64,000 bases of DNA from assembly GCF_031195445.1 (NCBI RefSeq), contig NZ_CP133480.1:1908001-1972000 (forward strand). Reading direction: 5' to 3'. Source of the DNA: Acuticoccus sp. MNP-M23. GTDB lineage: Bacteria; Pseudomonadota; Alphaproteobacteria; Rhizobiales; Amorphaceae. Below the pieces are notes generated by a model. The model was given only the letters and a program-made list of their open reading frames with translations, was not told where the DNA came from and made no database searches. The position numbers and the translations under genes are program-made. This document shows, one piece after another, positions 1 to 64,000 of this stretch (its first letter is position 1; each line of letters starts with the position of its first letter).

Positions 1-248
1 CAGGCGGCCAGGACCACGGGCAGCATGTCGACAAAGCACGAGATCAGAACGTACTCCTCGTGCCCCTCCAAAGCCCGAACGAACGTGTCGGCGGAATAGC
101 AGTCTGACCCCTCGTGCAGTTGGTAGTCGCGAAAATCGACCTCCAGCCCAATTTGTTCAAGGGCGGCTGCGATGTAGAGTGGACCTAGCGGTGGCTCAAT
201 CTTTCCGTCTTCGCCCAGGGTAGCGCTAAAGAGCGTGACTTTGGTCAT
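1..248 (-). CDS. Probable B12-binding radical SAM protein, N-terminal part only
   Basis: The reading frame starts at an ATG (positions 246-248 on the complement) that overlaps the TGA of the upstream YcaO gene as ATGA, so the two are translationally coupled. The 82 visible residues run off the window edge. The pattern MTKVTLFSATLG followed by PPLGPLYIAAALEQIGLEV is the usual opening of a cobalamin-binding Rossmann domain in B12-dependent radical SAM enzymes. The radical SAM CxxxCxxC motif would lie outside the window, so the class rests on this N-terminus alone. By context it would act with the YcaO protein. An alternative is a stand-alone B12-binding protein. Confidence 0.5.
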   Translation of the reverse strand, partial: MTKVTLFSATLGEDGKIEPPLGPLYIAAALEQIGLEVDFRDYQLHEGSDCYSADTFVRALEGHEEYVLISCFVDMLPVVLAA

Positions 249-1573
249 TGCATCGCTCCTTGCAAAACGTGCGAGACGCGTTCGCCGAAGACGCCACGCC
301 CAGTGTGAAGGTGAAAGACGGACCAGGCCTCGGCCTTGGGCACAACCACGCGTACAACCGGAATGCCGACTTCCGGGCGAGTCAGGTCGAAGGCCACGGC
401 TTGATTCAGCCCATAATCCGGCATCCTGTCCAGGATCAAACGGATATCGTCATCGATGGACGCGTTCTGCACCGATGGCACGTCGTCAAAGTCGATGAAA
501 TCCGTGCCGCCATAGAGCTCGTCTGCGTCGTATGGCGCGCGCGGTTTGATGATCTCGGGCAGGTCCTCGCGCCCGCCTTGAATACAGGCGATGCGGCTTT
601 GGGCGGCTTCGGTGATGGCCCGGTTGAGAGCGATCCGCGCGTCGGGATGGGTGCCACAACCGCCATGGGCATTGGGAATGCCGGAGGCCGTCGGCTCCAC
701 GATCGTGCAATCAATGGTTGCCAACCCTGCGGTCGAGGTCAGGTTGCGCACATAGATGCTCAGGCCCGCGCGCTTCAGCCGACCTACCAGCAACGCCGCC
801 CGTCGCGGCAGCCCCTCCAGCCGGATTTGGGCATGCTCGGCGTTTTGAAGTGCCGATGGCGGGCTGCTGATACCGATGCTTTCCAGCAGATCCCCAATGG
901 CTGGCGCCACCTGTGACCGCGCAAGCGATATTGCCAGGGCATCGCGTTCGATCACTTCGCACAGCGCGTGGCACAGCGCTTCCGTCAGCGTGTTGCCCGA
1001 GGCCAGTCCGTTGGTACTCGCGTAAAACAGCGCGGGGACATCTGTCGGCGTGTAAGGGCAGACCACCGCGTTCAATGGTGCCGCTGTGGCGCGTTGGCCA
1101 ATCAGGTCATAGCCGTGCACCCATTCGACAGGCGTTTGATCGTCGAACGCGCAGGCATTGGGCACGACGATTTCGGCCAGCTTGGTGAGCGGCGTTGTCT
1201 CGGCCAGTTCCGCCTGTGAGGCGTGGGTGACTGGATAATCGCAATGCTCCCCTGCCTGCCGCTCCACCGCTTCCATCAGCGCCCCAGCCAGAGCGTCCAG
1301 CCGCGTGGTCCCCTTGCCGTTATAATAGGAAATGCCAGGCCCCAGGTCGCGGGGCCGCACCGTCATGAAGTTGGGAATGCCAACGTAATCCAGGCCCGTA
1401 ACCTCGGCGACCTGGGTAACGCCGACACGCTCGATCAGCCGCTTTGCGCGCCGTACGGTTGCGGAGGGTGGCACGCATCGTGCGACCGCTTTGGTCGAAT
1501 ATTTTGGTGTTAGCTTAAGCTGCCAGTACTGGGAGGTTGTTCTACGATCTACCCTGTCAATCAACGAGCGCAC
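245..1573 (-). CDS. YcaO-type ATP-dependent cyclodehydratase/thioamidation protein
   Basis: This is a 442-residue YcaO-superfamily protein. The family uses ATP to activate a peptide amide backbone, giving azolines, thioamides or amidines. Typical landmarks are VADVTGLD-like and VRPRDLGP-like segments near residues 56-80, YYNGKG (83-88), a first glutamate motif EAVER (101-105) and the second ATP/Mg motif TEALCHALCEVIERDA (about 197-212). The N-terminal layout matches the branch annotated as McrA-glycine thioamidation or TfuA-associated YcaO rather than the azoline-forming TOMM branch. No E1-like partner or TfuA gene is visible; the next gene looks like a B12 radical SAM protein. The start is a GTG at 1573 without a convincing ribosome binding site, so the first 15 or so residues are uncertain. 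Confidence 0.85.
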   Translation of the reverse strand: MRSLIDRVDRRTTSQYWQLKLTPKYSTKAVARCVPPSATVRRAKRLIERVGVTQVAEVTGLDYVGIPNFMTVRPRDLGPGISYYNGKGTTRLDALAGALMEAVERQAGEHCDYPVTHASQAELAETTPLTKLAEIVVPNACAFDDQTPVEWVHGYDLIGQRATAAPLNAVVCPYTPTDVPALFYASTNGLASGNTLTEALCHALCEVIERDALAISLARSQVAPAIGDLLESIGISSPPSALQNAEHAQIRLEGLPRRAALLVGRLKRAGLSIYVRNLTSTAGLATIDCTIVEPTASGIPNAHGGCGTHPDARIALNRAITEAAQSRIACIQGGREDLPEIIKPRAPYDADELYGGTDFIDFDDVPSVQNASIDDDIRLILDRMPDYGLNQAVAFDLTRPEVGIPVVRVVVPKAEAWSVFHLHTGRGVFGERVSHVLQGAMQ

Positions 1574-1840
1574 ACCCCAAATGTTTCAGATGCCATTCGA
1601 TCGCTAAAATTGACTGGTTAAGCCTAGGGAGGCAAATGCTATTACAAAATGGTATCTGCCTCTTTTAATTTTCTCGCTCATAGATTGAACTATGCCTCAA
1701 TTTGAAGGGTCGATCATAGTCAAGAAAGCTAGCAAAAAAGATAACCTGAATTCTTATACGATTGGCCTTGGCAATCAACCGGAGACAATCCGAAGGATAA
1801 AACACGGGAGGACGAATTTCAACTCGCCTTACCCCCTGTC
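1574..1840. other. AT-rich intergenic region upstream of YcaO
   Basis: About 270 bases lie between the YcaO start and the IS110 remnant, clearly lower in GC than their surroundings, and should hold the YcaO promoter. On the plus strand a GGGAGG (1627-1632) precedes an ATG at 1636 that opens a 10-codon frame (MLLQNGICLF) ending in TAA at 1666-1668. The same stretch forms an inverted repeat GAGGCA (1629-1634)/TGCCTC (1657-1662) followed by TTTTAATTTT, so it could equally be a terminator. An open frame from 1692 on the plus strand runs into IS110 antisense sequence and is not supported as a gene. Confidence 0.4.
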
Positions 1841-1865
1841 TGTTGGGGGCAACTGCGCTGTTGGC

Positions 1866-2775
<910 letters not shown>

Positions 2776-2948
2776 TCAGAAGGATGCGGAAGTGACCCAT
2801 GCTCCCTAACGGGCTCCGAGGCCCTCGGGGGGGACGGGCTCCCTTCCGCAACTCAGAACCTACCACCTCGCCAACAGACAGGGGGGGGGGCGTCCACTCC
2901 ATCGGTTCTCCTCAAACCGGAGCGTTTGGAGGTAGAGAACGTTGGACC

Positions 2949-2970
2949 GCAGACCCTCTCCCTCCGCCAC
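2949..2970. repeat. Left copy of a 21-bp direct repeat (possible attachment site)
   Basis: A C-rich sequence containing CCCTCTCCCTCCGCCAC is repeated exactly over 21 bases at 45687-45707, 42.7 kb away in the same orientation. Both are preceded at equal distance by GAGAA(C/T)GTT. The 3' part resembles the acceptor end of a serine tRNA (discriminator plus CCA), but the preceding bases do not form a proper T-loop, so no tRNA is called. The left copy lies between the IS110 remnant and the serine recombinase; the right copy lies just before an IS21 fragment. Reading the pair as attL/attR of an island is inference. Confidence 0.4.
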
Positions 2971-3020
2971 GCACCCCCTACACATTTCTCTGATTTGAAC
3001 GCTGGGCATTAAGCCCGCGG

Positions 3021-3357
3021 AACAGGGCGCGTTTTCGTCCTGCTTCCGGCACGGGCCCGTCCTGTATCGGCGGTCTCAGCCCGGATTCAGGCGTCCGTTC
3101 AGGGCGGTCTCCTCCGGTCGGCAGGAAGGTGGAGTTTCGGCCATAAGGGCAAGAACAGGGAAATTCGCGGTGTATCGGCGGAAAACAGGCCGAATCCGGC
3201 GCACAAGGATGGTCTCGTGCGCGCGAAGGGACGCAAATTCAATCGATTAGCGGCCACTAAAACCCGATTCCCTGTTTATGCGCGGAACAGGGTTCGAGAA
3301 GTGCATAACAGGTCGCATTGTTTCGCATTAACAGGTGTCTCAATGAGCATAACAGGG
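3021..3357. repeat. Cluster of dispersed AACAGG(G) repeats beside the recombinase
   Basis: Eight copies of AACAGG or AACAGGG occur within 340 bases just downstream of the recombinase stop: 3021, 3154, 3184, 3286, 3307, 3330 and 3351 on the plus strand and one inverted copy at 3270-3276. The inverted copy and the 3286 copy flank GTTTATGCGCGG. The stretch 2975-3368 holds no credible gene. Spacing is irregular, unlike a CRISPR. I recall similar repeats beside DUF3489-DUF2924-recombinase cassettes in other alphaproteobacteria; a role as recombinase or accessory binding sites is inference. Confidence 0.6.
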
Positions 3358-3368
3358 CGTTTGGCCGG

Positions 3369-5027
3369 TCAATCCATGGCCCGGCTGCTTCCGTTCTCTT
3401 CGATGCCACGGCGGCATCGGGCAGCGTTGTTTGCTGCGCTACGCGCGGCCCACAGCTGCTCCTGGTCTTGCCAACCGAGCGGGATATCGTGGGCGAGCAG
3501 TGCCGAGATGGTGAGGCCGTGCGGTTGGCGCCCTTCAAGGATGGCGCGCTGCAAATCGGGTGCGAGGAAGGCGAGCCGAACAAGGCGGCGCCGGTAGGAT
3601 GATTCCGGGGAGGCGTCCAACATAGGAAGCCCGCGCGCATCCCGGCGAAGCATTGCGTGGGCCTCGCGTAGCGCTGCGATCAGCTTCGGGTCTGGCCGGG
3701 CGACCGGTTTGCCACCGCCCGAGATCAATGTCCGCCCGCCGCGGATGGCGATGCTGAACGGAATGATCAGGCGGCAGGCTGCTCGATTCGTCGGATCACG
3801 CTCGACCATCTCGTCGCCATCGATGTGGGCCCGGATTGTCGCCAGATGTTCAGCCGGCAACGTCAGCCGGATGAAGTCGCGATGAACTTCGACGCGACGA
3901 AGGAGGTCAAGCGGCTCGGCGCCAAGCCCATGGAGGAAGCGGCGCAGGATCTCGCTGAGCCGGCCCTCGAAGGAAGCGGCGGGAACACGGCCAACCACGC
4001 CATCTTCTGCATCGCCACTGCGCCGCCCCTGCTGCAACGGTGCGGACACGGTGTAGCGGTAGGTCTTGCCACGCGCGCCGCGTGAAGACGTCGGAGACAT
4101 GGGCGCGCCAGCGGCATCAAAGATGCGGCCGACGAGGGCTGCGGTCTGTGGATCGCTGTTGGCAGTCCCCATCCGTCTCGGATTTGCATCGAGCTGGCGC
4201 CGAACCGCCTCGAAAAGATCAGCACCCACGATGGCCGGATGCTGGCCGGGATGGGCGTGGTCGCGGTGGAGGGTCATTCCCAGATATGTCCGGTTCCTGA
4301 GAAGGTGGAACAGCGCGCCCCGGCTGAACGGCTTGCCACCGAGCGTCCGCCCCTTCGCCGTCACGCGCGACTTGGACCTGATGCCGCCCTCATCCAGCCT
4401 GCGCTCCAGTTCATGCACTGAGCCGAGTTCGAGATAGGACGTGAAGATCGAGCGCACGGTCTCTGCCTCGGCAGCGTTGACCTCGAGCGCGCGTGATCCC
4501 GGGGCTGGCGTGTCGTCTCCGAGAGGCAGTGTGCCGCCCATCCACATCCCCTTGGCCTTGGAGGCGGCGATCTTGTCCCGGATGCGTTCGCCGGTGACTT
4601 CGCGCTCGAACTGGGCGAAAGAGAGAAGGACGTTGAGGGTCAGCCGGCCCATGCTGCTGGTGGTGTTGAACGCTTGGGTGACGGAAACGAAGCTGACGCC
4701 GTGGGCGTCGAAGATCTCGACCATGCGGGCAAAATCGGCGAGGGAGCGGGTCAGCCGATCGATCTTGTAGACGACAACGACGTCGATCTGGCCCGCGGCG
4801 ATGTCCGCCAGAAGCCGCTTCAGCGCCGGGCGTTCCATTGTTGCACCGGAGATGCCGCCGTCGTCATAGCGGTCCGGCAAGGCCCGCCATCCCTCGCTGG
4901 CCTGACTCTTCACATAAGCGGCGCAGGCCTCCCGTTGCGCATCGAGGCTGTTGAAGGCCTGTTCGAGGCCTTCCTCTGAACTCTTGTGAGTGTAGAGGAC
5001 GCAGCGCTTGATCGATGGCTTCGTCAT
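3369..5027 (-). CDS. Large serine recombinase with substituted active-site arginine
   Basis: This 552-residue protein has the serine-recombinase order: catalytic resolvase domain (about 8-160), recombinase domain (about 170-290) and a C-terminal extension. Start chosen at 5027 because homologues begin close to the YTRKSSEEGL motif and the ATG overlaps the TGA of the upstream DUF2924 frame (ATGA). Catalytic serine is S16 and the downstream DRLTRS motif (90-95) is intact. The arginine two residues before the serine, equivalent to R8 of gamma-delta resolvase, is histidine (YTHKSS, H14, codon CAC), one transition from CGC. The frame is otherwise open although its two operon partners are broken, so catalytic competence is doubtful. 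The 39 codons upstream belong to the DUF2924 region, not to this protein. Confidence 0.88.
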   Translation of the reverse strand: MTKPSIKRCVLYTHKSSEEGLEQAFNSLDAQREACAAYVKSQASEGWRALPDRYDDGGISGATMERPALKRLLADIAAGQIDVVVVYKIDRLTRSLADFARMVEIFDAHGVSFVSVTQAFNTTSSMGRLTLNVLLSFAQFEREVTGERIRDKIAASKAKGMWMGGTLPLGDDTPAPGSRALEVNAAEAETVRSIFTSYLELGSVHELERRLDEGGIRSKSRVTAKGRTLGGKPFSRGALFHLLRNRTYLGMTLHRDHAHPGQHPAIVGADLFEAVRRQLDANPRRMGTANSDPQTAALVGRIFDAAGAPMSPTSSRGARGKTYRYTVSAPLQQGRRSGDAEDGVVGRVPAASFEGRLSEILRRFLHGLGAEPLDLLRRVEVHRDFIRLTLPAEHLATIRAHIDGDEMVERDPTNRAACRLIIPFSIAIRGGRTLISGGGKPVARPDPKLIAALREAHAMLRRDARGLPMLDASPESSYRRRLVRLAFLAPDLQRAILEGRQPHGLTISALLAHDIPLGWQDQEQLWAARSAANNAARCRRGIEENGSSRAMD

Positions 5028-5451
5028 GGCCGGCCAGTCCCGATATCCTGCTTCCGCAGACCAAAGAACCGCGGTCCGTTCCAGCGCGCGCCGGCGATTG
5101 CCGTCGCGACGGCGGAGAGGCTGGGAAAGAGTTCGCCGCGCCACCGAAAGCCTTTTGCTTCGACAACGACCTCGATGAGCTCACCCTTCCAGTTTCGTCG
5201 CATGACCGCGCCGAGGCCGAGGTCCAAGCCCTCGGCCTGAATACGGCCAGTGGCGGCCAATCGACGCTTTAATCCCGTTCGAGCCCACCAAGCGCCTCGG
5301 CCTGAAGGCGCCATGCGAGCATGAGCCGCATCAGCTCCGCAGAGCGCAGCTTTGGAGGCGTGCCCCAGCGCGTGCGCCATTTTACGCGCAGCCTGTTGAG
5401 ATCGGAATGACGGATCGCATCCACGTTGGTTGCAAGCACGTTGTCACTCAT
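5024..5451 (-). pseudogene. DUF2924 family gene, frameshifted
   Basis: The first part (from ATG 5451) reads LNRLRVKWRTRWGTPPKLRS and LMLAWRLQAEALGGLERD, then stops. The second part continues in another frame with LGAVMRRNWKGELIEVVV, GFRWRGELFPSLSAVATAIA and GARWNGPRFFGLRK, the conserved C-terminal half of DUF2924. Together they make one roughly 140-residue protein broken by a frameshift near 5275-5290. Its ATG overlaps the DUF3489 stop and its TGA overlaps the recombinase start, the usual order of this three-gene cassette. The molecular function of DUF2924 is not known to me. Confidence 0.8.
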
Positions 5452-5777
5452 GCCGTGTCTCCGATGCGATAACGGCGGACGCCGTCCGCCTTCTCCGAGG
5501 TAACGGTCAAGCCCTTCTTCTAGAGCGCGCCACGAACCGAATGGGTCTGCCAGCCGGTCGCGGCGGTCATCTCGGCGAGGGTCGACCCCTCGGGTCAGGA
5601 AAGCAACTCCGTCAAGACAGCGAGCTTCATGGGCTTCAATGCGGCCGGCGCGGACGGGCCGGCCGTGCTTCCGGACTGAGGAGTCGCCGTTCGAGATAAC
5701 GCCCTTGAAGGCTTTACCTCGTGCTCCGCCCTGGCGTCGGCGGCACCCCTGACATTCGATTTCTTCGTGGGGGTCAT
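5448..5777 (-). pseudogene. DUF3489 family gene with two in-frame stops
   Basis: From ATG 5777 the frame gives an N-terminal low-complexity segment and then the DUF3489 core: KPMKLAVLTELLS, TGA (5595-5597), PEGSTLAEMTAATGWQTHSV, RGAL, TAG (5520-5522), KKGLTVTSEKADGVRRYRI. The frame is preserved across both stops, so these are nonsense changes rather than indels. The terminal TGA overlaps the ATG of the DUF2924 gene. The family is a small winged-helix-like protein found with DUF2924 and the recombinase. Inactive unless both stops are read through. Confidence 0.8.
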
Positions 5778-5783
5778 AAGCGG

Positions 5784-6973
5784 CTCCCGGTTCCGCAGCG
5801 GATCAAACTCCGCCGCTACCGGCACATCCGGGCTTTGGGCTTCGCCAACCCGATCCTGATCGACGACGACAGCGTGATTATCGCCGGGGACGGACGGCTG
5901 ATGGCCGCGAACGCAATCGGAATGACCGAAGTTCCGACCATCGCGCTGCGAGGTCTGGACGAGGCACGCAAACGCGCCCTGCGGCTCGCCGACAACAAGA
6001 TCGCGCTGAATGCTGGCTGGGACATTGATCTTCTGCAAGCCGAGCTGGGCGAACTCTCAACGCTCGATGTCGACCTTGATCTGACACTGACCGGCTTTGC
6101 ATCGGGCGAGATCGACGTGATCCTCGGCGGTTCCGAGGACCCCGACGATGAACTCGTTCCTGCCGTGCCAAAGACCCCGCGGACGAGGCCAGGAAATGTC
6201 TGGATCTTCGGCGAACACCGCGTTGGCTGCGGCGATGGGCGCGAACCTGAGTTCCTGCGCCGGGTAGTCGGAAAAGATGCGGCGGTCGACGCTGCCTTTC
6301 TCGATCCGCCCTAAAACGTGCCGATCAACGGCTTCGCCAACGCGAAGGGCCGTCATGCCGAATTCGCGATGGCGTCTGGCGAAACGACCGAAGCGGCGTT
6401 CTTCACCTTCCTTGCAGAAACTCTTGGCGCCGCCGCAGTCGTCTCGCGGGACGGTGCCGTTCACTTCGTTTGCATGGACTGGAGGCACACCGACCAGCTC
6501 TTGACCGTCGGCCGCTCCGTCTATGGTGATCTCCTGAACCTTTGCGTGTGGAACAAGTCCAACGCCGGGATGGGTTCACTTTATCGCTCGAAGCATGAGC
6601 TGATATTCGTTTGGCGGGTCGGTGCGCGGGGGCGCATTTCAATGCCGTAGAGCTCGGCAAGCACGGTCGCAATCGAACGAATGTCTGGGACTATGCGTCG
6701 GTCAACTCGATGAAGGGAAGCCGGCGCGAAGACCTCGCGCTGCATCCAACCGTAAAACCGACGGCGTTGGTGGCGGATGCGATTCAGGACGTCACGAAAC
6801 GTGGCGACCTCGTGCTTGATCTCTTCCTTGGATCCGGGACGACGCTGATCGCGGCCGAGCGTACAGGGCGGCGGTTCCGGGGGGGGGGGGGAATTGCTCC
6901 TGGCTACGTCGATTTAGCGCTCGCACGCTGGTCAGCAATGACGGGTCTTGAGCCTGTTCTCGAAGAGGTGTGA
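5784..6973 (+). pseudogene. ParB-fused site-specific DNA methyltransferase, degraded
   Basis: The order is a ParB/Srx-like domain (ALGFANPILIDDDSVIIAGD, VPTIALRGLDEARKRALRLA) followed by a beta-class amino-methyltransferase. Motif IV reads DPP, stop, NV: a TAA at 6312-6314 replaces the tyrosine codon of DPPY. The frame continues (FAMASGETTEAAFF, LCVWNKSNAGMGSLYRSKHE) to a frameshift near 6620, then LGKHGRNRTNVWDYASVNS, HPTVKPTALVADAI and motif I DLFLGSGTTLIAAERTGRRF. A run of 13 G residues (6879-6891) replaces the expected codons before PGYVDLALARW. The N-terminus of the ParB domain is also missing. It ends in GTGA, overlapping the next gene. Such ParB-methyltransferases are common in prophages. 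Confidence 0.82.
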
Positions 6974-7548
6974 GCGTGGTGGACGATGTCGCAGACGCTG
7001 TGGCGCCGCGCCGGGGTCGGTTCGAGAAAGGCAGAAGTGGAAATCCCGCGGGACGGCCGCGCCGGACTCGATCCAGTGAGCCCACTGCGTCGGCCTTCGA
7101 TGTGATCGTGGCAAAAACGCTGACAGTTTCTCGGGATGGTGGTGAACACGAAATCTCGGTCGAAGAGGCGCTGCAGCACCGCACGTACAAGGCGGCTCTT
7201 GCCGGCGACCGCGCCGCGCAGCGCGAGATCCTCAAGATGATTGCCAAGAGAGAGGCCGCTCTTTCAAAGACCCGGGAGCGCTCCACGTCGAAGGTGGTCG
7301 TGAAGTAGGAGGCTCTTGATCCCCGCAACGTCGATGACGCGCTCTTACTCCTTGGGATCGCTTGCGAGGACCCGCGCGATCACAGAATGCGGTGCGAGGG
7401 CCGACACCTGCTACTCGAACAATGGGCGGTGCAGGCCGCACTCTCTCGTCGACGTGGTGGGGCCAGGCTTGAGGATCGGGACGTCGAGACAATCAAACGG
7501 TGCACGCGGGATGCGGAGACGTTGCGTTCGCCGCAGAGCGTCAAGCGA
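6970..7548 (+). pseudogene. DUF5681 family gene, copy A, split by TAG
   Basis: The frame opens at GTG 6970, overlapping the methyltransferase stop. The N-terminal hallmark GRFEKGRSGNPAGRP is followed by HEISVEEALQHRTYKAALAG and LKMIAKREAAL. A TAG at 7306-7308 interrupts it, but the same frame continues EALDPRNVDDALLLLGIACE, HLLLEQWAVQAALSRRRGG and DVETIKRCTRDAETL, which is the C-terminal half of the same protein. DUF5681 proteins sit beside phage packaging or methyltransferase genes; their function is unknown. The small N-terminal 112-residue product could still be made. Confidence 0.7.
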
Positions 7549-8120
7549 TGGGGGCACGCGTTCAGGCAGGGCGAAAGAAGAGATTGGCTACGGTCGACCA
7601 CCAAAGGCGACGCAATTCCAGAAGGGCCGCAGCCGAAACCCGCGGGGTCGTCCGAAAGGCTCACGGCGAGAGATCCCATATGATGGGAGTACTCGGGCAG
7701 ACGGTCCTGATCCGCGAAGGAGGCGTCGAGCGACGCGTCACCGCGGCGGAGGCCTTCCTGCTTCATCTGGTAAAAAAGGGACTTGACGGCGAGGGAGCGT
7801 CGGCACGGCAAGCGATGGCTGCAATCGAGGCGGCGCGCGACAAGCAATTGATCGACGAAACATCTCCTATCACGGTGATCATACGCTCCTTTGTTACGCT
7901 TGGAAGCGTCAGCGATGCGGGTGAGATATTGCGCATCAGCCGAAAGCGGGACCGCTTTCGTGAGACAGCGCACCTCGTTCTGGAACCCTGGATCGTTCAG
8001 GCCGCCCTCGACAGGTTTTGAGATCGGCGGCTTACACTCGAGCAGCAGAAGATCGTCTTCAAGGCGACCCGCTCACCAGGAAAAGTAGACTGGCCCGCAT
8101 GGTGGAACGTTCTGCCGTGA
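7549..8120 (+). pseudogene. DUF5681 family gene, copy B, frameshifted
   Basis: A second DUF5681 copy follows directly: KEEIGYGRPPKATQFQKGRS, NPRGRPKGSRREIPYD, then a frameshift near 7680 into VLGQTVLIREGGVERRVTAA, EAFLLHLVKKGLDGEG, ILRISRKRDRFRETAHLVLE and PWIVQAALDRF. A TGA at 8019-8021 is followed in frame by RRLTLEQQKIVFKATRSPGK and VDWPAWWNVLP, so the ancestral C-terminus reached about 8120. No start codon is seen where homologues begin. The tandem pair A-B is typical; both copies are broken. Confidence 0.65.
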
Positions 8121-8263
8121 CGGCAAAGCCGCCATCGAGCCGATAATGCACGTTCATCGAACCGGCCTTTCGAGGCTTCGCAAAACCACCGTTTTTGAGA
8201 AACTTGGTTGTTGGCCTCTCGCCCGCCGCGGATCCTCCGCTGCGTCAGTCGCATATCCGGAGC

Positions 8264-11200
8264 CTAGAAGCGGAACGTGAAGCGGGCCATCCCGCCGGCG
8301 TTAGTCCAGTTGCCGTCGTAGGTGGTGGTGCCTTCCAGGCTGAAGCTGCCTTGTTCGCTGATGTCAAAGTTGGCACCGGCGCGCAGGAGCAGCCTGTCCC
8401 GGTCGCCGGTGGAGGCGCCGACATTGAAGCCGGGACCGCCGGCGAAGTTGCCTGACAGGACCAGGTTGTCATCGCCAATCACGCGCTCATACATCACGTC
8501 TGCGTAGACGGAGCCGCCGTTGAACTTCGTCCCGATCCGGACACCGGCCGCGGCGAGAAGCTGCGCAAAGTCGCCGCCGACGGTGGTGCCGAGCGGCCCC
8601 AGCGGACCGGTCCGGCCGATATCGGCATAGTTGAACTGCAGCCGGCCGACCGGGCCGAGGATCAAGGGTTCGGCGAACCGGCCGCCGATGTTGTAGGCAG
8701 CATCCGCGCCCAGGGTCACGACCTGCGAATCGCCATTCTGGTTGCCGACATCGCTGGCGAAATAGGCGTAGGACGCCGCAGCGCTGACATCGAGAAGATC
8801 GAACTGGCCGTTGACGTAGGCGCCGACGTGGTAGCCGTTCGCGTCGTTGTCATACACCGTGTTGTTGACCTCGGTGTAAGTGTAGCCGACGCCGAGACCG
8901 GCGGTGACGGAACCGCTCGCCATCAGGAACTGGCGCTCGACACCGAGGGCGACGCCCGCGGTGTAGCCATCGGCGCCTGTCGAGGGTCCACTGTCGATAT
9001 CGAAGAAGCCGCCGAGGGCTGCGACCCACACGCCGAAGCGCGGTGCAGGGGGGATCGGCTGCAGCGGCTCGAGCGCGAGATCCGCGCCGAAGCGCTTCTG
9101 TGGCGCGCTTTCAAGGTTGTCCGGCACGGCGCTGATGGCGACACCAGAGGGCGTTCCGACAGGCGCCGAAGACGCCGGGTAGCCGTAGACGAACGAGCGT
9201 TCCGCCGCGCTGCCGCCACCGCGCAGCGCGGTGTTGAACAGCGATCCGGCGTTGACCATGCCGACGCCGAGTTCAGCCACCGTCTCGCCTGACACACGCG
9301 ACAGGATCGGCACTGCACGCTCCTGGCGCGCCAGCGCGATGTTGCGCTTGTTGTCGAGGAAGGACGCATCGCGGACGAGCGCGGCATCGATGGCAGCACC
9401 TGCGGCGCGCGTGTTGTTGGTGTTGCCGTTGCGGCGGAAGACGTTGGGCGCAAAGCCGAACGTCACGGCGCTGCCGGACGCATCTGCGCTGACGAAAGCG
9501 CGGTTGCCGAGATCGACACTGGTGGAGGGGTCGAAGTTGACGCCGTTGTAGTCGACGCCCTGGCCGTTGCCCGCAAACCCGTTGGCATCGATGTTGGCGG
9601 TCGAACCGCGCGCGAAGGATACCGAGCCGCCGCCGGACGCAGCGTTGGTGCGCGCCCCGGCCGTGCCGCCGTTCTGCACGGTGACGGCGCTCCCCGTCCC
9701 CTGTGCGCGGACATTGCCGGCGCTCCCGCCCCTGTTGACGCTCGCCTGCCCGCCGTCCCGTGCCGTCAGCGACCGCACCGAGCCGCCCGAGTTGACGTTG
9801 GCATTGCCGCCTTCGCGGGCATTCACGTTGTTGTTGCTCTGGTTGTTGTCGACGACGAACGTGGTCGTCTGCCCCATCTGCGGATCGTTGGGGTTGGTAT
9901 TGCGCGACACGTTGGTGGTTTCGAAGCCGGAGTAGCGCGAGGAGCGCTGCGAGTTGCCGGTGGAGACGTTGAGCGTATCGCCGCCGGATCCGGCGTCCAC
10001 CAGCTTGCCGGGGCCGGAAATGGTGCGCGAGGAGGCGTTGGTCAGCGTATCGTTGCCGGCGCCGAGGTCGATCACCGGGTTCGCGCTGGAGCCGCGCACG
10101 GTGCCGTTCACGGTGACCGTATCGTTGCCGGCCCCCATGTCGAGAACTGGGTCGGACGAGCCGCCGAACACCGTGCCGTCAACGGTGACAGTGGTTTCCG
10201 TTTCGCCTTCGTCTACAATCGCCTGTGCGCCGACCGCATCGATGCTGCCCGCCCGGTTCACGGTAATCGACGCTGTGGTGGCAGACGATGAGACCAGCAC
10301 CGCCTGGCTCTCCGAGGACGACGTTTCGATGATGCCGCTATCTTCGATGACGAGTTCGGCATTGTTGCCCAGAATGACGCCCTGGCTTGCGGAAGAGGAC
10401 GCCGACACCGTGCCGGCGACGGTAACGATGGCATTGTCACCGGAGACGATACCGGCCGAATTGCCGGAGGAGATCCGCACCTCGCCGCCCGAAGCAACGG
10501 TGATGGACGCGCCGCGGCCCTGGCTCTCGATGGCGTTGGATCCGGACGACTGCGCGGTGACGAAGCCGCCATCTTCCACGGTGACGTTGAGCCCGCGTGC
10601 CGTGCCAAGAATTGCCGTCGCGTTGCCGGAGGACGACTGGACACGGCCGGAGACGTTGACCGTGCCGTTTTCCCCATCGACCTGAACAGGGTTCGACATG
10701 CCGGACGAGGTGGTGACTTGCGCACCGTTCTCGATATTGAGGGTGCCGTTGGCGCCGCCCAGCACCACGGCGTCCGAATTGGAGTTGCCGGTGGTCACGA
10801 CGGCGCCGATGTCGCCGCCCTCGCCGCGGAGATCGACGGTGGAGTTGGCGCCGACCGAGATGCCGGCCGATTTGCCGCCGCCGGTGCTGACGCGCCCGGT
10901 TGACTGGACCTCGACCATTGCGCCGCTGCCGGTGAAGATGCCTTCGGAGTTTTCGCCCGATGTCGTCACCTGGCCGCCGACCGTGATGCTGGCATCGTCG
11001 AGCACGTCGATCCCGCCCGCGCTGTCGCCGGACGTATTGATCGGCCGGTTGGATTGTGACGACACGTTGATGGTGGCGCCGTTGCCGAGCAGGATTCCGG
11101 GCGCGCCGGTGGTGGAGATACCGCCGGCCGGCCCTTCGACGTTGACCGTCACGTCGTTGGCGCCTGCGTTCACGACCCCGTCATTGTCGAGGTTATTGGC

Positions 11201-11392
11201 GCAATTCACCGTCGAGCCCGAGGGCGGGTTGTTGCCACTGCCGGTGGAGGAGGGCATCGCAAGCACACAGTCTGCAAACGCGACTGAGGGTGTCGCCGCT
11301 TCGATCGCGACCATCGAAGCGCCGGCGAGCAGCATGACCGCCACCGTGCGCACCGCACCCGCTTCGGACAAAGACTTTTTGACTGAACGCAT
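8264..11392 (-). CDS. Autotransporter (type V secretion) with Gly/Ser-rich passenger
   Basis: A 1042-residue protein. The start at ATG 11392 gives MRSVKKSLSEAGAVRTVAVM, a long signal peptide ending near ATPSVAFA; the upstream in-frame ATG (11440) is less likely. Residues about 50-700 are a beta-helical passenger of short Asn/Gly/Ser/Thr/Val repeats. Inside it is a calcium-binding-like stretch with MGAGNDTVTV, LGAGNDTLT and GSGGDTLN. The last 270 or so residues form the outer-membrane beta-barrel (FGVWVAALGGFFD to GGMARFTFRF), ending in phenylalanine as expected for BAM recognition. It is monocistronic, with a 560-base AT-rich upstream region. The role is likely adhesion or surface display; the ligand is unknown. 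Confidence 0.9.
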   Translation of the reverse strand: MRSVKKSLSEAGAVRTVAVMLLAGASMVAIEAATPSVAFADCVLAMPSSTGSGNNPPSGSTVNCANNLDNDGVVNAGANDVTVNVEGPAGGISTTGAPGILLGNGATINVSSQSNRPINTSGDSAGGIDVLDDASITVGGQVTTSGENSEGIFTGSGAMVEVQSTGRVSTGGGKSAGISVGANSTVDLRGEGGDIGAVVTTGNSNSDAVVLGGANGTLNIENGAQVTTSSGMSNPVQVDGENGTVNVSGRVQSSSGNATAILGTARGLNVTVEDGGFVTAQSSGSNAIESQGRGASITVASGGEVRISSGNSAGIVSGDNAIVTVAGTVSASSSASQGVILGNNAELVIEDSGIIETSSSESQAVLVSSSATTASITVNRAGSIDAVGAQAIVDEGETETTVTVDGTVFGGSSDPVLDMGAGNDTVTVNGTVRGSSANPVIDLGAGNDTLTNASSRTISGPGKLVDAGSGGDTLNVSTGNSQRSSRYSGFETTNVSRNTNPNDPQMGQTTTFVVDNNQSNNNVNAREGGNANVNSGGSVRSLTARDGGQASVNRGGSAGNVRAQGTGSAVTVQNGGTAGARTNAASGGGSVSFARGSTANIDANGFAGNGQGVDYNGVNFDPSTSVDLGNRAFVSADASGSAVTFGFAPNVFRRNGNTNNTRAAGAAIDAALVRDASFLDNKRNIALARQERAVPILSRVSGETVAELGVGMVNAGSLFNTALRGGGSAAERSFVYGYPASSAPVGTPSGVAISAVPDNLESAPQKRFGADLALEPLQPIPPAPRFGVWVAALGGFFDIDSGPSTGADGYTAGVALGVERQFLMASGSVTAGLGVGYTYTEVNNTVYDNDANGYHVGAYVNGQFDLLDVSAAASYAYFASDVGNQNGDSQVVTLGADAAYNIGGRFAEPLILGPVGRLQFNYADIGRTGPLGPLGTTVGGDFAQLLAAAGVRIGTKFNGGSVYADVMYERVIGDDNLVLSGNFAGGPGFNVGASTGDRDRLLLRAGANFDISEQGSFSLEGTTTYDGNWTNAGGMARFTFRF

Positions 11393-11954
11393 TGCGAAAC
11401 TCCAAAAAACGATCGGCTCCATCCCGGAGAGGGAATTCACCCATTCGATTTCCCGAGATCTAACGCCAGCAAATTGCCTCCGATCGACTTTGTTTCAGTA
11501 AAATGTACCTCACTAAGTTGCTTAAAGGCCGCAACTTTAAACCACCTCTAAATGCCGGAAGACTCCAGGGCAGCCCGCAATATTGTATAAATTCACCGTC
11601 AAGAAACTAAATTTCGCAATTGGGCACGAATAGACATTATGATTTTAATTGCGCGGTAGCGAAGTCTTGGTGACGACCATGCTGGTCGCCAGGTTTTCAC
11701 GCGACTGCATCTTCGCGCCTATGGTGGAGGGCTGGTCGAACAATGGGTCTGATGCCGCAACACAAGCTGCGCGACGTCAGCACCCAACCCTTCCGTGGCC
11801 CTCTTCTGACCCTCAAAAACGAACGTTTTTCAGAACTCCGCCGGTATCGCGATCAGGTAGATTTACGGAAAGAGCGAGACTGATTGCGAAGACTGGTTTC
11901 GCTCGTAGGGAGCGCAAATGGCTCAGCGTCGGTCGGCAACCATCACCGGCGCTC
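11393..11954. other. Intergenic region between autotransporter start and MFS gene end
   Basis: This 560-base stretch begins with AT-rich sequence (about 11480-11650) that should hold the autotransporter promoter, and becomes GC-rich towards the MFS gene. A plus-strand frame from 11649 has no homology that I recognise, no ribosome binding site, and overlaps the end of the MFS gene. I see no RNA gene or clear terminator. Confidence 0.4.
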
Positions 11955-13472
11955 TCAAAGTCCGCCTTTGCATCGACTGGACCGACCCCCGCGGGAAGGC
12001 GCAGCGATCCAGATCGCAAGGGCGGTGGTGAACGATAGCGTGGCGGCGAGCGCGATCACGGCGAGGAACGCCTGGTCGAACGCGCCGAAGGCGGCCACGC
12101 GCAGCGCGTCGGCAACGGCGTCCGGGAGGGTCCTAGCTACGACCAACGCCTCGTCGAGGCTGTCGAGGGCCGACGGCGAAACGTCCGATCCGCCTGACGC
12201 CTTGAGTGAGGCACCGTAGACGGCCGTCAGCACACTCCCCAGAACCGCGATACCGATAGCGCCGCCGAGCTCGAAGGATACTTCCTCGATCGAGGCGGCC
12301 ATCCCTGCCCGATCGTCCGGCGCGCGCGCCATGATCACGCCGGACGCGGCCGTCATCGTGGTGCCGAGGCCCGAGCCGAGCATGAGGAAGCCCGGGAGCT
12401 GCCAGAGGAGCGGCGCGTCGTAGCTGAGGCCCGATAGAGCGAGGCCGACTGCGGCAAGGAACAGGCCGCCCCAAAGGAGGTTCATCGCGCCGAGGCGGCC
12501 CGTCAGGGCACCGGCGATCGGTCCCGTCACGAAGGCTGCAAGCGGGATCGGCAGGATGAAGAGGCCTGCCTCCAGGGGCGTCAGGCCGAGGATGAGCTGG
12601 AGGCGCTGGGAGAGGACCAGCTCAAAGCCGATCATCGCCAGCATCGAGACCAGAGCGGCGGCAACGCCCGCCGAAAAACCGCGATCGCGAAACAGCGAGA
12701 AGTCGATCAGCTTGTACGTCAGGCGATCCTGGCGCCGCTTGAAGAGAACGAGCGCAACGATCCCGACCGTGAGTGCCAGCGCCATATGGGTCAGGGAAGC
12801 GTCGCGCTTGGCGAGCTCCTTCACGGCATAGGCGAGCGCGACGAGCCCGACCAGCACTTGCGCCGAGCCGGTCAGATCCCAGGGACGTGCGCCATGGCGG
12901 CGCCCGTTCGGCATCAGAAAGGCGGCGAGCCCCAGCGCGACGAGAACGACGGGGACATTGATCAGGAAGACCGAGCCCCACCAGAAATGCTCCAGAAGCA
13001 GACCGCCGACGACCGGACCCAGCGCCGCGCCGCCGGAGGCGACCGCCGCCCAGATGCCGATGGCAAAGGACCGCTCGGCCTCGTCTTCGAAGGTGAGGCG
13101 GATGATGGAAAGCGTCGCCGGCATCATCGCCGCAGCGCCCACGGCAAGAAGCACACGAGCGCCGATCAGGATGGCCGGGTCCGGTGCATAGGCGGCCAGA
13201 AGCGAGGCCGCTCCGAACACGGTCAGGCCCGCCAGGAAAAGCCGCTTGTGGCCGAGCCGGTCGCCCAGCGTCCCGAGGCCCGGCAGAAGACCGGCCACCA
13301 CCAGCGGGTAGGCGTTGACGATCCAGAGCTTCTCTGACGCCGAGGCCGACAGCGCCTCCGTCAGGCGCGGCAGGGCGATGTAGAGCACTGTGACGTCGAT
13401 GGTAATCAGCAGAAGCGCGCTGGACAGGATCGCCAGTACAAGCCAGCGGTTGCGGGGCTTTTGCGATGTCAT
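11955..13472 (-). CDS. MFS efflux transporter, DHA2 family (SmvA-like), 14 TM
   Basis: A 505-residue membrane protein of the 14-helix drug:H+ antiporter (DHA2) family. The first helix carries SALLLITIDVTVLYIALPRL, motif A reads GTLGDRLGHKRLFLAG, and motif C-like glycines appear in GGAALGPVVGGLLLEHF. The pattern of TM1 (LITIDVTVLYIALP) and the large central loop matches SmvA, which exports cationic biocides and methyl viologen. A TetR gene lies divergently 78 bases away, the same arrangement as smvA-smvR in enterobacteria. Substrate assignment to quaternary cations is inference. Confidence 0.88.
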   Translation of the reverse strand: MTSQKPRNRWLVLAILSSALLLITIDVTVLYIALPRLTEALSASASEKLWIVNAYPLVVAGLLPGLGTLGDRLGHKRLFLAGLTVFGAASLLAAYAPDPAILIGARVLLAVGAAAMMPATLSIIRLTFEDEAERSFAIGIWAAVASGGAALGPVVGGLLLEHFWWGSVFLINVPVVLVALGLAAFLMPNGRRHGARPWDLTGSAQVLVGLVALAYAVKELAKRDASLTHMALALTVGIVALVLFKRRQDRLTYKLIDFSLFRDRGFSAGVAAALVSMLAMIGFELVLSQRLQLILGLTPLEAGLFILPIPLAAFVTGPIAGALTGRLGAMNLLWGGLFLAAVGLALSGLSYDAPLLWQLPGFLMLGSGLGTTMTAASGVIMARAPDDRAGMAASIEEVSFELGGAIGIAVLGSVLTAVYGASLKASGGSDVSPSALDSLDEALVVARTLPDAVADALRVAAFGAFDQAFLAVIALAATLSFTTALAIWIAAPSRGGRSSRCKGGL

Positions 13473-13543
13473 GGCGAAGGCTTTCGTTCCGATTGGACCG
13501 GCGGGTGACGCATCTTGTATCCCTGCCGATCTCTATTTAGATA

Positions 13544-13553
13544 CATACGTATG
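13544..13553. promoter_or_regulatory. Palindromic operator candidate between MFS and TetR genes
   Basis: CATACGTATG is a perfect 10-base palindrome within GATACATACGTATGG, in the 78-base divergent intergenic region; its right end overlaps the TetR start codon (13551-13553). The position suits autoregulation and repression of the pump by the TetR protein. No other palindrome of this quality lies in the spacer. Confidence 0.5.
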
Positions 13554-14150
13554 GAAAATAAAAAATCCATACCTCCGCGTCGCTCGCCTGGTCGCCCGCG
13601 CACCATCGATCGCGACCGGCTGATGGATCTTGCCGAGGAGATCGTGACGAAGGAGGGCGCCGCCGCCCTGACGATCGATGCGCTCGCCAAGGCTGCCGGG
13701 GTGACAAAGGGCGGGGTGCAATATGCGTTCGGTACCAAGGAGGCGCTGGTGGAAGCGCTTTTCGAGCGCTGGAGCGAGACCTATTCGGCGGCGATCAATG
13801 CGATCGTCGGGCCTGAGGCCGGGGCGCGGGAGCAGCTGCGGGGCCATGTCGAGGCCACGCTCGCCTCTGACGCGACGGACCACGCCAAGTCTGCGGCGCT
13901 GATGGCGGCGCTCCTGCGCTCGCCCGACCAGCTCGGTCCCGCGCGCCGCTGGTATCGCGAGCGGATCGCCTCGCTCGATCTCGCCAACCCGGACGACCGG
14001 CGCGCCCGCCTCGCCTTCCTGGCCACGGAAGGGGCCTATATGTTGCGCTTCTTCGGCCTCATGGAGATTGATGAAGCCGAATGGCAGGACATGTTCGCCG
14101 ACATCACTGCACTTGTCGCCTCCGCGAGTGGAACGACCGAAGGTTTATAA
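13551..14150 (+). CDS. TetR family regulator, probable repressor of the divergent pump
   Basis: A 199-residue protein. The N-terminal helix-turn-helix (about residues 14-60) includes DLAEEIVTKEGAAALTIDAL, AKAAGVTKGGVQYAFGTKEA, the normal TetR DNA-binding region. The C-terminal part has RSPDQLGPARRWYRERIASL and GAYMLRFFGLMEID, resembling the ligand domain of SmvR-type regulators. The start was taken at ATG 13551 rather than the in-frame ATG at 13515 because the latter adds 12 residues not expected in the family. It is divergent to the DHA2 pump and likely represses it; the inducer is probably a cationic biocide. Confidence 0.85.
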   Translation: MENKKSIPPRRSPGRPRTIDRDRLMDLAEEIVTKEGAAALTIDALAKAAGVTKGGVQYAFGTKEALVEALFERWSETYSAAINAIVGPEAGAREQLRGHVEATLASDATDHAKSAALMAALLRSPDQLGPARRWYRERIASLDLANPDDRRARLAFLATEGAYMLRFFGLMEIDEAEWQDMFADITALVASASGTTEGL

Positions 14151-14162
14151 GGCGGCTTACGC

Positions 14163-14802
14163 TAAGAGACCGTTTGAGAAAGGAATTCCGTTTGGCGCGG
14201 GTTCGTGATTCACACGACGCACGTGGACCAAACGAATGCGAGGCCGGATGGCGGCCATCGAACGCAAGACAAATCGATATCCGGGCGGCCTGACGGATGC
14301 GGAGCGGGAGCGGATCGAACCGGCGCTCCCAAAGCCGGGTCGCAGGGGGCGCAAGCCCGCGACTGACCTGCGGGAGGTGCTCAACGCGATCCGTTACATG
14401 GCGCGCTCGGGCGGCGGCTGGCGCATGCTGCCCAAGGATTTTCCGCCGTGGCAGACGGTCTATTGGTGGTTCCGCCGCTTCGTCCGGCCGATGCTGTTCC
14501 GCACGATCCACGACGTCGCGCTGATGATCGATCGCGAGCAATCCAATCGCGAAGCAAGTCCTAGTGCCGGCGTCCTCGACAGCCAGAGCGTGAAAGCGCC
14601 CGCAGCGGGAGCCGCCCGCGGTTTCGATGGCGCCAAGAAGATCATCGGCCGCAAGCGCCACATTGTCGTCGACACCGATGGCCGCCTCGTCCGCGATTTC
14701 GAGCAACGCATCGACGTCTCCGAGGCCATGATCCACGTCGCAATGGGTGGCCTGCTCCTCCGACGCATCAGCCACTGATCGCAATTCTCAAACAGAGTCT
14801 AA
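14163..14802 (+). mobile_element. IS5-family element, internal deletion derivative with TAA target duplication
   Basis: The inverted ends are GAGACCGTTTGAGAA (14166-14180) and its counterpart TTCTCAAACAGAGTC (14785-14799), 12 of 15 matching when reverse-complemented. They are bounded by TAA on each side (14163-14165 and 14800-14802), a 3-base target duplication as expected for the IS427-type branch of IS5. The body is only 634 bases because the transposase has lost its middle. The right end supplies the last codons and the stop of the neighbouring hydrolase gene. Confidence 0.82.
14236..14778 (+). pseudogene. IS5-family transposase with in-frame internal deletion
   Basis: The N-terminal half (GLTDAERERIEPALPKPGRR, NAIRYMARSGGGWRMLPKDF, VLDSQSVKAP, GFDGAKKIIGRKRHIVVDTD) joins directly to the C-terminal tail VRDFEQRIDVSEAMIHVAMG. 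In full-length relatives about 75 residues lie between DTDGRL and the RRLVRDFEQR motif, including two of the DDE acidic residues. The join falls at a repeated RL(V/L), consistent with recombination between short repeats. The frame is preserved, giving a 180-residue protein that keeps one catalytic aspartate (DSQS) but cannot transpose. Confidence 0.82.
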
Positions 14803-15798
14803 GTAGTCTCGTATCAACGCTTCGGTTTCAGGGGCATCGACAATATCAAGATGCGCGGCACCGTTGATGACATGGTAATTTCCCTTATCTGTCACAGTGC
14901 TCATAAGGGGCCCGTATCGATCCGCCTCCATCGCTTCATCTTGTGCTCCTGCGACCAAAAGGAATGGCGGAAGTTCGGCCACATCCGCGATATAGTTACT
15001 TCGCGGCGCGAAGGATGTGTTAAGACGCCAGCTATAAGACGTCGTCGCGCAGTCGCCAAGTGGACCATCCAAAACCGATTTGGGCATATTGAACTGGATC
15101 ATTTTCATGTGGTCAAGCCAATGGATTCCAGCGCTGTTTAACATCGACAATCCGACAATGCGGCGGGTCAATACATGCGCCCAGCCCCCTGAATTTATTC
15201 TTGTTGTAGGGGCATTATGCTTGAGAAACGGCGCAAGAAGGATGGCGCCACCGATTTTTCTGCCATTTTCGCCACCTGCAAAACGCACCACGAGCCCGCC
15301 ACCGGAAGAGTGGCCCAGCAGGATAGCCTCACGCGGGTCGTCGGCCATCAGGTCTGCGATGTCGTCCTCGAATTGTCCGATGTAATCCACATCACCACGT
15401 CGCACAGGTCTGTCCCCATGTCCTCGCAGCGTAATTGCCTTGACCTCGGCCACATCTCTGAGCGCCCATGCCAGACGGTCAAATTGGCCGCCAAACCATC
15501 CTGAGCCGTGGATCATGATGATCAAAGGCAAGCCTGCGCTGCCTTCCGTCTTTACGTGGGTATACGAGAGTTCCGCGCCATCACGCGCGGTATAGGTCTT
15601 GCGGGCGAATTCGGGTGTTTCTGGTGAGACAAAAGCACCTGATGCGGTTATTCTGGTAAAATACAGCCCATCACTCGTTTCGAGTGCTTTGGGGCGTTCG
15701 GAGACGATGAGGGCCACCGCTATAATGAAGTAAATTCCGACTGAGACCGCGGCGAAACTCAGAATATTCAAAGTCAATTCGGGTCTCCAGATGAGCAT
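14788..15798 (-). CDS. Membrane-anchored alpha/beta hydrolase, 3' end replaced by IS5 end
   Basis: A 336-residue protein starting at ATG 15798 (MLIWRPELTLNILSFAAVSV), with an N-terminal transmembrane helix (about residues 8-32). The hydrolase domain has the oxyanion segment IMIHGSGWFGGQFDRL, the nucleophile elbow GHSSGGG and a late histidine in NGAAHLDIVD, the expected Ser-Asp-His layout. It is lysophospholipase-like; the substrate is unknown. The last codons TTA GAC TCT GTT TGA are the target duplication and inverted end of the adjacent IS5 derivative, so the natural C-terminus is lost, though only residues after the catalytic histidine region are affected. The alternative ATG at 15936 adds 46 residues without signal-like character. 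Confidence 0.8.
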   Translation of the reverse strand: MLIWRPELTLNILSFAAVSVGIYFIIAVALIVSERPKALETSDGLYFTRITASGAFVSPETPEFARKTYTARDGAELSYTHVKTEGSAGLPLIIMIHGSGWFGGQFDRLAWALRDVAEVKAITLRGHGDRPVRRGDVDYIGQFEDDIADLMADDPREAILLGHSSGGGLVVRFAGGENGRKIGGAILLAPFLKHNAPTTRINSGGWAHVLTRRIVGLSMLNSAGIHWLDHMKMIQFNMPKSVLDGPLGDCATTSYSWRLNTSFAPRSNYIADVAELPPFLLVAGAQDEAMEADRYGPLMSTVTDKGNYHVINGAAHLDIVDAPETEALIRDYLDSV

Positions 15799-16104
15799 GG
15801 TCAGATTTCTCGAAGCGGTAAATACCACGCATGGGTTTGGCTGGTGAGCTGATAGCGGGCACTGGCGGTTCCAAACTGATGTCAGCTTCGTCCCGCATTG
15901 CGGGCGCTGCGCCAGAGAGTCGGCAGATTCGCTCATGGCACTCAGCGGACAATCGCGCGCCCTGAAAAATGAACCGTTTCGTGGCCTTGGTTAGAATCTC
16001 GAAAGCGTTCATTTTTGCGAGTAGGCTGTTCGACCCTTGACGCAGTTGTCCGAGCAAGGAATTCCGCGAACCGCCGATTCTCAAAACCATATTTTGTAAC
16101 TACC

Positions 16105-16140
16105 CTCTCAAATATGATAAACTCAGACGAGTTATGAGAG
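16105..16140. repeat. Inverted repeat upstream of resolvase (res-like site)
   Basis: An AT-rich stretch immediately before the resolvase gene holds imperfect inverted arms around ATAAACTC and GAGTTAT separated by about four bases (16116-16135). Position and composition suit a resolvase binding subsite. Only one dyad was found, so a complete three-subsite res is not claimed. Confidence 0.35.
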
Positions 16141-16147
16141 AATCCGC

Positions 16148-16728
16148 ATGCTCGTGGGCTACGCCTGCGTCTCAACCCAGGATCAGAAGCCCGCGCTTCA
16201 GCTCGATGCGCTGAAGCCTGCCGGATGCGAGAAGGTCTTTCGCGAAAAGTCGTCCGGCGCGCAGCGCGACCGACCGCAGCTTGCGGCTACAATCGACTAC
16301 ATGCGCCCGGGCGACACCCTCGTCGTTTGGAAACTCGACCGCCTGGCTCGGTCGATGAAGCAGCTGATTGAGACCGTCGAAGGGCTTGAGGCCGAGGGAT
16401 CGGCTTCCGCTCTCTCACCGAGGCGATCGATACGACCACCTCGGGCGGCAAGCTCGTCTTCCATATTTTCGGCGCCCTGGCCGAGTTCGAGCGCTCCATC
16501 ATTCGAGAGCGCACGCGCGCCGGGCTGGATGCCGCCTAGGCAAGGGGCCGCACCGGCGGGCGGCCGAAGAGGCTGACGGATGCGGATCTCAAAGCGGCGA
16601 AGGCCATGCTTGCCGAAGACAGCTTCACAGTGGACGAGGTTGCAAAGCGCCTCAACGTTTCGCCGGCGACGTTCTACCGTTACTTGCCCGCGCCCCGAGC
16701 AACTATCACACGGAAGGAGCCAACATGA
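16148..16728 (+). pseudogene. Tn3-type resolvase/invertase, frameshifted and with active-site R to C
   Basis: The first part reads MLVGYACVSTQDQKPALQLD, KPAGCEKVFREKSSGAQRDR and MRPGDTLVVWKLDRLARSMK, a small serine resolvase. Near 16400 the frame shifts into GFRSLTEAIDTTTSGGKLVF, HIFGALAEFERSIIRERTRA. A TAG at about 16538-16540 precedes ARGRTGGRPKRLTDADLKAA and the helix-turn-helix VDEVAKRLNVSPATFYRYLP. The residue equal to R8 is cysteine (YACVS instead of YARVS), one transition away from arginine. Its stop overlaps the ATG of the WGR gene. It cannot be functional as written. Confidence 0.85.
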
Positions 16729-16985
16729 ACCCGCTTGAGCTCTTCCACACCGGTATCCGCCTGTGGTGCATTAATCCCGCCAACAACAAGCGGCGGTTCT
16801 ATGCACTGTCCGTCCAGCGCACGTTGTTCGGCGGATGGGCGTTGGTGCGCGAATGGGACCGGATTGGTGTCAGTTGTCGGTTGCGGTGCGATCTCTATCC
16901 GTCCGCCGGCCCCGCCACCGATGCGTTCCTCAACCTTGTCCGGAAGAAGGTGCGGCGCAGATACGAAACCGTCGGCACGGGCTGA
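16725..16985 (+). CDS. WGR domain protein (86 aa)
   Basis: A short protein whose whole length is one WGR domain: IRLWCINPANNKRRFYALSV, FGGWALVREWDRIGVSCR, ending FLNLVRKKVRRRYETVGTG. WGR domains bind nucleic acids or are found in PARPs and ligase-associated proteins; stand-alone small versions occur on plasmids and transposons next to resolvase genes. In this copy the central WGR triplet reads REWDRIG, a variant of the usual WGRIG. A GGAAGGAG ribosome binding site lies 5 bases before the ATG, which overlaps the resolvase stop. Role in the element unknown. Confidence 0.8.
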   Translation: MNPLELFHTGIRLWCINPANNKRRFYALSVQRTLFGGWALVREWDRIGVSCRLRCDLYPSAGPATDAFLNLVRKKVRRRYETVGTG

Positions 16986-17203
16986 ACTGAGTGGCCGAAA
17001 ACTACAAAGCTGCCAATCGGTGAGATCGCCGGCCAACGCTTACTGTCGGCAGGCCCGGCCCCTTCTCGGGCCGAGTCCGGTTGTCATGGTGCTGAATAGA
17101 AACGGCGGAAGGTCGCGCGACGTGTCCGCGCCCGCTTGCACATGAGCACGAGCCTCGCCATGCTCGCCGCTCCCGCAAAGACGCCAAGGCGAACAGACGC
17201 ATA

Positions 17204-17920
17204 ATGAAGAAGCAGTCCGCCTCGGTCGAGCGAGTTGCGGAGGTCCTGCGCGACCGGATCGTCAAGGGCGCACTTCCCGCCGGTGCGCGCCTCAAGGAAC
17301 GCGCGTTGTCGCTGGAGCTTTCGGTGTCGCGCACGCCCATCCGCGAGGCGCTGAAACTCCTGCAGTCGGACGGGCTCGTGGAGATTTCGCTGAACAAGGG
17401 GGCGCAGGTCGTTGGCTATGGTGCGCGCGAGGCGGTCGACCTGTTCGAGCTGATCGCCGTCCTGGAGGCGCTTGCGGCCGAGCGGATTGCGGCGCGCATG
17501 GACACCGCGACGCTTGCCCGCCTGGAAACCCTGCACGGGCGCATGCTGCGCCGATACGAGGCGGGCGACGCCATCGCCTACTTCGACATCAACACCGAGA
17601 TCCACGACACGATCGTTGCGGCCTCCAGCAACCCGGAGCTGATCGACAGCCACAAGCGGGTGGTGGCGCGGGCGCGGCGGGGACGCTTCCTTGCCATAAT
17701 GGACGCGGAGCGGTGGGCCGAAGCGGTTGGCGAGCACGAGGCGGTGATGCGCGCCTTCCGCCGCCGCGACTCCGAGGCGGCGGCGCGGGTATGGCGCATG
17801 CACCTCGACAACACCGGCGCGACGGTCTCGACCGCGCTCGATGGCGTTGCATCCGGCGTGGCATTGAAGCCCGAACCCCCGGCCGTCGAGGCCGAACCGG
17901 CGCCGCTCGCGAAGCTTTGA
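17204..17920 (+). CDS. GntR family regulator (FCD domain), local regulator of the catabolic locus
   Basis: A 238-residue FadR-subfamily protein. The winged helix (about 8-70) reads VAEVLRDRIVKGALPAGARL and SVSRTPIREALKLLQSDGLV. The FCD ligand domain follows with FDINTEIHDTIVAASSNPEL and a later EAVGEHEAVMRAF, giving the aspartate and histidines that usually bind a metal and a carboxylate ligand. The C-terminal 30 residues are Ala/Pro-rich and probably disordered. A perfect palindrome lies just downstream before the racemase-like gene and recurs upstream of the ABC operon and near the hydrolase-amidase pair, so this protein is the best candidate regulator for all three units. Confidence 0.88.
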   Translation: MKKQSASVERVAEVLRDRIVKGALPAGARLKERALSLELSVSRTPIREALKLLQSDGLVEISLNKGAQVVGYGAREAVDLFELIAVLEALAAERIAARMDTATLARLETLHGRMLRRYEAGDAIAYFDINTEIHDTIVAASSNPELIDSHKRVVARARRGRFLAIMDAERWAEAVGEHEAVMRAFRRRDSEAAARVWRMHLDNTGATVSTALDGVASGVALKPEPPAVEAEPAPLAKL

Positions 17921-17951
17921 GCCGTCCCCATCGCCGGCAACAACTGGCGAG

Positions 17952-17967
17952 AAATGGCATGCCATTT
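17952..17967. promoter_or_regulatory. GntR operator candidate AAATGGCATGCCATTT
   Basis: A perfect 16-base palindrome 80 bases upstream of the racemase-like ATG. Its 12-base core ATGGCATGCCAT is repeated exactly at 23362-23373 and partly at 23581-23593, always upstream of genes of the same locus. Size and symmetry fit a FadR/VanR-type GntR dimer site. Confidence 0.7.
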
Positions 17968-18046
17968 GCTGCGGATAGGCGTATATCGGTTCAAAGGCGG
18001 GATTCGTGATCAGGCCCGTACGTTGAGAGGGCGAACCCACACAGCC

Positions 18047-18799
18047 ATGCGCATTCTGCTTGTGAACCCCAACACCACCGCCGCAATGACCGAGGGAATG
18101 ATGTGCGTCGCGCGCACCGTCGCGCCCCTAGGGGCCGACGTGGTGCCGCTCACCGCCGAGCGTGGCTTTCCCTACATTGCCACCCGAGCGGAAGCGCAGA
18201 TCGCCGGTGCAATCGCGCTCGAGATGATTGCGGCCCACGCAGGCAGCGCCGACGCGGCAATTATCGCCGCATTCGGTGACCCCGGCCTGCCTGCCGCCCG
18301 CGAGATCTTCGATTTTCCGGTGGTGGGTATGGCGCAGGCGGCCCTGGTGAGTGCGGCAATGCTCGGCGACCGCATCGCGATCGCCACTTTCTCGCCTGCG
18401 CTGCGGCGTTGGTACGAGGATGCGGCGCGCAACGCCGGGCTTGGCGACCGCTTCGTGGGTGTATCCGCTCCGGCGTCCCACGCTGCCCCGCCGCCCGCCG
18501 GGGCGCCCGCGACGCGTCAGCTGCTGGCGGGGCTTTGCCACCGCGCGGTGGATGAGCTCAGGGCCGATGTTGTCGTCCTCGGCGGCGCGCCGCTTGCCGG
18601 CCTTGCCGCCGAGCTGCAGCCGGAGGTGGGCGCGCTTCTCGTCGACCCCGTCGGCGCGGCTATCGCGCAGGCGGTGGCGCTGGTGTCGATGACACCGCGC
18701 GCGGGCTTTGCGCGGCGATCCGGCCGGCCGCTGCCCAAGCCGACCAACGGCCTTTCCCCGTCGCTCGCCCGCCTGTTCGCGCAGGAGGCGGCGGAGTAG
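18047..18799 (+). CDS. Asp/Glu/hydantoin racemase family protein lacking both catalytic cysteines
   Basis: A 250-residue protein with the family opening MRILLVNPNTTAAMTEGM and the conserved AFGDPGLPAAREIFDFPVVG and GDRIAIATFSPALRRWYEDA. Hydantoin racemase uses two cysteines, in (A)CFGDPG and LGCAG. Here these read IIAAFGDPG and VVLGGAPLAGLA, so the cysteines are alanine and glycine. The fold is intact, with no frame break, which suggests a changed role (for example ligand binding or a non-racemase reaction) rather than decay. The start at ATG 18047 is preferred because homologues begin at MRILLVNPNT. It lies downstream of the GntR gene with the palindromic operator between. Confidence 0.85.
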   Translation: MRILLVNPNTTAAMTEGMMCVARTVAPLGADVVPLTAERGFPYIATRAEAQIAGAIALEMIAAHAGSADAAIIAAFGDPGLPAAREIFDFPVVGMAQAALVSAAMLGDRIAIATFSPALRRWYEDAARNAGLGDRFVGVSAPASHAAPPPAGAPATRQLLAGLCHRAVDELRADVVVLGGAPLAGLAAELQPEVGALLVDPVGAAIAQAVALVSMTPRAGFARRSGRPLPKPTNGLSPSLARLFAQEAAE

Positions 18800-18826
18800 A
18801 CCTCACCGACGCGTTGTCGCCTTTCG

Positions 18827-18857
18827 GGCGCTGCGCGGGCTCTCTGCGCGCAGCGCC
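18827..18857. terminator. Hairpin between convergent genes
   Basis: An 11-base perfect stem (GGCGCTGCGCG at 18827-18837 with CGCGCAGCGCC at 18847-18857) and a 9-base loop lie in the 73-base gap between the racemase-like gene and the convergent amidohydrolase. There is no T-run, so it is either a bidirectional transcript-end hairpin or a weak terminator. Confidence 0.5.
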
Positions 18858-18872
18858 ATGAGGCGGCGGGTC

Positions 18873-20414
18873 TCAGACCCGGCTGCTCTGGCGGTAGAAC
18901 GGCTCGTGACGGGCCGGGTCGATGTAGTCCGCGTAGAACTTGCGCACGTGTGGCAGCAGCGCCTTGGAGAGGTTGCGCCGTTCCACCTCGTTGTCGGAGA
19001 GGGCGCGGGACATGTCGTCGTGCAGCGCCTTCATCGCGTCGGCGCGATCGACACGGGTGAAGCGGCCGTCCTCGTAGAGGATCTCGCCGGCGCACATGGT
19101 CCGCCGCACGCCCGCCACCTTGGCGCGCTGCATCACGGCGTCCAGCACAGGGGTCAGCGGGTCGAGATAGGGGTAGCTGACGCTTTCCCAGTCGACCATC
19201 ACGAGGTCCGCCTCGCGCCCCACTTCGAGACGCCCAATCCGGTCGCCAAAGTTCGTCGTCTTCGCGCCGCCCTCGGTCGCCATCCGCAACACCTGCGGGA
19301 AGGTCGGCACGTCGGCGTCTACCATGCCGGGGACACGGTGGGCGCGGGCCACAAGCCGCATCTCGTTTAGCATGTCGCGGTCGTCGTTGAGGCCGGCCTC
19401 GTCGAGCCCGATACCGGTGTTTATCCCGCGCGCCTCGAGCGCGTTCAGCGGCGCGATGCCTGAGCGCAGGCGGAAGTTGGACGAGCAGTTGTGGCACACG
19501 CACGTGCCCGAGGCGGCCAGCTTGTCCATATCGCTCTCGTTCAGCCACACGCCGTGGCCGAGCGTCAGGCGCGGGCCGAGAAGGCCGAACTTCTCGATAT
19601 AGTCCACCGCCGTCCCGCCGCCGCGCCGGAACGCGTACTCCTTCTGGTAGGCGGTCTCGAGGAGGTGCATGTGGAGCGGCGCGTCGTAGCTCTCGGACGC
19701 TTCCGCCAGAGCCTCCAGCGCGGGATCCGAGCACCAGTGGAGGTTGGCGGGCGCAAGCTGGATGCGGGCGCGCGGCTTGGCGTTGTGTTTGGCGTGAAGG
19801 TCGCGAAACAGCGCCATCTGATCGTCGAGCCCGGCCTTGAAGGCGCCGAAGACACGTTTCATCGGGTCCCTGAGCTCGGGCGGGAGGCTGGCGACCAGCT
19901 CGTCGTCGGCCTGGTAGACGAGGCGGTTCTGGTCGCGCACGGCGTAGCAGTACGAGACGCGCATGCCGATGTCGTCATAGGCACGCAGCACGTCTTCGGA
20001 GCGCGCGCGCACCTCGTCCAGCGTTCCGGGCAGCCAGCCGTGGATGTGCTGGACCGTGGTGATCCCGGACTCGATCATCTCGAACGCGGAGTAGAGCGTG
20101 TCGAGATAAAGGTCGACGGCGCGCGTTACGAGGCGGGTGATGAACCACAATTCGAGCGGCATGTCGGGCGAGCCGAGCTGCACCGGCGTCAGCCCCACAT
20201 GGTGGTGGCTGTTGACGAAGCCGGGCAGGATCACGTCTCCCCCGCTGCCGATCACGGCGGCGCCCTTGTGACGTGCGGACAGGTCGGCGTAGGTGCCGAG
20301 GTCGGTGATCACGCCGTCTTCGACGACGACGGCGCCGTCCTCGATCTGTTCGGCGTTGAAGCGATCCGTGACGCCGGTGAAGAGCGTACGGCCGCGAACG
20401 ATCTTGGCGGTCAT
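18873..20414 (-). CDS. Amidohydrolase (TrzA/AtzA/SsnA-like metal-dependent deaminase or hydrolase)
   Basis: A 513-residue amidohydrolase-superfamily protein. The sequence LPGFVNSHHHVGLTPVQLG gives the first HxH metal motif (around residues 70-72), HMHLLET and LGHGVWLNESD the next histidines, and TGIGLDEAGLNDD the final metal aspartate. This layout fits the TrzA/AtzA/SsnA clade that deaminates or dechlorinates N-heterocycles, rather than urease-type binuclear enzymes. The ATG at 20414 is followed by MTAKIVRGRTLFTGVTDRFN; the much longer upstream frame is antisense shadow of the ABC gene. It is the last gene of the importer operon (40 bases after the ATPase), so it likely acts on the imported compound. 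C-terminal ~40 residues extend past the barrel. Confidence 0.88.
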   Translation of the reverse strand: MTAKIVRGRTLFTGVTDRFNAEQIEDGAVVVEDGVITDLGTYADLSARHKGAAVIGSGGDVILPGFVNSHHHVGLTPVQLGSPDMPLELWFITRLVTRAVDLYLDTLYSAFEMIESGITTVQHIHGWLPGTLDEVRARSEDVLRAYDDIGMRVSYCYAVRDQNRLVYQADDELVASLPPELRDPMKRVFGAFKAGLDDQMALFRDLHAKHNAKPRARIQLAPANLHWCSDPALEALAEASESYDAPLHMHLLETAYQKEYAFRRGGGTAVDYIEKFGLLGPRLTLGHGVWLNESDMDKLAASGTCVCHNCSSNFRLRSGIAPLNALEARGINTGIGLDEAGLNDDRDMLNEMRLVARAHRVPGMVDADVPTFPQVLRMATEGGAKTTNFGDRIGRLEVGREADLVMVDWESVSYPYLDPLTPVLDAVMQRAKVAGVRRTMCAGEILYEDGRFTRVDRADAMKALHDDMSRALSDNEVERRNLSKALLPHVRKFYADYIDPARHEPFYRQSSRV

Positions 20415-20454
20415 TGGGGTGTTGTTTTCCGTGAATGGTTGGCGGGGAGGACGG

Positions 20455-21267
20455 TCACGCGAGGGCCTCCTGTTCGGCGAACGCGCGGTCCACCTCGTCG
20501 GCCAGAAGGGTTTCCAGATGGCGGCGGAGCTCGGTCGCTTCGGGCGAGAACGGGTCGCGCGGGCGGGGCAGCGGATTGTCCACGATGGTCTTGATCCGCC
20601 CCGGCCGTGCGGTGAACACGACGACGCGGTCCGACAGCGCCACCGCCTCGTCGATGCCGTGGGTGACGAACAGCACCGACGCCCCGCTGTCGCGCCACAC
20701 ATTTTGCAGGAAGTCCTGCATCTTGCGCCGCGTCTGAACGTCGAGCGCGGCGAACGGCTCGTCCATCAGCAGCACCTTGGGCCGCATCGCGAGCGCTCTG
20801 GCGACGGCGACGCGCTGGCGCATCCCGCCCGACAGTTCGTCGGGCCGCTTGTCGATTGCGGCACTGAGGCCGACCTCGCGCAGCGCCTCGGCCGCGCCCT
20901 CGCGCCGCTCCGCCTTGGAGGCGCCGCGGATCGAGAGGCCGAAGGCGACGTTGTCGCGCACCGTCAGCCAGGGAAACAGCGACGTCTCCTGGAAGATCAG
21001 GCTGCGCTCGGACGACGGGCCCGTGACCGGCTCGCCGAAATAGTTGATGACGCCCTCGGTCGGGGCCTCCAGCCCGGCCATGAGGTAGAGCAGCGTGCTC
21101 TTGCCGCAGCCGGAGGGGCCGAGCAGCACCACGAACTCGCCGGCTTTAACGTCGAGGTCGATGCCCTCGAGCGCCTGGTGCGCCCGAGGGGTGCCGGCCG
21201 CCCAGGTCTTGCCGACGCCGCGGCACACGAGGGCGGTCCGGCGCGAGAACGGGGCATCAGAAGCCAT
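20455..21267 (-). CDS. ABC transporter ATP-binding protein, NitT/TauT type
   Basis: A 270-residue ATPase. Walker A is GPSGCGKST, the Q-loop is FQETSLFPWLTVRDNVAF, the signature is LSGGMRQRVAVARALAMRPK, Walker B is VLLMDEPFAALD and the H-loop is FVTHGIDEAVAL. The EPFAALDVQTRRKMQDFL and RPGRIKTIVD segments are typical of nitrate/sulfonate/taurine-type importers. Its start overlaps the permease stop by 11 bases. It energises uptake through the adjacent permease. Confidence 0.93.
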   Translation of the reverse strand: MASDAPFSRRTALVCRGVGKTWAAGTPRAHQALEGIDLDVKAGEFVVLLGPSGCGKSTLLYLMAGLEAPTEGVINYFGEPVTGPSSERSLIFQETSLFPWLTVRDNVAFGLSIRGASKAERREGAAEALREVGLSAAIDKRPDELSGGMRQRVAVARALAMRPKVLLMDEPFAALDVQTRRKMQDFLQNVWRDSGASVLFVTHGIDEAVALSDRVVVFTARPGRIKTIVDNPLPRPRDPFSPEATELRRHLETLLADEVDRAFAEQEALA

Positions 21268-22189
21268 GGGCGGCCCCCTTGTTGGGGATCCAGTAGAGGA
21301 CGCGGCGCTGCAGGGTGCGGAGTGACCAGTCGGTGAGGAAGCCGAACACGCCGATCAGCGCGATGGTGCAGAACACCAGCGGCGGATTGAACGTGTTGCG
21401 CGCCAGCATGATGATCTGGCCAAGGCCGTAGCCGACGCCGGTGGTCTCGGCGATCAGCACCACCATCCACGCCCCGAAGAGGTTGAGGCGCAGCACCATC
21501 AGCATGGGGGGCAGGATCGCGGGCACGATCACGCGGGCGTAGACCTGCCGCTTGGTCGCCCCCATCGTCCGGGCGACATGGATGAAGTTCTTCGGCACAT
21601 TGTCGATATGCGCGACAGTGGCGATCACCATGTGGAAGAACAGCGCGATCACCACCATGAAGATCGCCGGTCCGTTGCCGATGCCGAACAGGAATACCGC
21701 GACCGGCAGCCACGCGACGGGCGACACGGCGGACAGGAGCATGACCGTCGGCATCGTCAGCTTCTCGAACAGGGCGAAGTACCGCATCAGGATGCCGGCG
21801 GTGATCGCGAGGAAAGACGCGATGGCGAGCCCCGCGATCACCCGCGCGCTGGTTGCGGCGACCGTGATCATCACCGCCTCCGTGCCGGAGGGGGCTTCGG
21901 ACTGGGAGACGCCGACCTCCCAGCGGGTTGCGGTGTTGAAGAACTTTGCCTGGTTGGGCAGGTCGCCGAGGAAGATGTGCGGCGGCGGCAGCAGGCGGGG
22001 GTCCGCCAAGCCGACGAGCCAGCAGAACTCCCACACCAGGCAGAAGATGCCGACCGACGCGGCGCCCCACGCAAGGCTCGACAGCGTGCCGCCGAGCCGC
22101 AGGGACGCCAGGGGCCCGGCGCGCCCCAGCGCCGTCACCCTCTTCGGCAGGCTCACGCCCGGCCTGACGTCGGACGCGGTGTCCCTCAC
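21257..22189 (-). CDS. ABC transporter permease, NitT/TauT type
   Basis: A 310-residue inner-membrane protein with about six helices. The EAA loop coupling helix is visible as ARTMGATKRQVYARVIVPAI followed by LPPMLMVLRLNLFGAWMVVL. The N-terminal segment MRDTASDVRPGVSLPKRVTA is cytosolic. Its ATG overlaps the substrate-binding-protein stop (ATGA), so the operon is tightly coupled. Works as a homodimer with the ATPase encoded next. Confidence 0.92.
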   Translation of the reverse strand: MRDTASDVRPGVSLPKRVTALGRAGPLASLRLGGTLSSLAWGAASVGIFCLVWEFCWLVGLADPRLLPPPHIFLGDLPNQAKFFNTATRWEVGVSQSEAPSGTEAVMITVAATSARVIAGLAIASFLAITAGILMRYFALFEKLTMPTVMLLSAVSPVAWLPVAVFLFGIGNGPAIFMVVIALFFHMVIATVAHIDNVPKNFIHVARTMGATKRQVYARVIVPAILPPMLMVLRLNLFGAWMVVLIAETTGVGYGLGQIIMLARNTFNPPLVFCTIALIGVFGFLTDWSLRTLQRRVLYWIPNKGAAHGF

Positions 22190-23247
22190 GCCGCCGACTT
22201 CCGCTTCAGCGATGCGTAGAGGTCGGGGTTCTCGGCGATCACCTCTTCGAGGAGGCTCCAGTCGATCGCCTCGCGGCCGGGCTTTTCCTTGATGTAGCCC
22301 ATCTCCGCGACACTGGCGACGCGCTCGAGGATGAACTCGGTCTGGTCGCGTGCGTCGACCACGGCGGGCTGCTTGGACATTGCGGCCTGGGCGGCGTCCA
22401 TCGACGTCTTGTAGTAGGTGCCGACGACCTTATCGAGAACCTCCTGCGGGTTGCTTTCGGCCATCGCCTGGGCCTCCATCATCCCCTTGATGAGGGCCTT
22501 GAGGGCCTCGGGATTGTTCTCGATCACGTCGGTGCTGGCGGCGAGAACGCAGTCGGTGTAGCCGGGGCCGTAGAGGTCGATCCCGTCGGTCAGCAGCGTT
22601 GCGCCGGGGACGTCGGCCAGGGCGGCGGACGCGTAGGGCTCGATGGTGGCGTACATGTCGAGGGCGCCGGCGCGGAACATCTCGACGCCTTCGGCCTGCC
22701 CGCCGACGTAGCGCACGGTGATGTTCGCGAACGAGACACCGCGCTTCTTCAGGTAGTCGTACGGGAGGACCTCGAGGGTATCCATCTGCTGCGTGCCGAG
22801 GACCTTGCCCTTCATGGATTCGGGGCTGTCGATGCCCGGCTGGGCGACCACGGCGCAGCCTTCGATGCCCCCACCGGCGACGATCCTGATCGGTGCCCCG
22901 GCGTCGTACAGCGCGAGGAACGAGGTGTACGGCGTGAGGCCGACGTCGACCTGGCCGGTGCCGAGGAACGTCACCTGGTCGGCAAAGGTCGGCGTGTTGA
23001 CGAACTGGAGGTTCAGGCCGTCATCGGCGGCGAGCTGTTCGGCATGGGCGAGGAAGAGGTTGAGGTTGCAGAACCCGCCGCCGTGGGTGGATTTCAAGGT
23101 GGTGTCGGCGGCGTGGGCGGCGCGGCAGAACCCGCCGCCGACGCCGATTGCCAGCGTCAACCCGCCGGCGTTGCGCAGGAGGCTGCGCCGGCTGAGGCCG
23201 GAAGCCCGCGCCGGAGCGTTACGGTCGATGCCTTGGTGGTCGCACAT
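22186..23247 (-). CDS. ABC transporter substrate-binding protein, NitT/TauT (NMT1/THI5-like), Tat-exported
   Basis: A 353-residue periplasmic protein. The start at ATG 23247 is preferred because AGAGGGG lies about 10 bases upstream; the in-frame ATG at 23271 lies before that site. The signal carries twin arginines (SGLSRRSLLRNAGGLTLAIG), predicting Tat export. The mature part has FVNTPTFADQVTFLGTGQVD, VGLTPYTSFLALYDAGAPIR and VRYVGGQAEGVEMFRAGALD, typical of the SsuA/TauA/NMT1 fold. Ligand is not predictable; context (amidohydrolase, amidase, hydantoin-racemase fold) points to an N-containing ring or amide. A GntR-type palindrome lies 115 bases upstream. Confidence 0.9.
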   Translation of the reverse strand: MCDHQGIDRNAPARASGLSRRSLLRNAGGLTLAIGVGGGFCRAAHAADTTLKSTHGGGFCNLNLFLAHAEQLAADDGLNLQFVNTPTFADQVTFLGTGQVDVGLTPYTSFLALYDAGAPIRIVAGGGIEGCAVVAQPGIDSPESMKGKVLGTQQMDTLEVLPYDYLKKRGVSFANITVRYVGGQAEGVEMFRAGALDMYATIEPYASAALADVPGATLLTDGIDLYGPGYTDCVLAASTDVIENNPEALKALIKGMMEAQAMAESNPQEVLDKVVGTYYKTSMDAAQAAMSKQPAVVDARDQTEFILERVASVAEMGYIKEKPGREAIDWSLLEEVIAENPDLYASLKRKSAA

Positions 23248-23361
23248 GATGTCGTCCCCTCTTGGAATCATGGAGCCGCCGCTCTTGCGAGGCTCGAGGT
23301 CGCAGCGAACTGCCTGATGCGAAGTTGCGGAATATCTTCAGGCAAGCACCGTGCCAACACG

Positions 23362-23373
23362 ATGGCATGCCAT
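23362..23373. promoter_or_regulatory. GntR operator candidate, second copy
   Basis: ATGGCATGCCAT, a perfect 12-base palindrome identical to the core at 17954-17965, lies in the 400-base divergent region between the ABC operon and the hydrolase-amidase pair, about 115 bases upstream of the substrate-binding-protein start. It is suitably placed to control the leftward operon. Confidence 0.7.
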
Positions 23374-23580
23374 TTTAGAGCCTTCTGCCGGAGAGGCCGA
23401 TGCGCGGTCGCCGAAGATGCAGGCGACATGCGCAATCATGCGCCATCGTAATCTGTCGCTGGCTTCGTACCTTGCATGTTGGCAAGATGCCTTGAGAGCG
23501 TCGGCCCCGTCCGCCGGGCGGAAGAAGCAGGCGTTGCCGGGTGCCTCTTCATCGCTTACATTGCCGGTGTATTGGAAAAT

Positions 23581-23603
23581 TTGCATGCCATTTTCGATGG
23601 CAA
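23581..23603. promoter_or_regulatory. Degenerate third operator and adjoining dyad
   Basis: TTGCATGCCATTT keeps the right half and centre of the palindrome, and is followed by CGATGGCAA, giving also a dyad GCCAT-N5-ATGGC. It lies 50-70 bases upstream of the proposed hydrolase start on the plus strand. The rest of 23248-23650 holds no recognisable gene. Confidence 0.5.
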
Positions 23604-23650
23604 TTCAGCATTCGTCCAAGGGGGCCGCTCTTGAGCACGTCAACGTCCGC

Positions 23651-24766
23651 ATGCCCTACGCCACGCATTTGCGCGATGCCCGCAACGGGGCCGCGCGCAT
23701 GAGCCGTTCCGCAGCCTCGGCCGGGGAGCGGATCCAGGCGGCGGCACTGGCGCGGCCGTGCCGGTGGCCGGCCGACATCAGAGCCGTGATTGAGGGCGAG
23801 ACCTTCGATCCGCCGCCCTTCAACGTCGTCATCGGCCCTGTCTTTCCGCGCGGCGAACCGGCGGGAACGGTGGTCGCCGGCGGTGATGTCCTCGCAACGT
23901 GGGGCGATGGTGCGCGGGCCGACATGGCATTCAGCGTCGCCAAGAGCTACGTCGGCCTGCTCGCGGCCGCAGCGCTCGACCGCGGTCTCCTGTCAGACTT
24001 CGCGGAGCCGGTGGCGGCGCGGATCGACGACCCCGCCTTCGCCTCGCCCCGCAACAGGACCGTGACGTGGCGCCAGCTGCTCGACCAGACGAGCGAGTGG
24101 GAAGGCACGTTGTTCGGCCTGCCGGACACGGTCGACCGCGACCGCCAGCTTGCACCGACAGACGACCCGGCGAGGTTTGACCGCGCCACCCCCCTCGGGC
24201 CGCCGGGCACCTACTGGGACTACAACGACATCCGCGTGAACGCCCTGTGCCTTGCCCTCACGCGCCTCTACGGCTGCCCGCTTGGTGAGGCGCTGGCCTC
24301 CTTCCACCCGGCGTTCGGCGCCGCTACCGGTTTCCGCTGGCACGGCTACGGCGCCCGCTCGACGATCGATCTGGGCGGGCGGGCGGCCGAGGTTGCGGTT
24401 GGTGGCGGGCACTGGGGCGGCGGGGTGGTGGCGGGGGTGCCGCACCATCTCGCGCTGGGCGGCATCGTGCTTGGGCGGGGCGTTCTTGCCGGGCAGCGCG
24501 CCCTCTCCGCCGAAGCGCTCGATGTGCTCCTGACGCCCTGTCCGCTGCAGCCTGTCTATGGCGGGTTGTGGTGGTTGAACGGGGCGCAGAAGCTGTTTCG
24601 CGAGGCGCCGGCCGAAAGCGTGTTTGCCATGGGCATTGGCAGCACCGTGGTCTGGGTCGCGCCCTCGCTGGGTGTGGTCGCTGTCATCCGCTGGGTAGAG
24701 GCGGAGGGGGTGGCGAACGTGCTCGCCGCTATCGTGTCCGCACTCACGGGGCGCAAGGAGATCTGA
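23651..24766 (+). CDS. Beta-lactamase-fold serine hydrolase
   Basis: The protein of about 370 residues belongs to the class C beta-lactamase/esterase family. The SxxK motif is visible in DMAFSVAKSYVGLLAAAALD, a YxN-like motif in GTYWDYNDIRVNALCLAL, and a late loop YGGLWWLNGAQKLFREAPAE followed by VFAMGIGSTVVWVAPSLGVV, equivalent to the region around the third motif. There is no signal peptide in the likely product, so it is probably cytosolic. The start is uncertain: ATG at 23597, 23651 and 23699 are in frame and none has a strong ribosome binding site; similarity begins after 23699. It is one base from the amidase gene, forming a two-gene unit. It might open a lactam or cleave an amide/ester in the same pathway. 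Confidence 0.82.
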   Translation: MPYATHLRDARNGAARMSRSAASAGERIQAAALARPCRWPADIRAVIEGETFDPPPFNVVIGPVFPRGEPAGTVVAGGDVLATWGDGARADMAFSVAKSYVGLLAAAALDRGLLSDFAEPVAARIDDPAFASPRNRTVTWRQLLDQTSEWEGTLFGLPDTVDRDRQLAPTDDPARFDRATPLGPPGTYWDYNDIRVNALCLALTRLYGCPLGEALASFHPAFGAATGFRWHGYGARSTIDLGGRAAEVAVGGGHWGGGVVAGVPHHLALGGIVLGRGVLAGQRALSAEALDVLLTPCPLQPVYGGLWWLNGAQKLFREAPAESVFAMGIGSTVVWVAPSLGVVAVIRWVEAEGVANVLAAIVSALTGRKEI

Positions 24767-24767
24767 A

Positions 24768-26141
24768 ATGCCGCTTGCGCCCGATGTCCGCTGGGACTGC
24801 CGTACCCTGGTCACCGCGATCCACGAGGGCCGAACCGATCCGGGTGCCGGCGTCGCTCGTGCGCTGGACGCTATCGCGGCGCACAACGGGGTCTTGAACG
24901 CGGTCGTGGACCACGATCCGGAGCTGGCAGAGCCGCAGCTGGATAGGCTTCGCGCGCGCCTTGCCAGAGGCGAGCGGCCGCCGCTCTCCGGGCTGCCGGT
25001 CACCGTGAAGGACCATATCCACGTCGCAGGCTGGAAGGCGACTGGCGGCTCGCTGCTGTTGGCGGACAACCGACCCGAGCGTGATGACCCGGCCGTCGCC
25101 CGCTTGCGCGACGCGGGCGCGATCCTGATCGGCCGCACCAACATGTCCGAGTTCGGCTGCAAGGGGGTCACGAGCAACCGGATCTACGGCGCGACCGGGC
25201 ATCCGGCCGACCCGCTTCTCACCCCCGGTGGCTCCTCCGGTGGCGCCGCTGCGGCCGTTGCGGCGGGCATGTGCGCGTTCGCGCTCGCGAGCGATGGCGG
25301 CGGGTCGATCCGCCGGCCCGCCGCCCACGTCGGCGTTATCGGCTTCAAGCCCTCCGCGGGCGCCATTCCCGGCGGACACATCCTGTCCCACACCAATGTG
25401 CTCGGCGTCCTGGCCGCCGAGGTCGACACCGCGATGCTGGTCTTCGCGGCGTTGCGCGGCGCCGACCGGGCCGACCCGGTGAGCGTCAATTTTCCAGCCG
25501 ACCGCCGTTCGCTGGAGGGGACGCGGATCGGCTGGGCGCCGACGTTGGGGCTCGACGTGCGCCTCGACGAGGCGGTGGCGGCGGCGGCCGAGCGGGCGCG
25601 AGCCCGCCTTTCGGCCGCCGGCGTGGCGCTGGAGCCGGCGGCGCCCGAGTGGCCGAGCGGCGCCGACGAACCGGCACTGATGCCGCTGCAACACGCCGCT
25701 CTTGCGACCCGATGGGGCGAGGCATGGCGGACCGACCCGACGGTTTTCGATACCGACATAGCGTCCCAGATTGAAGCGGGGCTGCGGCTGGACGGCACCG
25801 CCGTGGCACGGGCCGATGCGATGAGCCGCGAGATTGCTCGCGCCGCCGCAACCTTCTTCGCGACCGGTCCAGACCTCTTAGTATCCCTTACGACGCCGTG
25901 CCCGGCGTGGCCGCATGCGCTCTTGGCACCACCGACGATCGGCGGTTTGCCCGCTGGCCCACGCGACCACGCTGCACTGACCCCGTTGGTGAACCATGCC
26001 TTCCTACCGGCCGTCAGCATCCCTTGCGGCGAGACGGAGCGCGGTCTGCCGCTGGGCTTGCAGATCATCGGGCCGCGCTTCGCGGACGACTTCGTCCTGC
26101 GTGCCGCAGCGACGTTCCTGCCGCTCCTCGGCGCCTCGTGA
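24768..26141 (+). CDS. Amidase signature family hydrolase
   Basis: A 457-residue amidase-signature enzyme. The Ser-cisSer-Lys triad is visible: VTVKDHI (K81), GGSSGGA (154-160) and the nucleophile in SDGGGSIRRPA (S180). The pattern IGRTNMSEFGCKG and the C-terminal ISIPCGETERGLPLGLQIIG -like segment (AVSIPCGETERGLPLGLQII) are typical of the GatA/AtzE branch. Length is usual. It follows the beta-lactamase-fold gene with a one-base gap and is probably co-translated. Likely final amide hydrolysis in the pathway; substrate unknown. Confidence 0.92.
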   Translation: MPLAPDVRWDCRTLVTAIHEGRTDPGAGVARALDAIAAHNGVLNAVVDHDPELAEPQLDRLRARLARGERPPLSGLPVTVKDHIHVAGWKATGGSLLLADNRPERDDPAVARLRDAGAILIGRTNMSEFGCKGVTSNRIYGATGHPADPLLTPGGSSGGAAAAVAAGMCAFALASDGGGSIRRPAAHVGVIGFKPSAGAIPGGHILSHTNVLGVLAAEVDTAMLVFAALRGADRADPVSVNFPADRRSLEGTRIGWAPTLGLDVRLDEAVAAAAERARARLSAAGVALEPAAPEWPSGADEPALMPLQHAALATRWGEAWRTDPTVFDTDIASQIEAGLRLDGTAVARADAMSREIARAAATFFATGPDLLVSLTTPCPAWPHALLAPPTIGGLPAGPRDHAALTPLVNHAFLPAVSIPCGETERGLPLGLQIIGPRFADDFVLRAAATFLPLLGAS

Positions 26142-26710
26142 GGGGAGGGCTGAGGTCTCACGCGTACACCTCGGCCTCCGGCAACCACGGCCGTGGTTCC
26201 ACCCATTGCCTAGACCTCCGACATCGGCCTGGACTGGCTGTCGCCCGAGTTCTGCGCATGGCTTGGCTACAGATTGCTGTGGGCCAACCTCGTGGTCTGG
26301 CAGCGCCGGGCCTATGCCGGCCATGGGGATCGCGACGGTGGTGGAAGCGGTCGTCATCGGGTTGATGATAATGGATCATTGGATGAAAGATATTATCATA
26401 TGATTTTGCGTCCGTGACCGCATATCCAAACGTGTGAATTTCCGAATTATTTGATGATCCTTTGCGCGACGCTAGGCCCGGTGATCTTTTTCCGCGGCAA
26501 CGTTTGGTTCTATCGTGTCATGGCGCAGCGAACCCCATGGGTCATGCGGTGGGGATCGGCGTTCTCGTTGCCTTCGGCATCGCCCACGGGATGCACCTCA
26601 TAGGCATGACCGTCGGCGCCCGGGTTCTGACGATCGTCGGGATGGTAGCGCTGGCTGGGCAGCCTCGGTACGCTACAGCTGACATGTAGCCCATCGCGTC
26701 GCGCGCCGTC
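26142..26710. other. Non-coding region with decayed membrane-protein fragments
   Basis: 570 bases without an intact gene. A palindrome AACCACGGCCGTGGTT (26183-26198) lies shortly after the amidase stop and could be its terminator stem. Further on, broken frames read WLSPEFCAWLGYRLLWANLV (about 26233-26292), ILCATLGPVIFFRGNVWFYR (about 26457-26516) and VGIGVLVAFGIAHGMHLIGM (about 26550), all hydrophobic and in different frames. They look like remnants of one or two membrane-protein genes, possibly LtrA-like for the middle one; this is a weak call. Confidence 0.4.
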
Positions 26711-27340
26711 TCAATGCAGCGTTTGCGTGTAGACGAACTTCGGCATGCTCCAGTTGAAACGCAGCGCGAGAAGCCGTAGCGCGAGGCCGAAGATCAGGGC
26801 ACCGATCATCATGGGATCGCTCGGCAACCCCAACGCGACGCCGACCACATAAAGCCCGCCCGTGACCATCGACACGGTGGCATAGAGTTCGGCGCGAAAG
26901 AGCAGCGGAACCTCGGCGCACAGGATGTCGCGCAGAACACCGCCCACGCAGCCGCTGATCATGCCGGATGCGATGACGATGACAGTCGGCATCTCGAGGC
27001 GCACCGCGATCTGGCAGCCGAGCAACGTGAAGAGCACGAGGCCGACGGCGTCGAGGAACAGGAAGACGCGGCGCAGTTGCCTCATATGCCGCGCGATGAC
27101 GATGGTCGCCAGAGCCGCACCGGACGTCACCAGAAGATAGCTCGGGTGCTGGATCCACGTCAGCGGGTGTCGATCGAGGAGAAGGTCGCGGACCGAACCG
27201 CCGCCAAGCGCGGTGACCGACCCCAGAAGCGCGACCCCCACCCAATCCATCTGTCGGCGGCCGGCCGCGAGCGCCGCCGTCATCGCCTCTGCTGCAATCG
27301 CCGCTACGTAAAGTGCATGAAAAAGCGTAATAGATGTCAT
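26711..27340 (-). CDS. TRIC (trimeric intracellular cation channel) family protein, UPF0126
   Basis: A 209-residue membrane protein with seven helices in two repeated halves. The duplicated glycine motifs are LLGSVTALGGGSVRDLLLDR in the first half and GMISGCVGGVLRDILCAEVP in the second, the signatures of the TRIC/YicG family, which conducts monovalent cations as a trimer. The start at ATG 27340 (MTSITLFHALYVAAIAAEAM) is preferred over the in-frame start at 27385. Length is normal. It is monocistronic; no functional link to neighbours is apparent. Confidence 0.9.
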   Translation of the reverse strand: MTSITLFHALYVAAIAAEAMTAALAAGRRQMDWVGVALLGSVTALGGGSVRDLLLDRHPLTWIQHPSYLLVTSGAALATIVIARHMRQLRRVFLFLDAVGLVLFTLLGCQIAVRLEMPTVIVIASGMISGCVGGVLRDILCAEVPLLFRAELYATVSMVTGGLYVVGVALGLPSDPMMIGALIFGLALRLLALRFNWSMPKFVYTQTLH

Positions 27341-27731
27341 GGCCTTTGCGGCCACTCGGTTCGCGGCACGGCCGGGCCCCTCCATCGCGCATCGCCCATC
27401 AGCTCAACCCGCTCCGCTTCTGCTCGTCTCGATCGCCAGCCGCACAGTAGCCGTGATCGCCGTGATGTCAGCGCAAGGTGCTGCCAGGATATTCGCATCC
27501 TGTCAGATTCCGATTGGATTTCGCACCTCGGATTTGGTCTCGCCTTGGATTGTTGACCGGCATGGACCACAAAACAGATCGAGGACTGGGCAAGTCGCAG
27601 TGAGAGAAATCGGCTGCCGAAACCAGCCCATGCGTGCGTCAATCCGGGCGATCACTTTCTGGCAAGGGCGTATCGAAGTCCTCGCAGCAGTCTCGATCCC
27701 ACCAAACCATTTATCCAAGAAAGAGAGAGCG
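27341..27731. other. Intergenic region
   Basis: About 390 bases between the TRIC gene start and the small lipoprotein. I see no gene, RNA or convincing repeat. A short purine-rich AAGAAAGAGAGAG at 27717-27730 includes the lipoprotein ribosome binding site. Confidence 0.4.
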
Positions 27732-28043
27732 ATGTTAATGCGGAGCGGACCCTTGATGGTGGCGGTATCTCTTGTTCTGTGCGCTTGCACGTCCAGCGAA
27801 AAACAATGGGTGCGGAACGACACTCCGCAGTCTGAGGCCGACCAGGCCCTGTCGCAATGCCAGTATGAGGCGGACGTTGCCACGGCGACGATTGGCACCA
27901 ACAATCGCCCCGAGACCTGGAGCGACCTGGTTTCAGAAGGCGTGGCCAGCGGTGTCAGGCGAGGGTTGGAAGAGGCTGACCTCGTCAAGGCCTGCATGAG
28001 AGCCAAAGGCTTGACGTTGCCCCTTGGAATGTCCTCGGTCTGA
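27732..28043 (+). CDS. Small putative lipoprotein, possibly truncated by IS3
   Basis: A 103-residue protein starting MLMRSGPLMVAVSLVLCACT, a signal peptide ending in a lipobox-like LCAC, so it should be lipidated and exported. The rest contains ADQALSQCQYEADVATATIG and LVKACMRAKGLTLP, two cysteines spaced like those in many small alphaproteobacterial lipoproteins of unknown function. GAGAGAG provides a ribosome binding site. The stop codon TGA is the first triplet of the IS3 element, so the natural 3' end is probably lost. Confidence 0.6.
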   Translation: MLMRSGPLMVAVSLVLCACTSSEKQWVRNDTPQSEADQALSQCQYEADVATATIGTNNRPETWSDLVSEGVASGVRRGLEEADLVKACMRAKGLTLPLGMSSV

Positions 28044-29180
28044 ACTGGACTCCGTCAGAAGGAGACGGAGATGAAGAAGAGCCGCTTCAGCGAAGAGCAG
28101 ATCATCGCGGTCCTGAAGGAGCATGCCGCGGGGATCGGTGTGTCGGAGCTGTGCCGCAAGCACGGGATCAGCGACGCGACGTTCTACACGTGGCGCAAGC
28201 GCTACGGCGGAATGGAAGTGTCTGAAGCCAGGCGGCTGAAGGCGCTGGAAGATGAGAACGGCCGCCTGAAGAAGCTTCTCGCCGAACAGATGCTCGATGT
28301 GGCGACGCTGCGGGACGCTCTGGGAAAAAACTTCTGACGCCCAGCGCACGGAGAGGCTTCGTGAGTTGGGCGATTGAAAAGAAGGGGTATTCCCAGCGGC
28401 GCGCCTGTGCCCTGATCGGGATGCATCCAAGGACTTACCGCTACCGGTCGCAGCGGCCGGACGATGCGACGGTGCGCCAACGCCTGAAAACGCTGGCGAA
28501 CGAACGGCGCCGGTTCGGCTATCGGCGGCTGCATATCCTTTTGCGGCGCGAGGGTATCGAGGTGAACCACAAGAAGCTGTTCCGCCTATACCGCGAGGAG
28601 AGGCTGAGTGTACGACGGCGCGGCGGCCGAAAACGTGCCATCGGAACGCGGGCGCCAATGACCTTGCCGCGAGGACCAAACCAGCGCTGGAGCCTCGACT
28701 TTGTCTCCGACCAGCTCAGCGACGGGCGCCGCTTCCGTGTGCTGGTGGTGCTCGACGACTTCACCCGCCAGTGCCTGACGCTCGTTGTCGACACATCACT
28801 GTCGGGGGCTCGCGTGGCACGGGAACTCGACCGCCTGATCGTCAGTCGCGGCAAGCCGCTCACGATCGTCAGCGACAACGGCACCGAGCTGACCTCCCAT
28901 GCCATCCTCGAATGGCAGGAGGACCGCCGCGTCAATTGGCACTACATCGCGCCCGGCAAGCCGATGCAGAACGGCTTCGTAGAGAGCCTGAACGGTCGCT
29001 TCCGCGATGAGTGCCTCAACGAGCATCTCTTCCGCAGCCTTCCGGGCGCTCGCCGCATCATTGAGGAATGGCGCACCGACTACAACCACGACAGGCCGCA
29101 CACCAGCCTGGGCGGCCTCACCCCGAACGAGTTTGCAACCCGGTCCCGATGGGACCACAACACGAACAGAGTCCAGCTAT
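28041..29180 (+). mobile_element. IS3-family insertion sequence, apparently complete
   Basis: The ends read TGAACTGGACTCCGT at 28041 and, reverse-complemented, ATAGCTGGACTCTGT at 29180, sharing the core CTGGACTC(C/T)GT. Two overlapping-phase orfs encode OrfA and OrfB. No convincing target duplication flanks it, which suggests that rearrangement followed insertion. Both orfs are intact, making this the only mobile element in the window that could still be active. Confidence 0.85.
28071..28337 (+). CDS. IS3-family transposase OrfA
   Basis: 88 residues: helix-turn-helix [40 protein letters not shown], then a leucine-zipper segment [20 protein letters not shown]. It binds the IS ends and dimerises. 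A run GGGAAAAAAC at about 28322-28331, just before its TGA, is a good -1 slippery site for producing the OrfAB fusion transposase. GGAGACGGAG precedes the ATG. Confidence 0.92.
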
Positions 29181-29182
29181 GA
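28361..29182 (+). CDS. IS3-family transposase OrfB (DDE integrase domain)
   Basis: 273 residues with the HTH_21 region [20 protein letters not shown] and [20 protein letters not shown], followed by the rve integrase core. Catalytic D, D, E are visible in [19 protein letters not shown] and [21 protein letters not shown]-terminal [19 protein letters not shown] is typical of the IS407-like group. The frame is -1 relative to OrfA, consistent with programmed frameshifting at the A-run. Its final codons enter the inverted end. Confidence 0.93.
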
Positions 29183-29500
29183 GCGGGGACACTTCTGGGG
29201 CAACGTCAGCCCCGAAAGTGGAGAGTACTCTCCGCAAGCCCGAAAGCATACTGGGCCTCTCTTTTATTATAGCTAATTCTGGGTATATAGATCTATATTT
29301 TTAGGTCGGTGACGGCGCGTCCGGTAACTAGCTCGACGCCTGACAGGGCATACGTTGAGGACGGCCGCGCCGGCAATGCCTGCAGTTTGGCTACTTACAA
29401 GCGGGCTCCAGTTCAGCAGGCGCATGCCTTGCGCTGTACGTTGCGCGGGGGCCATTAACAGTTGCGCTGCAATGGCGGGTTAAGGGAATGAGGTGGTGGC
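29181..29500. other. Intergenic region with a 14-bp palindrome
   Basis: 320 bases between IS3 and the next remnant. GGAGAGTACTCTCC (29220-29233) is a perfect palindrome. An AT-rich segment (29265-29302) could be a promoter. No gene is supported. Confidence 0.45.
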
Positions 29501-30009
29501 GTGTCGCGTCTGACGGATCTTATCGCTCGGGCAAAGGCCAGGGACAGCGCTCTGGGAGAAGAGCTTGAGCGGGAGTTCAAGGCGCTGGCGTCGCGGTGGT
29601 GGTGGAGCATCACATCGTCCTGCGCGACTTGGCCGAGCAGATCCCCCAGGTTGACGCCGCCTGGATCGCGGCGAACACCTCACCTGAGACCGAGCGGACG
29701 GACCAGCACCGACAGTCCCTGGCGCTGTCTGACGCGCTTTTTGGTGAGCTGGAGGCCGCCGACCTGATTGTGATCGGATTGCCGGTTTACAATTTCGGGG
29801 TGCCCGCGTCGTTGAAAGCGTGGATCGACCAGGTTTGCCGCGCGCAGCGCACGTTCCGTTACACACCCGATGGGCCCAAAGGGTTGCTCGAAGGCAAGCG
29901 CGCTATCGTGGTCTATGCCGCACGTGGGACGGCTATGGGCTCCAGCATCGACTTTGCCAGCTTCTATCTACGGCGTGTTCTGGGGACGGGTGATCCGCTG
30001 GCTGGCTGA
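29501..30009 (+). pseudogene. Chimeric remnant: DNA methylase N-terminus joined to azoreductase/FMN reductase fragment
   Basis: The first 32 codons from ATG 29501 (LTDLIARAKARDSALGEELE, REFKALASR) resemble the start of type III-like DNA methylases. At about 29590 the similarity switches, in another frame, to a flavodoxin-fold NAD(P)H quinone/azo reductase of the AzoR type: LRDLAEQIPQVDAAWIAANT, LFGELEAADLIVIGLPVYNF, GVPASLKAWIDQVCRAQRTF, YTPDGPKGLLEGKRAIVVYA. The AzoR part lacks its first 30 or so residues (the FMN phosphate loop) and its end is scrambled after FASFYLRRVLG. It is a recombination scar and very unlikely to be functional. Confidence 0.65.
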
Positions 30010-30340
30010 GTGTCGTCGGACTTTGTAGCGATGTTCGGGCACGTGGAACCCAAGAACAGCGATGGGACCTGGGACAATCGCGTGCCGCACAAAGGCATCA
30101 GCGTCCCGCCATTGCGGACAATTCGCCATGTTCGCAGGAATCTGAGGCTAATCGAAGCGCGCGTGCGAGCCTTGCGAGCGCACTGACCGTGGCGATGGTT
30201 CGGCTCATGCGTTCCTCCCGGTCGCGAAACCGAGCGAGACGGGGCTTCTAGCCGACGCGACAACGTACGTGGCCGCATGCTGCGGCCACGTACGAAAACT
30301 GTGCCTGTTTATCAGCACGCAATGAGCTGGGAAAATGCGA
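30010..30340. other. Intergenic region downstream of the alcohol dehydrogenase
   Basis: 330 bases without a supported gene. The only notable structure is the perfect hairpin at 30264-30294. The first part may be debris from the azoreductase gene. Confidence 0.4.
30264..30294. terminator. Perfect 14-bp stem-loop, probable terminator
   Basis: CGTACGTGGCCGCA (30264-30277), a 3-base loop TGC, and the exact complement (30281-30294). It lies 47 bases beyond the alcohol dehydrogenase stop. A T-run is weak on the minus strand (TTGT), so it may terminate inefficiently or act as a transcript-stabilising stem. Confidence 0.6.
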
Positions 30341-31513
30341 TCAGTGCGGTGTCAGCACGCATTTGATGCAGTCGTCCTTCTTATCGCGGAACTGCTCATA
30401 GAAGGCCGGGGCGTCGTCGAGCGTTCCGCGGTGGGTGATGAGGAACGTCGGGTCGATCTGGCCTTGCTCGATCCGCTGCAGCAGATCGGGAATGTGTTTG
30501 AGGACGTGCGTCTGGCCCATCTTGAACGACAACGCCTTGCCGAAGGCCGCACCGATCGGAAACTTGTCCACCATGCCGGCGTAGACACCCGCAATCGAGA
30601 CGGTGCCGGCCTTGCGCGCGCACATGATTGCCTCGCGCAATGCGTGGGGGCGGTCGGTTTCCTGGAATGTCGCAGTCTTCACGCGATCATACACCGTGTC
30701 GATCACACCGGCGCCGTGCGCCTCGAGGCCGACAGCGTCGATCACGCATTCCGGCAGGCGCTCGTTCGTCTTCTCCATCAGGACGTCGTAGGGCTTCGCC
30801 TCGGTCATGTTGATCGGAGTTGCGCCCGCGGCCTCCGCCATCCGCAGGCGCTCGGGCTCCCGGTCGATCGCGAAGACTTGCTCCGCGCCCAGCAGGAACG
30901 CGCTCTTGATCGCAAACTGACCGACCGGGCCCGCGCCCCAGACTGCAACGGTGGACCCTTCCTTGACGTCCGCGTTGACGGCCGCCTGCCAGCCGGTCGG
31001 GAAGATGTCGGTCAGGAACAGCACCTGCTCGTCGGTGAGGTGACCGGGGACCTTGAGGTGGCCGGTATCGGCGAACGGGACGCGGACATACTCGGCCTGT
31101 CCGCCGTCGTAACCGCCGAAGAGGTGCGAGTAGCCGTAAAGGCCAGCACCGGCCTGCCCATACAGTTTCTGAAGTTTTTCGCTGTCGGGGTTGGAGTTGT
31201 CGCACATCGAGTAAAGCTGACGGTCGCAGAAGTGGCAGTGCCCGCACGTGATATTGAAGGGGATCAGGACCCGGTCGCCGACCTTGAGGTTGCTGACTTC
31301 GGAGCCGACCTCGACGATCTCGCCCATGAATTCGTGGCCGATGATGTCGCCAGTCTTCATCGCGGGGAGGAAGCCGTCGTAGATATGCAGGTCGGACCCA
31401 CAGATCGCGGTTGTCGTAACCTTCAAAATTGCATCGCGGGGGTGCTGGATGGTCGGATCGGGAACTGTATCGACCCGCAAGTCGCCGGTGCCGTGATAGG
31501 TTACTGCGCGCAT
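30341..31513 (-). CDS. Zinc-dependent alcohol dehydrogenase (formaldehyde dehydrogenase-like, glutathione-independent type)
   Basis: A 390-residue medium-chain dehydrogenase. Catalytic zinc ligands are C38 (AICGSDLH) and H60-E61 (IIGHEFMGEI); the structural zinc site is C90, C93, C96, C104 (CGHCHFCDRQLYSMC). The NAD-binding glycine motif is VAVWGAGPVGQFAI with acidic VFAIDREPERL. A long insert around LQKLYGQAGAGLYGYSHLFG is typical of the FDH/PFDH-like subgroup that does not need glutathione. It is monocistronic, preceded by a 268-base gap. Probably oxidises an alcohol or formaldehyde-like aldehyde; the exact substrate is not predictable. Confidence 0.9.
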   Translation of the reverse strand: MRAVTYHGTGDLRVDTVPDPTIQHPRDAILKVTTTAICGSDLHIYDGFLPAMKTGDIIGHEFMGEIVEVGSEVSNLKVGDRVLIPFNITCGHCHFCDRQLYSMCDNSNPDSEKLQKLYGQAGAGLYGYSHLFGGYDGGQAEYVRVPFADTGHLKVPGHLTDEQVLFLTDIFPTGWQAAVNADVKEGSTVAVWGAGPVGQFAIKSAFLLGAEQVFAIDREPERLRMAEAAGATPINMTEAKPYDVLMEKTNERLPECVIDAVGLEAHGAGVIDTVYDRVKTATFQETDRPHALREAIMCARKAGTVSIAGVYAGMVDKFPIGAAFGKALSFKMGQTHVLKHIPDLLQRIEQGQIDPTFLITHRGTLDDAPAFYEQFRDKKDDCIKCVLTPH

Positions 31514-31781
31514 GACGAGTCCTTTCGTTCGTTCGGTCGTATTGTTCTAGTTTAATGAGCTTGGCACTATTCGCCGTGGCCTTGAACGGGTGAACGTGGC
31601 TGCGTTGCTGCCGTTCCAGCGCGGGGTGAGCTGCGATGACGCACGCCAGCGGATGAACTATTCTGAGCGCAAAGCATTTCGTCCCTATACGATCGGCTGA
31701 ACGTGGTGCAATCCAGCCCAACGCAGCGTGGGCCCACCGTCCTTGAAGTCCGATCTCTATCGCGGTTGAGGGACCTGCCAT

Positions 31782-32951
31782 ATGCCGAGATCCGTTGCGT
31801 TCTTCGTCCACCATCAGGGGCGCGGCCATGCGCGGCGCTGCGAGGCCATCCTGGAGCACCTCGGCGATCGACCGATCACGGTGATTTCGGCGGCTCGCGA
31901 GATCTTCGGCACGTTCGACGATCGCGTTCGCTTCGTGCACCTTCAGAACGCAATAGGCGACCCTTCCGCAACCAAAGCGCTTCACGCCCAGCAGACGCCG
32001 GATGCGATGCAGTGCGTGCCGATGGGATCCCGCCGGCTGAAGCAGAACGCCGAGGCGATCGTCGAGGTGTTCCGGCGCGATAATCCGGGCCTCTTCGTCA
32101 GCGACGTTTCGGTCGAGTGGGCGCTGCTGGCGCGGCTTTGCGCGGTGCCCTGCGTCAAGATCCGGATGCATGGCGACCGCTCGGACGCCAGCCACATTGC
32201 CGCCTACCAGGCGTGCGCCGGGATGATCGCGCCCTTCGACGCGCGGATCGAGCAGGCCGACTATCCGGGCTGGGCCCGCGCGAAGACGTTCTATTCCGGC
32301 GGCCTTTGCACCACGCGCGATCCGGTGCCGACGAAGGCAGAAGCACGCAAGCGGCTGAACCTGCCGGCCGAAGGGCAACGCATCCTCGTCCTCTCCGGCG
32401 CGGGCGGGACCGGCGCCAACTATGCCGCACTCACCATGGCGGCGCGGGCGCTGCCGGAGGCGCAATGGGCCACCATCGGCCCGGTCCATCTGGAGGGGCA
32501 CGAAACCGAGTTCGCCAACCTCACGCGGCTCGGCTGGGTCGAAAGCACCGTCGACCACATTGCCGCGGCCGACCTTGTGGTCGCTTCCGCGGGGGACAAT
32601 ACAGTTCACGAGATTGCGCGGGTCGGCCGTCCGTTCCTGTGCATCCCGGAGTGGCGTTACTACGACGAGCAGCGTGCGAAGGCCGCGGAACTGGAACGGA
32701 TCGGTGCAGCGACAGTCCTTCCCGGTTGGCCTGCCAGCAATGACCAGTGGCGCGCTGCAATCGCAAGCACGCTGGAGCGCGGCGCCAAGGCGCTGACGTC
32801 GCTTTTCGAGCCGCACGCGGCGGAGCGGATCGCGCAGCACCTCGTCTCGCTCGACGAACGGCTCTGGGGCACTGCGGATGCGGCGCCGGCAAAACGGCTT
32901 GATCCGCGTTCCCTCATGCCGGTCGAGGCGGTTGCGAAAACCGCCGGGTAG
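31782..32951 (+). CDS. GT-B fold glycosyltransferase (MurG/UGT-like C-terminal domain)
   Basis: A 389-residue protein. The N-terminal half begins MPRSVAFFVHHQGRGHARRC, a nucleotide-sugar glycosyltransferase pattern (HxGxGH) similar to GT28-type proteins. The C-terminal half has ILVLSGAGGTGANYAALTMA and ADLVVASAGDNTVHEIARVG, RPFLCIPEWRYYDEQ, matching the UDP-sugar binding region of MurG/MGT-like enzymes. No signal peptide or TM helix, so cytosolic or peripheral. It is the first gene of a nine-gene carbohydrate cluster (31.8-42.5 kb) and converges with the next gene, with 12 bases between stops. GAGGGA serves as ribosome binding site. Confidence 0.82.
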   Translation: MPRSVAFFVHHQGRGHARRCEAILEHLGDRPITVISAAREIFGTFDDRVRFVHLQNAIGDPSATKALHAQQTPDAMQCVPMGSRRLKQNAEAIVEVFRRDNPGLFVSDVSVEWALLARLCAVPCVKIRMHGDRSDASHIAAYQACAGMIAPFDARIEQADYPGWARAKTFYSGGLCTTRDPVPTKAEARKRLNLPAEGQRILVLSGAGGTGANYAALTMAARALPEAQWATIGPVHLEGHETEFANLTRLGWVESTVDHIAAADLVVASAGDNTVHEIARVGRPFLCIPEWRYYDEQRAKAAELERIGAATVLPGWPASNDQWRAAIASTLERGAKALTSLFEPHAAERIAQHLVSLDERLWGTADAAPAKRLDPRSLMPVEAVAKTAG

Positions 32952-32963
32952 GACCGGGGCGCT

Positions 32964-33818
32964 TTAACTGAAGCGGACCGATCCGTCCTGGAGCGAGCAT
33001 GCAAGGTCGTCCGGCAAGGGGCGGCGCCTGATGCTGATCGGGCCATCCGGCATTCCGCTTATGAAGCCTGCTGCATCGAACTGGTTGAGCCAGTAGTCCA
33101 TGCACAAACGGCCATGCTTCTGGTGAAAGAGGTTGGCGTTGCGCACGATGTCGTCAAGCTGGTGGAGCGGCGGAATGTGGACCGCATGCCATTGGTGGAG
33201 CGCCGCGGCGGCCGGTGCCCAAACGAGCGGAATGCCGGCTGCATCGAGTGTCATCGCAAAATCGGTATCCTCGCCGCCATAGCCTTCGAAACGCGGGTCG
33301 AACCCACCGAGCTGCGCGAACGTCTCGCGTGGCAGTGCAAACGACAGGCTCCAGAATTCCATCGGGTTGGCGATCCGCCGCCGGACCGGGCCGAACCCGC
33401 GCGCCGGATGGGCAAGGGCCGGCCACAGCGCATCAAACCCTTCCGCAGCGATGTCGTCGCGCTCGGCAAGATAATGCGTGTCACCCATCACGCAGGCGCT
33501 GCCAACGGCTGCCAGCGCATCGGCGTAGGTACGGACGAGGTCGCGGCCCGGAACGCAGTCAACGTCGAGGAAGACCAAGACTACGCCGCGGGCGCAGGCT
33601 GCAATCACGTTTCGGGCGGCGGCAAGCGGGATGCGCTCGCCAGGCACCGGCACCTGCCGGATCGGAAACGGGGTCTCGGGGAGGTTACCAAAGGGCTCTT
33701 CCTGCATTGCCCCGATGATGAGTTCGGCGGGCGCAAGGCTCTGCGCGGCAAGGCCGTTGATTAGATTGCAGAGGTGCCGCTCACGGCCCCTTGCGATCGT
33801 GCACACGCTGACGGTCAA
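32964..33818 (-). CDS. Glycosyltransferase family 2 (GT-A)
   Basis: A 284-residue GT-A enzyme: SVCTIARGRERHLCNLINGL at the N-terminus, the metal-binding DxD-like VVLVFLDVDCVPGRDLV, and the acceptor-side GGFDPRFEGYGGEDTDFAMT found in GT2/GT27-like galactosaminyl- or galactosyltransferases. The start is a TTG at 33818 three bases after the stop of the upstream sucrose-synthase-like gene, so it depends on translational coupling. No membrane anchor. Donor and acceptor unknown. Confidence 0.85.
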   Translation of the reverse strand: MTVSVCTIARGRERHLCNLINGLAAQSLAPAELIIGAMQEEPFGNLPETPFPIRQVPVPGERIPLAAARNVIAACARGVVLVFLDVDCVPGRDLVRTYADALAAVGSACVMGDTHYLAERDDIAAEGFDALWPALAHPARGFGPVRRRIANPMEFWSLSFALPRETFAQLGGFDPRFEGYGGEDTDFAMTLDAAGIPLVWAPAAAALHQWHAVHIPPLHQLDDIVRNANLFHQKHGRLCMDYWLNQFDAAGFISGMPDGPISIRRRPLPDDLACSLQDGSVRFS

Positions 33819-33821
33819 GGA

Positions 33822-35810
33822 TCAGCTCGATTTTGAACGATGCGACGCGGCGAGTGCCACGCCGGCCAGCATCGCTCCGGGCGCCACCGGCGGCGCGGTA
33901 CCCTCAAGGTCCGCACCCGGCACGGGCAAGTCGTCGGATCGGAGCGCTGCCGCCGGAAGCTGGAACGACGCGATCCCGAGAGTGGAGGCGACATGGGCAA
34001 GTGCAGCATCGACGGAGACGGCAGCTGGCAAAACATCGAGATACCCGCCGCTGTGGAGCGCGATGGTCACCTCGCAATCCGCTTCTGCGAGCAGTTGCTC
34101 GACGGCGCCGAGCTTTCTGCGGTCGGCGAGAACGTAGCTCAGCTTCAGCGGGCGCTGTTCGCGTGCCCCTTGCAGCTTGAGAAACGGCAAGGTCGCAAGG
34201 GCGCGTGCGATCTCGCGGGGCCTCCAGTCGAGCGCTGCGCGGAAGGCCCACGTTTCGTCACTCCTCAGCATGCCCGACGGCTCGTCGCGGTAATAGATCT
34301 CCGCGCCCGCCGCCGTGACGTAGGCGCGCGCAGGGGGCAGTCCAAGGTCCGCCTCGTGCTGCAGGACGCTGTGCAGATTGCGGCCTGACACGTAAGCGAG
34401 CGCACTTCTTCGAGCATGGGGCAGAACACGCGGCGGCTCCGCGGCCGGGGGCATGTCGTCGATGGCGTGGACGACGAGCCGGTCCGTCCGTGTGCGTGCC
34501 AACGCGTTGAGTTGCCGTGGCGCTAAAATCTGTTCGACGTCGGCCGTGTAGACCTCGGAATGGCGATCCCAGGAATATTCGTGGCAGTTTGCAAGGCCGT
34601 TTGCGCGTGCCGTCCGCCAGGCGGCGTCGTCGACGATGAGGGCCAGCATCGCGGCGGCGATGGCGCCGGTGTCACGGGGATCGACCAGCAGGCCGTTCTT
34701 GCAGCGGGCGAGAATGTCGTTGGGGCCGCCATTGTTGGTGGCGACCACCGGGAGCCCGGATGCAGCGGCTTCGAGGAAGGTGAGCCCGAACGGTTCGTTC
34801 AGCGCAACGTTGACGAACAGGCCGCGCCGGTCGGCGGCGTAGCGGAAGATCTCCGGGACTTCGTCCGGCCCGTGCCGGTCCGGCAGTGCGACCGAGCCTG
34901 CAAGATCGTTTTGCGCGATGATCGCGTTGAGCTCGGCCATGACAGCGGTGGTTTCAGCGTCCCTGTCGGCGCCCGGACCTCGGTTTCCGGTGTAGATGAC
35001 GACGTTCACCTTGTCGCGAAGCGCCTGGCACGACGCGTAGGCTCTGAGGAGGCCGGCAAGGTTCTTCTTGTGAACCGGACGGGCGAGCGCCAGAAGGACG
35101 GGACGGTCCGGTTCGGTCAGAAAGCGCGCGAGGTTGGTGGCCACACTCCCTGCCGCCTCGCCGCCGAAACCCGCAAGGTTGCAGCCTGGCCGGTTGACCA
35201 GAACCTTGTGCGGCGCGTTTGCCCGGTAGAGGCCGTACTGGAACTCGGCCTCGTCTATCGAACTCGCTACAATCCTGTCGGCCGCGGCAATCACGCGTTC
35301 CTCGGCAGCAACGCGCCGCGCAACGACGGTGCGGTCCGCTGTGCCTTGGCAAAGGGCTTTTACGCGCCCCAGCGAATGCGCGGTGAAAATGAACGGAATG
35401 CCGAACCGGCGTTTCATCTCGGCGGCGAGCACGCCCGCATCGGCATAATGGGCATGAATGATGTCCGGCCGGATCGGCAGCTCCGCAATGTGGCGGGCGA
35501 GCGCTTCGGCAAGCGCCGGCAGCTCTTCGTGCATGTCCTCCTTGGAAAGGTAGCGCCCGTGCGCCCCGGCCAGGCGGACAATCTCGCTCTTGGCCGACAG
35601 CCGCTCGTGCGGTTCGCCGTAGGTCGTGCCGAGCTCGGCATCGCAGAAGCGCCGCACGACGATCTCCTGCCGCGTGATGCTGGGTTTGCGGTCTGCCGCT
35701 GCCACCAGCTCAAGGACATACTTGATGTGGCCGCCGGTGTCCGGCGTCAGCCCATAGGGAACGCCCTTGCCTGTGACGCAGCCCTGGAGCGCAATATGCA
35801 AGATGAACAT
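33822..35810 (-). CDS. Sucrose-phosphate-synthase-like glycosyltransferase with degenerate phosphatase-like tail
   Basis: A 662-residue protein. The N-terminal GT-B part has LTPDTGGHIKYVLELV (the TGGQ-like motif of sucrose(-phosphate) synthases), IPFIFTAHSLGRVKALCQG, LALARPVHKKNLAGLLRAYA and the ExnE motif NEPFGLTFLEAAASGLPVVA. This suits transfer from a nucleotide sugar to a sugar (phosphate), as in SPS or mannosylfructose-phosphate synthase. From about residue 440, LVVHAIDDMPPA and SALAYVSGRNLHSVLQHEAD, LGLPPARAYVTAAGAEIYY resemble the HAD sucrose-phosphatase domain fused to plant-type SPS, but the DxDxT nucleophile motif is absent, so this tail cannot be a normal phosphatase. Divergent from the GT4 gene at 36120 with a 309-base promoter region. 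Confidence 0.83.
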   Translation of the reverse strand: MFILHIALQGCVTGKGVPYGLTPDTGGHIKYVLELVAAADRKPSITRQEIVVRRFCDAELGTTYGEPHERLSAKSEIVRLAGAHGRYLSKEDMHEELPALAEALARHIAELPIRPDIIHAHYADAGVLAAEMKRRFGIPFIFTAHSLGRVKALCQGTADRTVVARRVAAEERVIAAADRIVASSIDEAEFQYGLYRANAPHKVLVNRPGCNLAGFGGEAAGSVATNLARFLTEPDRPVLLALARPVHKKNLAGLLRAYASCQALRDKVNVVIYTGNRGPGADRDAETTAVMAELNAIIAQNDLAGSVALPDRHGPDEVPEIFRYAADRRGLFVNVALNEPFGLTFLEAAASGLPVVATNNGGPNDILARCKNGLLVDPRDTGAIAAAMLALIVDDAAWRTARANGLANCHEYSWDRHSEVYTADVEQILAPRQLNALARTRTDRLVVHAIDDMPPAAEPPRVLPHARRSALAYVSGRNLHSVLQHEADLGLPPARAYVTAAGAEIYYRDEPSGMLRSDETWAFRAALDWRPREIARALATLPFLKLQGAREQRPLKLSYVLADRRKLGAVEQLLAEADCEVTIALHSGGYLDVLPAAVSVDAALAHVASTLGIASFQLPAAALRSDDLPVPGADLEGTAPPVAPGAMLAGVALAASHRSKSS

Positions 35811-36119
35811 GACGTCACCGATAGACCCGTGCGCACCAGTTGCAGCCGCACCAGATTGAAGAAACTTGTCCCATAATGTCGCGCTGGCGCGAATTGCGAA
35901 GCAGAAGTCGGCCCGCTACGCTGTTCTTGGTGAACCTGCAAAAACGGTGAACCGTTCCCGTATCCTGCCTGTTTGGCAGGCCCCATATTGCCGCAGGCTC
36001 GAAAGTTACCTCGTGAACAAACTTTCCTACTTCGTGCGCGCCCATGTCCGGCTGGCGCGGCGGCAGCGTACCCCTTGGCGGCTGTTCAGCGTGACAGCGC
36101 CGCGTTACTGAGCGGACCC
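35811..36119. promoter_or_regulatory. Divergent promoter region inside the glycosyltransferase cluster
   Basis: 309 bases between two divergently transcribed glycosyltransferase genes. It should contain promoters for both the leftward pair (SPS-like, GT2) and the rightward three-gene run. I could not identify clear -35/-10 boxes or an operator by eye. Confidence 0.35.
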
Positions 36120-37166
36120 ATGCGCATTGCCCACGTCAGCCCGCTGCACTTCCCCGTTCCTCCGCGTGACCATGGCGGGACTGAGCGGGTAATCGATGAC
36201 CTGTGCCACGCCCTCGCGCGGCGCGGCCACGAGGTGACGCTGTTCGCGGCCAGCGGTTCGACGACGGCAGTAACGCTCGTGGAGCAGGGGCCGGCCGTCT
36301 CGACCATCGCCGGGGCACCGCCGTCGATGCCGTCCGCGATGGAATGCGTCATGCTCGACCGCGTGGCGGCGATGGCGGATGCGTTCGACATCATCCACTG
36401 CCACACCGAACTCTACCACGCCGCGGTCCTGCGCGGGGTCGCGGGCAAGCTTGTCAGCACCATCCACTGGCGCGCGGACGAAGCGGACCGGCAGCATTAT
36501 TTCCGCCACTTCGAGAAGCTTCGCGTGGTCGCCATATCGAAGGCGCAGTCGCGCGACATTCCGGCCCGCAACTGCAGCGGCGTCGTCCACCACGGCATTC
36601 CGGCGGAGCGGTTCGCGCCGGGTGGCGCCGCACGGGGCGACTGCGTCTTTCTCGGCCGCCTGACCGACCAGAAGCGGCCCGACCTTGCCATCGCGATCGC
36701 GCGGGCGGCGGGCATGCCGATCTGCCTCGGCGGGACGATCGACGTCGGCAACCCCACCTACTTCGACAACGAGGTCCGCCCGCTGCTCGGCGCGGAAGCG
36801 CGTTATGTCGGCCCCGTCGCGCAGCCGGACAAGCAGGAATTTCTCGGCGAGGCCGCCGTGCTTCTCTTCCCGATCGACTGGCCGGAGCCGTTTGGCCTTG
36901 TCATGATCGAGGCGATGGCCTGCGGCACGCCTGTTGTCGCGTTCCGCCGCGGCAGCACGGTGGAGGTCGTGGACGAAGGCGTCACGGGTTTTGTCGTCGA
37001 CACCGTGGAGGAGGCGGCAGAGGCCGTCCGCCGCGCCCGCCTGCTCGACCGCCGCGCAGTCCGCGCGCAGTTCCTGCGCCGCTTTACCGACGAGACGATG
37101 GCGTCGGGCTACGAGGCGATCTATGCGCGGATGATTGCCGCAGCCGACCGCAAGGGGCCGCCGTGA
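36120..37166 (+). CDS. Glycosyltransferase family 4 (GT-B)
   Basis: A 348-residue GT4 enzyme starting MRIAHVSPLHFPVPPRDHGG with the classic PPxxxGGxERV motif near residues 12-21. The donor-binding half has DCVFLGRLTDQKRPDLAIAI and LLFPIDWPEPFGLVMIEAMA (the ExFGL..ExxA motif), then CGTPVVAFRRGSTVEVV. The start at ATG 36120 is chosen because family members begin at MRIAHVSP; upstream in-frame codons are non-conserved. Its TGA overlaps the GTG start of the next gene. Confidence 0.9.
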   Translation: MRIAHVSPLHFPVPPRDHGGTERVIDDLCHALARRGHEVTLFAASGSTTAVTLVEQGPAVSTIAGAPPSMPSAMECVMLDRVAAMADAFDIIHCHTELYHAAVLRGVAGKLVSTIHWRADEADRQHYFRHFEKLRVVAISKAQSRDIPARNCSGVVHHGIPAERFAPGGAARGDCVFLGRLTDQKRPDLAIAIARAAGMPICLGGTIDVGNPTYFDNEVRPLLGAEARYVGPVAQPDKQEFLGEAAVLLFPIDWPEPFGLVMIEAMACGTPVVAFRRGSTVEVVDEGVTGFVVDTVEEAAEAVRRARLLDRRAVRAQFLRRFTDETMASGYEAIYARMIAAADRKGPP

Positions 37167-38122
37167 TCCGCGCGCATTGTGCCGGGCACCCCTTCAGGAC
37201 GCGGTGCTACTGTTGCGGCGCGCGGGCGGTGGACGCGCGCCCTGATGGCTGGCATGTGTGCGACTGGTGCGGCGCCTGGCTCCGCGGCGACCGCGAGACC
37301 GCGGCGGAACGCGCGAGCCACGAACTTGCCGCGCGTTTGAAGCCCGGCCGCGCAAAACTGCCGCCGCTCGGCGCTGCCGGCTGGTTCGTGGACGCCTACA
37401 CGGCGCGGATCGCTGCCACCGCCAGCGGCCTGTGGTTCGCGCCTGCGGACGGTCCCGTCATAGCGGGCCACGACGAGGCGGACCCGCGCGGCACGCTGCG
37501 GCCCATCGCCGAGGCGCCCATGGTGCCGGTTGCTCTCGTCGTCCTTGCGCCCGTGCAAGACGCCGCTTGCGCCGCGTTCCTGACGCGCAATGCGGACCAT
37601 TTCGCGCAGACCGTGCTCGTCGTCGAGCAAACCCACGGCGCAATAGACGCACGCGAAAATCTCTGCCGCGTCGAGCGCCCGCTCGCTGGCGACTTCGCCG
37701 CACAGCGCAACGCGGGCAATGCCGCTGCGTCCGTGCCATGGGTGTTCCACCTCGACACGGACGAGACGATCAGCCCCGAGCTCGCCCTATGCCTGCCCCA
37801 TATCGCGGCCTGCGCGGAGGAGGCGGGACTGCGGGCCGTCGGCTTTCCCCGCCGCAACATGGTCGGCGGCGCATTCAGCGATCTTTTCCCGGACGTTCAG
37901 TACCGCCTGATGCGGCGCGACGTGCGCTTCGAGGGCCGGGTCCACGAGCGGCCGGACGCGTGCCGCCACTGGCCGCAGACCACCATCGCGCTCACCGGCG
38001 CCATCGACCACCACATTCAACCGGGGCGGCTCACCGAGCGGCGCACGCAGTATGACGCTCTCGGCCAGCATCCTGACAGGAGGGGCGACGACGATGCGCT
38101 TCTCACGCCGTTCCGTGGCTAG
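37163..38122 (+). CDS. Zinc-ribbon plus GT2 glycosyltransferase
   Basis: A 319-residue protein translated from GTG 37163, overlapping the preceding stop (GTGA). The first 40 residues hold two CxxC knuckles, RCYCCGARAVDARPDGWHV and CDWCGAW, a likely zinc ribbon, which is unusual at the N-terminus of a glycosyltransferase. The rest is GT2-like and follows the WaaE pattern: RPLAGDFAAQRNAGNAAASV, PWVFHLDTDETIS (LDxDE metal motif), FPRRNMVGG and FEGRVHERPDACRHWPQ. WaaE-type enzymes add glucose to LPS core; substrate here is unknown. The 3' end overlaps the next gene by 29 bases. Confidence 0.78.
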   Translation: MIRAHCAGHPFRTRCYCCGARAVDARPDGWHVCDWCGAWLRGDRETAAERASHELAARLKPGRAKLPPLGAAGWFVDAYTARIAATASGLWFAPADGPVIAGHDEADPRGTLRPIAEAPMVPVALVVLAPVQDAACAAFLTRNADHFAQTVLVVEQTHGAIDARENLCRVERPLAGDFAAQRNAGNAAASVPWVFHLDTDETISPELALCLPHIAACAEEAGLRAVGFPRRNMVGGAFSDLFPDVQYRLMRRDVRFEGRVHERPDACRHWPQTTIALTGAIDHHIQPGRLTERRTQYDALGQHPDRRGDDDALLTPFRG

Positions 38123-38744
38123 GCGGGAGATCGCCCTTGTGGGCAATGCCCCCGGCACCGGGGACATCGCCGCCGCCGTCGATGGGGCGGACAAGGTGGT
38201 GCGGTTCAACAACGCCCGCGGCTTCGGTGGCGAGACCGGCACGGCGGTCGATGAGCTTTACCTCATCAACAGTGGCGGGCAGATGCGCGAATGGCTCGCC
38301 GACGCGGTCTTTCTTGCGCGCCCCGTGGTTGCCGCCACGCGGTGCATCACGCTCCCCATCGCGCCCGAGACCGGCGCCCTATTTCCACCCTCCAACGAGC
38401 CGGAGGGGGAGGATTCGCGTAATTTCGCGCCAGAGGCGTGCGCGCGTTTCCGCGCTGCCGGCAAGGCGGTCCGCGTCCTGCCGGCCTCGCGCTATCGCGC
38501 CGCATGCGAAGCGCTTGGGCTACTTCCCCTGAAACCTGGCAGCAGGACGCCGAGCACAGGGTTCCTCGCCATCTACGCAGCCTTCGGCGCACTGCCCGCG
38601 GATGCGACGCTGGCGCTCTACGGTTTCGGGTTCGACGGCTGGGAGGGCCACCCCTTCGACCGCGAGCGGGAATTCGTCGAGCGGCACAGCGGTGACCGCC
38701 TCGTCTGGCACTCCTTGCCGGGCACCGCTCAAGCGCGGGCGTGA
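38094..38744 (+). CDS. GT29-like (sialyltransferase family) glycosyltransferase
   Basis: A 216-residue protein. The start at ATG 38094 is supported by AGGAGGGG eight bases upstream; the in-frame ATG at 38052 lacks one. It begins MRFSRRSVARREIALVGNAP and contains VVRFNNARGFGGETG, ELYLINSGGQ and TPSTGFLAIYAAFGALPADA, resembling the sialylmotif layout of family 29 proteins (GN..P, FN, STG). Bacterial GT29-like proteins are poorly characterised and need not use CMP-sialic acid. It ends 16 bases inside the convergent GT4 gene. Confidence 0.7.
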   Translation: MRFSRRSVARREIALVGNAPGTGDIAAAVDGADKVVRFNNARGFGGETGTAVDELYLINSGGQMREWLADAVFLARPVVAATRCITLPIAPETGALFPPSNEPEGEDSRNFAPEACARFRAAGKAVRVLPASRYRAACEALGLLPLKPGSRTPSTGFLAIYAAFGALPADATLALYGFGFDGWEGHPFDREREFVERHSGDRLVWHSLPGTAQARA

Positions 38745-39904
38745 CGGTCGATGGCGCGGCGGTACACCGCCAGCGTCTCACGGCCGAGCGTGTCGCGCGA
38801 CAAGGTTGCTGCGGTCGCGAGCCCGTTGCGGCGGAGCCTTTCGCACGACGCCGGCGCGGCAAGCAGGTCCTCGATCACGGCCGCAATGGCGTCCCGCGTG
38901 CATTCCGCGGCGAGCACACCGCATTCTGACGCGGCAACGAACTCGCAAGCGGCAGGGTCTTCCGCGCAGGCGACCAGCGGCCGGCCGAATGCCGCCGCCT
39001 CGCGGTAGACGAGGCCGAAGGACTCGTACCGCGACGGGGCGAGGACCAGCGTCGCGCCAGCGTAAAGCGCATGGAGGCGGTGATCGTCGATCTTCGGGTA
39101 GACGGTGATATGGCGGGCGAGTGCGTTGTCGCCGACCGCCGCCGGGTCGACGCCGACGAGGTCGAGTGCCGGGACTACCTCGCCGCGGCTCGCGCGTTGC
39201 TCTGCCACCTTGGCGAACGCACCCAGCGCTTCGGCAAAGCCCTTGCGCCGTTCCGCCCGGCCGACGAACAGGAGCCGCGGTGCGCCGAGGGGCGGTGGAG
39301 GCGCGCTGCGGCCAGCGGCGAGCGTCGCCGGATCGAGCGCAAGGCTGATGACCGCATGGTCGGCGCACTCATCAAGGCGATAGTCCCGTTCGATGCGCAA
39401 GCGGTGCCCTTGCGTGTTGGAGATGGTTGCCGCGGCGTTGCGGGTGGTGCGCGCTTCGAGCCAGTGCGCTGCGCGAAGGTCGAGAAGGTCGCGCGCGCCC
39501 TTCGTTGCGGGAAGGGCGTCGATGGCAGGCGTGCTGTTGCGCACCACCAGCGGCGGGGAATGGTGGCCAAGGAGCGCCGCCGGCGCATACCAGTTGGTGG
39601 CCTCGACAACGTCGAACGGGCACGCGCGGTCCGCAGCCAGAAACGCCTTGCGGAAATAATACGGCGCGACGAGGTGGCCGAGCGCGGCGCGCCGCCGCAC
39701 GAACGCCGCAATGCCGTCGGGCGGCGGCGCGCACCCCACCACGGCAAGGCCGTCCCACGGGGTCTGGACGCCGAAGAGCGCCGAACCGTCGAACACGGTA
39801 ACGTCGCAGCCCGCCTGCTGGAGAGACTTGGCGACTTCGAACGCCGCGCGGCCGAGGCCGGAGGGCATCGGCGGGAAATCGACAGTGAGAAGGGCGCAGC
39901 GCAC
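38729..39904 (-). CDS. Glycosyltransferase family 4 (GT-B)
   Basis: A 391-residue GT4 enzyme. The GTG at 39904 is preferred (VRCALLTVDFPPMPSGLGRA, GGAG nearby) although the frame extends to an ATG at 39985. Characteristic segments are DFPPMPSGLGRAAFEVAKSL, RLLFVGRAERRKGFAEALGA and LVLAPSRYESFGLVYREAAA, the last being the ExFG..ExxA donor motif. No transmembrane segment. It converges with the GT29-like gene (16-base overlap). Confidence 0.88.
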   Translation of the reverse strand: MRCALLTVDFPPMPSGLGRAAFEVAKSLQQAGCDVTVFDGSALFGVQTPWDGLAVVGCAPPPDGIAAFVRRRAALGHLVAPYYFRKAFLAADRACPFDVVEATNWYAPAALLGHHSPPLVVRNSTPAIDALPATKGARDLLDLRAAHWLEARTTRNAAATISNTQGHRLRIERDYRLDECADHAVISLALDPATLAAGRSAPPPPLGAPRLLFVGRAERRKGFAEALGAFAKVAEQRASRGEVVPALDLVGVDPAAVGDNALARHITVYPKIDDHRLHALYAGATLVLAPSRYESFGLVYREAAAFGRPLVACAEDPAACEFVAASECGVLAAECTRDAIAAVIEDLLAAPASCERLRRNGLATAATLSRDTLGRETLAVYRRAIDRHARA

Positions 39905-40085
39905 GAACGGGTCTCCGGGTTGCGGCGGCGAGGCGCCATGATGACCGCTAGCAGATGGTCGCTCGTGCCGCACCCGGTGGATCAATCTGCGTTGAACCTG
40001 CCCGCGCTGAGTTCGTTGAACAATGCGCCTCGTCCGCCGCCCCTTGGATGAGGCCGGGCGCCATCAGCCAGCCGGAGAAACCCGC

Positions 40086-41408
40086 ATGAGCCTCACCTAT
40101 GCCGACTGGCGCGCGATGATCGCACAGGCGCCGGTCGCCCGGCCGGAGCGGCTGATCGGCAACGGCGGCCTTGTCGTTCTATCGCCCCACCCGGACGATG
40201 AGACCCTCGGCGCGTCGGGCCTCATTGCCGGCGCGCATGCGGCTGGCCGCAAGGTCGCGCTTGTTGCGCTGACTGACGGTGACGGGTCGCACAGGGGATC
40301 CAGGACCCACCCGCCTGCGCGCCTCGCCGCATTGCGGGAACGTGAGCAGGCGGCGGCGATGGACGTGCTCGCCCCCGGCACGGAAATACTGCGCCTTCGC
40401 CTGCCGGACGGCGCATCAATGCACCACGCCGACTTTGGCGGCGCCGCCGAAAGTGTGGCAGCGCTGTGCACACGCATCGGCGCCACCGCGCTCGCCACCA
40501 CGCCCCCGCGCGATAACCACCCCGACCATGACGCCGCCTGGGCGCTCGCGGCACAGGTCGAGCAAATGCTACCCGGCCTTCGGCTTCTCGCCTTCCCGAT
40601 CTGGTCCGTCCGCACCGAGCCCGAAGCCGATGCCACCGCGGAGCGCGCCGCGTTCATCCCGTTCCGGCTTGAGACCCCCGCGCAGAAATCCGCCGCACTC
40701 GCCTGCCACGCAACGCAGCTCGGCGGAGTGGTGACGGACGACCCGTCCGGTTTCACGCTGCCGGACTGGTTCCTGTCCCACCACAGCGCGCCGCATGAGC
40801 CGGTGTTCTGGAGCCGCAAGCGCGCCCCGCTTCCGGGCCCTGCGCATTTTCGCAAACTCTACGGTGATGACGGCGACCCCTGGCACGTCCGCTCCGCGCC
40901 CTATGAGCGGGACAAGCGCGCCCACGTCGCGGGGAGCCTCGGCGATGCCTGGTACAATTCGCTTCTGGAAATGGGCTGCGGAGAAGGCCACTTTACTGCA
41001 ATGCTTGCCGAGCGCTGCGACAGGGCGCTCGGGGTCGACGTCGACCCCGGCATCATCGACCGCGCCGCCGCATGGCACGCCGGCCAAAGCAACCTTTCCT
41101 TCGCGCTCGCCCATCTGCCGGATCAGTTCCCGGAGGGAACGTTCGACCTCTTCGTCCTGTCCGAAGTTCTCTACTTCCTCGACGAGAACGGTATTGCCGC
41201 GCTGATCCGCCGGATGGAGCAGTCGGCAATCAAGGGCGCTACCGCCGTACTGGTGAACTGGCTCGGCGATACCAGCGCGCCGCTCTCCGGCGAGATGGCA
41301 GCGGATCTCTTCATCGCGATGGTCGGGGAGAAATGGGAGCTCACGATGACGGAGCGCCGGCCAGGCTACCGTGTCGACCGGCTTCTTCTGCGTCCAGCTC
41401 CGTTTTGA
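40086..41408 (+). CDS. Bifunctional PIG-L deacetylase / SAM-dependent methyltransferase
   Basis: A 440-residue fusion. Residues about 1-230 are PIG-L/LmbE-like: VVLSPHPDDETLGASGLIAG carries the zinc motif HPDDE and RDNHPDHDAAWALA the third histidine. PIG-L enzymes remove acetyl from N-acetylglucosamine-type sugars. Residues about 260-440 are a class I methyltransferase: LLEMGCGEGHFTAMLAERCD (SAM glycine loop), ALGVDVDPGII and FDLFVLSEVLYFLDENG, similar to NodS-like N-methyltransferases. The fusion suggests deacetylation followed by N-methylation of the exposed amine. Start ATG 40086. The last 68 bases overlap the convergent GT2 gene. Confidence 0.88.
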   Translation: MSLTYADWRAMIAQAPVARPERLIGNGGLVVLSPHPDDETLGASGLIAGAHAAGRKVALVALTDGDGSHRGSRTHPPARLAALREREQAAAMDVLAPGTEILRLRLPDGASMHHADFGGAAESVAALCTRIGATALATTPPRDNHPDHDAAWALAAQVEQMLPGLRLLAFPIWSVRTEPEADATAERAAFIPFRLETPAQKSAALACHATQLGGVVTDDPSGFTLPDWFLSHHSAPHEPVFWSRKRAPLPGPAHFRKLYGDDGDPWHVRSAPYERDKRAHVAGSLGDAWYNSLLEMGCGEGHFTAMLAERCDRALGVDVDPGIIDRAAAWHAGQSNLSFALAHLPDQFPEGTFDLFVLSEVLYFLDENGIAALIRRMEQSAIKGATAVLVNWLGDTSAPLSGEMAADLFIAMVGEKWELTMTERRPGYRVDRLLLRPAPF

Positions 41409-42510
41409 GCGCCTTCAGCCCCGGCAGGACGGCGCGAAGGTCGCTCCGCCGCAGCCGCGTGCGACGCAGCGCCGGGCTCGTGTCTTCCGCGGCAAGCCAC
41501 ATCAGTCCGGGCAGCGGCTGTCCCAGCGCAGCGTGGATCTCTTCGGCGCCGAGGCCGAGCCCCTTCAGGATCTCGGCCCGCGCCGCCTGATCGCGGGCGG
41601 CGAGGAAGGCGCGGCGTGCACAGTGGCGCAGTACCAGCGTCTCGGCCGGCTCCAGCATCTCGTCCACCACCGGATCGGCGCACAACCGCGAGAAGCGAAG
41701 GTCGTCGGAAAGGCCGCCGTGTGCGCGCCCCTCGATCCGGCACGATGTCACGACATGCGGGCCGTCGCTGTAGCGCACCGCCAGTCCGTGCCCGTGCACC
41801 AGACGCAAAAGCGCCCGATCCTCGCCCGAGGGCGGCAGCGGCAGTCCGCCCACCGTGCGATAAGCCGCGCCGGTGATGACGAAGTTCGCGCCGCCGATGT
41901 TGCCGTGGTGGGGCCATGGGTTGAAGGGGTCCGGGTCGATCCGGGCGGCAATTTCGCGGGTCAGGTGACGCGCCTCGCGCACCAGGGTCTCGGCATCGGC
42001 GTCGGCTGGCGGCAGCATCGCAGCCTCCTCGGGATCGAACCCGATCGTGCCGCAGACGAGATCGTAGCCCCGCGCGAGTTCCACGGCGTAGGCGCACCGG
42101 AGGTCAGGCGCGCAGCGGGAGTCGCTGTCGAACGAAAAGAGCGCGGCGGCGGGTGCCTCTTTATGCGCCGCGTCGAGCGCGATCCGGCGCGCAAGGGGCG
42201 CGCTCCCCCGGCCCTCGGCGAACGTCACTTCGGCAAGGCAGGAAGGTTGCGCGATGGCGGCAAGGTGCGCAGCCGCGATCGCGCACGTGGCATCACTCGA
42301 TCCGTTCACCACCACCACAATGCCATCGCTTGGCTTGAGCGTTCGAGCGAGCGATGCCAGCGCATCCCCGATGCGATCCTCTTCGTCTCGCGCCGGAACG
42401 CATGCAATCAGCTCGCAGCCGGAGTGTGCGGCGCGCGCATGCCAATGCGTTTGCGCAACATCGGCGTGATGCGACGCAGGCACATCCGCGAAGTAATCGT
42501 CTCGTATCAT
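41341..42510 (-). CDS. Glycosyltransferase family 2 (GT-A)
   Basis: A 389-residue protein. The GT-A core includes LIACVPARDEEDRIGDALAS, VVVVNGSSDATCAIAAAH, LFSFDSDSRCAPDLRCAYAV (DxDS metal motif) and GGANFVITGAAYRTVGGLP, with the acceptor-side GEDRALLRLVHGHGL. The opening YFADVPASHHADV is not part of the GT domain. Proteins of this type often neighbour PIG-L/methyltransferase fusions in Hyphomicrobiales. It overlaps that gene by 68 bases at the 3' end, an antisense arrangement. Confidence 0.82.
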   Translation of the reverse strand: MIRDDYFADVPASHHADVAQTHWHARAAHSGCELIACVPARDEEDRIGDALASLARTLKPSDGIVVVVNGSSDATCAIAAAHLAAIAQPSCLAEVTFAEGRGSAPLARRIALDAAHKEAPAAALFSFDSDSRCAPDLRCAYAVELARGYDLVCGTIGFDPEEAAMLPPADADAETLVREARHLTREIAARIDPDPFNPWPHHGNIGGANFVITGAAYRTVGGLPLPPSGEDRALLRLVHGHGLAVRYSDGPHVVTSCRIEGRAHGGLSDDLRFSRLCADPVVDEMLEPAETLVLRHCARRAFLAARDQAARAEILKGLGLGAEEIHAALGQPLPGLMWLAAEDTSPALRRTRLRRSDLRAVLPGLKALKTELDAEEAGRHGSLAGAPSS

Positions 42511-42594
42511 GCGCTGGCGTTCTCCGTATCACGTGCCCAAGCGCGCGTGGCGGGCGGACTGATGCTTACCATCAGCCGGCGAGGGCCACCACGC

Positions 42595-42712
42595 GGTGGT
42601 GCGCGCATCGCGCATCAGGCCGTGCTCGGTGCCGTTTATCCTGAGCGTAACCGGAATGGGTTCAGCGCCTTCGGCGGCCTCGCCCCCATCGCCGCGCATG
42701 TCTCTACCGCGA
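42595..42712 (-). pseudogene. N-terminal fragment of a molybdenum-hydroxylase 2Fe-2S subunit
   Basis: On the minus strand a frame reads GAEPIPVTLRINGTEHGL and RDARTT, matching the beginning of the small iron-sulfur subunit of xanthine/aldehyde dehydrogenases (VTLxVNG...DxRTTLL). The similarity stops at about 42595 and no cysteine motifs follow. It is a short scar between the glycosyltransferase cluster and the kinase remnant; the rest of 42511-42837 holds nothing I recognise. Confidence 0.4.
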
Positions 42713-42837
42713 TCCCTGTCAGCGTGATGACGCCTGCCGAAGCGGAACATCCCCCAAACGCCAAAGGGTGGACTCAGTCGCTCAGGAGTCGGGGAAAAAG
42801 CGGAAATTTTATTCAGATCGCTGGCAGCGGGGGTCTG

Positions 42838-45596
42838 ATGCCATCCCGGACAACGCTTTCCAGACAGCTGCACGACGACGACTATCCCGGCCTTGGCAGG
42901 TATGTCTGGCGGCCTGAGGATGGAAGCCTGGAGTAGTCGCCCGGCCTCGTCCAGATCTACGGGCGCAAGTCCGCGCCGACGTCGGAAGCCGAGTTCATGG
43001 CGTGCCTGCATCGTGACGACAGGTTGCGGATCGAGGGTGAGACCGAAGCATTTCTCGCCGGTGGGGCCGACAGCTACAGCCACAGCTTCCGCATTGTCCG
43101 GCCGGACGGCAACGTCCGATACGTCATCGATAGGGCGAAGATTGAACGGGATGCAGCCGGCAAGGTGATCGAGATCCACGGGCTGAACATGGATGTCACC
43201 GATTTCCCGCACCTTGCCCGCGGCTCGATGGACGAAGAGTCGAGCGCGTTGGAAGTGGAGGAAGCCGGCGCGATCCGCGCCTTGCCGCAGCACGCTCGGG
43301 TCGACGCGGCGCTGGACACATACGGTCTGGTTCTGGCCGACATCGACTACCGCGCCGGACTGGTCAGGCTGAGCGGCTTCGCGGCGCGGCTCTATGGGCT
43401 GGGCGAGGGGGAGATGACGCTGCCGCGCAGCCATGTCCATGACACGGTCCACCCAGCGGACCTTGCGGCCCTGGCCTCACAGATCGAGTCCGCGCAGGAT
43501 CCGGAGACGGGCGGCCGACTGGTTTGCGAGCATCGCATCCGTCGACCGGACGGCACAGTGCGATGGCTGCAGGTCCAGAAGCGCCTCTATTTTCATACTT
43601 GCGACGGTGAGCGTCGACCCGAGCGCGGCGTCCTCGCGGCAATCGACATCACCGACCGCAAGCTGGCGGAACTTGCACTGCGGGACAGCGAGGAGCGGCT
43701 CGCCCTGGCGCATGAGGTCGCGGGGATAGGCACATGGGACATCTACCTCACGGTCGGTCGCAGCGACTGGACCCGAGGTTTGTACGGCCTGCTGGGGATC
43801 GATCCATCGACGCCGGCATCGCCGGATCTGTTCTTCGAAAGGGTCCATCCCGAAGACGTCGCCGGACTGCGACAAGCCTTCGAGACCGCAATTGCCGAGA
43901 GATCGGTTTTCGAGGCTGAGTTCCGTGTGCTCACCGAAGACGGCGGCGTGCGGTACTTTGTCGGTCATGGCCGTGTGGTGAAGGAGAAGGCCGGCCAGGC
44001 CAACCGGATGGTCGGTGTGAACTACGACGTCGCCGGCCGCAAGGTCGCCGAGATGCACCTGCGCGAGAGTGACACCTGGTTGCGCCAGACCAGCGAAGCG
44101 GCCGGATTTGGCGTGCACCAGTTGGACGTTGCGCGCCAGGAGGCTCTCTGGTCGCAGCAAACGCACGCTATCCTCGGAACGTCAGGCGATGGACCGGTGG
44201 ATCTGGAGCAGGTCCTCGAGACGGTGCATCCTGATGATCGCGAGCGGGTCCAGTCCGAGATGGCGGCGATCCAGCGCCGCGTTGGTGCCTACGAGCTCGA
44301 GTGCCGGATCGTGAGGCCCGACGGCACCATGCCTGGGTGCTGGACCGTGGTGAGGCATTGGCGCCGATCGATCCCCGGACGGGCCGTGTCGCGCGTCACC
44401 GGCACCCGGATCGACATCACCGACCGCAGGGGCGTCGAGGAGCGGCTGCGCACGGCAAACCACTCCCTTCGTTACATAATCGAGGAATCCCTCTTCGGCC
44501 CCTACACCGTCGACGCCGATTTCCGGCTGGTGCAGGTCAGCCGGGGTGCGAAGGCATTTTTCGGGAATATATCCCCGCTGATCGGCCGAGATTTCGCCGA
44601 GGTTGTGCGGCTGATCTGGAGAGAGCCGTTCGCGTCCGAAGCCATCGTGAGGTTCCGAGAAACGCTCCCCCCTTTGCCGCCGGCCGCGCACCGATGCGCT
44701 TTCACCGCGGACGAGTCGATCAGGATCGCCGTGGGTGGTCCGCCAGCTACCGCGAGAGCGTGGAAGACGTCGACCCACACACCCTTCGCCGCCCAGCGAA
44801 CGAACCGGTTGTAGAGCGTCTTGTGGGGACCGCACGCCTCGGGCGCATCCTTCCAGCGGCAACCCGACTTCAGGACATGGATGATGCCGCTGATGACCCG
44901 GCGATCATCGACTCTCGGCTTACCCCGCGTGTCGGTCGGCAGAAGTGGCGCAAGGCTCTCAAACTGCGCCTCGCTCAGCCAGAAATGCGCGTTGCTCATG
45001 GCGATCTCCCTTCGGAGATCGTGGAATCAGATCCGTCTTAACGGATCGTGTTAATGGGTCCTGAGCCTAGGCAAACCGCATCGCGAAGCCCGGAGAACTT
45101 CATGGAGCGGTTCAGCGAACGTGTCCGCGCGCTCGCCACGAACCAGGACGTGCTGGTGAAGTCAGAGTGGAAGTCCGCCGATCTTTCTAACCTGATCCGC
45201 GCTCAGCTGGCTCATTTCGAGGACCTCCTCGATCGTCGCATCTCGCATCCATCTTCATGGACAGTCCATCGCCGCGATACCCACCGCGGCGGAAAGGCTC
45301 GGGATGGCGTTTCACGAGCTGGCGACCAACGCCAGCAAATACGGGGCTCTGTCGAACGATAGTGGATGCGTCCGGATCAGCTGGAAGGTCGAGGAGGGCA
45401 AGACCGGACCCTGTTTTGTCTTGCAGTGGCGCGAAGAGGATGGTCCGTCTGTTGAGCCACCGAACCTAACGGGTTTCGGCGCTATGATTACAGGCGCGCT
45501 CCTCGCGTCGGGGCTGAATGGGACAGTCGACGTCTACTACCCGCGTACCGGGTTTCAATGGTGTCTTCGCTTCCCTGTCGACGCTGTCTCGAATTA
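42838..45596 (+). pseudogene. Multi-PAS HWE-family sensor histidine kinase, disrupted
   Basis: From ATG 42838 the gene reads a PAS domain interrupted by TAG (42934-42936, in GSLE-stop-SPGLVQIYGRK where tryptophan is expected), then further PAS/PAC units: FRIVRPDGNVRYVIDRA, IRRPDGTVRWLQVQKR, FRVLTEDGGVRYFVGHGRVV and CRIVRPDGTMPG, each followed by D(I/V)T(D)R-type ends. At about 44669 it is cut by an IS5 fragment. Downstream (from about 45065) the kinase resumes with FSERVRALATNQDVLVKSEW, ADLSNLIRAQLAHFEDLLDR, a frameshift near 45250, then LGMAFHELATNASKYGALSN (HWE N-box) and NLTGFGAMITGALLASGL. The histidine box and about 150-180 residues are missing, so it cannot signal. Native length would have been over 900 residues. 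Confidence 0.83.
44670..45062 (-). mobile_element. IS5-family transposase fragment inserted in the kinase gene
   Basis: On the minus strand an orf from ATG 44999 reads MSNAHFWLSEAQFESLAPLL, GIIHVLKSGCRWKDAPEACG, PHKTLYNRFVRWAAKGVWVD and LIDSSAVKAHRCAAGGKGG, the IS5/IS427 OrfA. At about 44669 it joins kinase sequence; OrfB and the distal end are gone. The remaining end lies near 45050-45062 (GGGTCCTGAGCC). The deletion evidently removed IS and kinase DNA together. Confidence 0.8.
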
Positions 45597-45686
45597 GGGG
45601 TGTTAGACCGCGTGAAACGGCCGAGGCACTGCAGAACGCAGCAAAGGCTATGGTTCCGGCAAGTTGACGTGGAGAATGTTCGCGCC

Positions 45687-45707
45687 CAGACCCTCTCCCT
45701 CCGCCAC
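45687..45707. repeat. Right copy of the 21-bp direct repeat
   Basis: Identical over 21 bases to 2950-2970, same orientation, with the shared upstream GAGAA(T)GTT. It sits between the kinase remnant and the IS21 fragment. See the left copy for the attachment-site interpretation. Confidence 0.4.
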
Positions 45708-45843
45708 TTTGCATCCTAAGCCCTTGATTGTGGATCAGCGTGGAATAAGGACCCCGTTTCGGGGGTGATCGGCGTCCAAAAGGAACCCCGTCTGAGACGA
45801 GGGGTCACGGTGCTTCCAGGGACAATCTGGGAGCCGGATTGGG

Positions 45844-46490
45844 ATGCTGGTGGTGGAGACGGTTGCGAAGATCCGGCGCGCGTATTTCGTACAGGGCAAG
45901 GCGATCAAGGAGATCTGCCGCGAGCTTCGCCTGTCACGAAAGACGGTGCGCAAAATCCTTCGGTCTGAGGAGACGGCGTTCACGTACGAACTGAGCGTCC
46001 AGCCGCAACCCAAGCTCGGCCCGTTTACCGATGAGCTCGATCGGCTGCTCGGTGCCAATGCGGCACGCAGCAGCGCCAAGCGTGTGACGCTGATGCGGAT
46101 CTTCGAGGAACTGCGCGGGCTCGGCTACGAGGGTGGTGACGATGCGGTCCGGCGCTATGCGTCGTCTTGGCGACGGCGCGAGGGCACCGGAACAGCGGCG
46201 GCATTCGTCCCGCTGAGCTTCGACCCCGGCGAGGCGTACCAGTTCGACTGGAGCCACGGACAAGTGCCGAACGGCGGAACGACCGTCACCATCAGGCGAG
46301 CGCACATGCGGTTGTGCCATAGCCGCATGCCGTTCGTTCGCGCCTATCCGCGCGAGACGCAGGAGATGGTGTAGGGCGCCCACGACAAGGGCTTCGCGTT
46401 CTTCAAGGTCGCCTGCACGAGAGGCATCTACGACAACATGAAGACCGCGGTGGACGCGATCTTCGCCGGCAAGGACCGCGCCTGCAACCG
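45844..46490 (+). pseudogene. IS21-family transposase IstA, 5' fragment
   Basis: From ATG 45844: VAKIRRAYFVQGKAIKEICR, ELRLSRKTVRKILRSEET (helix-turn-helix), LMRIFEELRGLGYEGGDDAV and FDPGEAYQFDWSHGQVPNGG with the first catalytic aspartate (QFDWSH). A TAG at 46372-46374 interrupts it; the frame continues AHDKGFAFFKVACTRGIYDN, MKTAVDAIFAGKDRACNR and ends abruptly at about 46490 in an MFS fragment. IstB is absent. The sequence from about 45730 (TGTGGATCAGCGTGGAATAA) is probably the left IS21 terminus. Confidence 0.85.
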
Positions 46491-46662
46491 CCGCTCTGGT
46501 GATCCAGTTGAGCGCCGTCGGCGTGCCGCCCAGATCAGCGCTAATGGACGGTGTCGCGACAGCGCCCCCGACAAAGCTGAGCGGCAGGATCAATGCGGCG
46601 AGGCAGACTGCGAACAGCACCTGTGACTTGCCGGCTGGGTGGGTGATTGTCCGATCGACCAT
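46490..46662 (-). pseudogene. N-terminal fragment of an MFS transporter
   Basis: From ATG 46662 on the minus strand: GKSQVLFAVCLAALILPLSF, VGGAVATPSISADLGG and TPTALNWITRA, the first helix and loop of a drug-efflux-type MFS protein (ATPSI...ALNWI). It is truncated by the IS21 fragment after about 57 residues. It is divergent from the LysR remnant 120 bases away, presumably once its regulatory partner. Confidence 0.72.
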
Positions 46663-46781
46663 GATTGCACCTCCATGCGGCATCGGGTTCAGGCCGCAGC
46701 GCAGACTTATTGCGGAGGGTTTGGTCGATAAACCGGCTGTCGTTCCGTTGATTGCGGACGAAAAGTCCTTAAATCGGCGAT

Positions 46782-47316
46782 ATGGATCGCATCAGCACCT
46801 TCGCGTCGTTTGTGGACGCGGCGGATCATCTGAGTTTCGTGAAGGCTGGGCGCGCGCTTGGGATTTCGGCATCCGCCGTCGGCAAGAACGTCGCCCGGTT
46901 GGAGGACAGTCTCGGAACCCGGCTGTTTCACCGCACGACCAGACGGATATCGCTGACCGACGAAGGCGCCCTGTTTCATGAGCGTTGCGGCCGTGTCCTC
47001 GACGACCTGCACAAGGCCGAGGCGCTCGTCTCGGGCCGCGCCGGCGGGCCGCAGACCATCGCCGTTGACCTGCAACAACATGGAAGCCCTGCGCGGGGCT
47101 GCCATCGCGGGGCTCGGCATCGCCTATATGCCGGACTTCCTGGCGACGGATGCGCTCGCCGCGGGGACGCTGCGCCGGGTGCTGGACGCGCACATCGCGG
47201 ATCCCGGCCAGTTCAGCATCCTGTGGTCGTCCAGCCGACATCTCTCCCCTCGACTGAGAGCCTTTATCGACCACACCGCAGCGACCCTGTTTAACGCTGA
47301 GTCAGGGAACTCGTAG
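46782..47316 (+). pseudogene. LysR-type regulator with large internal deletion
   Basis: The N-terminal helix-turn-helix is intact: ISTFASFVDAADHLSFVKAG, RALGISASAVGKNVARLEDS, LGTRLFHRTTRRISLTDEGA. After about residue 95 (GGPQTIAVDL) the frame breaks and the sequence resumes in another frame with the C-terminal end of the effector domain: MEALRGAAIAGLGIAYMPDF, LATDALAAGTLRRVLDAHIA and LSPRLRAFIDHTAATLF. About 120 residues of the effector domain are missing. It could still produce a DNA-binding stub. Confidence 0.8.
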
Positions 47317-47396
47317 CCTCGCACAGGTGACACGAAGCCCCTCGCGGATCACCCCGCACCCGAGGCTCAATGGCAGATGATCCGGCGGCTGGCACC

Positions 47397-48311
47397 TCAT
47401 GGGTACGGCATGGCGAGCGCGCGCGGTGCGTTCTGGCGGCCGACCAGCCCTGCAACGGCGAGGAAGGCCAGAAGGTAGGGCAGCATGATGAGAAGCGCAT
47501 TCGGCGCCTCGATGCCGAGCGCCGGAAGCTGGAACTGAAGCGCCGTCGCCGCGCCGAACACGAAGCAGGCAAGGATCGTGCGCCCCAGCCGCCAGTTGCC
47601 GAAGATCACCGCCGCAATGGCAAGGTAGCCGGCGCCGCGCGTCATCCCCTCGGTGAAGGTGTGGATGTCGCCGATCGACAGGAACGCCCCACCGAGCGCG
47701 GCGATGGACCCCGTTACGAGGATCGCGCCATAGCGAAGGCGGTTCACGGAGAGGCCCGCTCCGGCGGCTGCCCGGGGCGCGTCCCCCACGGCGCGCAGCG
47801 CGACGCCGAGCCCGCTGCGGGTCATTACCCACCAGATCAGCAGCGCGATGGGGATCGCAAGATAAACGAGCCAGACCTGCTCGAACACGGCCGAGCCCAG
47901 CACCGGGAGGTCGCCGAGGCCGGGCGGCGACCACTTGTCGAAACCCGGGATGGTTTCGCGCGAGCGCGCGCCGAAAATCTCGCGATAGCCGAGCGTCGTG
48001 GCGCCGAGGACGAGAATGTTGATGCCGAGGCCGGTGACGATCTGGTTGGCCTTCAGCGTACAGGTGAGGAACGCCTGGAGGAGCGCGACGGGAAGCGCTG
48101 CCAAGACGCCGAAGAGAAGGCCGATCATCGGGTTGCCCGTCGCCCAGCTTGCGACCGCGGCGGCGAACGCGCCCGTCAGCATCATCCCTTCCAGGCTCAT
48201 GTTGAGGACGCCCGCCCGCTCCGAGACGTATTCGCCCATCGCAGCGAACAGGAGCGGTGTGGCGAGCCTGATCGTGGAGCCCAGAAAGACCGCGAGAAGC
48301 TCCCAGCTCAT
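47397..48311 (-). CDS. ABC transporter permease 2, BMP-type (nucleoside/purine-like) importer
   Basis: A 304-residue permease of the BPD_transp_2 family: GEYVSERAGVLNMSLEGMML, TGAFAAAVASWATGNPMIGL, CTLKANQIVTGLGINILVLG and VALRAVGDAPRAAAGAGLSV, the conserved coupling region. It pairs with the permease encoded just upstream, whose stop overlaps its ATG (ATGA). This is the last gene of the four-gene importer operon. Related systems (YufPQ/NupPQ) carry nucleosides. Confidence 0.92.
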   Translation of the reverse strand: MSWELLAVFLGSTIRLATPLLFAAMGEYVSERAGVLNMSLEGMMLTGAFAAAVASWATGNPMIGLLFGVLAALPVALLQAFLTCTLKANQIVTGLGINILVLGATTLGYREIFGARSRETIPGFDKWSPPGLGDLPVLGSAVFEQVWLVYLAIPIALLIWWVMTRSGLGVALRAVGDAPRAAAGAGLSVNRLRYGAILVTGSIAALGGAFLSIGDIHTFTEGMTRGAGYLAIAAVIFGNWRLGRTILACFVFGAATALQFQLPALGIEAPNALLIMLPYLLAFLAVAGLVGRQNAPRALAMPYP

Positions 48312-49357
48312 CGGACGGTCCTTCCCATGAAGAGCGCGGCACCGGCGATCGCGATCACGATGATCCCCTGCACCACCTGCACCAGGGCGGCCGGCACCGA
48401 GGCCGCCATCTCCATCGAGATTCCGCCCGAGCGCAGGAAGCCGAAGAGAAGCGCACCGGCGATGACGCCGATGACGCTGCCGCGCGCCAAAAGGCCGACG
48501 ACGAGCCCGTCGAAGCCATATCCTGAACTGAAGCCCGCCTTCAGCGACCATTGTTCGCCTTGGAGCATCATCGCGCCTGCGAGTCCGCCGAACGCGCCGG
48601 CCAGCATCAGCGCGGCGACGGTGAGCCGATCCGTCGCGATTCCCGCCCTGGCGCCGGCGACGGGATTGTAGCCGACGAGGGCGAGGCGGAAGCCGAAGGC
48701 GGTCCGGTTCAGCGCGACGGCGGTGAGGACGGCGAGCGCCAGTGCGATCGGCACCCCGATCGTCACCGGGGAGGCGTAGGACCCGGTGAGGAGCGGGATC
48801 TGCGTCGCCATCGGGATTTCGGGTGATTCGGGCAGCGTCGCGGCCGACGTCATCGGCTGGCGCAGAAGGTCCGGCGACTGGACGCACCAGTAGAGAAGCC
48901 ACACCGCAATGAAGGAGAGGAGGAGCGTGGAGATCACCTCGTTGGTGCCGACGCGCGCCTTGAGGACCCCCGCGATCCCGCCCCAAAAGGCGCCCGCCAT
49001 CGTGGCGGCAAGCATCGGCAGGATGAAGGCGAGGCCGAGCGGAAGGACATCAACCCCGGCGTGGAGCGCAACCGCCGTTGCCGCGATGCCGCCGACCGCA
49101 ATCTGCCCCTCGCCGCCGACGTTGATGAGGCCGGCCCGCGCGGCAAGCACGAAGCCGAAGCCGACGAGCGCATAGACCACCGCCCGGTTGAGCGACACGG
49201 AGATCGCGTAAGGCGAGCCGAACGCGCCGGAGGCAAACGCCTCGATGGCGCGCGGCACCGAGGCGCCCATCAGCGCAATGAGGAGAAGGCCCGCGGCAAA
49301 GGCCACGAGAACGGCCGCCACCGGGACGACGAGAGGAGCGCGCAGCGCCTGGGTCAT
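48308..49357 (-). CDS. ABC transporter permease 1, BMP-type importer
   Basis: A 349-residue permease: YALVGFGFVLAARAGLINVG, GEGQIAVGGIAATAVALHAG, LKARVGTNEVISTLLLSFIA and FGFRLALVGYNPVAGARAGI, typical of YufP-like permeases with the GEGQ motif. About ten hydrophobic segments. Overlaps by four bases with the genes on both sides (ATGA at each junction), so the operon is strongly coupled. Confidence 0.92.
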   Translation of the reverse strand: MTQALRAPLVVPVAAVLVAFAAGLLLIALMGASVPRAIEAFASGAFGSPYAISVSLNRAVVYALVGFGFVLAARAGLINVGGEGQIAVGGIAATAVALHAGVDVLPLGLAFILPMLAATMAGAFWGGIAGVLKARVGTNEVISTLLLSFIAVWLLYWCVQSPDLLRQPMTSAATLPESPEIPMATQIPLLTGSYASPVTIGVPIALALAVLTAVALNRTAFGFRLALVGYNPVAGARAGIATDRLTVAALMLAGAFGGLAGAMMLQGEQWSLKAGFSSGYGFDGLVVGLLARGSVIGVIAGALLFGFLRSGGISMEMAASVPAALVQVVQGIIVIAIAGAALFMGRTVR

Positions 49358-50991
49358 GCTTTCTGCCCCGCCATCATTGCACCGATTGCGGCGCGCTCGC
49401 CCGCGACGGCGGGCCGCGCGCCGACAATCCGCCCGCGATACATCACGAGCACACGGTCCGCGACGGCTATGAGTTCGTCGAGTTCTGAAGAGATGAGAAG
49501 CACTCCAGCGCCTTGATCGCAGGCCTCGCGGACGAGGCCATAGACAGCCTCCACGGCGCCGACATCGAGCCCGCGGGTGGGCTGTGCTGCGAGCAGGAAT
49601 TTAAGGTTCGGTGTTGTGAGTTCGCGGCCAAGCACCGCCTTTTGCTGGTTGCCGCCCGAAAGGCTTGCAAAGCGCGCGTCGGGGCCGGTGGCGCGCACGT
49701 CGAACCGGGACATCAGCGCGGCAGCCTCCTCACGCATCGCGCGGCGGTCGAGGAGACCGTGGCGGGAGAAACCGCCGAGGCGGTTGTTCAGCATGTTGTC
49801 GCCGACGGACATTTCGACAGCACAGGCGACGTGGTGGCGGTCCTCCGGCACAATTCCGACCCCGGCGCGGGTGATCGCGCGCGGCCCGCTTTCGGTCAGG
49901 TCGACGTCGCCGGCGAACCAGCGCCCGCTGCTGGCCCGCTCGAGCCCGGCGAGGATCATGCCGAGTTCGCTCTGGCCGTTGCCCTCGACACCGGCGAGCC
50001 CGACGATCTCGCCGCGGTCCACGGTGAAGGTGAGCGCATCGAGGCGCACCTTGCCGTCCGCATCGCGGTAGGTCAGCGCATCGGCCTGCATGGCCTCGCC
50101 CTGATGGGCGCGCGCCCGTGGCGGCGTGGCGGACGCGGCCGGGGTTGTCTCCCCGCCCGACATGCCGAGGGCGGACATCATCGCAGGGTCGAGGCTGTTG
50201 ACGTCGCGCTGGATCATCGCCGCGACGAGGCGGTCGATCTCCTCGCCCGGCCGCTCGGAGGTGGCGGCGATCCGGCCACCGGCAAGCACGGTCGCTCTGT
50301 CCGCGGCCCTGCGGATCTCGGCAAGCTTGTGGGTCACGAGCACAACCGCAGCGCCGGCGTCCGCCACGCGGCGGCATGTGGCAATCAGCCCGTCGATCTC
50401 GTCCGGAAGAAGCACGGCGGTCGGCTCGTCGAGGATGAGGAGTCCCGGCTCGCGCATCAGACAGCGCACGATCTCCACGCGCTGGCGCTGACCGACGGAG
50501 ATGTCGCCCACCTTGCGGAACGGCTCGATGGAGAGGCCGTACCCCTGTGCGAGCGCCACCACGCGCTCCGCCTCGCGCTTCCTGTCCAGCGCACCGAAGC
50601 CGAGGCCGAGGAGGAGGTTGTCGAGAACGGTGAGCTCTTCGGCGAGCGAGAAGTGCTGATGCACCATCGCCACGCCCTTCGACAGCGCGTCCCGAGGCCC
50701 GGTCGGTGCATAAGGCGCACCGGCGAGCATCATCGTTCCCGAGGTCGGCCGGTGGATACCGAACACGAGATTACAAAGCGTGGACTTCCCCGCGCCGTTC
50801 TCGCCGATGATGCAGTGGATCTCGCCTGTTCGAAACGCCACGTCGACATCGGCGAGCGCATCGAATGCGCCGAAACGCATGCCAATGTCATTCAGCTCGA
50901 AAAGCGGCGCCGCACTTGCGCGCGCGCCATCAGCCACGTTGGGCAGCGCCGCGGTCGTGCCGCGCGCCCCGTGCTCCTCGTCGACCCTCAA
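49354..50991 (-). CDS. ABC transporter ATP-binding protein with two ATPase domains, BMP-type importer
   Basis: A 545-residue tandem ATPase (RbsA/NupO-like). The first domain has Walker A GENGAGKSTLCNLV, signature ISVGQRQRVEIVRCLM and Walker B LLILDEPTAVL. The second has VGLAGVEGNGQSELGMILAG (degenerate Walker A, as usual), signature LSGGNQQKAVLGRELTTPNL and LLAAQPTRGLD. The start is a TTG at 50991 that overlaps the TGA of the binding-protein gene; no earlier ATG precedes the first ATPase domain. Confidence 0.92.
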   Translation of the reverse strand: MRVDEEHGARGTTAALPNVADGARASAAPLFELNDIGMRFGAFDALADVDVAFRTGEIHCIIGENGAGKSTLCNLVFGIHRPTSGTMMLAGAPYAPTGPRDALSKGVAMVHQHFSLAEELTVLDNLLLGLGFGALDRKREAERVVALAQGYGLSIEPFRKVGDISVGQRQRVEIVRCLMREPGLLILDEPTAVLLPDEIDGLIATCRRVADAGAAVVLVTHKLAEIRRAADRATVLAGGRIAATSERPGEEIDRLVAAMIQRDVNSLDPAMMSALGMSGGETTPAASATPPRARAHQGEAMQADALTYRDADGKVRLDALTFTVDRGEIVGLAGVEGNGQSELGMILAGLERASSGRWFAGDVDLTESGPRAITRAGVGIVPEDRHHVACAVEMSVGDNMLNNRLGGFSRHGLLDRRAMREEAAALMSRFDVRATGPDARFASLSGGNQQKAVLGRELTTPNLKFLLAAQPTRGLDVGAVEAVYGLVREACDQGAGVLLISSELDELIAVADRVLVMYRGRIVGARPAVAGERAAIGAMMAGQKA

Positions 50992-51950
50992 CCTTCGAGG
51001 ACTTCGATCTCACCGGAGAGGATCTTTTCCTTGATCTCCTCGATCTTGGTCTTCATCTCGTCCGTCGCGCCGCACACGATCATGTCGGACGCATCGGGCC
51101 CCATCTGAAGGCCGAACGGCTTGTAGCCGGCCTCCCACGTGCCTGCGGTGGCCTGGTCGATGGCGTACTGGACCTGATAGCCGACGCCGGTCACCGAATA
51201 GGCCGGGTAGAGCGGGTCGGTGCCGCAGCGGTCGGTGTAGCTGCCGACGATCTTGGTGTCCTCGTCCTTTGCCGCCTGCTCCATGCCGCGCAGGCCAAGG
51301 TTGAGGATGTGGTAGTGAACGTCCGCGCCCTGAGCGATGGCGGCGAGCGTTGCCTCCTTGGACTTGGCAACATCGTCAAAGTCGCCGGTGTAGGTCTCGA
51401 AGTACTTGATGTCCGGCTTGATGTAGCGGGCGCCGTTACCGAACTCGGTGCCTGCGTTGACGATGGATGGGATCTCCATGCCGCCGACGTAGGAGACCGC
51501 GCCGTTCTCCGACAGCATCGCCGCGGCGGCGCCGGCCACGAAGGCGATCTCGGCCTGCTTCACGTCGTAGCCGGCAACGTTCGGCAGTGTCTCGCCCTCG
51601 TTGCCGCCGACGATGGAGAATTTCGTGTCCGGAAAGCGTTTGGCGATCTTGAAGACGGCAGCCTGGGTCTGCCCGCCGACGCCGATGACGAGGTCGTTCT
51701 GCATGGCAAGCTGCGTGATCGCCTGCTCCATGTCGGCGTAGTTGATGTTCTCGATCATCTGCACTTCGATCTCGTCGCCGTGCTTCTCCTGCGCAGCGAC
51801 GAGGCCGTCATAACCGGATTCCATCCACCCCTTGTCCGACTTCGATCCCGGAATGAGGATGCCGACATTGAGTGCATCAGCCAGCGCCGGTGTCGCGCCG
51901 AACAGGGCAACGCAGCCAAACGCTGCAACAAGGGTCTTCGTCAGGGTCAT
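50988..51950 (-). CDS. BMP family ABC transporter substrate-binding protein
   Basis: A 320-residue periplasmic protein from ATG 51950, with signal peptide MTLTKTLVAAFGCVALFGAT ending near PALADA. The mature part reads LNVGILIPGSKSDKGWMESG, VIGVGGQTQAAVFKIAKRFP, TKFSIVGGNEGETLPNVAGY and AEIAFVAGAAAAMLSENGAV, the BMP/Med fold (PnrA-like). It is not a lipoprotein (no lipobox cysteine). Such proteins bind purine nucleosides or related ureides. First gene of the importer operon; divergent from the isochorismatase gene. Confidence 0.92.
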   Translation of the reverse strand: MTLTKTLVAAFGCVALFGATPALADALNVGILIPGSKSDKGWMESGYDGLVAAQEKHGDEIEVQMIENINYADMEQAITQLAMQNDLVIGVGGQTQAAVFKIAKRFPDTKFSIVGGNEGETLPNVAGYDVKQAEIAFVAGAAAAMLSENGAVSYVGGMEIPSIVNAGTEFGNGARYIKPDIKYFETYTGDFDDVAKSKEATLAAIAQGADVHYHILNLGLRGMEQAAKDEDTKIVGSYTDRCGTDPLYPAYSVTGVGYQVQYAIDQATAGTWEAGYKPFGLQMGPDASDMIVCGATDEMKTKIEEIKEKILSGEIEVLEG

Positions 51951-52058
51951 GGGAGCATCCTTTGATCTCGGTTCGTGAACTGCGCGGGTTTTGTCCCGGC
52001 GGGGATTTTTTTCCCGCAACTGCAAGTTAGGTGCCAAAGCGGACCATTCCGGCGCGCT

Positions 52059-52075
52059 GACGCCCCTTTGGCGTC
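52059..52075. promoter_or_regulatory. Inverted repeat in the divergent importer/hydrolase promoter region
   Basis: GACGCC-CCTTT-GGCGTC (6-base arms, 5-base spacer) lies in the 170-base gap between the BMP operon and the isochorismatase gene. It could be an operator shared by both units. No regulator gene is adjacent; the only nearby one is the gutted LysR. Confidence 0.4.
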
Positions 52076-52120
52076 GCTTTTGCATCCGCCTTCGATTGCT
52101 TGAAAGGCGGGAGAAAAAGC

Positions 52121-52933
52121 GTGGATGCATGGCGTGACGACCGACACGGGGGCGGCCAGCTCGGCGTCGGCCGTAACTATCACTGGCAGGCGAACGCTGA
52201 CGTCGTGGACATGGCCATGCCCGCGCCGCCACCGCGGCCTGTGCGCATCTCGGCAGAGCCGCAGGACGTCGTCGTCGACCTCAATCGCACTGCGATCGTC
52301 GTGATCGACATGCAGAACGATTTTTGCGCGCCCGGCGGGTGGGTCGACCATCACCTCGGTGTCGATGTTTCGCCGGGTCGTGCGCCGATTGAGCCGCTTC
52401 TGGCCATGTTGCCCAATCTGAGGGCAGCGGGCGTTCCGGTGATCTGGGTGAACTGGGGCGTGCGGGCCGACATGGCGAACCTGCCGCCCAACCAGATCCA
52501 CCTCTACAAGAACGACGGCGGCGAGGGCGGCATCGCCGAGCCGCTGCCAGGCAAGCCCGGCGGCGAAAAGGTGCTCGCGCAGGGCACATGGAACGCCGAC
52601 GTGGTCGACGAACTCGCGCCGGAGGCCGGCGATCTCAGGGTCGACAAGCATCGCATCAGTGGGTTCTGGGACACGCCGCTTGATTCCATCTTGCGCAATC
52701 TGGGCGTCAAAACCGTTCTGTTCGCCGGCGTGAACACGGACCAATGCGTGCTCCATACCCTCACCGACGCGAATTTTCTCGGTTACGGCTGTGTGATGGT
52801 GTCGGACTGCTGCGGAACGACGTCGCCTGACTTCTGCGCCGAGGCGACGGTGTGGAACGTCAAGAAATGCTTCGGCTTCGTCTGCGATTCGAAGGACGTG
52901 AACGACGCAATCGCGACCGGCTCCGGCAGCTAG
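52121..52933 (+). CDS. Isochorismatase-like cysteine hydrolase (RutB/biuret hydrolase-like)
   Basis: A 270-residue cysteine hydrolase. The Asp-Lys-Cys triad is visible: D63 in VVIDMQNDFCAPGGW, K176 in LRVDKHRISGFWDT and C209 in AGVNTDQCVLHTLTDA. The family cleaves carbamoyl or ureido amides (RutB, biuret hydrolase, N-carbamoylsarcosine amidase). GTG 52121 is chosen as start because GGGAG lies about 8 bases upstream and homologues begin with DAWRDDRHGGGQ-like residues; a TTG at 52100 is the longer alternative. It is one base from the amidase gene. With the BMP importer it probably hydrolyses an imported ureide or pyrimidine product. Confidence 0.88.
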   Translation: MDAWRDDRHGGGQLGVGRNYHWQANADVVDMAMPAPPPRPVRISAEPQDVVVDLNRTAIVVIDMQNDFCAPGGWVDHHLGVDVSPGRAPIEPLLAMLPNLRAAGVPVIWVNWGVRADMANLPPNQIHLYKNDGGEGGIAEPLPGKPGGEKVLAQGTWNADVVDELAPEAGDLRVDKHRISGFWDTPLDSILRNLGVKTVLFAGVNTDQCVLHTLTDANFLGYGCVMVSDCCGTTSPDFCAEATVWNVKKCFGFVCDSKDVNDAIATGSGS

Positions 52934-52934
52934 C

Positions 52935-54095
52935 ATGGTCCTCACGGGCGCGGGCTCGGACGATGCCTTCCTGCCGGGGCCGCGGTGTGAGCGGCCGGCG
53001 ACAGGGCATGGCCGGCTCAATGGCCTGCGCCTGGCGGTCAAGGATCTGTTCGATATCGAGGGCGAGGTGACCGGGGCGGGGGTGCCGGACTGGGCCGCGG
53101 CGGAGGCGCCTGCGGCGGCGGATGCCGCGGTGGTGCGGCTCCTGCGCGAAGCCGGCGCTCGGGTGGTCGGCAAGACGATCACCGACGAGCTCGCCTACAG
53201 CCTCGAAGGCGAGAACCCGCACTACGGCACCCCGCTTAACCCGCGCGACCCCGCAGCACTGCCGGGCGGTTCGTCGTCCGGCTCGGCCTCTGCGGTCGCA
53301 GGTGGTCACGCCGACATCGCGCTTGGTACCGACACCGGCGGCTCGGTGCGCGTTCCAGCAGCGTTCTGCGGCATTTTCGGCATTCGTCCAAGCCATGGCG
53401 CGACCTCCTTCGAGGGGATGACGCCATTTGCACCGTCCTATGACACCGTTGGCTGGTCCGCGCAGGACGCAGCGATGCTGGAGGCGGTCGGCGACGTCCT
53501 CCTTGCCCAAGCACAGCCGGCCACCGACTGGCGCTTCCGTCTTGCGCACGATGCCTTGGCGCTCTGCGAGCCGGACGCGGCGCTCGGCGCCCTGACAGTT
53601 GCCCGCGCGACGGGGGCGGAGGCGGTGGACGTGATCGGCGACGACTATCAGCAAAGCACCCTCGCCTATGCCGCTGTCCAGAACGCCGATATCCGCACGG
53701 CGCTCGGCCCGAGACTGAAGGCGCGGCAGCCGTACCTTGGCCCCGCCGCGCAGGCGCGGTTCGACAGTGCGCTGTTCGCCGATCCCGCTGAGGTCCCGCC
53801 AGCGAGGCGCTACCGCAATGCGGCGCGCAAACGGTTTCTCGCTCTCGTGCCGGAAGGCGTTGCGCTCATCATGCCGACTGTGCCCGTCAGCCGCCTGCCG
53901 CGTGACGGCCGCGAGGGGCTTCTGGAGAGCTTCTATGCAAGGGCGCTTGCGCTGAACGCGGTTGCCGGCCATGCGGGTGCGCCGCAGGTCCATCTCCCCC
54001 GTTTTGGGCCGGCCGGTGTCTCACTGCTCGCGCGGCCCGGTAGCGACCGCGCGCTCCTCACCCTCGCGCATCGATTGGCGTATGTTGGCGTTTGA
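52935..54095 (+). CDS. Amidase signature family hydrolase (AtzE/AtzF-like size class)
   Basis: A 386-residue amidase-signature enzyme, shorter than usual (about 450-500). The triad is present: LAVKDLFDIEG (K36), GGSSSGSASA (111-120) and the nucleophile in GTDTGGSVRVPAAFCGIFG (S137). C-terminal VALIMPTVPVSRLP is the usual late strand. Follows the isochorismatase-like gene with a one-base gap, so the pair are probably sequential hydrolases. The short length reflects a reduced C-terminal region rather than a frame break. Confidence 0.9.
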   Translation: MVLTGAGSDDAFLPGPRCERPATGHGRLNGLRLAVKDLFDIEGEVTGAGVPDWAAAEAPAAADAAVVRLLREAGARVVGKTITDELAYSLEGENPHYGTPLNPRDPAALPGGSSSGSASAVAGGHADIALGTDTGGSVRVPAAFCGIFGIRPSHGATSFEGMTPFAPSYDTVGWSAQDAAMLEAVGDVLLAQAQPATDWRFRLAHDALALCEPDAALGALTVARATGAEAVDVIGDDYQQSTLAYAAVQNADIRTALGPRLKARQPYLGPAAQARFDSALFADPAEVPPARRYRNAARKRFLALVPEGVALIMPTVPVSRLPRDGREGLLESFYARALALNAVAGHAGAPQVHLPRFGPAGVSLLARPGSDRALLTLAHRLAYVGV

Positions 54096-54346
54096 GTGCG
54101 GTTTAAAGCGGAGGCCAGACGGACTGCCTCTCGCAAAACCGTCCAGAATGCGAAGTCGCCGAAGAGACCTTTTATCCGTCAAGCGACCGGCAGATGACGG
54201 ATACCATCATCCACTAATACACATCGCCCGTTCGGTTACGGCGACCCTGACCTGACCGCGTTGGCATCAAGCCGGATCGGGCCGCCTGTGACGGCGGTAG
54301 GGTGCGGTGTGGCCGGAACACGTGGGGGCGCGCTCCGGCCAGCGCG

Positions 54347-57289
54347 TCACGTGAAGCCGACGAAGTCGTCGTCGGTCAGGTTGGCGAGGGCGAAGTTCTT
54401 CAAGGTGACAGCGCCGTCGTCACCGAGATCGATGAGCGTGTTGCCGTTGCCGTTGCCCTCGCGCAGGATGGCGTTCGCCTCGGCCGACTCGCGCGAGGTG
54501 ATCCCGTAGTCGGTGAGGTCGAGGCGGTCCTCCCCATCGGCGAAGTCGCGGACGAAGTCGGTCCCGAATGAGCCACCCGAGCGAGTGTCGTCAGCGAAGA
54601 CGAACCGGTCGTTGCCCGCTCCGCCGTTCAGAAGATCGTCGCCGGACCCGCCGGTGATGACCTGGTCTCCGTCGAAGCCGAACACGGTGCGGTCGCCGTC
54701 TGCGTCCGTGCGCTCCCGGAGCACAAGGGCGCCGCCCACGAATTTTTTTTCCATGACGCCGCCGCCGGTCAGGTACAGCGTCTTGGACTCGATCACGCCG
54801 CTCGTATCGTATTCGTACTCGGTGGCGGTGAAGTTCGGGTCGTCGTCATCATAGTCGATTGTGCGTGAGGCGAGGGTTCCATCGGCATTGTAGGTGAACG
54901 TGCAGGTCTCGTAGGTCATGGCATCGGCCGGACCGTCGATGAGCTCCACCTGTGTGGTGGTCTCGCCGTCCGCCGCGTAGGTCGTCGTGGCAGTGACCGA
55001 GTTGTCGCGGACGACGATGGTCTGGCTGCGCACGCCGTCCTGATAGGTGCTCTTCACCATGGTATAGTTTTTCGTATCGGCCGGACCGTCGATGAGCTGC
55101 ACCTGTGTGGTGGTCTCGCCGTCCGCCGCGTAGGTCGTCGTGGCGGTGACCGAGTTGTCGCGGACGACGGTGGTCTGGCTGCGCACGCCGTCCTGATAGG
55201 TTCTCGTCACCGAGGTATAGTTTTCCGTGTCGCCCGGCCCGTCCGTGATGACCGAACGGGTGATGACACCGTCCTCGTCGTAGACGGCGGTGGCGGAGCG
55301 GCCGTCGTCGAAGTCAGTGCGCATCTGGCGCAGGTCCCCGTCGCGCTCGAAAAGCCGGGTCTGGGTTTGATAACGCTTGCCATCCCCGAGCTCTGAGGCG
55401 TCCGTGTAGACCATCTCGATGCGATCGTCCGCGGACGACGTGACCGTCACTGTGGTGCCGTCGTCGGGAAAGGTGACGGTCTCGGCCCCGGCGTCGAGGA
55501 GACTGACGATCTCGGAGAGGTTGGGTGCGGCGCCAAGGACAACGGTATCATCCTCGCCGCCGAGGTCGGTGATGAGGGGCGCATAGGTCGCGTCGGGCAG
55601 GACGATCGTGGCGTTGGTGCCGTCGGTTTCGATCGCCTCGACGGAGGTCAGCGTGACGCCGGTGAAGTCGTACGTGCCGCCGCCTTCAAGCCGCACGGTG
55701 TCGGTACCCGCGCCGCCGTCGTAGCTGTCGCCGGAGGTGAGCGTGGCGGCGGTGAAGATGACGGTGTCGTCGCCGTCGGTGCCAGTGAGGGTATCGGCCC
55801 CGGCGCTCGGCGCGGTGCGGAAACCGTAGACCACGTAGGCCTCGCCGGCTAAGATCCCGCCGTCGTCGCCGTACGGTGCCCCGACGATGACGTCGTCGAT
55901 GCCGTCGCCGTTCACGTCGCCCGCCGCTGACACGCTCCTGCCCGCTTCGTCGCCGCCGGTGTCGCCCTGGATGATGAAGCCCTGGGCTGCGGTGAGGGCG
56001 CTGAGGTCGATTGTCCCCAGCCCGCCGGACTGGCCGTAGACCACGTAGGCCTCGCCGGCAGCGTTCCCGCCGTCAGAGCCGCTCGGTGCCCCGACGATGA
56101 CGTCGTCGATGCCGTCGCCGTTCACGTCGCCTGCCGCCGACACGCTCCAGCCCGCAGCGTCGTTGAAGGTGTCGCCCTGGATGATGAAGCCCTGGGCTGC
56201 GGTGAGTGCGCTGAGGTCGATAGTCCCCAGCCCGCCGGACTGGCCGTAGACCACGTAGGCTTCGCCGGCAATGGACCCGCCGTCGTCGCCGAACGGTGCT
56301 CCGACGATGACGTCGGCGATCCCGTCGCCGTTCACGTCGCCTGCCGCCGACACGCTCCAGCCCGCTTGGTCGCCGCTGGCGTCGCCCTGGATGATGAAGC
56401 CCTGGGAGGCGGTGAGGGCGCTGAGGTCGATGGTCCCAACCCCGCCGGACTGGCCGTAGACCACGTAGGCCTCGCTGGCACGTGACCCGCCGTCGTTGCC
56501 GTTCCGTGCCCCGACGATGACGTCGTCGATCCCGTCGCCGTTCACGTCGCCCGCCGCCGACACGCTGAAGCCCGCTTGGTCGCCGCCGGTGTCGCCTTGG
56601 ATGATGAAGCCCTGGGCGGCGGTGAGGGCGCTGAGCTCGATGGTCCCCAGCCCGCCGGACTGGCCGTAGACCACGTAGGCCTCGCCGGCATATCTCCCGC
56701 CGTCGTCGCCGTACGGTGCCCCGACGATGACGTCGTCGATGCCGTCGCCGTTCACATCGCCTGCCGCCGACACGCTCCTGCCCGCTTGGTCGAATTCGGT
56801 GTCGCCCTGGATGATGAAGCCCTGGGCGGCGGTGAGCGTGCTGCGGTCGATGTTTCCCATCCCGCCGGACTGGCCGTAGACCACGTAGGCCTCGCCGGCT
56901 AAGGTGCCGCCGTCAGAGCCGTACGTTGCCCCGACGATGACGTCGTCGATGCCGTCGCCGTTCACGTCGCCCGCCGCCGACACGCTGGTGCCCGCATAGT
57001 CGCCGCTGGTGTCGCCCTGGATGATGAAGCCCTGGGCGGCAGTGAGGGCGCTGAGGTCGATGGTCCCCAGCCCGCCGGACTGGCCGTAGACCACGTAGGC
57101 CTCGCCGGCATAGGTCCCGCCGTCGTCGCCGCTCGGTGCACCGACGATGACGTCATCGATGCCGTCGCCGTTCACGTCGCCCGCCGCCGACACGCTGGTC
57201 CCCGCTTCGTCGCCGCCGGTGTCGCCCTGGATGATGAAGCCGTCGGTCTGGGTGGCGGCGAAGTCGGACAGGTCGATAATTTTGGGCAT
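54347..57289 (-). CDS. Secreted FG-GAP (integrin alpha-like) repeat protein with RTX-like C-terminus
   Basis: A 980-residue protein from ATG 57289 (MPKIIDLSDFAATQTDG). Residues 18-489 are seven 70-residue FG-GAP repeats, each with FIIQGDT, SVSAAGDVNGDGIDDVIVGA (a DxNxDGxxD calcium loop) and GEAYVVYGQSGG. Next come TGTDGDDTVIFTA, a long Thr/Asp-rich region with two 51-residue repeats (VRSQT.VVRDNSVTATTTYA), and near the end GGSGDDLLNGGAGNDRFVFA, a hemolysin-type calcium motif. No N-terminal signal, consistent with type I secretion from a C-terminal signal. Very acidic. Likely a surface or extracellular adhesin. No T1SS genes are in the window. Confidence 0.88.
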   Translation of the reverse strand: MPKIIDLSDFAATQTDGFIIQGDTGGDEAGTSVSAAGDVNGDGIDDVIVGAPSGDDGGTYAGEAYVVYGQSGGLGTIDLSALTAAQGFIIQGDTSGDYAGTSVSAAGDVNGDGIDDVIVGATYGSDGGTLAGEAYVVYGQSGGMGNIDRSTLTAAQGFIIQGDTEFDQAGRSVSAAGDVNGDGIDDVIVGAPYGDDGGRYAGEAYVVYGQSGGLGTIELSALTAAQGFIIQGDTGGDQAGFSVSAAGDVNGDGIDDVIVGARNGNDGGSRASEAYVVYGQSGGVGTIDLSALTASQGFIIQGDASGDQAGWSVSAAGDVNGDGIADVIVGAPFGDDGGSIAGEAYVVYGQSGGLGTIDLSALTAAQGFIIQGDTFNDAAGWSVSAAGDVNGDGIDDVIVGAPSGSDGGNAAGEAYVVYGQSGGLGTIDLSALTAAQGFIIQGDTGGDEAGRSVSAAGDVNGDGIDDVIVGAPYGDDGGILAGEAYVVYGFRTAPSAGADTLTGTDGDDTVIFTAATLTSGDSYDGGAGTDTVRLEGGGTYDFTGVTLTSVEAIETDGTNATIVLPDATYAPLITDLGGEDDTVVLGAAPNLSEIVSLLDAGAETVTFPDDGTTVTVTSSADDRIEMVYTDASELGDGKRYQTQTRLFERDGDLRQMRTDFDDGRSATAVYDEDGVITRSVITDGPGDTENYTSVTRTYQDGVRSQTTVVRDNSVTATTTYAADGETTTQVQLIDGPADTKNYTMVKSTYQDGVRSQTIVVRDNSVTATTTYAADGETTTQVELIDGPADAMTYETCTFTYNADGTLASRTIDYDDDDPNFTATEYEYDTSGVIESKTLYLTGGGVMEKKFVGGALVLRERTDADGDRTVFGFDGDQVITGGSGDDLLNGGAGNDRFVFADDTRSGGSFGTDFVRDFADGEDRLDLTDYGITSRESAEANAILREGNGNGNTLIDLGDDGAVTLKNFALANLTDDDFVGFT
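55010..55200. repeat. 153-bp tandem duplication within the FG-GAP protein gene
   Basis: Two copies with a 153-base period (TCTGGCTGCGCACGCCGTCC at 55021 and 55174) encode VRSQT(T/I)VVRDNSVTATTTYA and the following GETTTQV segment. They lie between the FG-GAP array and the RTX-like end. Confidence 0.8.
55823..57238. repeat. Seven tandem 210-bp coding repeats (FG-GAP units)
   Basis: The DNA repeats with a 210-base period (for example GTCGCCCTGGATGATGAAGC at 55961, 56171, 56381 and onward). Six full units and one of 52 codons. Units are nearly identical at the DNA level except for a few codons after FIIQGD and around the VGAP loop, suggesting recent expansion or gene conversion. Confidence 0.9.
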
Positions 57290-57641
57290 GGTCGAGCACT
57301 CCAATATTGTTTGTGCCAGCCACGCGCTCACCTTCGCGACGGGAGAGGTTGTCTGGGCGCTTATGTGAAATTCACATACCACAGGATCCAATTTTGTATG
57401 CAGAAATTTAAACTAGAATAAAATACTCTTGGCGCGCAGGGCTGTCGGGTCGAAATTGCGAGCGTATTGCAGCCACAAACGGGGCTCGCACTACACGATG
57501 CAGCGGTGATCTCTTCCATCGAAAGCAGCATGATCAGGCTGGTCATCTCTCCAGAGGGCTCCACTGGTGATCGAATTATTGGCAGTTCGAACAGCGAGTC
57601 GAAACGCTCTAAAGATCCATTGGATGCGATGGACGACGGTT
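57290..57641. other. Intergenic region upstream of the FG-GAP gene
   Basis: About 350 bases; the part 57340-57440 is AT-rich and should contain the FG-GAP promoter. The remaining stretch has an open plus-strand frame from 57467 without recognisable similarity or ribosome binding site. No gene called. Confidence 0.4.
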
Positions 57642-57963
57642 GGCTCCGTTGCACAAATCGGGTGATGGCCGAGGCCCCCTTTCCCCGGACAGGCTTATCC
57701 GACAGCATCCGTCACGGGTACGCCGATCGGGATCTGGCTGAGCAGGCCGGGCAGGGACAGGTGCGTCGCCGATACGGCTGCCCCTCCGCCACGCCTGCCT
57801 GTCGGCGCAGCATCCCAGCTCATTCCGGGATCGAACCTGATTGTCAGCGAGCCGCGGCGCTTGAGCGCTTTGTTATAGGCTGGCCGGTTTCTCGTCTTGT
57901 CGGTCCGCGGGATCGGTCTGCTCATGCATGCCAGCTACCACGCGGGATTTTTGCCACGGAGCG
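57642..57963 (-). mobile_element. IS5-like short deletion derivative (MITE-like)
   Basis: The left end GGCTCCGTTGCACAAATC (57642-57659) and the right end, read in reverse complement, GCTCCGTGGCAAAAATC (57962-57946) match at about 15 of 17 positions. Between them only the first 40 or so codons of an IS5 transposase survive on the minus strand (from ATG 57925: RPIPRTDKTRNRPAYNKALK, RRGSLTIRFDPGMSWDAAPT), then unrelated sequence. At about 320 bases it is a non-autonomous remnant located just upstream of the oleate hydratase promoter. Confidence 0.75.
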
Positions 57964-58009
57964 CGTCTGATCGGCCCCGTCACCCAAATTCGACCATCGC
58001 TAAACTGGC

Positions 58010-58037
58010 ATATCAGTTGATATTCGAATATCAGTTG
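58010..58037. promoter_or_regulatory. Operator candidate upstream of oleate hydratase
   Basis: TGATATTCGAATATCA (58018-58033) is a perfect 16-base palindrome. It is embedded in two direct copies of ATATCAGTTG (58010-58019 and 58028-58037). It lies about 65 bases before the ohyA start. The TetR gene directly downstream of ohyA is the natural candidate to bind it, as in fatty-acid-responsive TetR systems. Confidence 0.6.
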
Positions 58038-58100
58038 CTATCTCTTGTTCATAAGGCCGCCACGTTCGATGCGGCCAGATGACAGATAGCGGAGCCTCAC

Positions 58101-60083
58101 ATGACCCATGGCGCAAACGCCGTCCTTGACGGCCCTTCCACTGCTCCGATTGGTTTCGAGCACGAGCCTGACGCTACGGCGGGCTATTGGAGCCACCGTG
58201 CCAAGAACACCTTGCCGCCACCCGATTTCATTGGCCCCTATGCCCGGCATCGCCCGCTCCCCACGCCCGGCGTGGAAGACCGGAAAGCCTGGATTATCGG
58301 TGGCGGTATTGGCGGGCTCGCCGCAGCATTTTACCTGATCCGGGACGGCCATATGCCGCCCGCCAATATCACCATCCTTGAAGAGATGGAGATTGAGGGC
58401 GGGTCAATGGACGGCTCCGGCAACCCCGAAGACGGCTACCTTATCCGGGGCGGGCGGGAGATGAACTGGAACTATGACACCCTGTGGGACATGTTCCAGG
58501 ATGTTCCAGCCGTGGAGCTGCCTGAAGGCTATTCGGTCCTGGATGAATACCGCCTGCTCAATGACAACGACCCCAACTATTCCAAGGCGCGCCTGATGCG
58601 CAATCAGGGTGAGATCGTCGATTTCACCGATATGGGGCTGACCAGATCCCATCAATGGGAAATGATCCGTCTGATGCTGAAGAGGAAGGAAGACCTCGAT
58701 GATTTGACCATTGAGGAATACTTGTCCGAAGGCTTTCTGAGCAGCAATTTCTGGGCGCTGTTCCGCTCCATGTTCGCGTTCAAGAACTGTCACAGCCTTC
58801 TGGAAACCAAGCTGTACATGCACCGCTTCCTGGATGCCGTTGACGGCTTCGGGGATTTGTCTGCCCTCGTTTTCCCCAAATACAATCAATATGATACCTT
58901 TATCAAACCACTGGCGGACATGCTGCGCCAGAAAGGCGTGCGCTTTCAGTTCGGCACGCGCGTGCGGGATCTGGAGCTGAGCGAGACCGGCGCTCAGAAG
59001 ACCGTGACCGGCATTGTCTCAACTGTCTCAGGTCAGCCCCGGCGACTGGAGGTTGGGGGCACCGATCTCGTCTTTGCGCTGACAGGTTCGATGACGGAGA
59101 ACACGGCCTATGGCGATCTGGACACCGTGCCACAACTGACGGTCGGACGACACGAGCCCGGCGAAGACAGCGGCTGGACGCTCTGGCAAAACCTGGCGAA
59201 AAAGTCTGATGTCTTCGGCCATCCCGAGAAGTTCTATGGCGACACCGACCAGTCGATCTGGGAGTCCGCCACCCTGACCTGCAAACCCTCGCCGCTGGTC
59301 GACAAGCTCAAGACGCTTTCGGTCAATGACCCGTATTCGGGACGCACGGTGACTGGCGGCATCATTACATTCACGGATTCAAACTGGCTGCTGAGCGTGA
59401 CGTGCAACCGGCAGCCCCATTTTCCCGATCAACCGGAAGACACGCTTGTCTTGTGGGTCTATGGCCTGCTGATGGACCAGCCGGGCAATCATGTCGGCAA
59501 GATCTTGCCGGAGTGCACGGGGCGGGAGATTTTGAGCGAACTCTGCTATCATCTGGGAATTGAAGACCAGATCGATGATGTGGTCGCGAGCACCAAGGTT
59601 CGTACCGCGCTGATGCCCTATATCACGGCGCAATTCATGAAACGCGCTGCCGGCGACCGCCCTCGGGTCGTGCCGGAAGGATGCACGAATCTGGGTCTGA
59701 TCGGGCAATTCGTGGAAACCCGCAACGACATCATATTTACCATGGAGGCCTCTATCCGCACCGCCCGGATCGGCGTCTACAAATTGCTGAACATTCCCAA
59801 GCAGGCGCCCGATATCAGCCCGACCCAGTATGACATCCGCAATCTCCTCAGGGGCGCGCGCGCGCTGAATAGCGGCAAGCCGTTCCCGGGGGAGAGATTG
59901 CTGCACCGGCTGCTGGATCAGACCTATTACGCGCATATCCTGCCGCCCCTGCCGGAACCCGATACCCAGCGCCGTGAAGCCTTCGAGGCCGAAATCGATA
60001 GTCTGGCCGCCAAAGGCGGCGCCGCGCTGAAGGCCGTGGGGAGCTGGATCAGCAACGTCCGCAAAGGATTCTCGAGCGAATGA
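58101..60083 (+). CDS. ohyA: Oleate hydratase
   Basis: A 660-residue FAD-dependent fatty-acid hydratase, adding water to cis-9 double bonds of free oleate/linoleate to give 10-hydroxy acids. The FAD motif is [20 protein letters not shown]. The conserved core includes [36 protein letters not shown] (glutamate of the active site) and [20 protein letters not shown]. The C-terminal part has [20 protein letters not shown]. Length is normal. GGAG lies 8 bases before ATG 58101. A TetR gene follows at 38 bases and a perfect palindrome precedes it. It probably detoxifies unsaturated fatty acids at the membrane surface. Slightly lower GC than the surrounding region. Confidence 0.96.
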
Positions 60084-60120
60084 GCGCCGAACCCGGAGTC
60101 ACAGCCAGAAGACCCTCGCC

Positions 60121-60747
60121 ATGACAGATGCCCCCCGTCGATTGTCGCGGCAGGAACAGCAACAGCGCACGCGCGAGCGCCTTCTGGATGCGGCCGAAAG
60201 CCTGTTCGCCGAAGGCGGGGTCAATGCGACCTCGCTTCGGACCGTGTGCGAGAAGGCGGGGTTCTCCCAGGGTGCTTTCTATTCCAACTTCGCAAGCAAA
60301 CAGGACCTTTTGCTCTCGGTTCTCCAACGTCATATCGAACGGGAAGCGGTCCTGCTGCAGGCTCTGGTGAAATCCGCGTCGAGCGATACGCTCGATCACG
60401 CTCTGGAAGGGTTTGCAGAGCACCTCACGGCGATTGCGGAGCAAACGCAATGGTCCTTGTTGGCGATCGAACTGCAATTACAGGCGCAGCGTGACCCCGA
60501 TTTCGCCGCGCAGTGCGCGCACGCGCGCAATGCCAGCTATGACGCTCTGGCCTCGGTTCTGGACACGCTGAAAACGCGCTTCAAGCTCAGCTATCAGCTT
60601 ACAACACGGCAGCTTGCGATCAGCCTTTACGCCCTATGGTCCGGGCTCGTTCTGTTTCGCGCGGGAGATGATGCGACATCTCGTGCGGAAATACTTCTGT
60701 CCTATTTCAGAGGACTGATTGCGTCACCCAAACCTTTGAAGGGTTGA
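60121..60747 (+). CDS. TetR family regulator, probable repressor of ohyA
   Basis: A 208-residue protein with N-terminal helix-turn-helix RERLLDAAESLFAEGGVNAT, SLRTVCEKAGFSQGAFYSNF (recognition helix region) and a TetR_C-like all-helical domain with LLAIELQLQAQRDPDFAAQC. It is in the same orientation and 38 bases downstream of ohyA, so likely co-transcribed and autoregulated through the 58018-58033 palindrome. Fatty acids or acyl-CoAs are probable ligands (inference). Confidence 0.87.
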   Translation: MTDAPRRLSRQEQQQRTRERLLDAAESLFAEGGVNATSLRTVCEKAGFSQGAFYSNFASKQDLLLSVLQRHIEREAVLLQALVKSASSDTLDHALEGFAEHLTAIAEQTQWSLLAIELQLQAQRDPDFAAQCAHARNASYDALASVLDTLKTRFKLSYQLTTRQLAISLYALWSGLVLFRAGDDATSRAEILLSYFRGLIASPKPLKG

Positions 60748-61168
60748 GTGTAGTTTTCCGAATTATCTGGCGCACAATTCGACACGCTCCTTGGCATGCG
60801 ACTTCGCGCCCCTGCAGGCGCTCGGACGCTCGGCGGCAAGCTGCCCACGGCGCCTATGCCAGATAATTTTTCAAATTCTGCGCCAGATAGCGCGTCGAAT
60901 GACAGCGAGCTTACCAGTGTCGTTCTTTCCGCGATGAGATTGACGGGCACCTTGGATTTTCGGAAATCGCGCCGAACGGCAGCCTTGCCACCGCTCTTTT
61001 CCAGGAGCTCTGGCAGCGACGAACCGCTCCGTCTCGCAGCCGGCATAACCGCAACCTCTGCGGCACTCCGCCTCACGCTTAGCGCGAAATTACCATATAA
61101 AACGCCTTTTGATTGCCATTTCCTCCCATAAGCTCAACCACAGTGGTTCCTGGAACCTGCATCTATAA
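60748..61168. other. Intergenic region with repeated GCCAGATAATT motif
   Basis: 420 bases without a supported gene. The motif (GC)GCCAGATA(AT) occurs three times: inverted at 60761-60773, direct at 60857-60867 and direct at 60880-60889, the outer two also sharing GTCGAAT nearby. The remaining sequence shows no similarity that I recognise on either strand. It might be debris from a mobile element or a protein-binding region. Confidence 0.45.
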
Positions 61169-62755
61169 TTGTGGGAGGATTTTTTTAGATTTTTCATATG
61201 CAGCATAATCGCACTCGGTTGCACTGCCGGTGCCTTTGAAAATGCTGCGGCCCAACACACGTCCCAACAAAATCAAAGGCCGAACATTCTCGTCATCTGG
61301 GGCGATGACATCAGGCAGACCAACCTGTCGACATACAGCTTTGGTCTGATGGGTTACGAAACGCCGAACATTGATCGCATCGCCAACGACGGCATCAAGT
61401 TCACCGACTATTACGCGGAGCAGAGCTGCACGGCTGGGCGGTCGACCTTCATCACCGGCCAGTCGACGCTGCGCACCGGCCTGTCCAAAGTGGGTCTGCC
61501 CGGCGCCGATCTTGGTCTGCGCGAAGACGATGTCACCATTGCTTCCGCGCTCAAGGATCTTGGCTACGCTACGGGCCAGTTCGGCAAGAATCACCTTGGC
61601 GACAAGGATGAATTTCTGCCGGTCAACCACGGCTTCGATGAGTTTTTCGGCAACCTCTACCACCTCAATGCAGAAGAAGAGCCGGAGAACCGCAACTACC
61701 CGACCGACCCGAGCTTCCGCGAGCAGTTCGGCCCGCGCGGCGTGATCCGTGCCTCCGCAGACGGCGAGATCGAGGACACGGGTCCCCTGACCCGTGAGCG
61801 GATGGAGACGGTCGACGAGGAAACTTCGGCGGCCGCCATCGAGTTCATGCAGCGCCAGGTCGCCGAGGACACGCCGTTTTTCGTCTGGATGAACGCCACG
61901 CGAATGCACTTCCGAACCCACGTCAAGGAAGAAAATCGCAGCGAACCCGGGCTGACCGCGCTGACCGAGTATGCCGACGGCATGATCGAGCATGACGCGA
62001 TGGTCGGGTCGATCCTCGACGCAGTCGATGAGCTTGGCATCGCGGACAACACCATCGTGATGTACTCAACTGACAACGGGCCGCACCAGAACTCCTGGCC
62101 CGACGCCGGCACGACCCCGTTCCGCAGCGAGAAAAACACCAACTGGGAAGGTGCTTTCCGCGTGCCTGCCGCGCTCCGCTGGCCCGGCCACATCGAGCCC
62201 GGCACCGTCAAGACCGGGATGTTCTCGGGGCTCGACTGGTTCCCGACGCTGCTTGCCGCCGCCGGCGACGCCGACATCAAGGAGCGACTGCTCGAAGGCG
62301 CCACTGTCGACGGCAAGGAGTACAAGGTCCACCTCGACGGCTATAATCAGCTTCCATACCTGACCGGCGAAACCGACGAGTCGGCCCGGAACGAGTTCTT
62401 TTACTTCAACGACGATGGCGTCATCGTCGGCCTCAGATACGAGAACTGGAAGTTCGTGTTCCAGGAGCAGCGCGAAACGGGGACGCTGAACATCTGGGCC
62501 GAGCCGTTCACGCCGCTGCGTGTCCCGAAGATCTTCGACCTGCGCTCGGATCCCTATGAGCGAGCCGACCGGACCTCGAACACCTACTATGACTGGGTGC
62601 TGGACCACGCCTTCCTGCTGGTGCCGGCTCAGGCGGAAGTCGCGCGGTTCTTCTCGACCTTCGAGGAATATCCGCCGTCGCAGCGGGCTGCGAGCTTCTC
62701 GGTCGACCAGATCCAGGAGCAGCTTGAGAACACTTTGAGCGGCATGGTTCAGTAA
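61169..62755 (+). CDS. Exported arylsulfatase (formylglycine-dependent), start unclear
   Basis: A type I sulfatase of about 520 residues. The formylglycine motif is CTAGRSTFITGQ (C87 by the longest frame), metal ligands are in ILVIWGDDIRQ and MYSTDNGPHQ, and a hydrophobic signal FFICSIIALGCTAGAFENAA precedes RPNILVIWG, so it is exported. No ATG or GTG lies upstream of the signal in this frame; the longest frame opens with TTG 61169, but GGGAGGA (61172-61178), an obvious ribosome binding site, lies after it, and the ATG at 61198 is out of frame. So the 5' end is either started from a rare codon or damaged. The sequence starting at CSIIALG would be a minimal signal. It leads an operon-like trio with the HAD gene and the following exported protein. 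Confidence 0.88.
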   Translation: MWEDFFRFFICSIIALGCTAGAFENAAAQHTSQQNQRPNILVIWGDDIRQTNLSTYSFGLMGYETPNIDRIANDGIKFTDYYAEQSCTAGRSTFITGQSTLRTGLSKVGLPGADLGLREDDVTIASALKDLGYATGQFGKNHLGDKDEFLPVNHGFDEFFGNLYHLNAEEEPENRNYPTDPSFREQFGPRGVIRASADGEIEDTGPLTRERMETVDEETSAAAIEFMQRQVAEDTPFFVWMNATRMHFRTHVKEENRSEPGLTALTEYADGMIEHDAMVGSILDAVDELGIADNTIVMYSTDNGPHQNSWPDAGTTPFRSEKNTNWEGAFRVPAALRWPGHIEPGTVKTGMFSGLDWFPTLLAAAGDADIKERLLEGATVDGKEYKVHLDGYNQLPYLTGETDESARNEFFYFNDDGVIVGLRYENWKFVFQEQRETGTLNIWAEPFTPLRVPKIFDLRSDPYERADRTSNTYYDWVLDHAFLLVPAQAEVARFFSTFEEYPPSQRAASFSVDQIQEQLENTLSGMVQ

Positions 62756-62766
62756 GAGCACCGAGC

Positions 62767-62792
62767 GCCCGCGGGGAATTTTTCTCGCGGGC
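62767..62792. terminator. Stem-loop between arylsulfatase and HAD genes
   Basis: GCCCGCG (62767-62773) pairs with CGCGGGC (62786-62792) around a 12-base A/T-rich loop. There is no T-run, so it is more likely an intercistronic stabiliser or partial attenuator than a full terminator. Confidence 0.45.
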
Positions 62793-62820
62793 CGATCACT
62801 CCCATCAGTTGGAGTCTGCA

Positions 62821-63795
62821 ATGCGCCGCATCCTTGCCCTCGCTGCACTGTTCGCTCTGCCGGGCTTTGCCCACGCGGATCCGCTTCCCTCCTGGAACGA
62901 CGGGGACGCCAAGGCCGCCATCGTCGAATTCGTCGAGAGCGTCACCGATGCCGCCGCCGACACCTACGTCACCCCCGCCGACCGGATCGCCGTCTTCGAC
63001 AATGACGGCACATTGTGGGCCGAGCAGCCGGTCTACTTCCAGTTCCTCTACGCGCTGGACAAACTGAAGGAGATGGCCGCCGCCGACCCCTCGATCCTGA
63101 CATCGGACCTGCTGAAATCGGCGGCCGCCGGCGACATGAAGGCGATCGCCGCAAGCGGGACGGAGGGGATGCTCGAAATTGCCATGGTCAGTCATTCGGG
63201 AATGGCAACCGATGACTTCAAGGCCAGCGTCCGCAGCTGGCTCGACACCGCACGCCACCCCGAGACCGGGATGGCCTACGACAGGATGATCTACCAGCCG
63301 ATGCTGGAGCTTCTCGCCTACCTGCGCGACGAGGACTTCCGCACCTTCATCGTTTCGGGCGGCGGGATCGACTTCATCCGCGTCTTCTCGCAGGAGGCCT
63401 ACAACATCCCGCCAGATCAGGTTATCGGCACCTCCGGCAACGCGCGCTACGAGGTCGCCGATGGAACGCCTGCGATCATGAAGGACCCCGGCATCTTCTT
63501 CATCGACGACAAGGAGGGAAAGCCGGTCGCAATCGAGAGCCGCCTCGGCAAGCGCCCGATCCTCGCTGCCGGCAATTCTGATGGCGATTTCCAGATGCTG
63601 GAATGGACGACCGCCGGGGACGGACCGCGGCTCGGCCTGATCGTTCACCACACCGATGCCGAGCGCGAGTTCGCCTATGATCGCGACGGCGCCGTCGGCA
63701 AGCTCGCGCGCGGTCTCGACGAGGCCGGGACGCGCGGCTGGCTCCTCGTCGACATGCAGGACGACTGGGCTACAGTCTGGCCCGGCAGTCGTTGA
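62821..63795 (+). CDS. Exported HAD-family phosphatase
   Basis: A 324-residue haloacid-dehalogenase superfamily protein with signal peptide MRRILALAALFALPGFAHAD. The nucleophile motif is IAVFDNDGTLWAEQP (D60, D62), motif II is FRTFIVSGGGIDFIR, motif III lysine in LGKRPILAAGNSDGDFQML (also motif IV acidic GNSDGD). A phosphoserine-phosphatase-like periplasmic enzyme; such proteins often neighbour sulfatases in marine bacteria. ATG 62821 is chosen (TTGGAG upstream); the frame opens at a TTG four codons earlier. Preceded by a hairpin after the sulfatase. Confidence 0.9.
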   Translation: MRRILALAALFALPGFAHADPLPSWNDGDAKAAIVEFVESVTDAAADTYVTPADRIAVFDNDGTLWAEQPVYFQFLYALDKLKEMAAADPSILTSDLLKSAAAGDMKAIAASGTEGMLEIAMVSHSGMATDDFKASVRSWLDTARHPETGMAYDRMIYQPMLELLAYLRDEDFRTFIVSGGGIDFIRVFSQEAYNIPPDQVIGTSGNARYEVADGTPAIMKDPGIFFIDDKEGKPVAIESRLGKRPILAAGNSDGDFQMLEWTTAGDGPRLGLIVHHTDAEREFAYDRDGAVGKLARGLDEAGTRGWLLVDMQDDWATVWPGSR

Positions 63796-63850
63796 CCTTG
63801 CCGGATACGCCAGAGACTCGCGCGATCAAGGCAATCGCGAAGGAGGGGCA

Positions 63851-64000
63851 GTGATACTGACACGATCCGCCGTTATTCTCTGCGCGCTCGGTGCCACGGG
63901 GTTCGCCGCCGGGGTCGTATTCGCGACCGAAGGGACATCGGTGCCCTTCGCGCAATCAGCTCCTGTCGCCTTGGCCGCGGCCGCCTGCCCGGAACGGCCC
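63851..64000 (+). CDS. Exported protein, N-terminal part only
   Basis: After AGGAGGGG (63841-63848) a GTG at 63851 opens a frame with a signal-peptide-like start, MILTRSAVILCALGATGFAA, GVVFATEG, followed by an Ala-rich segment and CPERP at the window edge. Too little is visible to name it. In sulfatase-HAD gene clusters of other bacteria the third gene is often a formylglycine-generating-enzyme-family protein, but nothing in these 50 residues proves this. Confidence 0.5.
   Translation, partial: MILTRSAVILCALGATGFAAGVVFATEGTSVPFAQSAPVALAAAACPERP

Follow-up and report, generated by a model that had tools for sequence, protein, structure and literature searches.

The known chemistry of the PF01177 superfamily depends on one or two catalytic cysteines. 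Closest to the protein described here are the allantoin and hydantoin racemases of the HYD branch (KpAllR/HpxA, 3QVJ; PfAllR, 5LG5; PF01177). The same branch contains the peptide/diketopiperazine epimerases OpaE and NozR, which diverged through remodelling of the pocket and both of which need an intact cysteine dyad: the C199S and C90S/C199S variants of OpaE show at most 0.3% activity (PMC12661438), and the C75A, C179A and double mutants of NozR are inactive (PMC10156859). AMDase (PF17645), from the same superfamily, offers a precedent for the loss of one cysteine accompanied by a change of reaction; it keeps the proton donor Cys188 and a T75/S76/Y126 dioxyanion hole (motif definitions in PMC4996985). 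Published descriptions of cysteine-free racemase homologues, or of the gene cassette presented below, were not found in the open-access literature, to which our search was confined; their absence there is weak evidence. We report here on such a homologue encoded in a window of 64,000 nucleotides (the whole stretch of DNA analysed) from Acuticoccus sp. MNP-M23 [Table 1].

Table 1. Features of the cysteine-free racemase-homologue locus (window coordinates)
Feature	Position	Strand	Basis
GntR/FCD-family regulator, directly upstream of the cysteine-free gene	17204..17920	+	profile match
Palindrome AATGGCATGCCATT, candidate operator in the regulator-gene interval	17953..17966	.	motif search
Cysteine-free HYD-branch (hydantoin/allantoin-racemase) protein, 250 aa	18047..18799	+	PF01177 profile, alignment, tree, fold
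Ala75 codon (KpAllR Cys79 position)	18269..18271	+	alignment to 3qvj
Gly180 codon (KpAllR Cys184 position)	18584..18586	+	alignment to 3qvj
Amidohydrolase, cytosine deaminase/atrazine chlorohydrolase/8-oxoguanine deaminase group	18873..20414	-	profile match
ABC transporter ATPase (nitrate/taurine type)	20455..21267	-	profile match
ABC transporter permease	21257..22189	-	profile match
NMT1/SsuA-type substrate-binding protein	22186..23271	-	profile match
Second palindrome copy GATGGCATGCCATT, divergent intergenic region, upstream of transporter operon (-) and hydrolase genes (+)	23361..23374	.	
Beta-lactamase-family serine hydrolase (PF00144); start uncertain, probably more downstream	23495..24766	+	profile match
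Amidase-signature hydrolase (PF01425, 287 bits)	24768..26141	+	profile match

A hydantoin-racemase relative and its two lost cysteine positions

The reading frame runs from the ATG at 18047 to the stop codon at 18797-18799, and its translated product matches PF01177 end to end (143 bits, cut-off 31; profile positions 1-211 of 211), while none of the NCBIfam models names it. Upon alignment with the Klebsiella allantoin racemase (3qvj), the first catalytic motif of KpAllR, ACFGDPG, reads AAFGDPG in the Acuticoccus protein and the second, LGCGGMA, reads LGGAPLA, leaving at the two catalytic positions an alanine (Ala75) and a glycine (Gly180) that are each invariant across the clade to which the protein belongs. 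The only cysteines of the protein, Cys20 and Cys164, show no conservation within this clade, and neither catalytic cysteine has therefore merely shifted position, which rules out a relocated catalytic cysteine. Nor does the sequence place an obvious general acid or base at positions 75 or 180. Membership of the AMDase family was likewise rejected on motifs: Ala75 and Gly180 stand in place of AMDase Gly74 and Cys188, and IIAAFGDPGL and VVLGGAPLAG in place of LMGTSLSF, ILLSCGGL and the dioxyanion hole. Judged from its residues, the protein is a member of the PF01177 superfamily that lacks the defining residues of both hydantoin/allantoin racemases and AMDase.

An AlphaFold model built on a 60-row alignment (pLDDT 95.1, pTM 0.92) and its Foldseek matches display the two-domain pseudosymmetric fold of PF01177. 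The best matches in the PDB are allantoin racemases (TM 0.82-0.89; top E 3.8e-17), ranked above a hydantoin racemase, OpaE and AMDase. The preliminary description of this locus, which had both family cysteines replaced (AFGDPG and LGGAPLAG) in an otherwise intact and conserved fold, is thus borne out by the alignment, its coordinates included, and by the profile match and the model.

The resemblance to KpAllR and PfAllR (TM ~0.84, ~30% identity) extends to the NPN motif and to the cradle residues Asn7, Asn9, Thr15, Asp78 and Thr/Ser114. Among the residues of KpAllR reported to bind substrate, Asn12, Thr118 and Thr119 (PMC12661438), the first two correspond to Asn9 and Thr114 (Ser in many members) and are kept or conservatively replaced, whereas the Thr119 position is taken by Phe115. 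Further departures from the racemases, beyond Ala75/Gly180 and placement in a separate clade, are the change of SIE to YI[AS]xR and of AG[MFL] to APL. Within the 67 aligned rows of the clade, Tyr43 (66/67), Arg47 (63/67), Trp122 (66/67) and Pro182 (67/67) are nearly or fully invariant; the racemases mostly have Ser at position 43, Gln, His or Tyr at 47, variable residues at 122 and Gly at 182.

Conservation of the Ala/Gly pair and a proposed order of cysteine loss

Relatives were collected from a scan of genome contigs (48 sequences) and, in addition, from searches of the family, class and phylum of the window. Ala75, Gly180 and Pro182 are each found in all 67 clade rows, which represent 66 distinct genes (the window gene was entered twice) and were chosen by the neighbouring motif letters AAFGDP and APL; one additional sequence assigned to the clade by the tree (L064) also carries the Ala/Gly pair. 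Constancy of this kind goes far beyond chance. Outside this motif-based selection, 19 plasmid records were found, and the eight examined (from Salipiger, Methylobacterium, Defluviimonas, Diaphorobacter, Cupriavidus, Paraburkholderia, Klebsiella and Arthrobacter) all have the pair, such that the motifs AAFGDPG and [AG]GAPL[AS]G are kept across alpha-, beta- and gammaproteobacteria and one member of the Actinomycetota. None of the clade members examined is a close relative with both cysteines. Among members 80-98.5% identical, the median dN/dS is 0.17 (range 0.02-0.38; 616 non-independent pairs), and the cysteine-free gene is under purifying selection.

These data bear on the simplest explanation for the missing cysteines, namely that a former hydantoin racemase is decaying in the genome of Acuticoccus sp. 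MNP-M23. Such decay would suit the transposase- and resolvase-like sequences bordering the cluster; yet 74 homologues, spread over two phyla and several classes, show no variation at the residues in question, the reading frame is intact, the dN/dS of the clade is about 0.17, and both cysteines are retained by no close homologue. Decay, which we consider extremely improbable, was rejected on the invariant residues and the dN/dS. The preliminary description had proposed to collect homologues from similar neighbourhoods and to take close relatives with both cysteines in the same context as a sign of decay here; the pair proved to be conserved and no such relative was encountered among the clade members examined. 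The bordering sequences themselves (14236-14778, 16148-16576 and 28044-29182) were recognized by eye from their translations and may delimit a mobile or acquired island.

In a tree of 154 sequences (quick IQ-TREE run, SH-aLRT support only), a branch with an SH-aLRT value of 100 separates 104 sequences devoid of the second cysteine from all 48 two-cysteine sequences, KpAllR included. The latter side of the branch also holds two rows aligned as Gly/Cys, one of which is the deposited PfAllR 5lfd chain. The 104 sequences have glycine (in one case alanine) at position 180; 22 of them keep the first cysteine (ACFG[DE]PG) and 82 have neither, and the AAFGDP/APL clade contains no two-cysteine or one-cysteine sequence in this tree. 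The simplest reading of this topology would be that the second cysteine was lost before the first, the root within the 104 being unfixed and several long branches uncertain. Both the one-cysteine group and the cysteine-free clade have gained Arg47 (21/21 and 63/67, respectively) and mostly Tyr43, and most members of both have lost the Glu45 of the racemases; Trp122, Pro182, Leu183 and Gly185 are additionally fixed in the cysteine-free clade.

The one-cysteine sister group (n=22; ACFG[DE]PG and GGA[GA]LAG), which includes L053, L054, L055, L067, L070-L074, L076, L083, L115, L117 and L118, belongs to the same superclade and shares Gly180 with the cysteine-free proteins. Unlike them, it retains the first cysteine, in a mirror image of AMDase, and has an invariant Trp119 instead of the clade's Trp122; Gly116 is also invariant. 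A second group without canonical cysteines (L008, L079, L084, L133, L142 and L136) has A[VM]S[YFM]D[TS] as its first motif (V for A in L084) and LCGAA or LTGAV as its second, two members carrying a cysteine one residue ahead of the usual second position. Additional racemase-family genes were seen close by at some loci: a two-cysteine gene near the one-cysteine gene in L055/L099, a divergent cysteine-free gene in L091 and, in L097, a gene that has the second cysteine but not the first.

Hydrolase neighbours and a candidate GntR operator

Orthologues of the GntR/FCD regulator (54-68% identical) lie upstream of the cysteine-free gene in L009-L012. The amidohydrolase of the window has orthologues in L013 and L017 (52-64% identical) and a close match in L173, and it is found again together with an NMT1-type transporter and the cysteine-free protein in Pseudotabrizicola (L013) and in L173, a genome of the window's order. 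Reyranella-type genomes usually present an ABC transporter, an amidohydrolase, the cysteine-free gene and a PuuE-like allantoinase (TIGR03212), in this order; given that the latter scores 333 bits, under the cut-off of 425, its substrate is perhaps a different one. At L027 (8731-9621) and many other Reyranella loci the PuuE-like gene starts approximately where the cysteine-free gene ends. In Thioclava, the cysteine-free gene is followed by a dihydropyrimidinase (735 against a cut-off of 647).

Hydantoinase, amidohydrolase, amidase, PuuE-like, HyuA/B or AMDase-like genes neighbour the cysteine-free gene at 20 of 25 non-redundant loci versus none of 20 stretches taken at random from similar genomes, a count whose reference proteins were drawn from such loci and which is biased toward finding them there; two of the five negative loci are short Reyranella-type stretches with hydrolase genes matching under the thresholds of the count. 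Such neighbours are fewer at one-cysteine loci (6/14). As an independent check, hydA (dihydropyrimidinase) was found within ~10 kb in all seven annotated plasmid loci, and an AMDase-like gene at seven of the eight plasmid loci. Company with hydantoinase and allantoinase-like genes is a further trait shared with the allantoin and hydantoin racemases. Transporters and hydrolases vary from locus to locus, such that several substrates or reactions are possible.

The cysteine-free protein is accompanied in L009 (5502-6290), L012 (10084-10917), L013 (8739-9482), L214 (11056-12003) and others by AMDase-like proteins that carry the motifs WNGTS and CTN. AMDase-like neighbours were aligned with the B. 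bronchiseptica AMDase sequence, which served as an alignment ruler only. Its key motifs match those published, and the roles of the residues compared are from the same source (PMC4996985). Gly74, Thr75, Tyr126 and Cys188 are retained in these neighbours, as is Ser76 in nearly all of them. Since the one protein scored (L009) falls far under the AMDase and EutA cut-offs, these neighbours may form an undescribed group of decarboxylases or isomerases.

A palindrome, ATGGCATGCCAT, is present upstream of both the cysteine-free gene and the transporter operon, the copy upstream of the latter differing from AATGGCATGCCATT by one mismatch. None of the shuffled controls reached three matches to the palindrome. 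Extended by its TTT flank (ATGGCATGCCATTT), it has only two sites in the 5.16 Mb genome, both in this cluster, and the reversed control has none in the same 5.16 Mb. In L009, L010 and L011, which also carry the regulator orthologue, exact copies precede the gene by ~85-130 bases. A weaker copy with two mismatches was noted at 23579-23592. The linked GntR regulator probably uses this palindrome as its operator, and we infer from the distribution of the palindrome that the cysteine-free gene, the transporter and the hydrolases would form one GntR regulon, in line with the GntR-linked pathway suggested in the preliminary description.

Candidate functions of the cysteine-free protein

We favour, with a probability of roughly 0.6, an enzyme with non-cysteine chemistry that acts in a GntR-controlled catabolic cassette on a cyclic ureide-, imide- or lactam-type nutrient and is not a two-base cysteine racemase. 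Because Asn7, Asn9, Thr15, Asp78 and Thr/Ser114 are kept, the racemase cradle would still accommodate a substrate resembling hydantoin (or a ring-opened one) and would stabilize an enolate- or imidate-like state. Proton shuttling by cysteine thiols would be impossible, and chemistry might proceed via water or via residues newly fixed in the clade, for example Tyr43 and Arg47, to bring about isomerization or tautomerization, decarboxylation or a lyase-type cleavage. With both catalytic positions devoid of cysteine, neither cysteine two-base racemization nor protonation of the AMDase Cys188 type can take place; the exclusion of these mechanisms in the preliminary description stands to this extent and does not reach chemistry through other residues. 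The trimethylallantoin (caffeine) pathway was rejected as a source of the substrate, as the review of that pathway reports no allantoin-racemase homologue in its cluster.

An alternative that we regard as unlikely, without dismissing it, is a pseudoenzyme: a binding protein, sensor or scaffold devoid of catalysis that holds an intermediate or partners, for instance, an AMDase-like protein or a hydantoinase. The retention of the binding residues despite the loss of both catalytic cysteines would agree with such a role, as would the AMDase-like protein co-encoded at 11 of the 25 loci and the four-base overlap of its gene with the cysteine-free gene in Methylobacterium nodulans. The AMDase-like gene is, however, absent from the 64-kb window and from many other loci and its product is therefore not an obligatory subunit, which leaves an obligatory complex of the two proteins unsupported. 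Nor is any DNA-binding or signalling domain fused to the protein, and the near-invariant Tyr43, Arg47, Trp122 and Pro182 are suggestive of a rebuilt active site rather than of mere loss, although invariant residues are to be expected of a ligand-binding protein too. More doubtful still is a racemase or epimerase for a substrate whose C-H is unusually acidic, in which other residues or water would replace the cysteines. The fold, the position of the clade and the hydantoinase neighbourhood do resemble those of hydantoin racemases, and cofactor-independent racemases with non-cysteine bases have been reviewed (PMC8142540); against this, loss of cysteines abolishes activity in the relatives OpaE and NozR, neither lost position is refilled by an acidic or basic residue, and the Acuticoccus genome itself encodes two two-cysteine relatives.

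Retention of the binding residues, combined with the fixation of new ones, makes a changed enzyme, with a cyclic ureide or imide (or its ring-opened form) as substrate, appear more likely than a dead one. Compared with a sensor or binding protein, a changed enzyme also agrees somewhat better with the clade-specific invariant residues and with the catabolic hydrolases that constantly accompany the gene. More tentatively, and at slightly less than even odds, the clade may represent a widespread class of cysteine-free enzymes descended from hydantoin racemases, in which the second catalytic cysteine disappeared before the first. Such enzymes would catalyse a reaction new to the superfamily in a hitherto undescribed pathway under GntR control whose substrates are cyclic ureides or imides, and their partners there would be a hydantoinase-type hydrolase and often a one-cysteine AMDase-like protein.

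The cysteine-free clade is an overlooked type of protein, probably with a different job. The plasmid gene tables label its members only as 'aspartate/glutamate racemase family protein', a name that invites wrong racemase assignments. In a superfamily whose known chemistry requires catalytic cysteines, a large cysteine-free clade maintained by purifying selection in catabolic operons signifies either a novel chemistry that this fold performs without cysteine or a pseudoenzyme that has been conserved, and the recurring cassette points to an uncharacterized pathway and offers a concrete experimental system.
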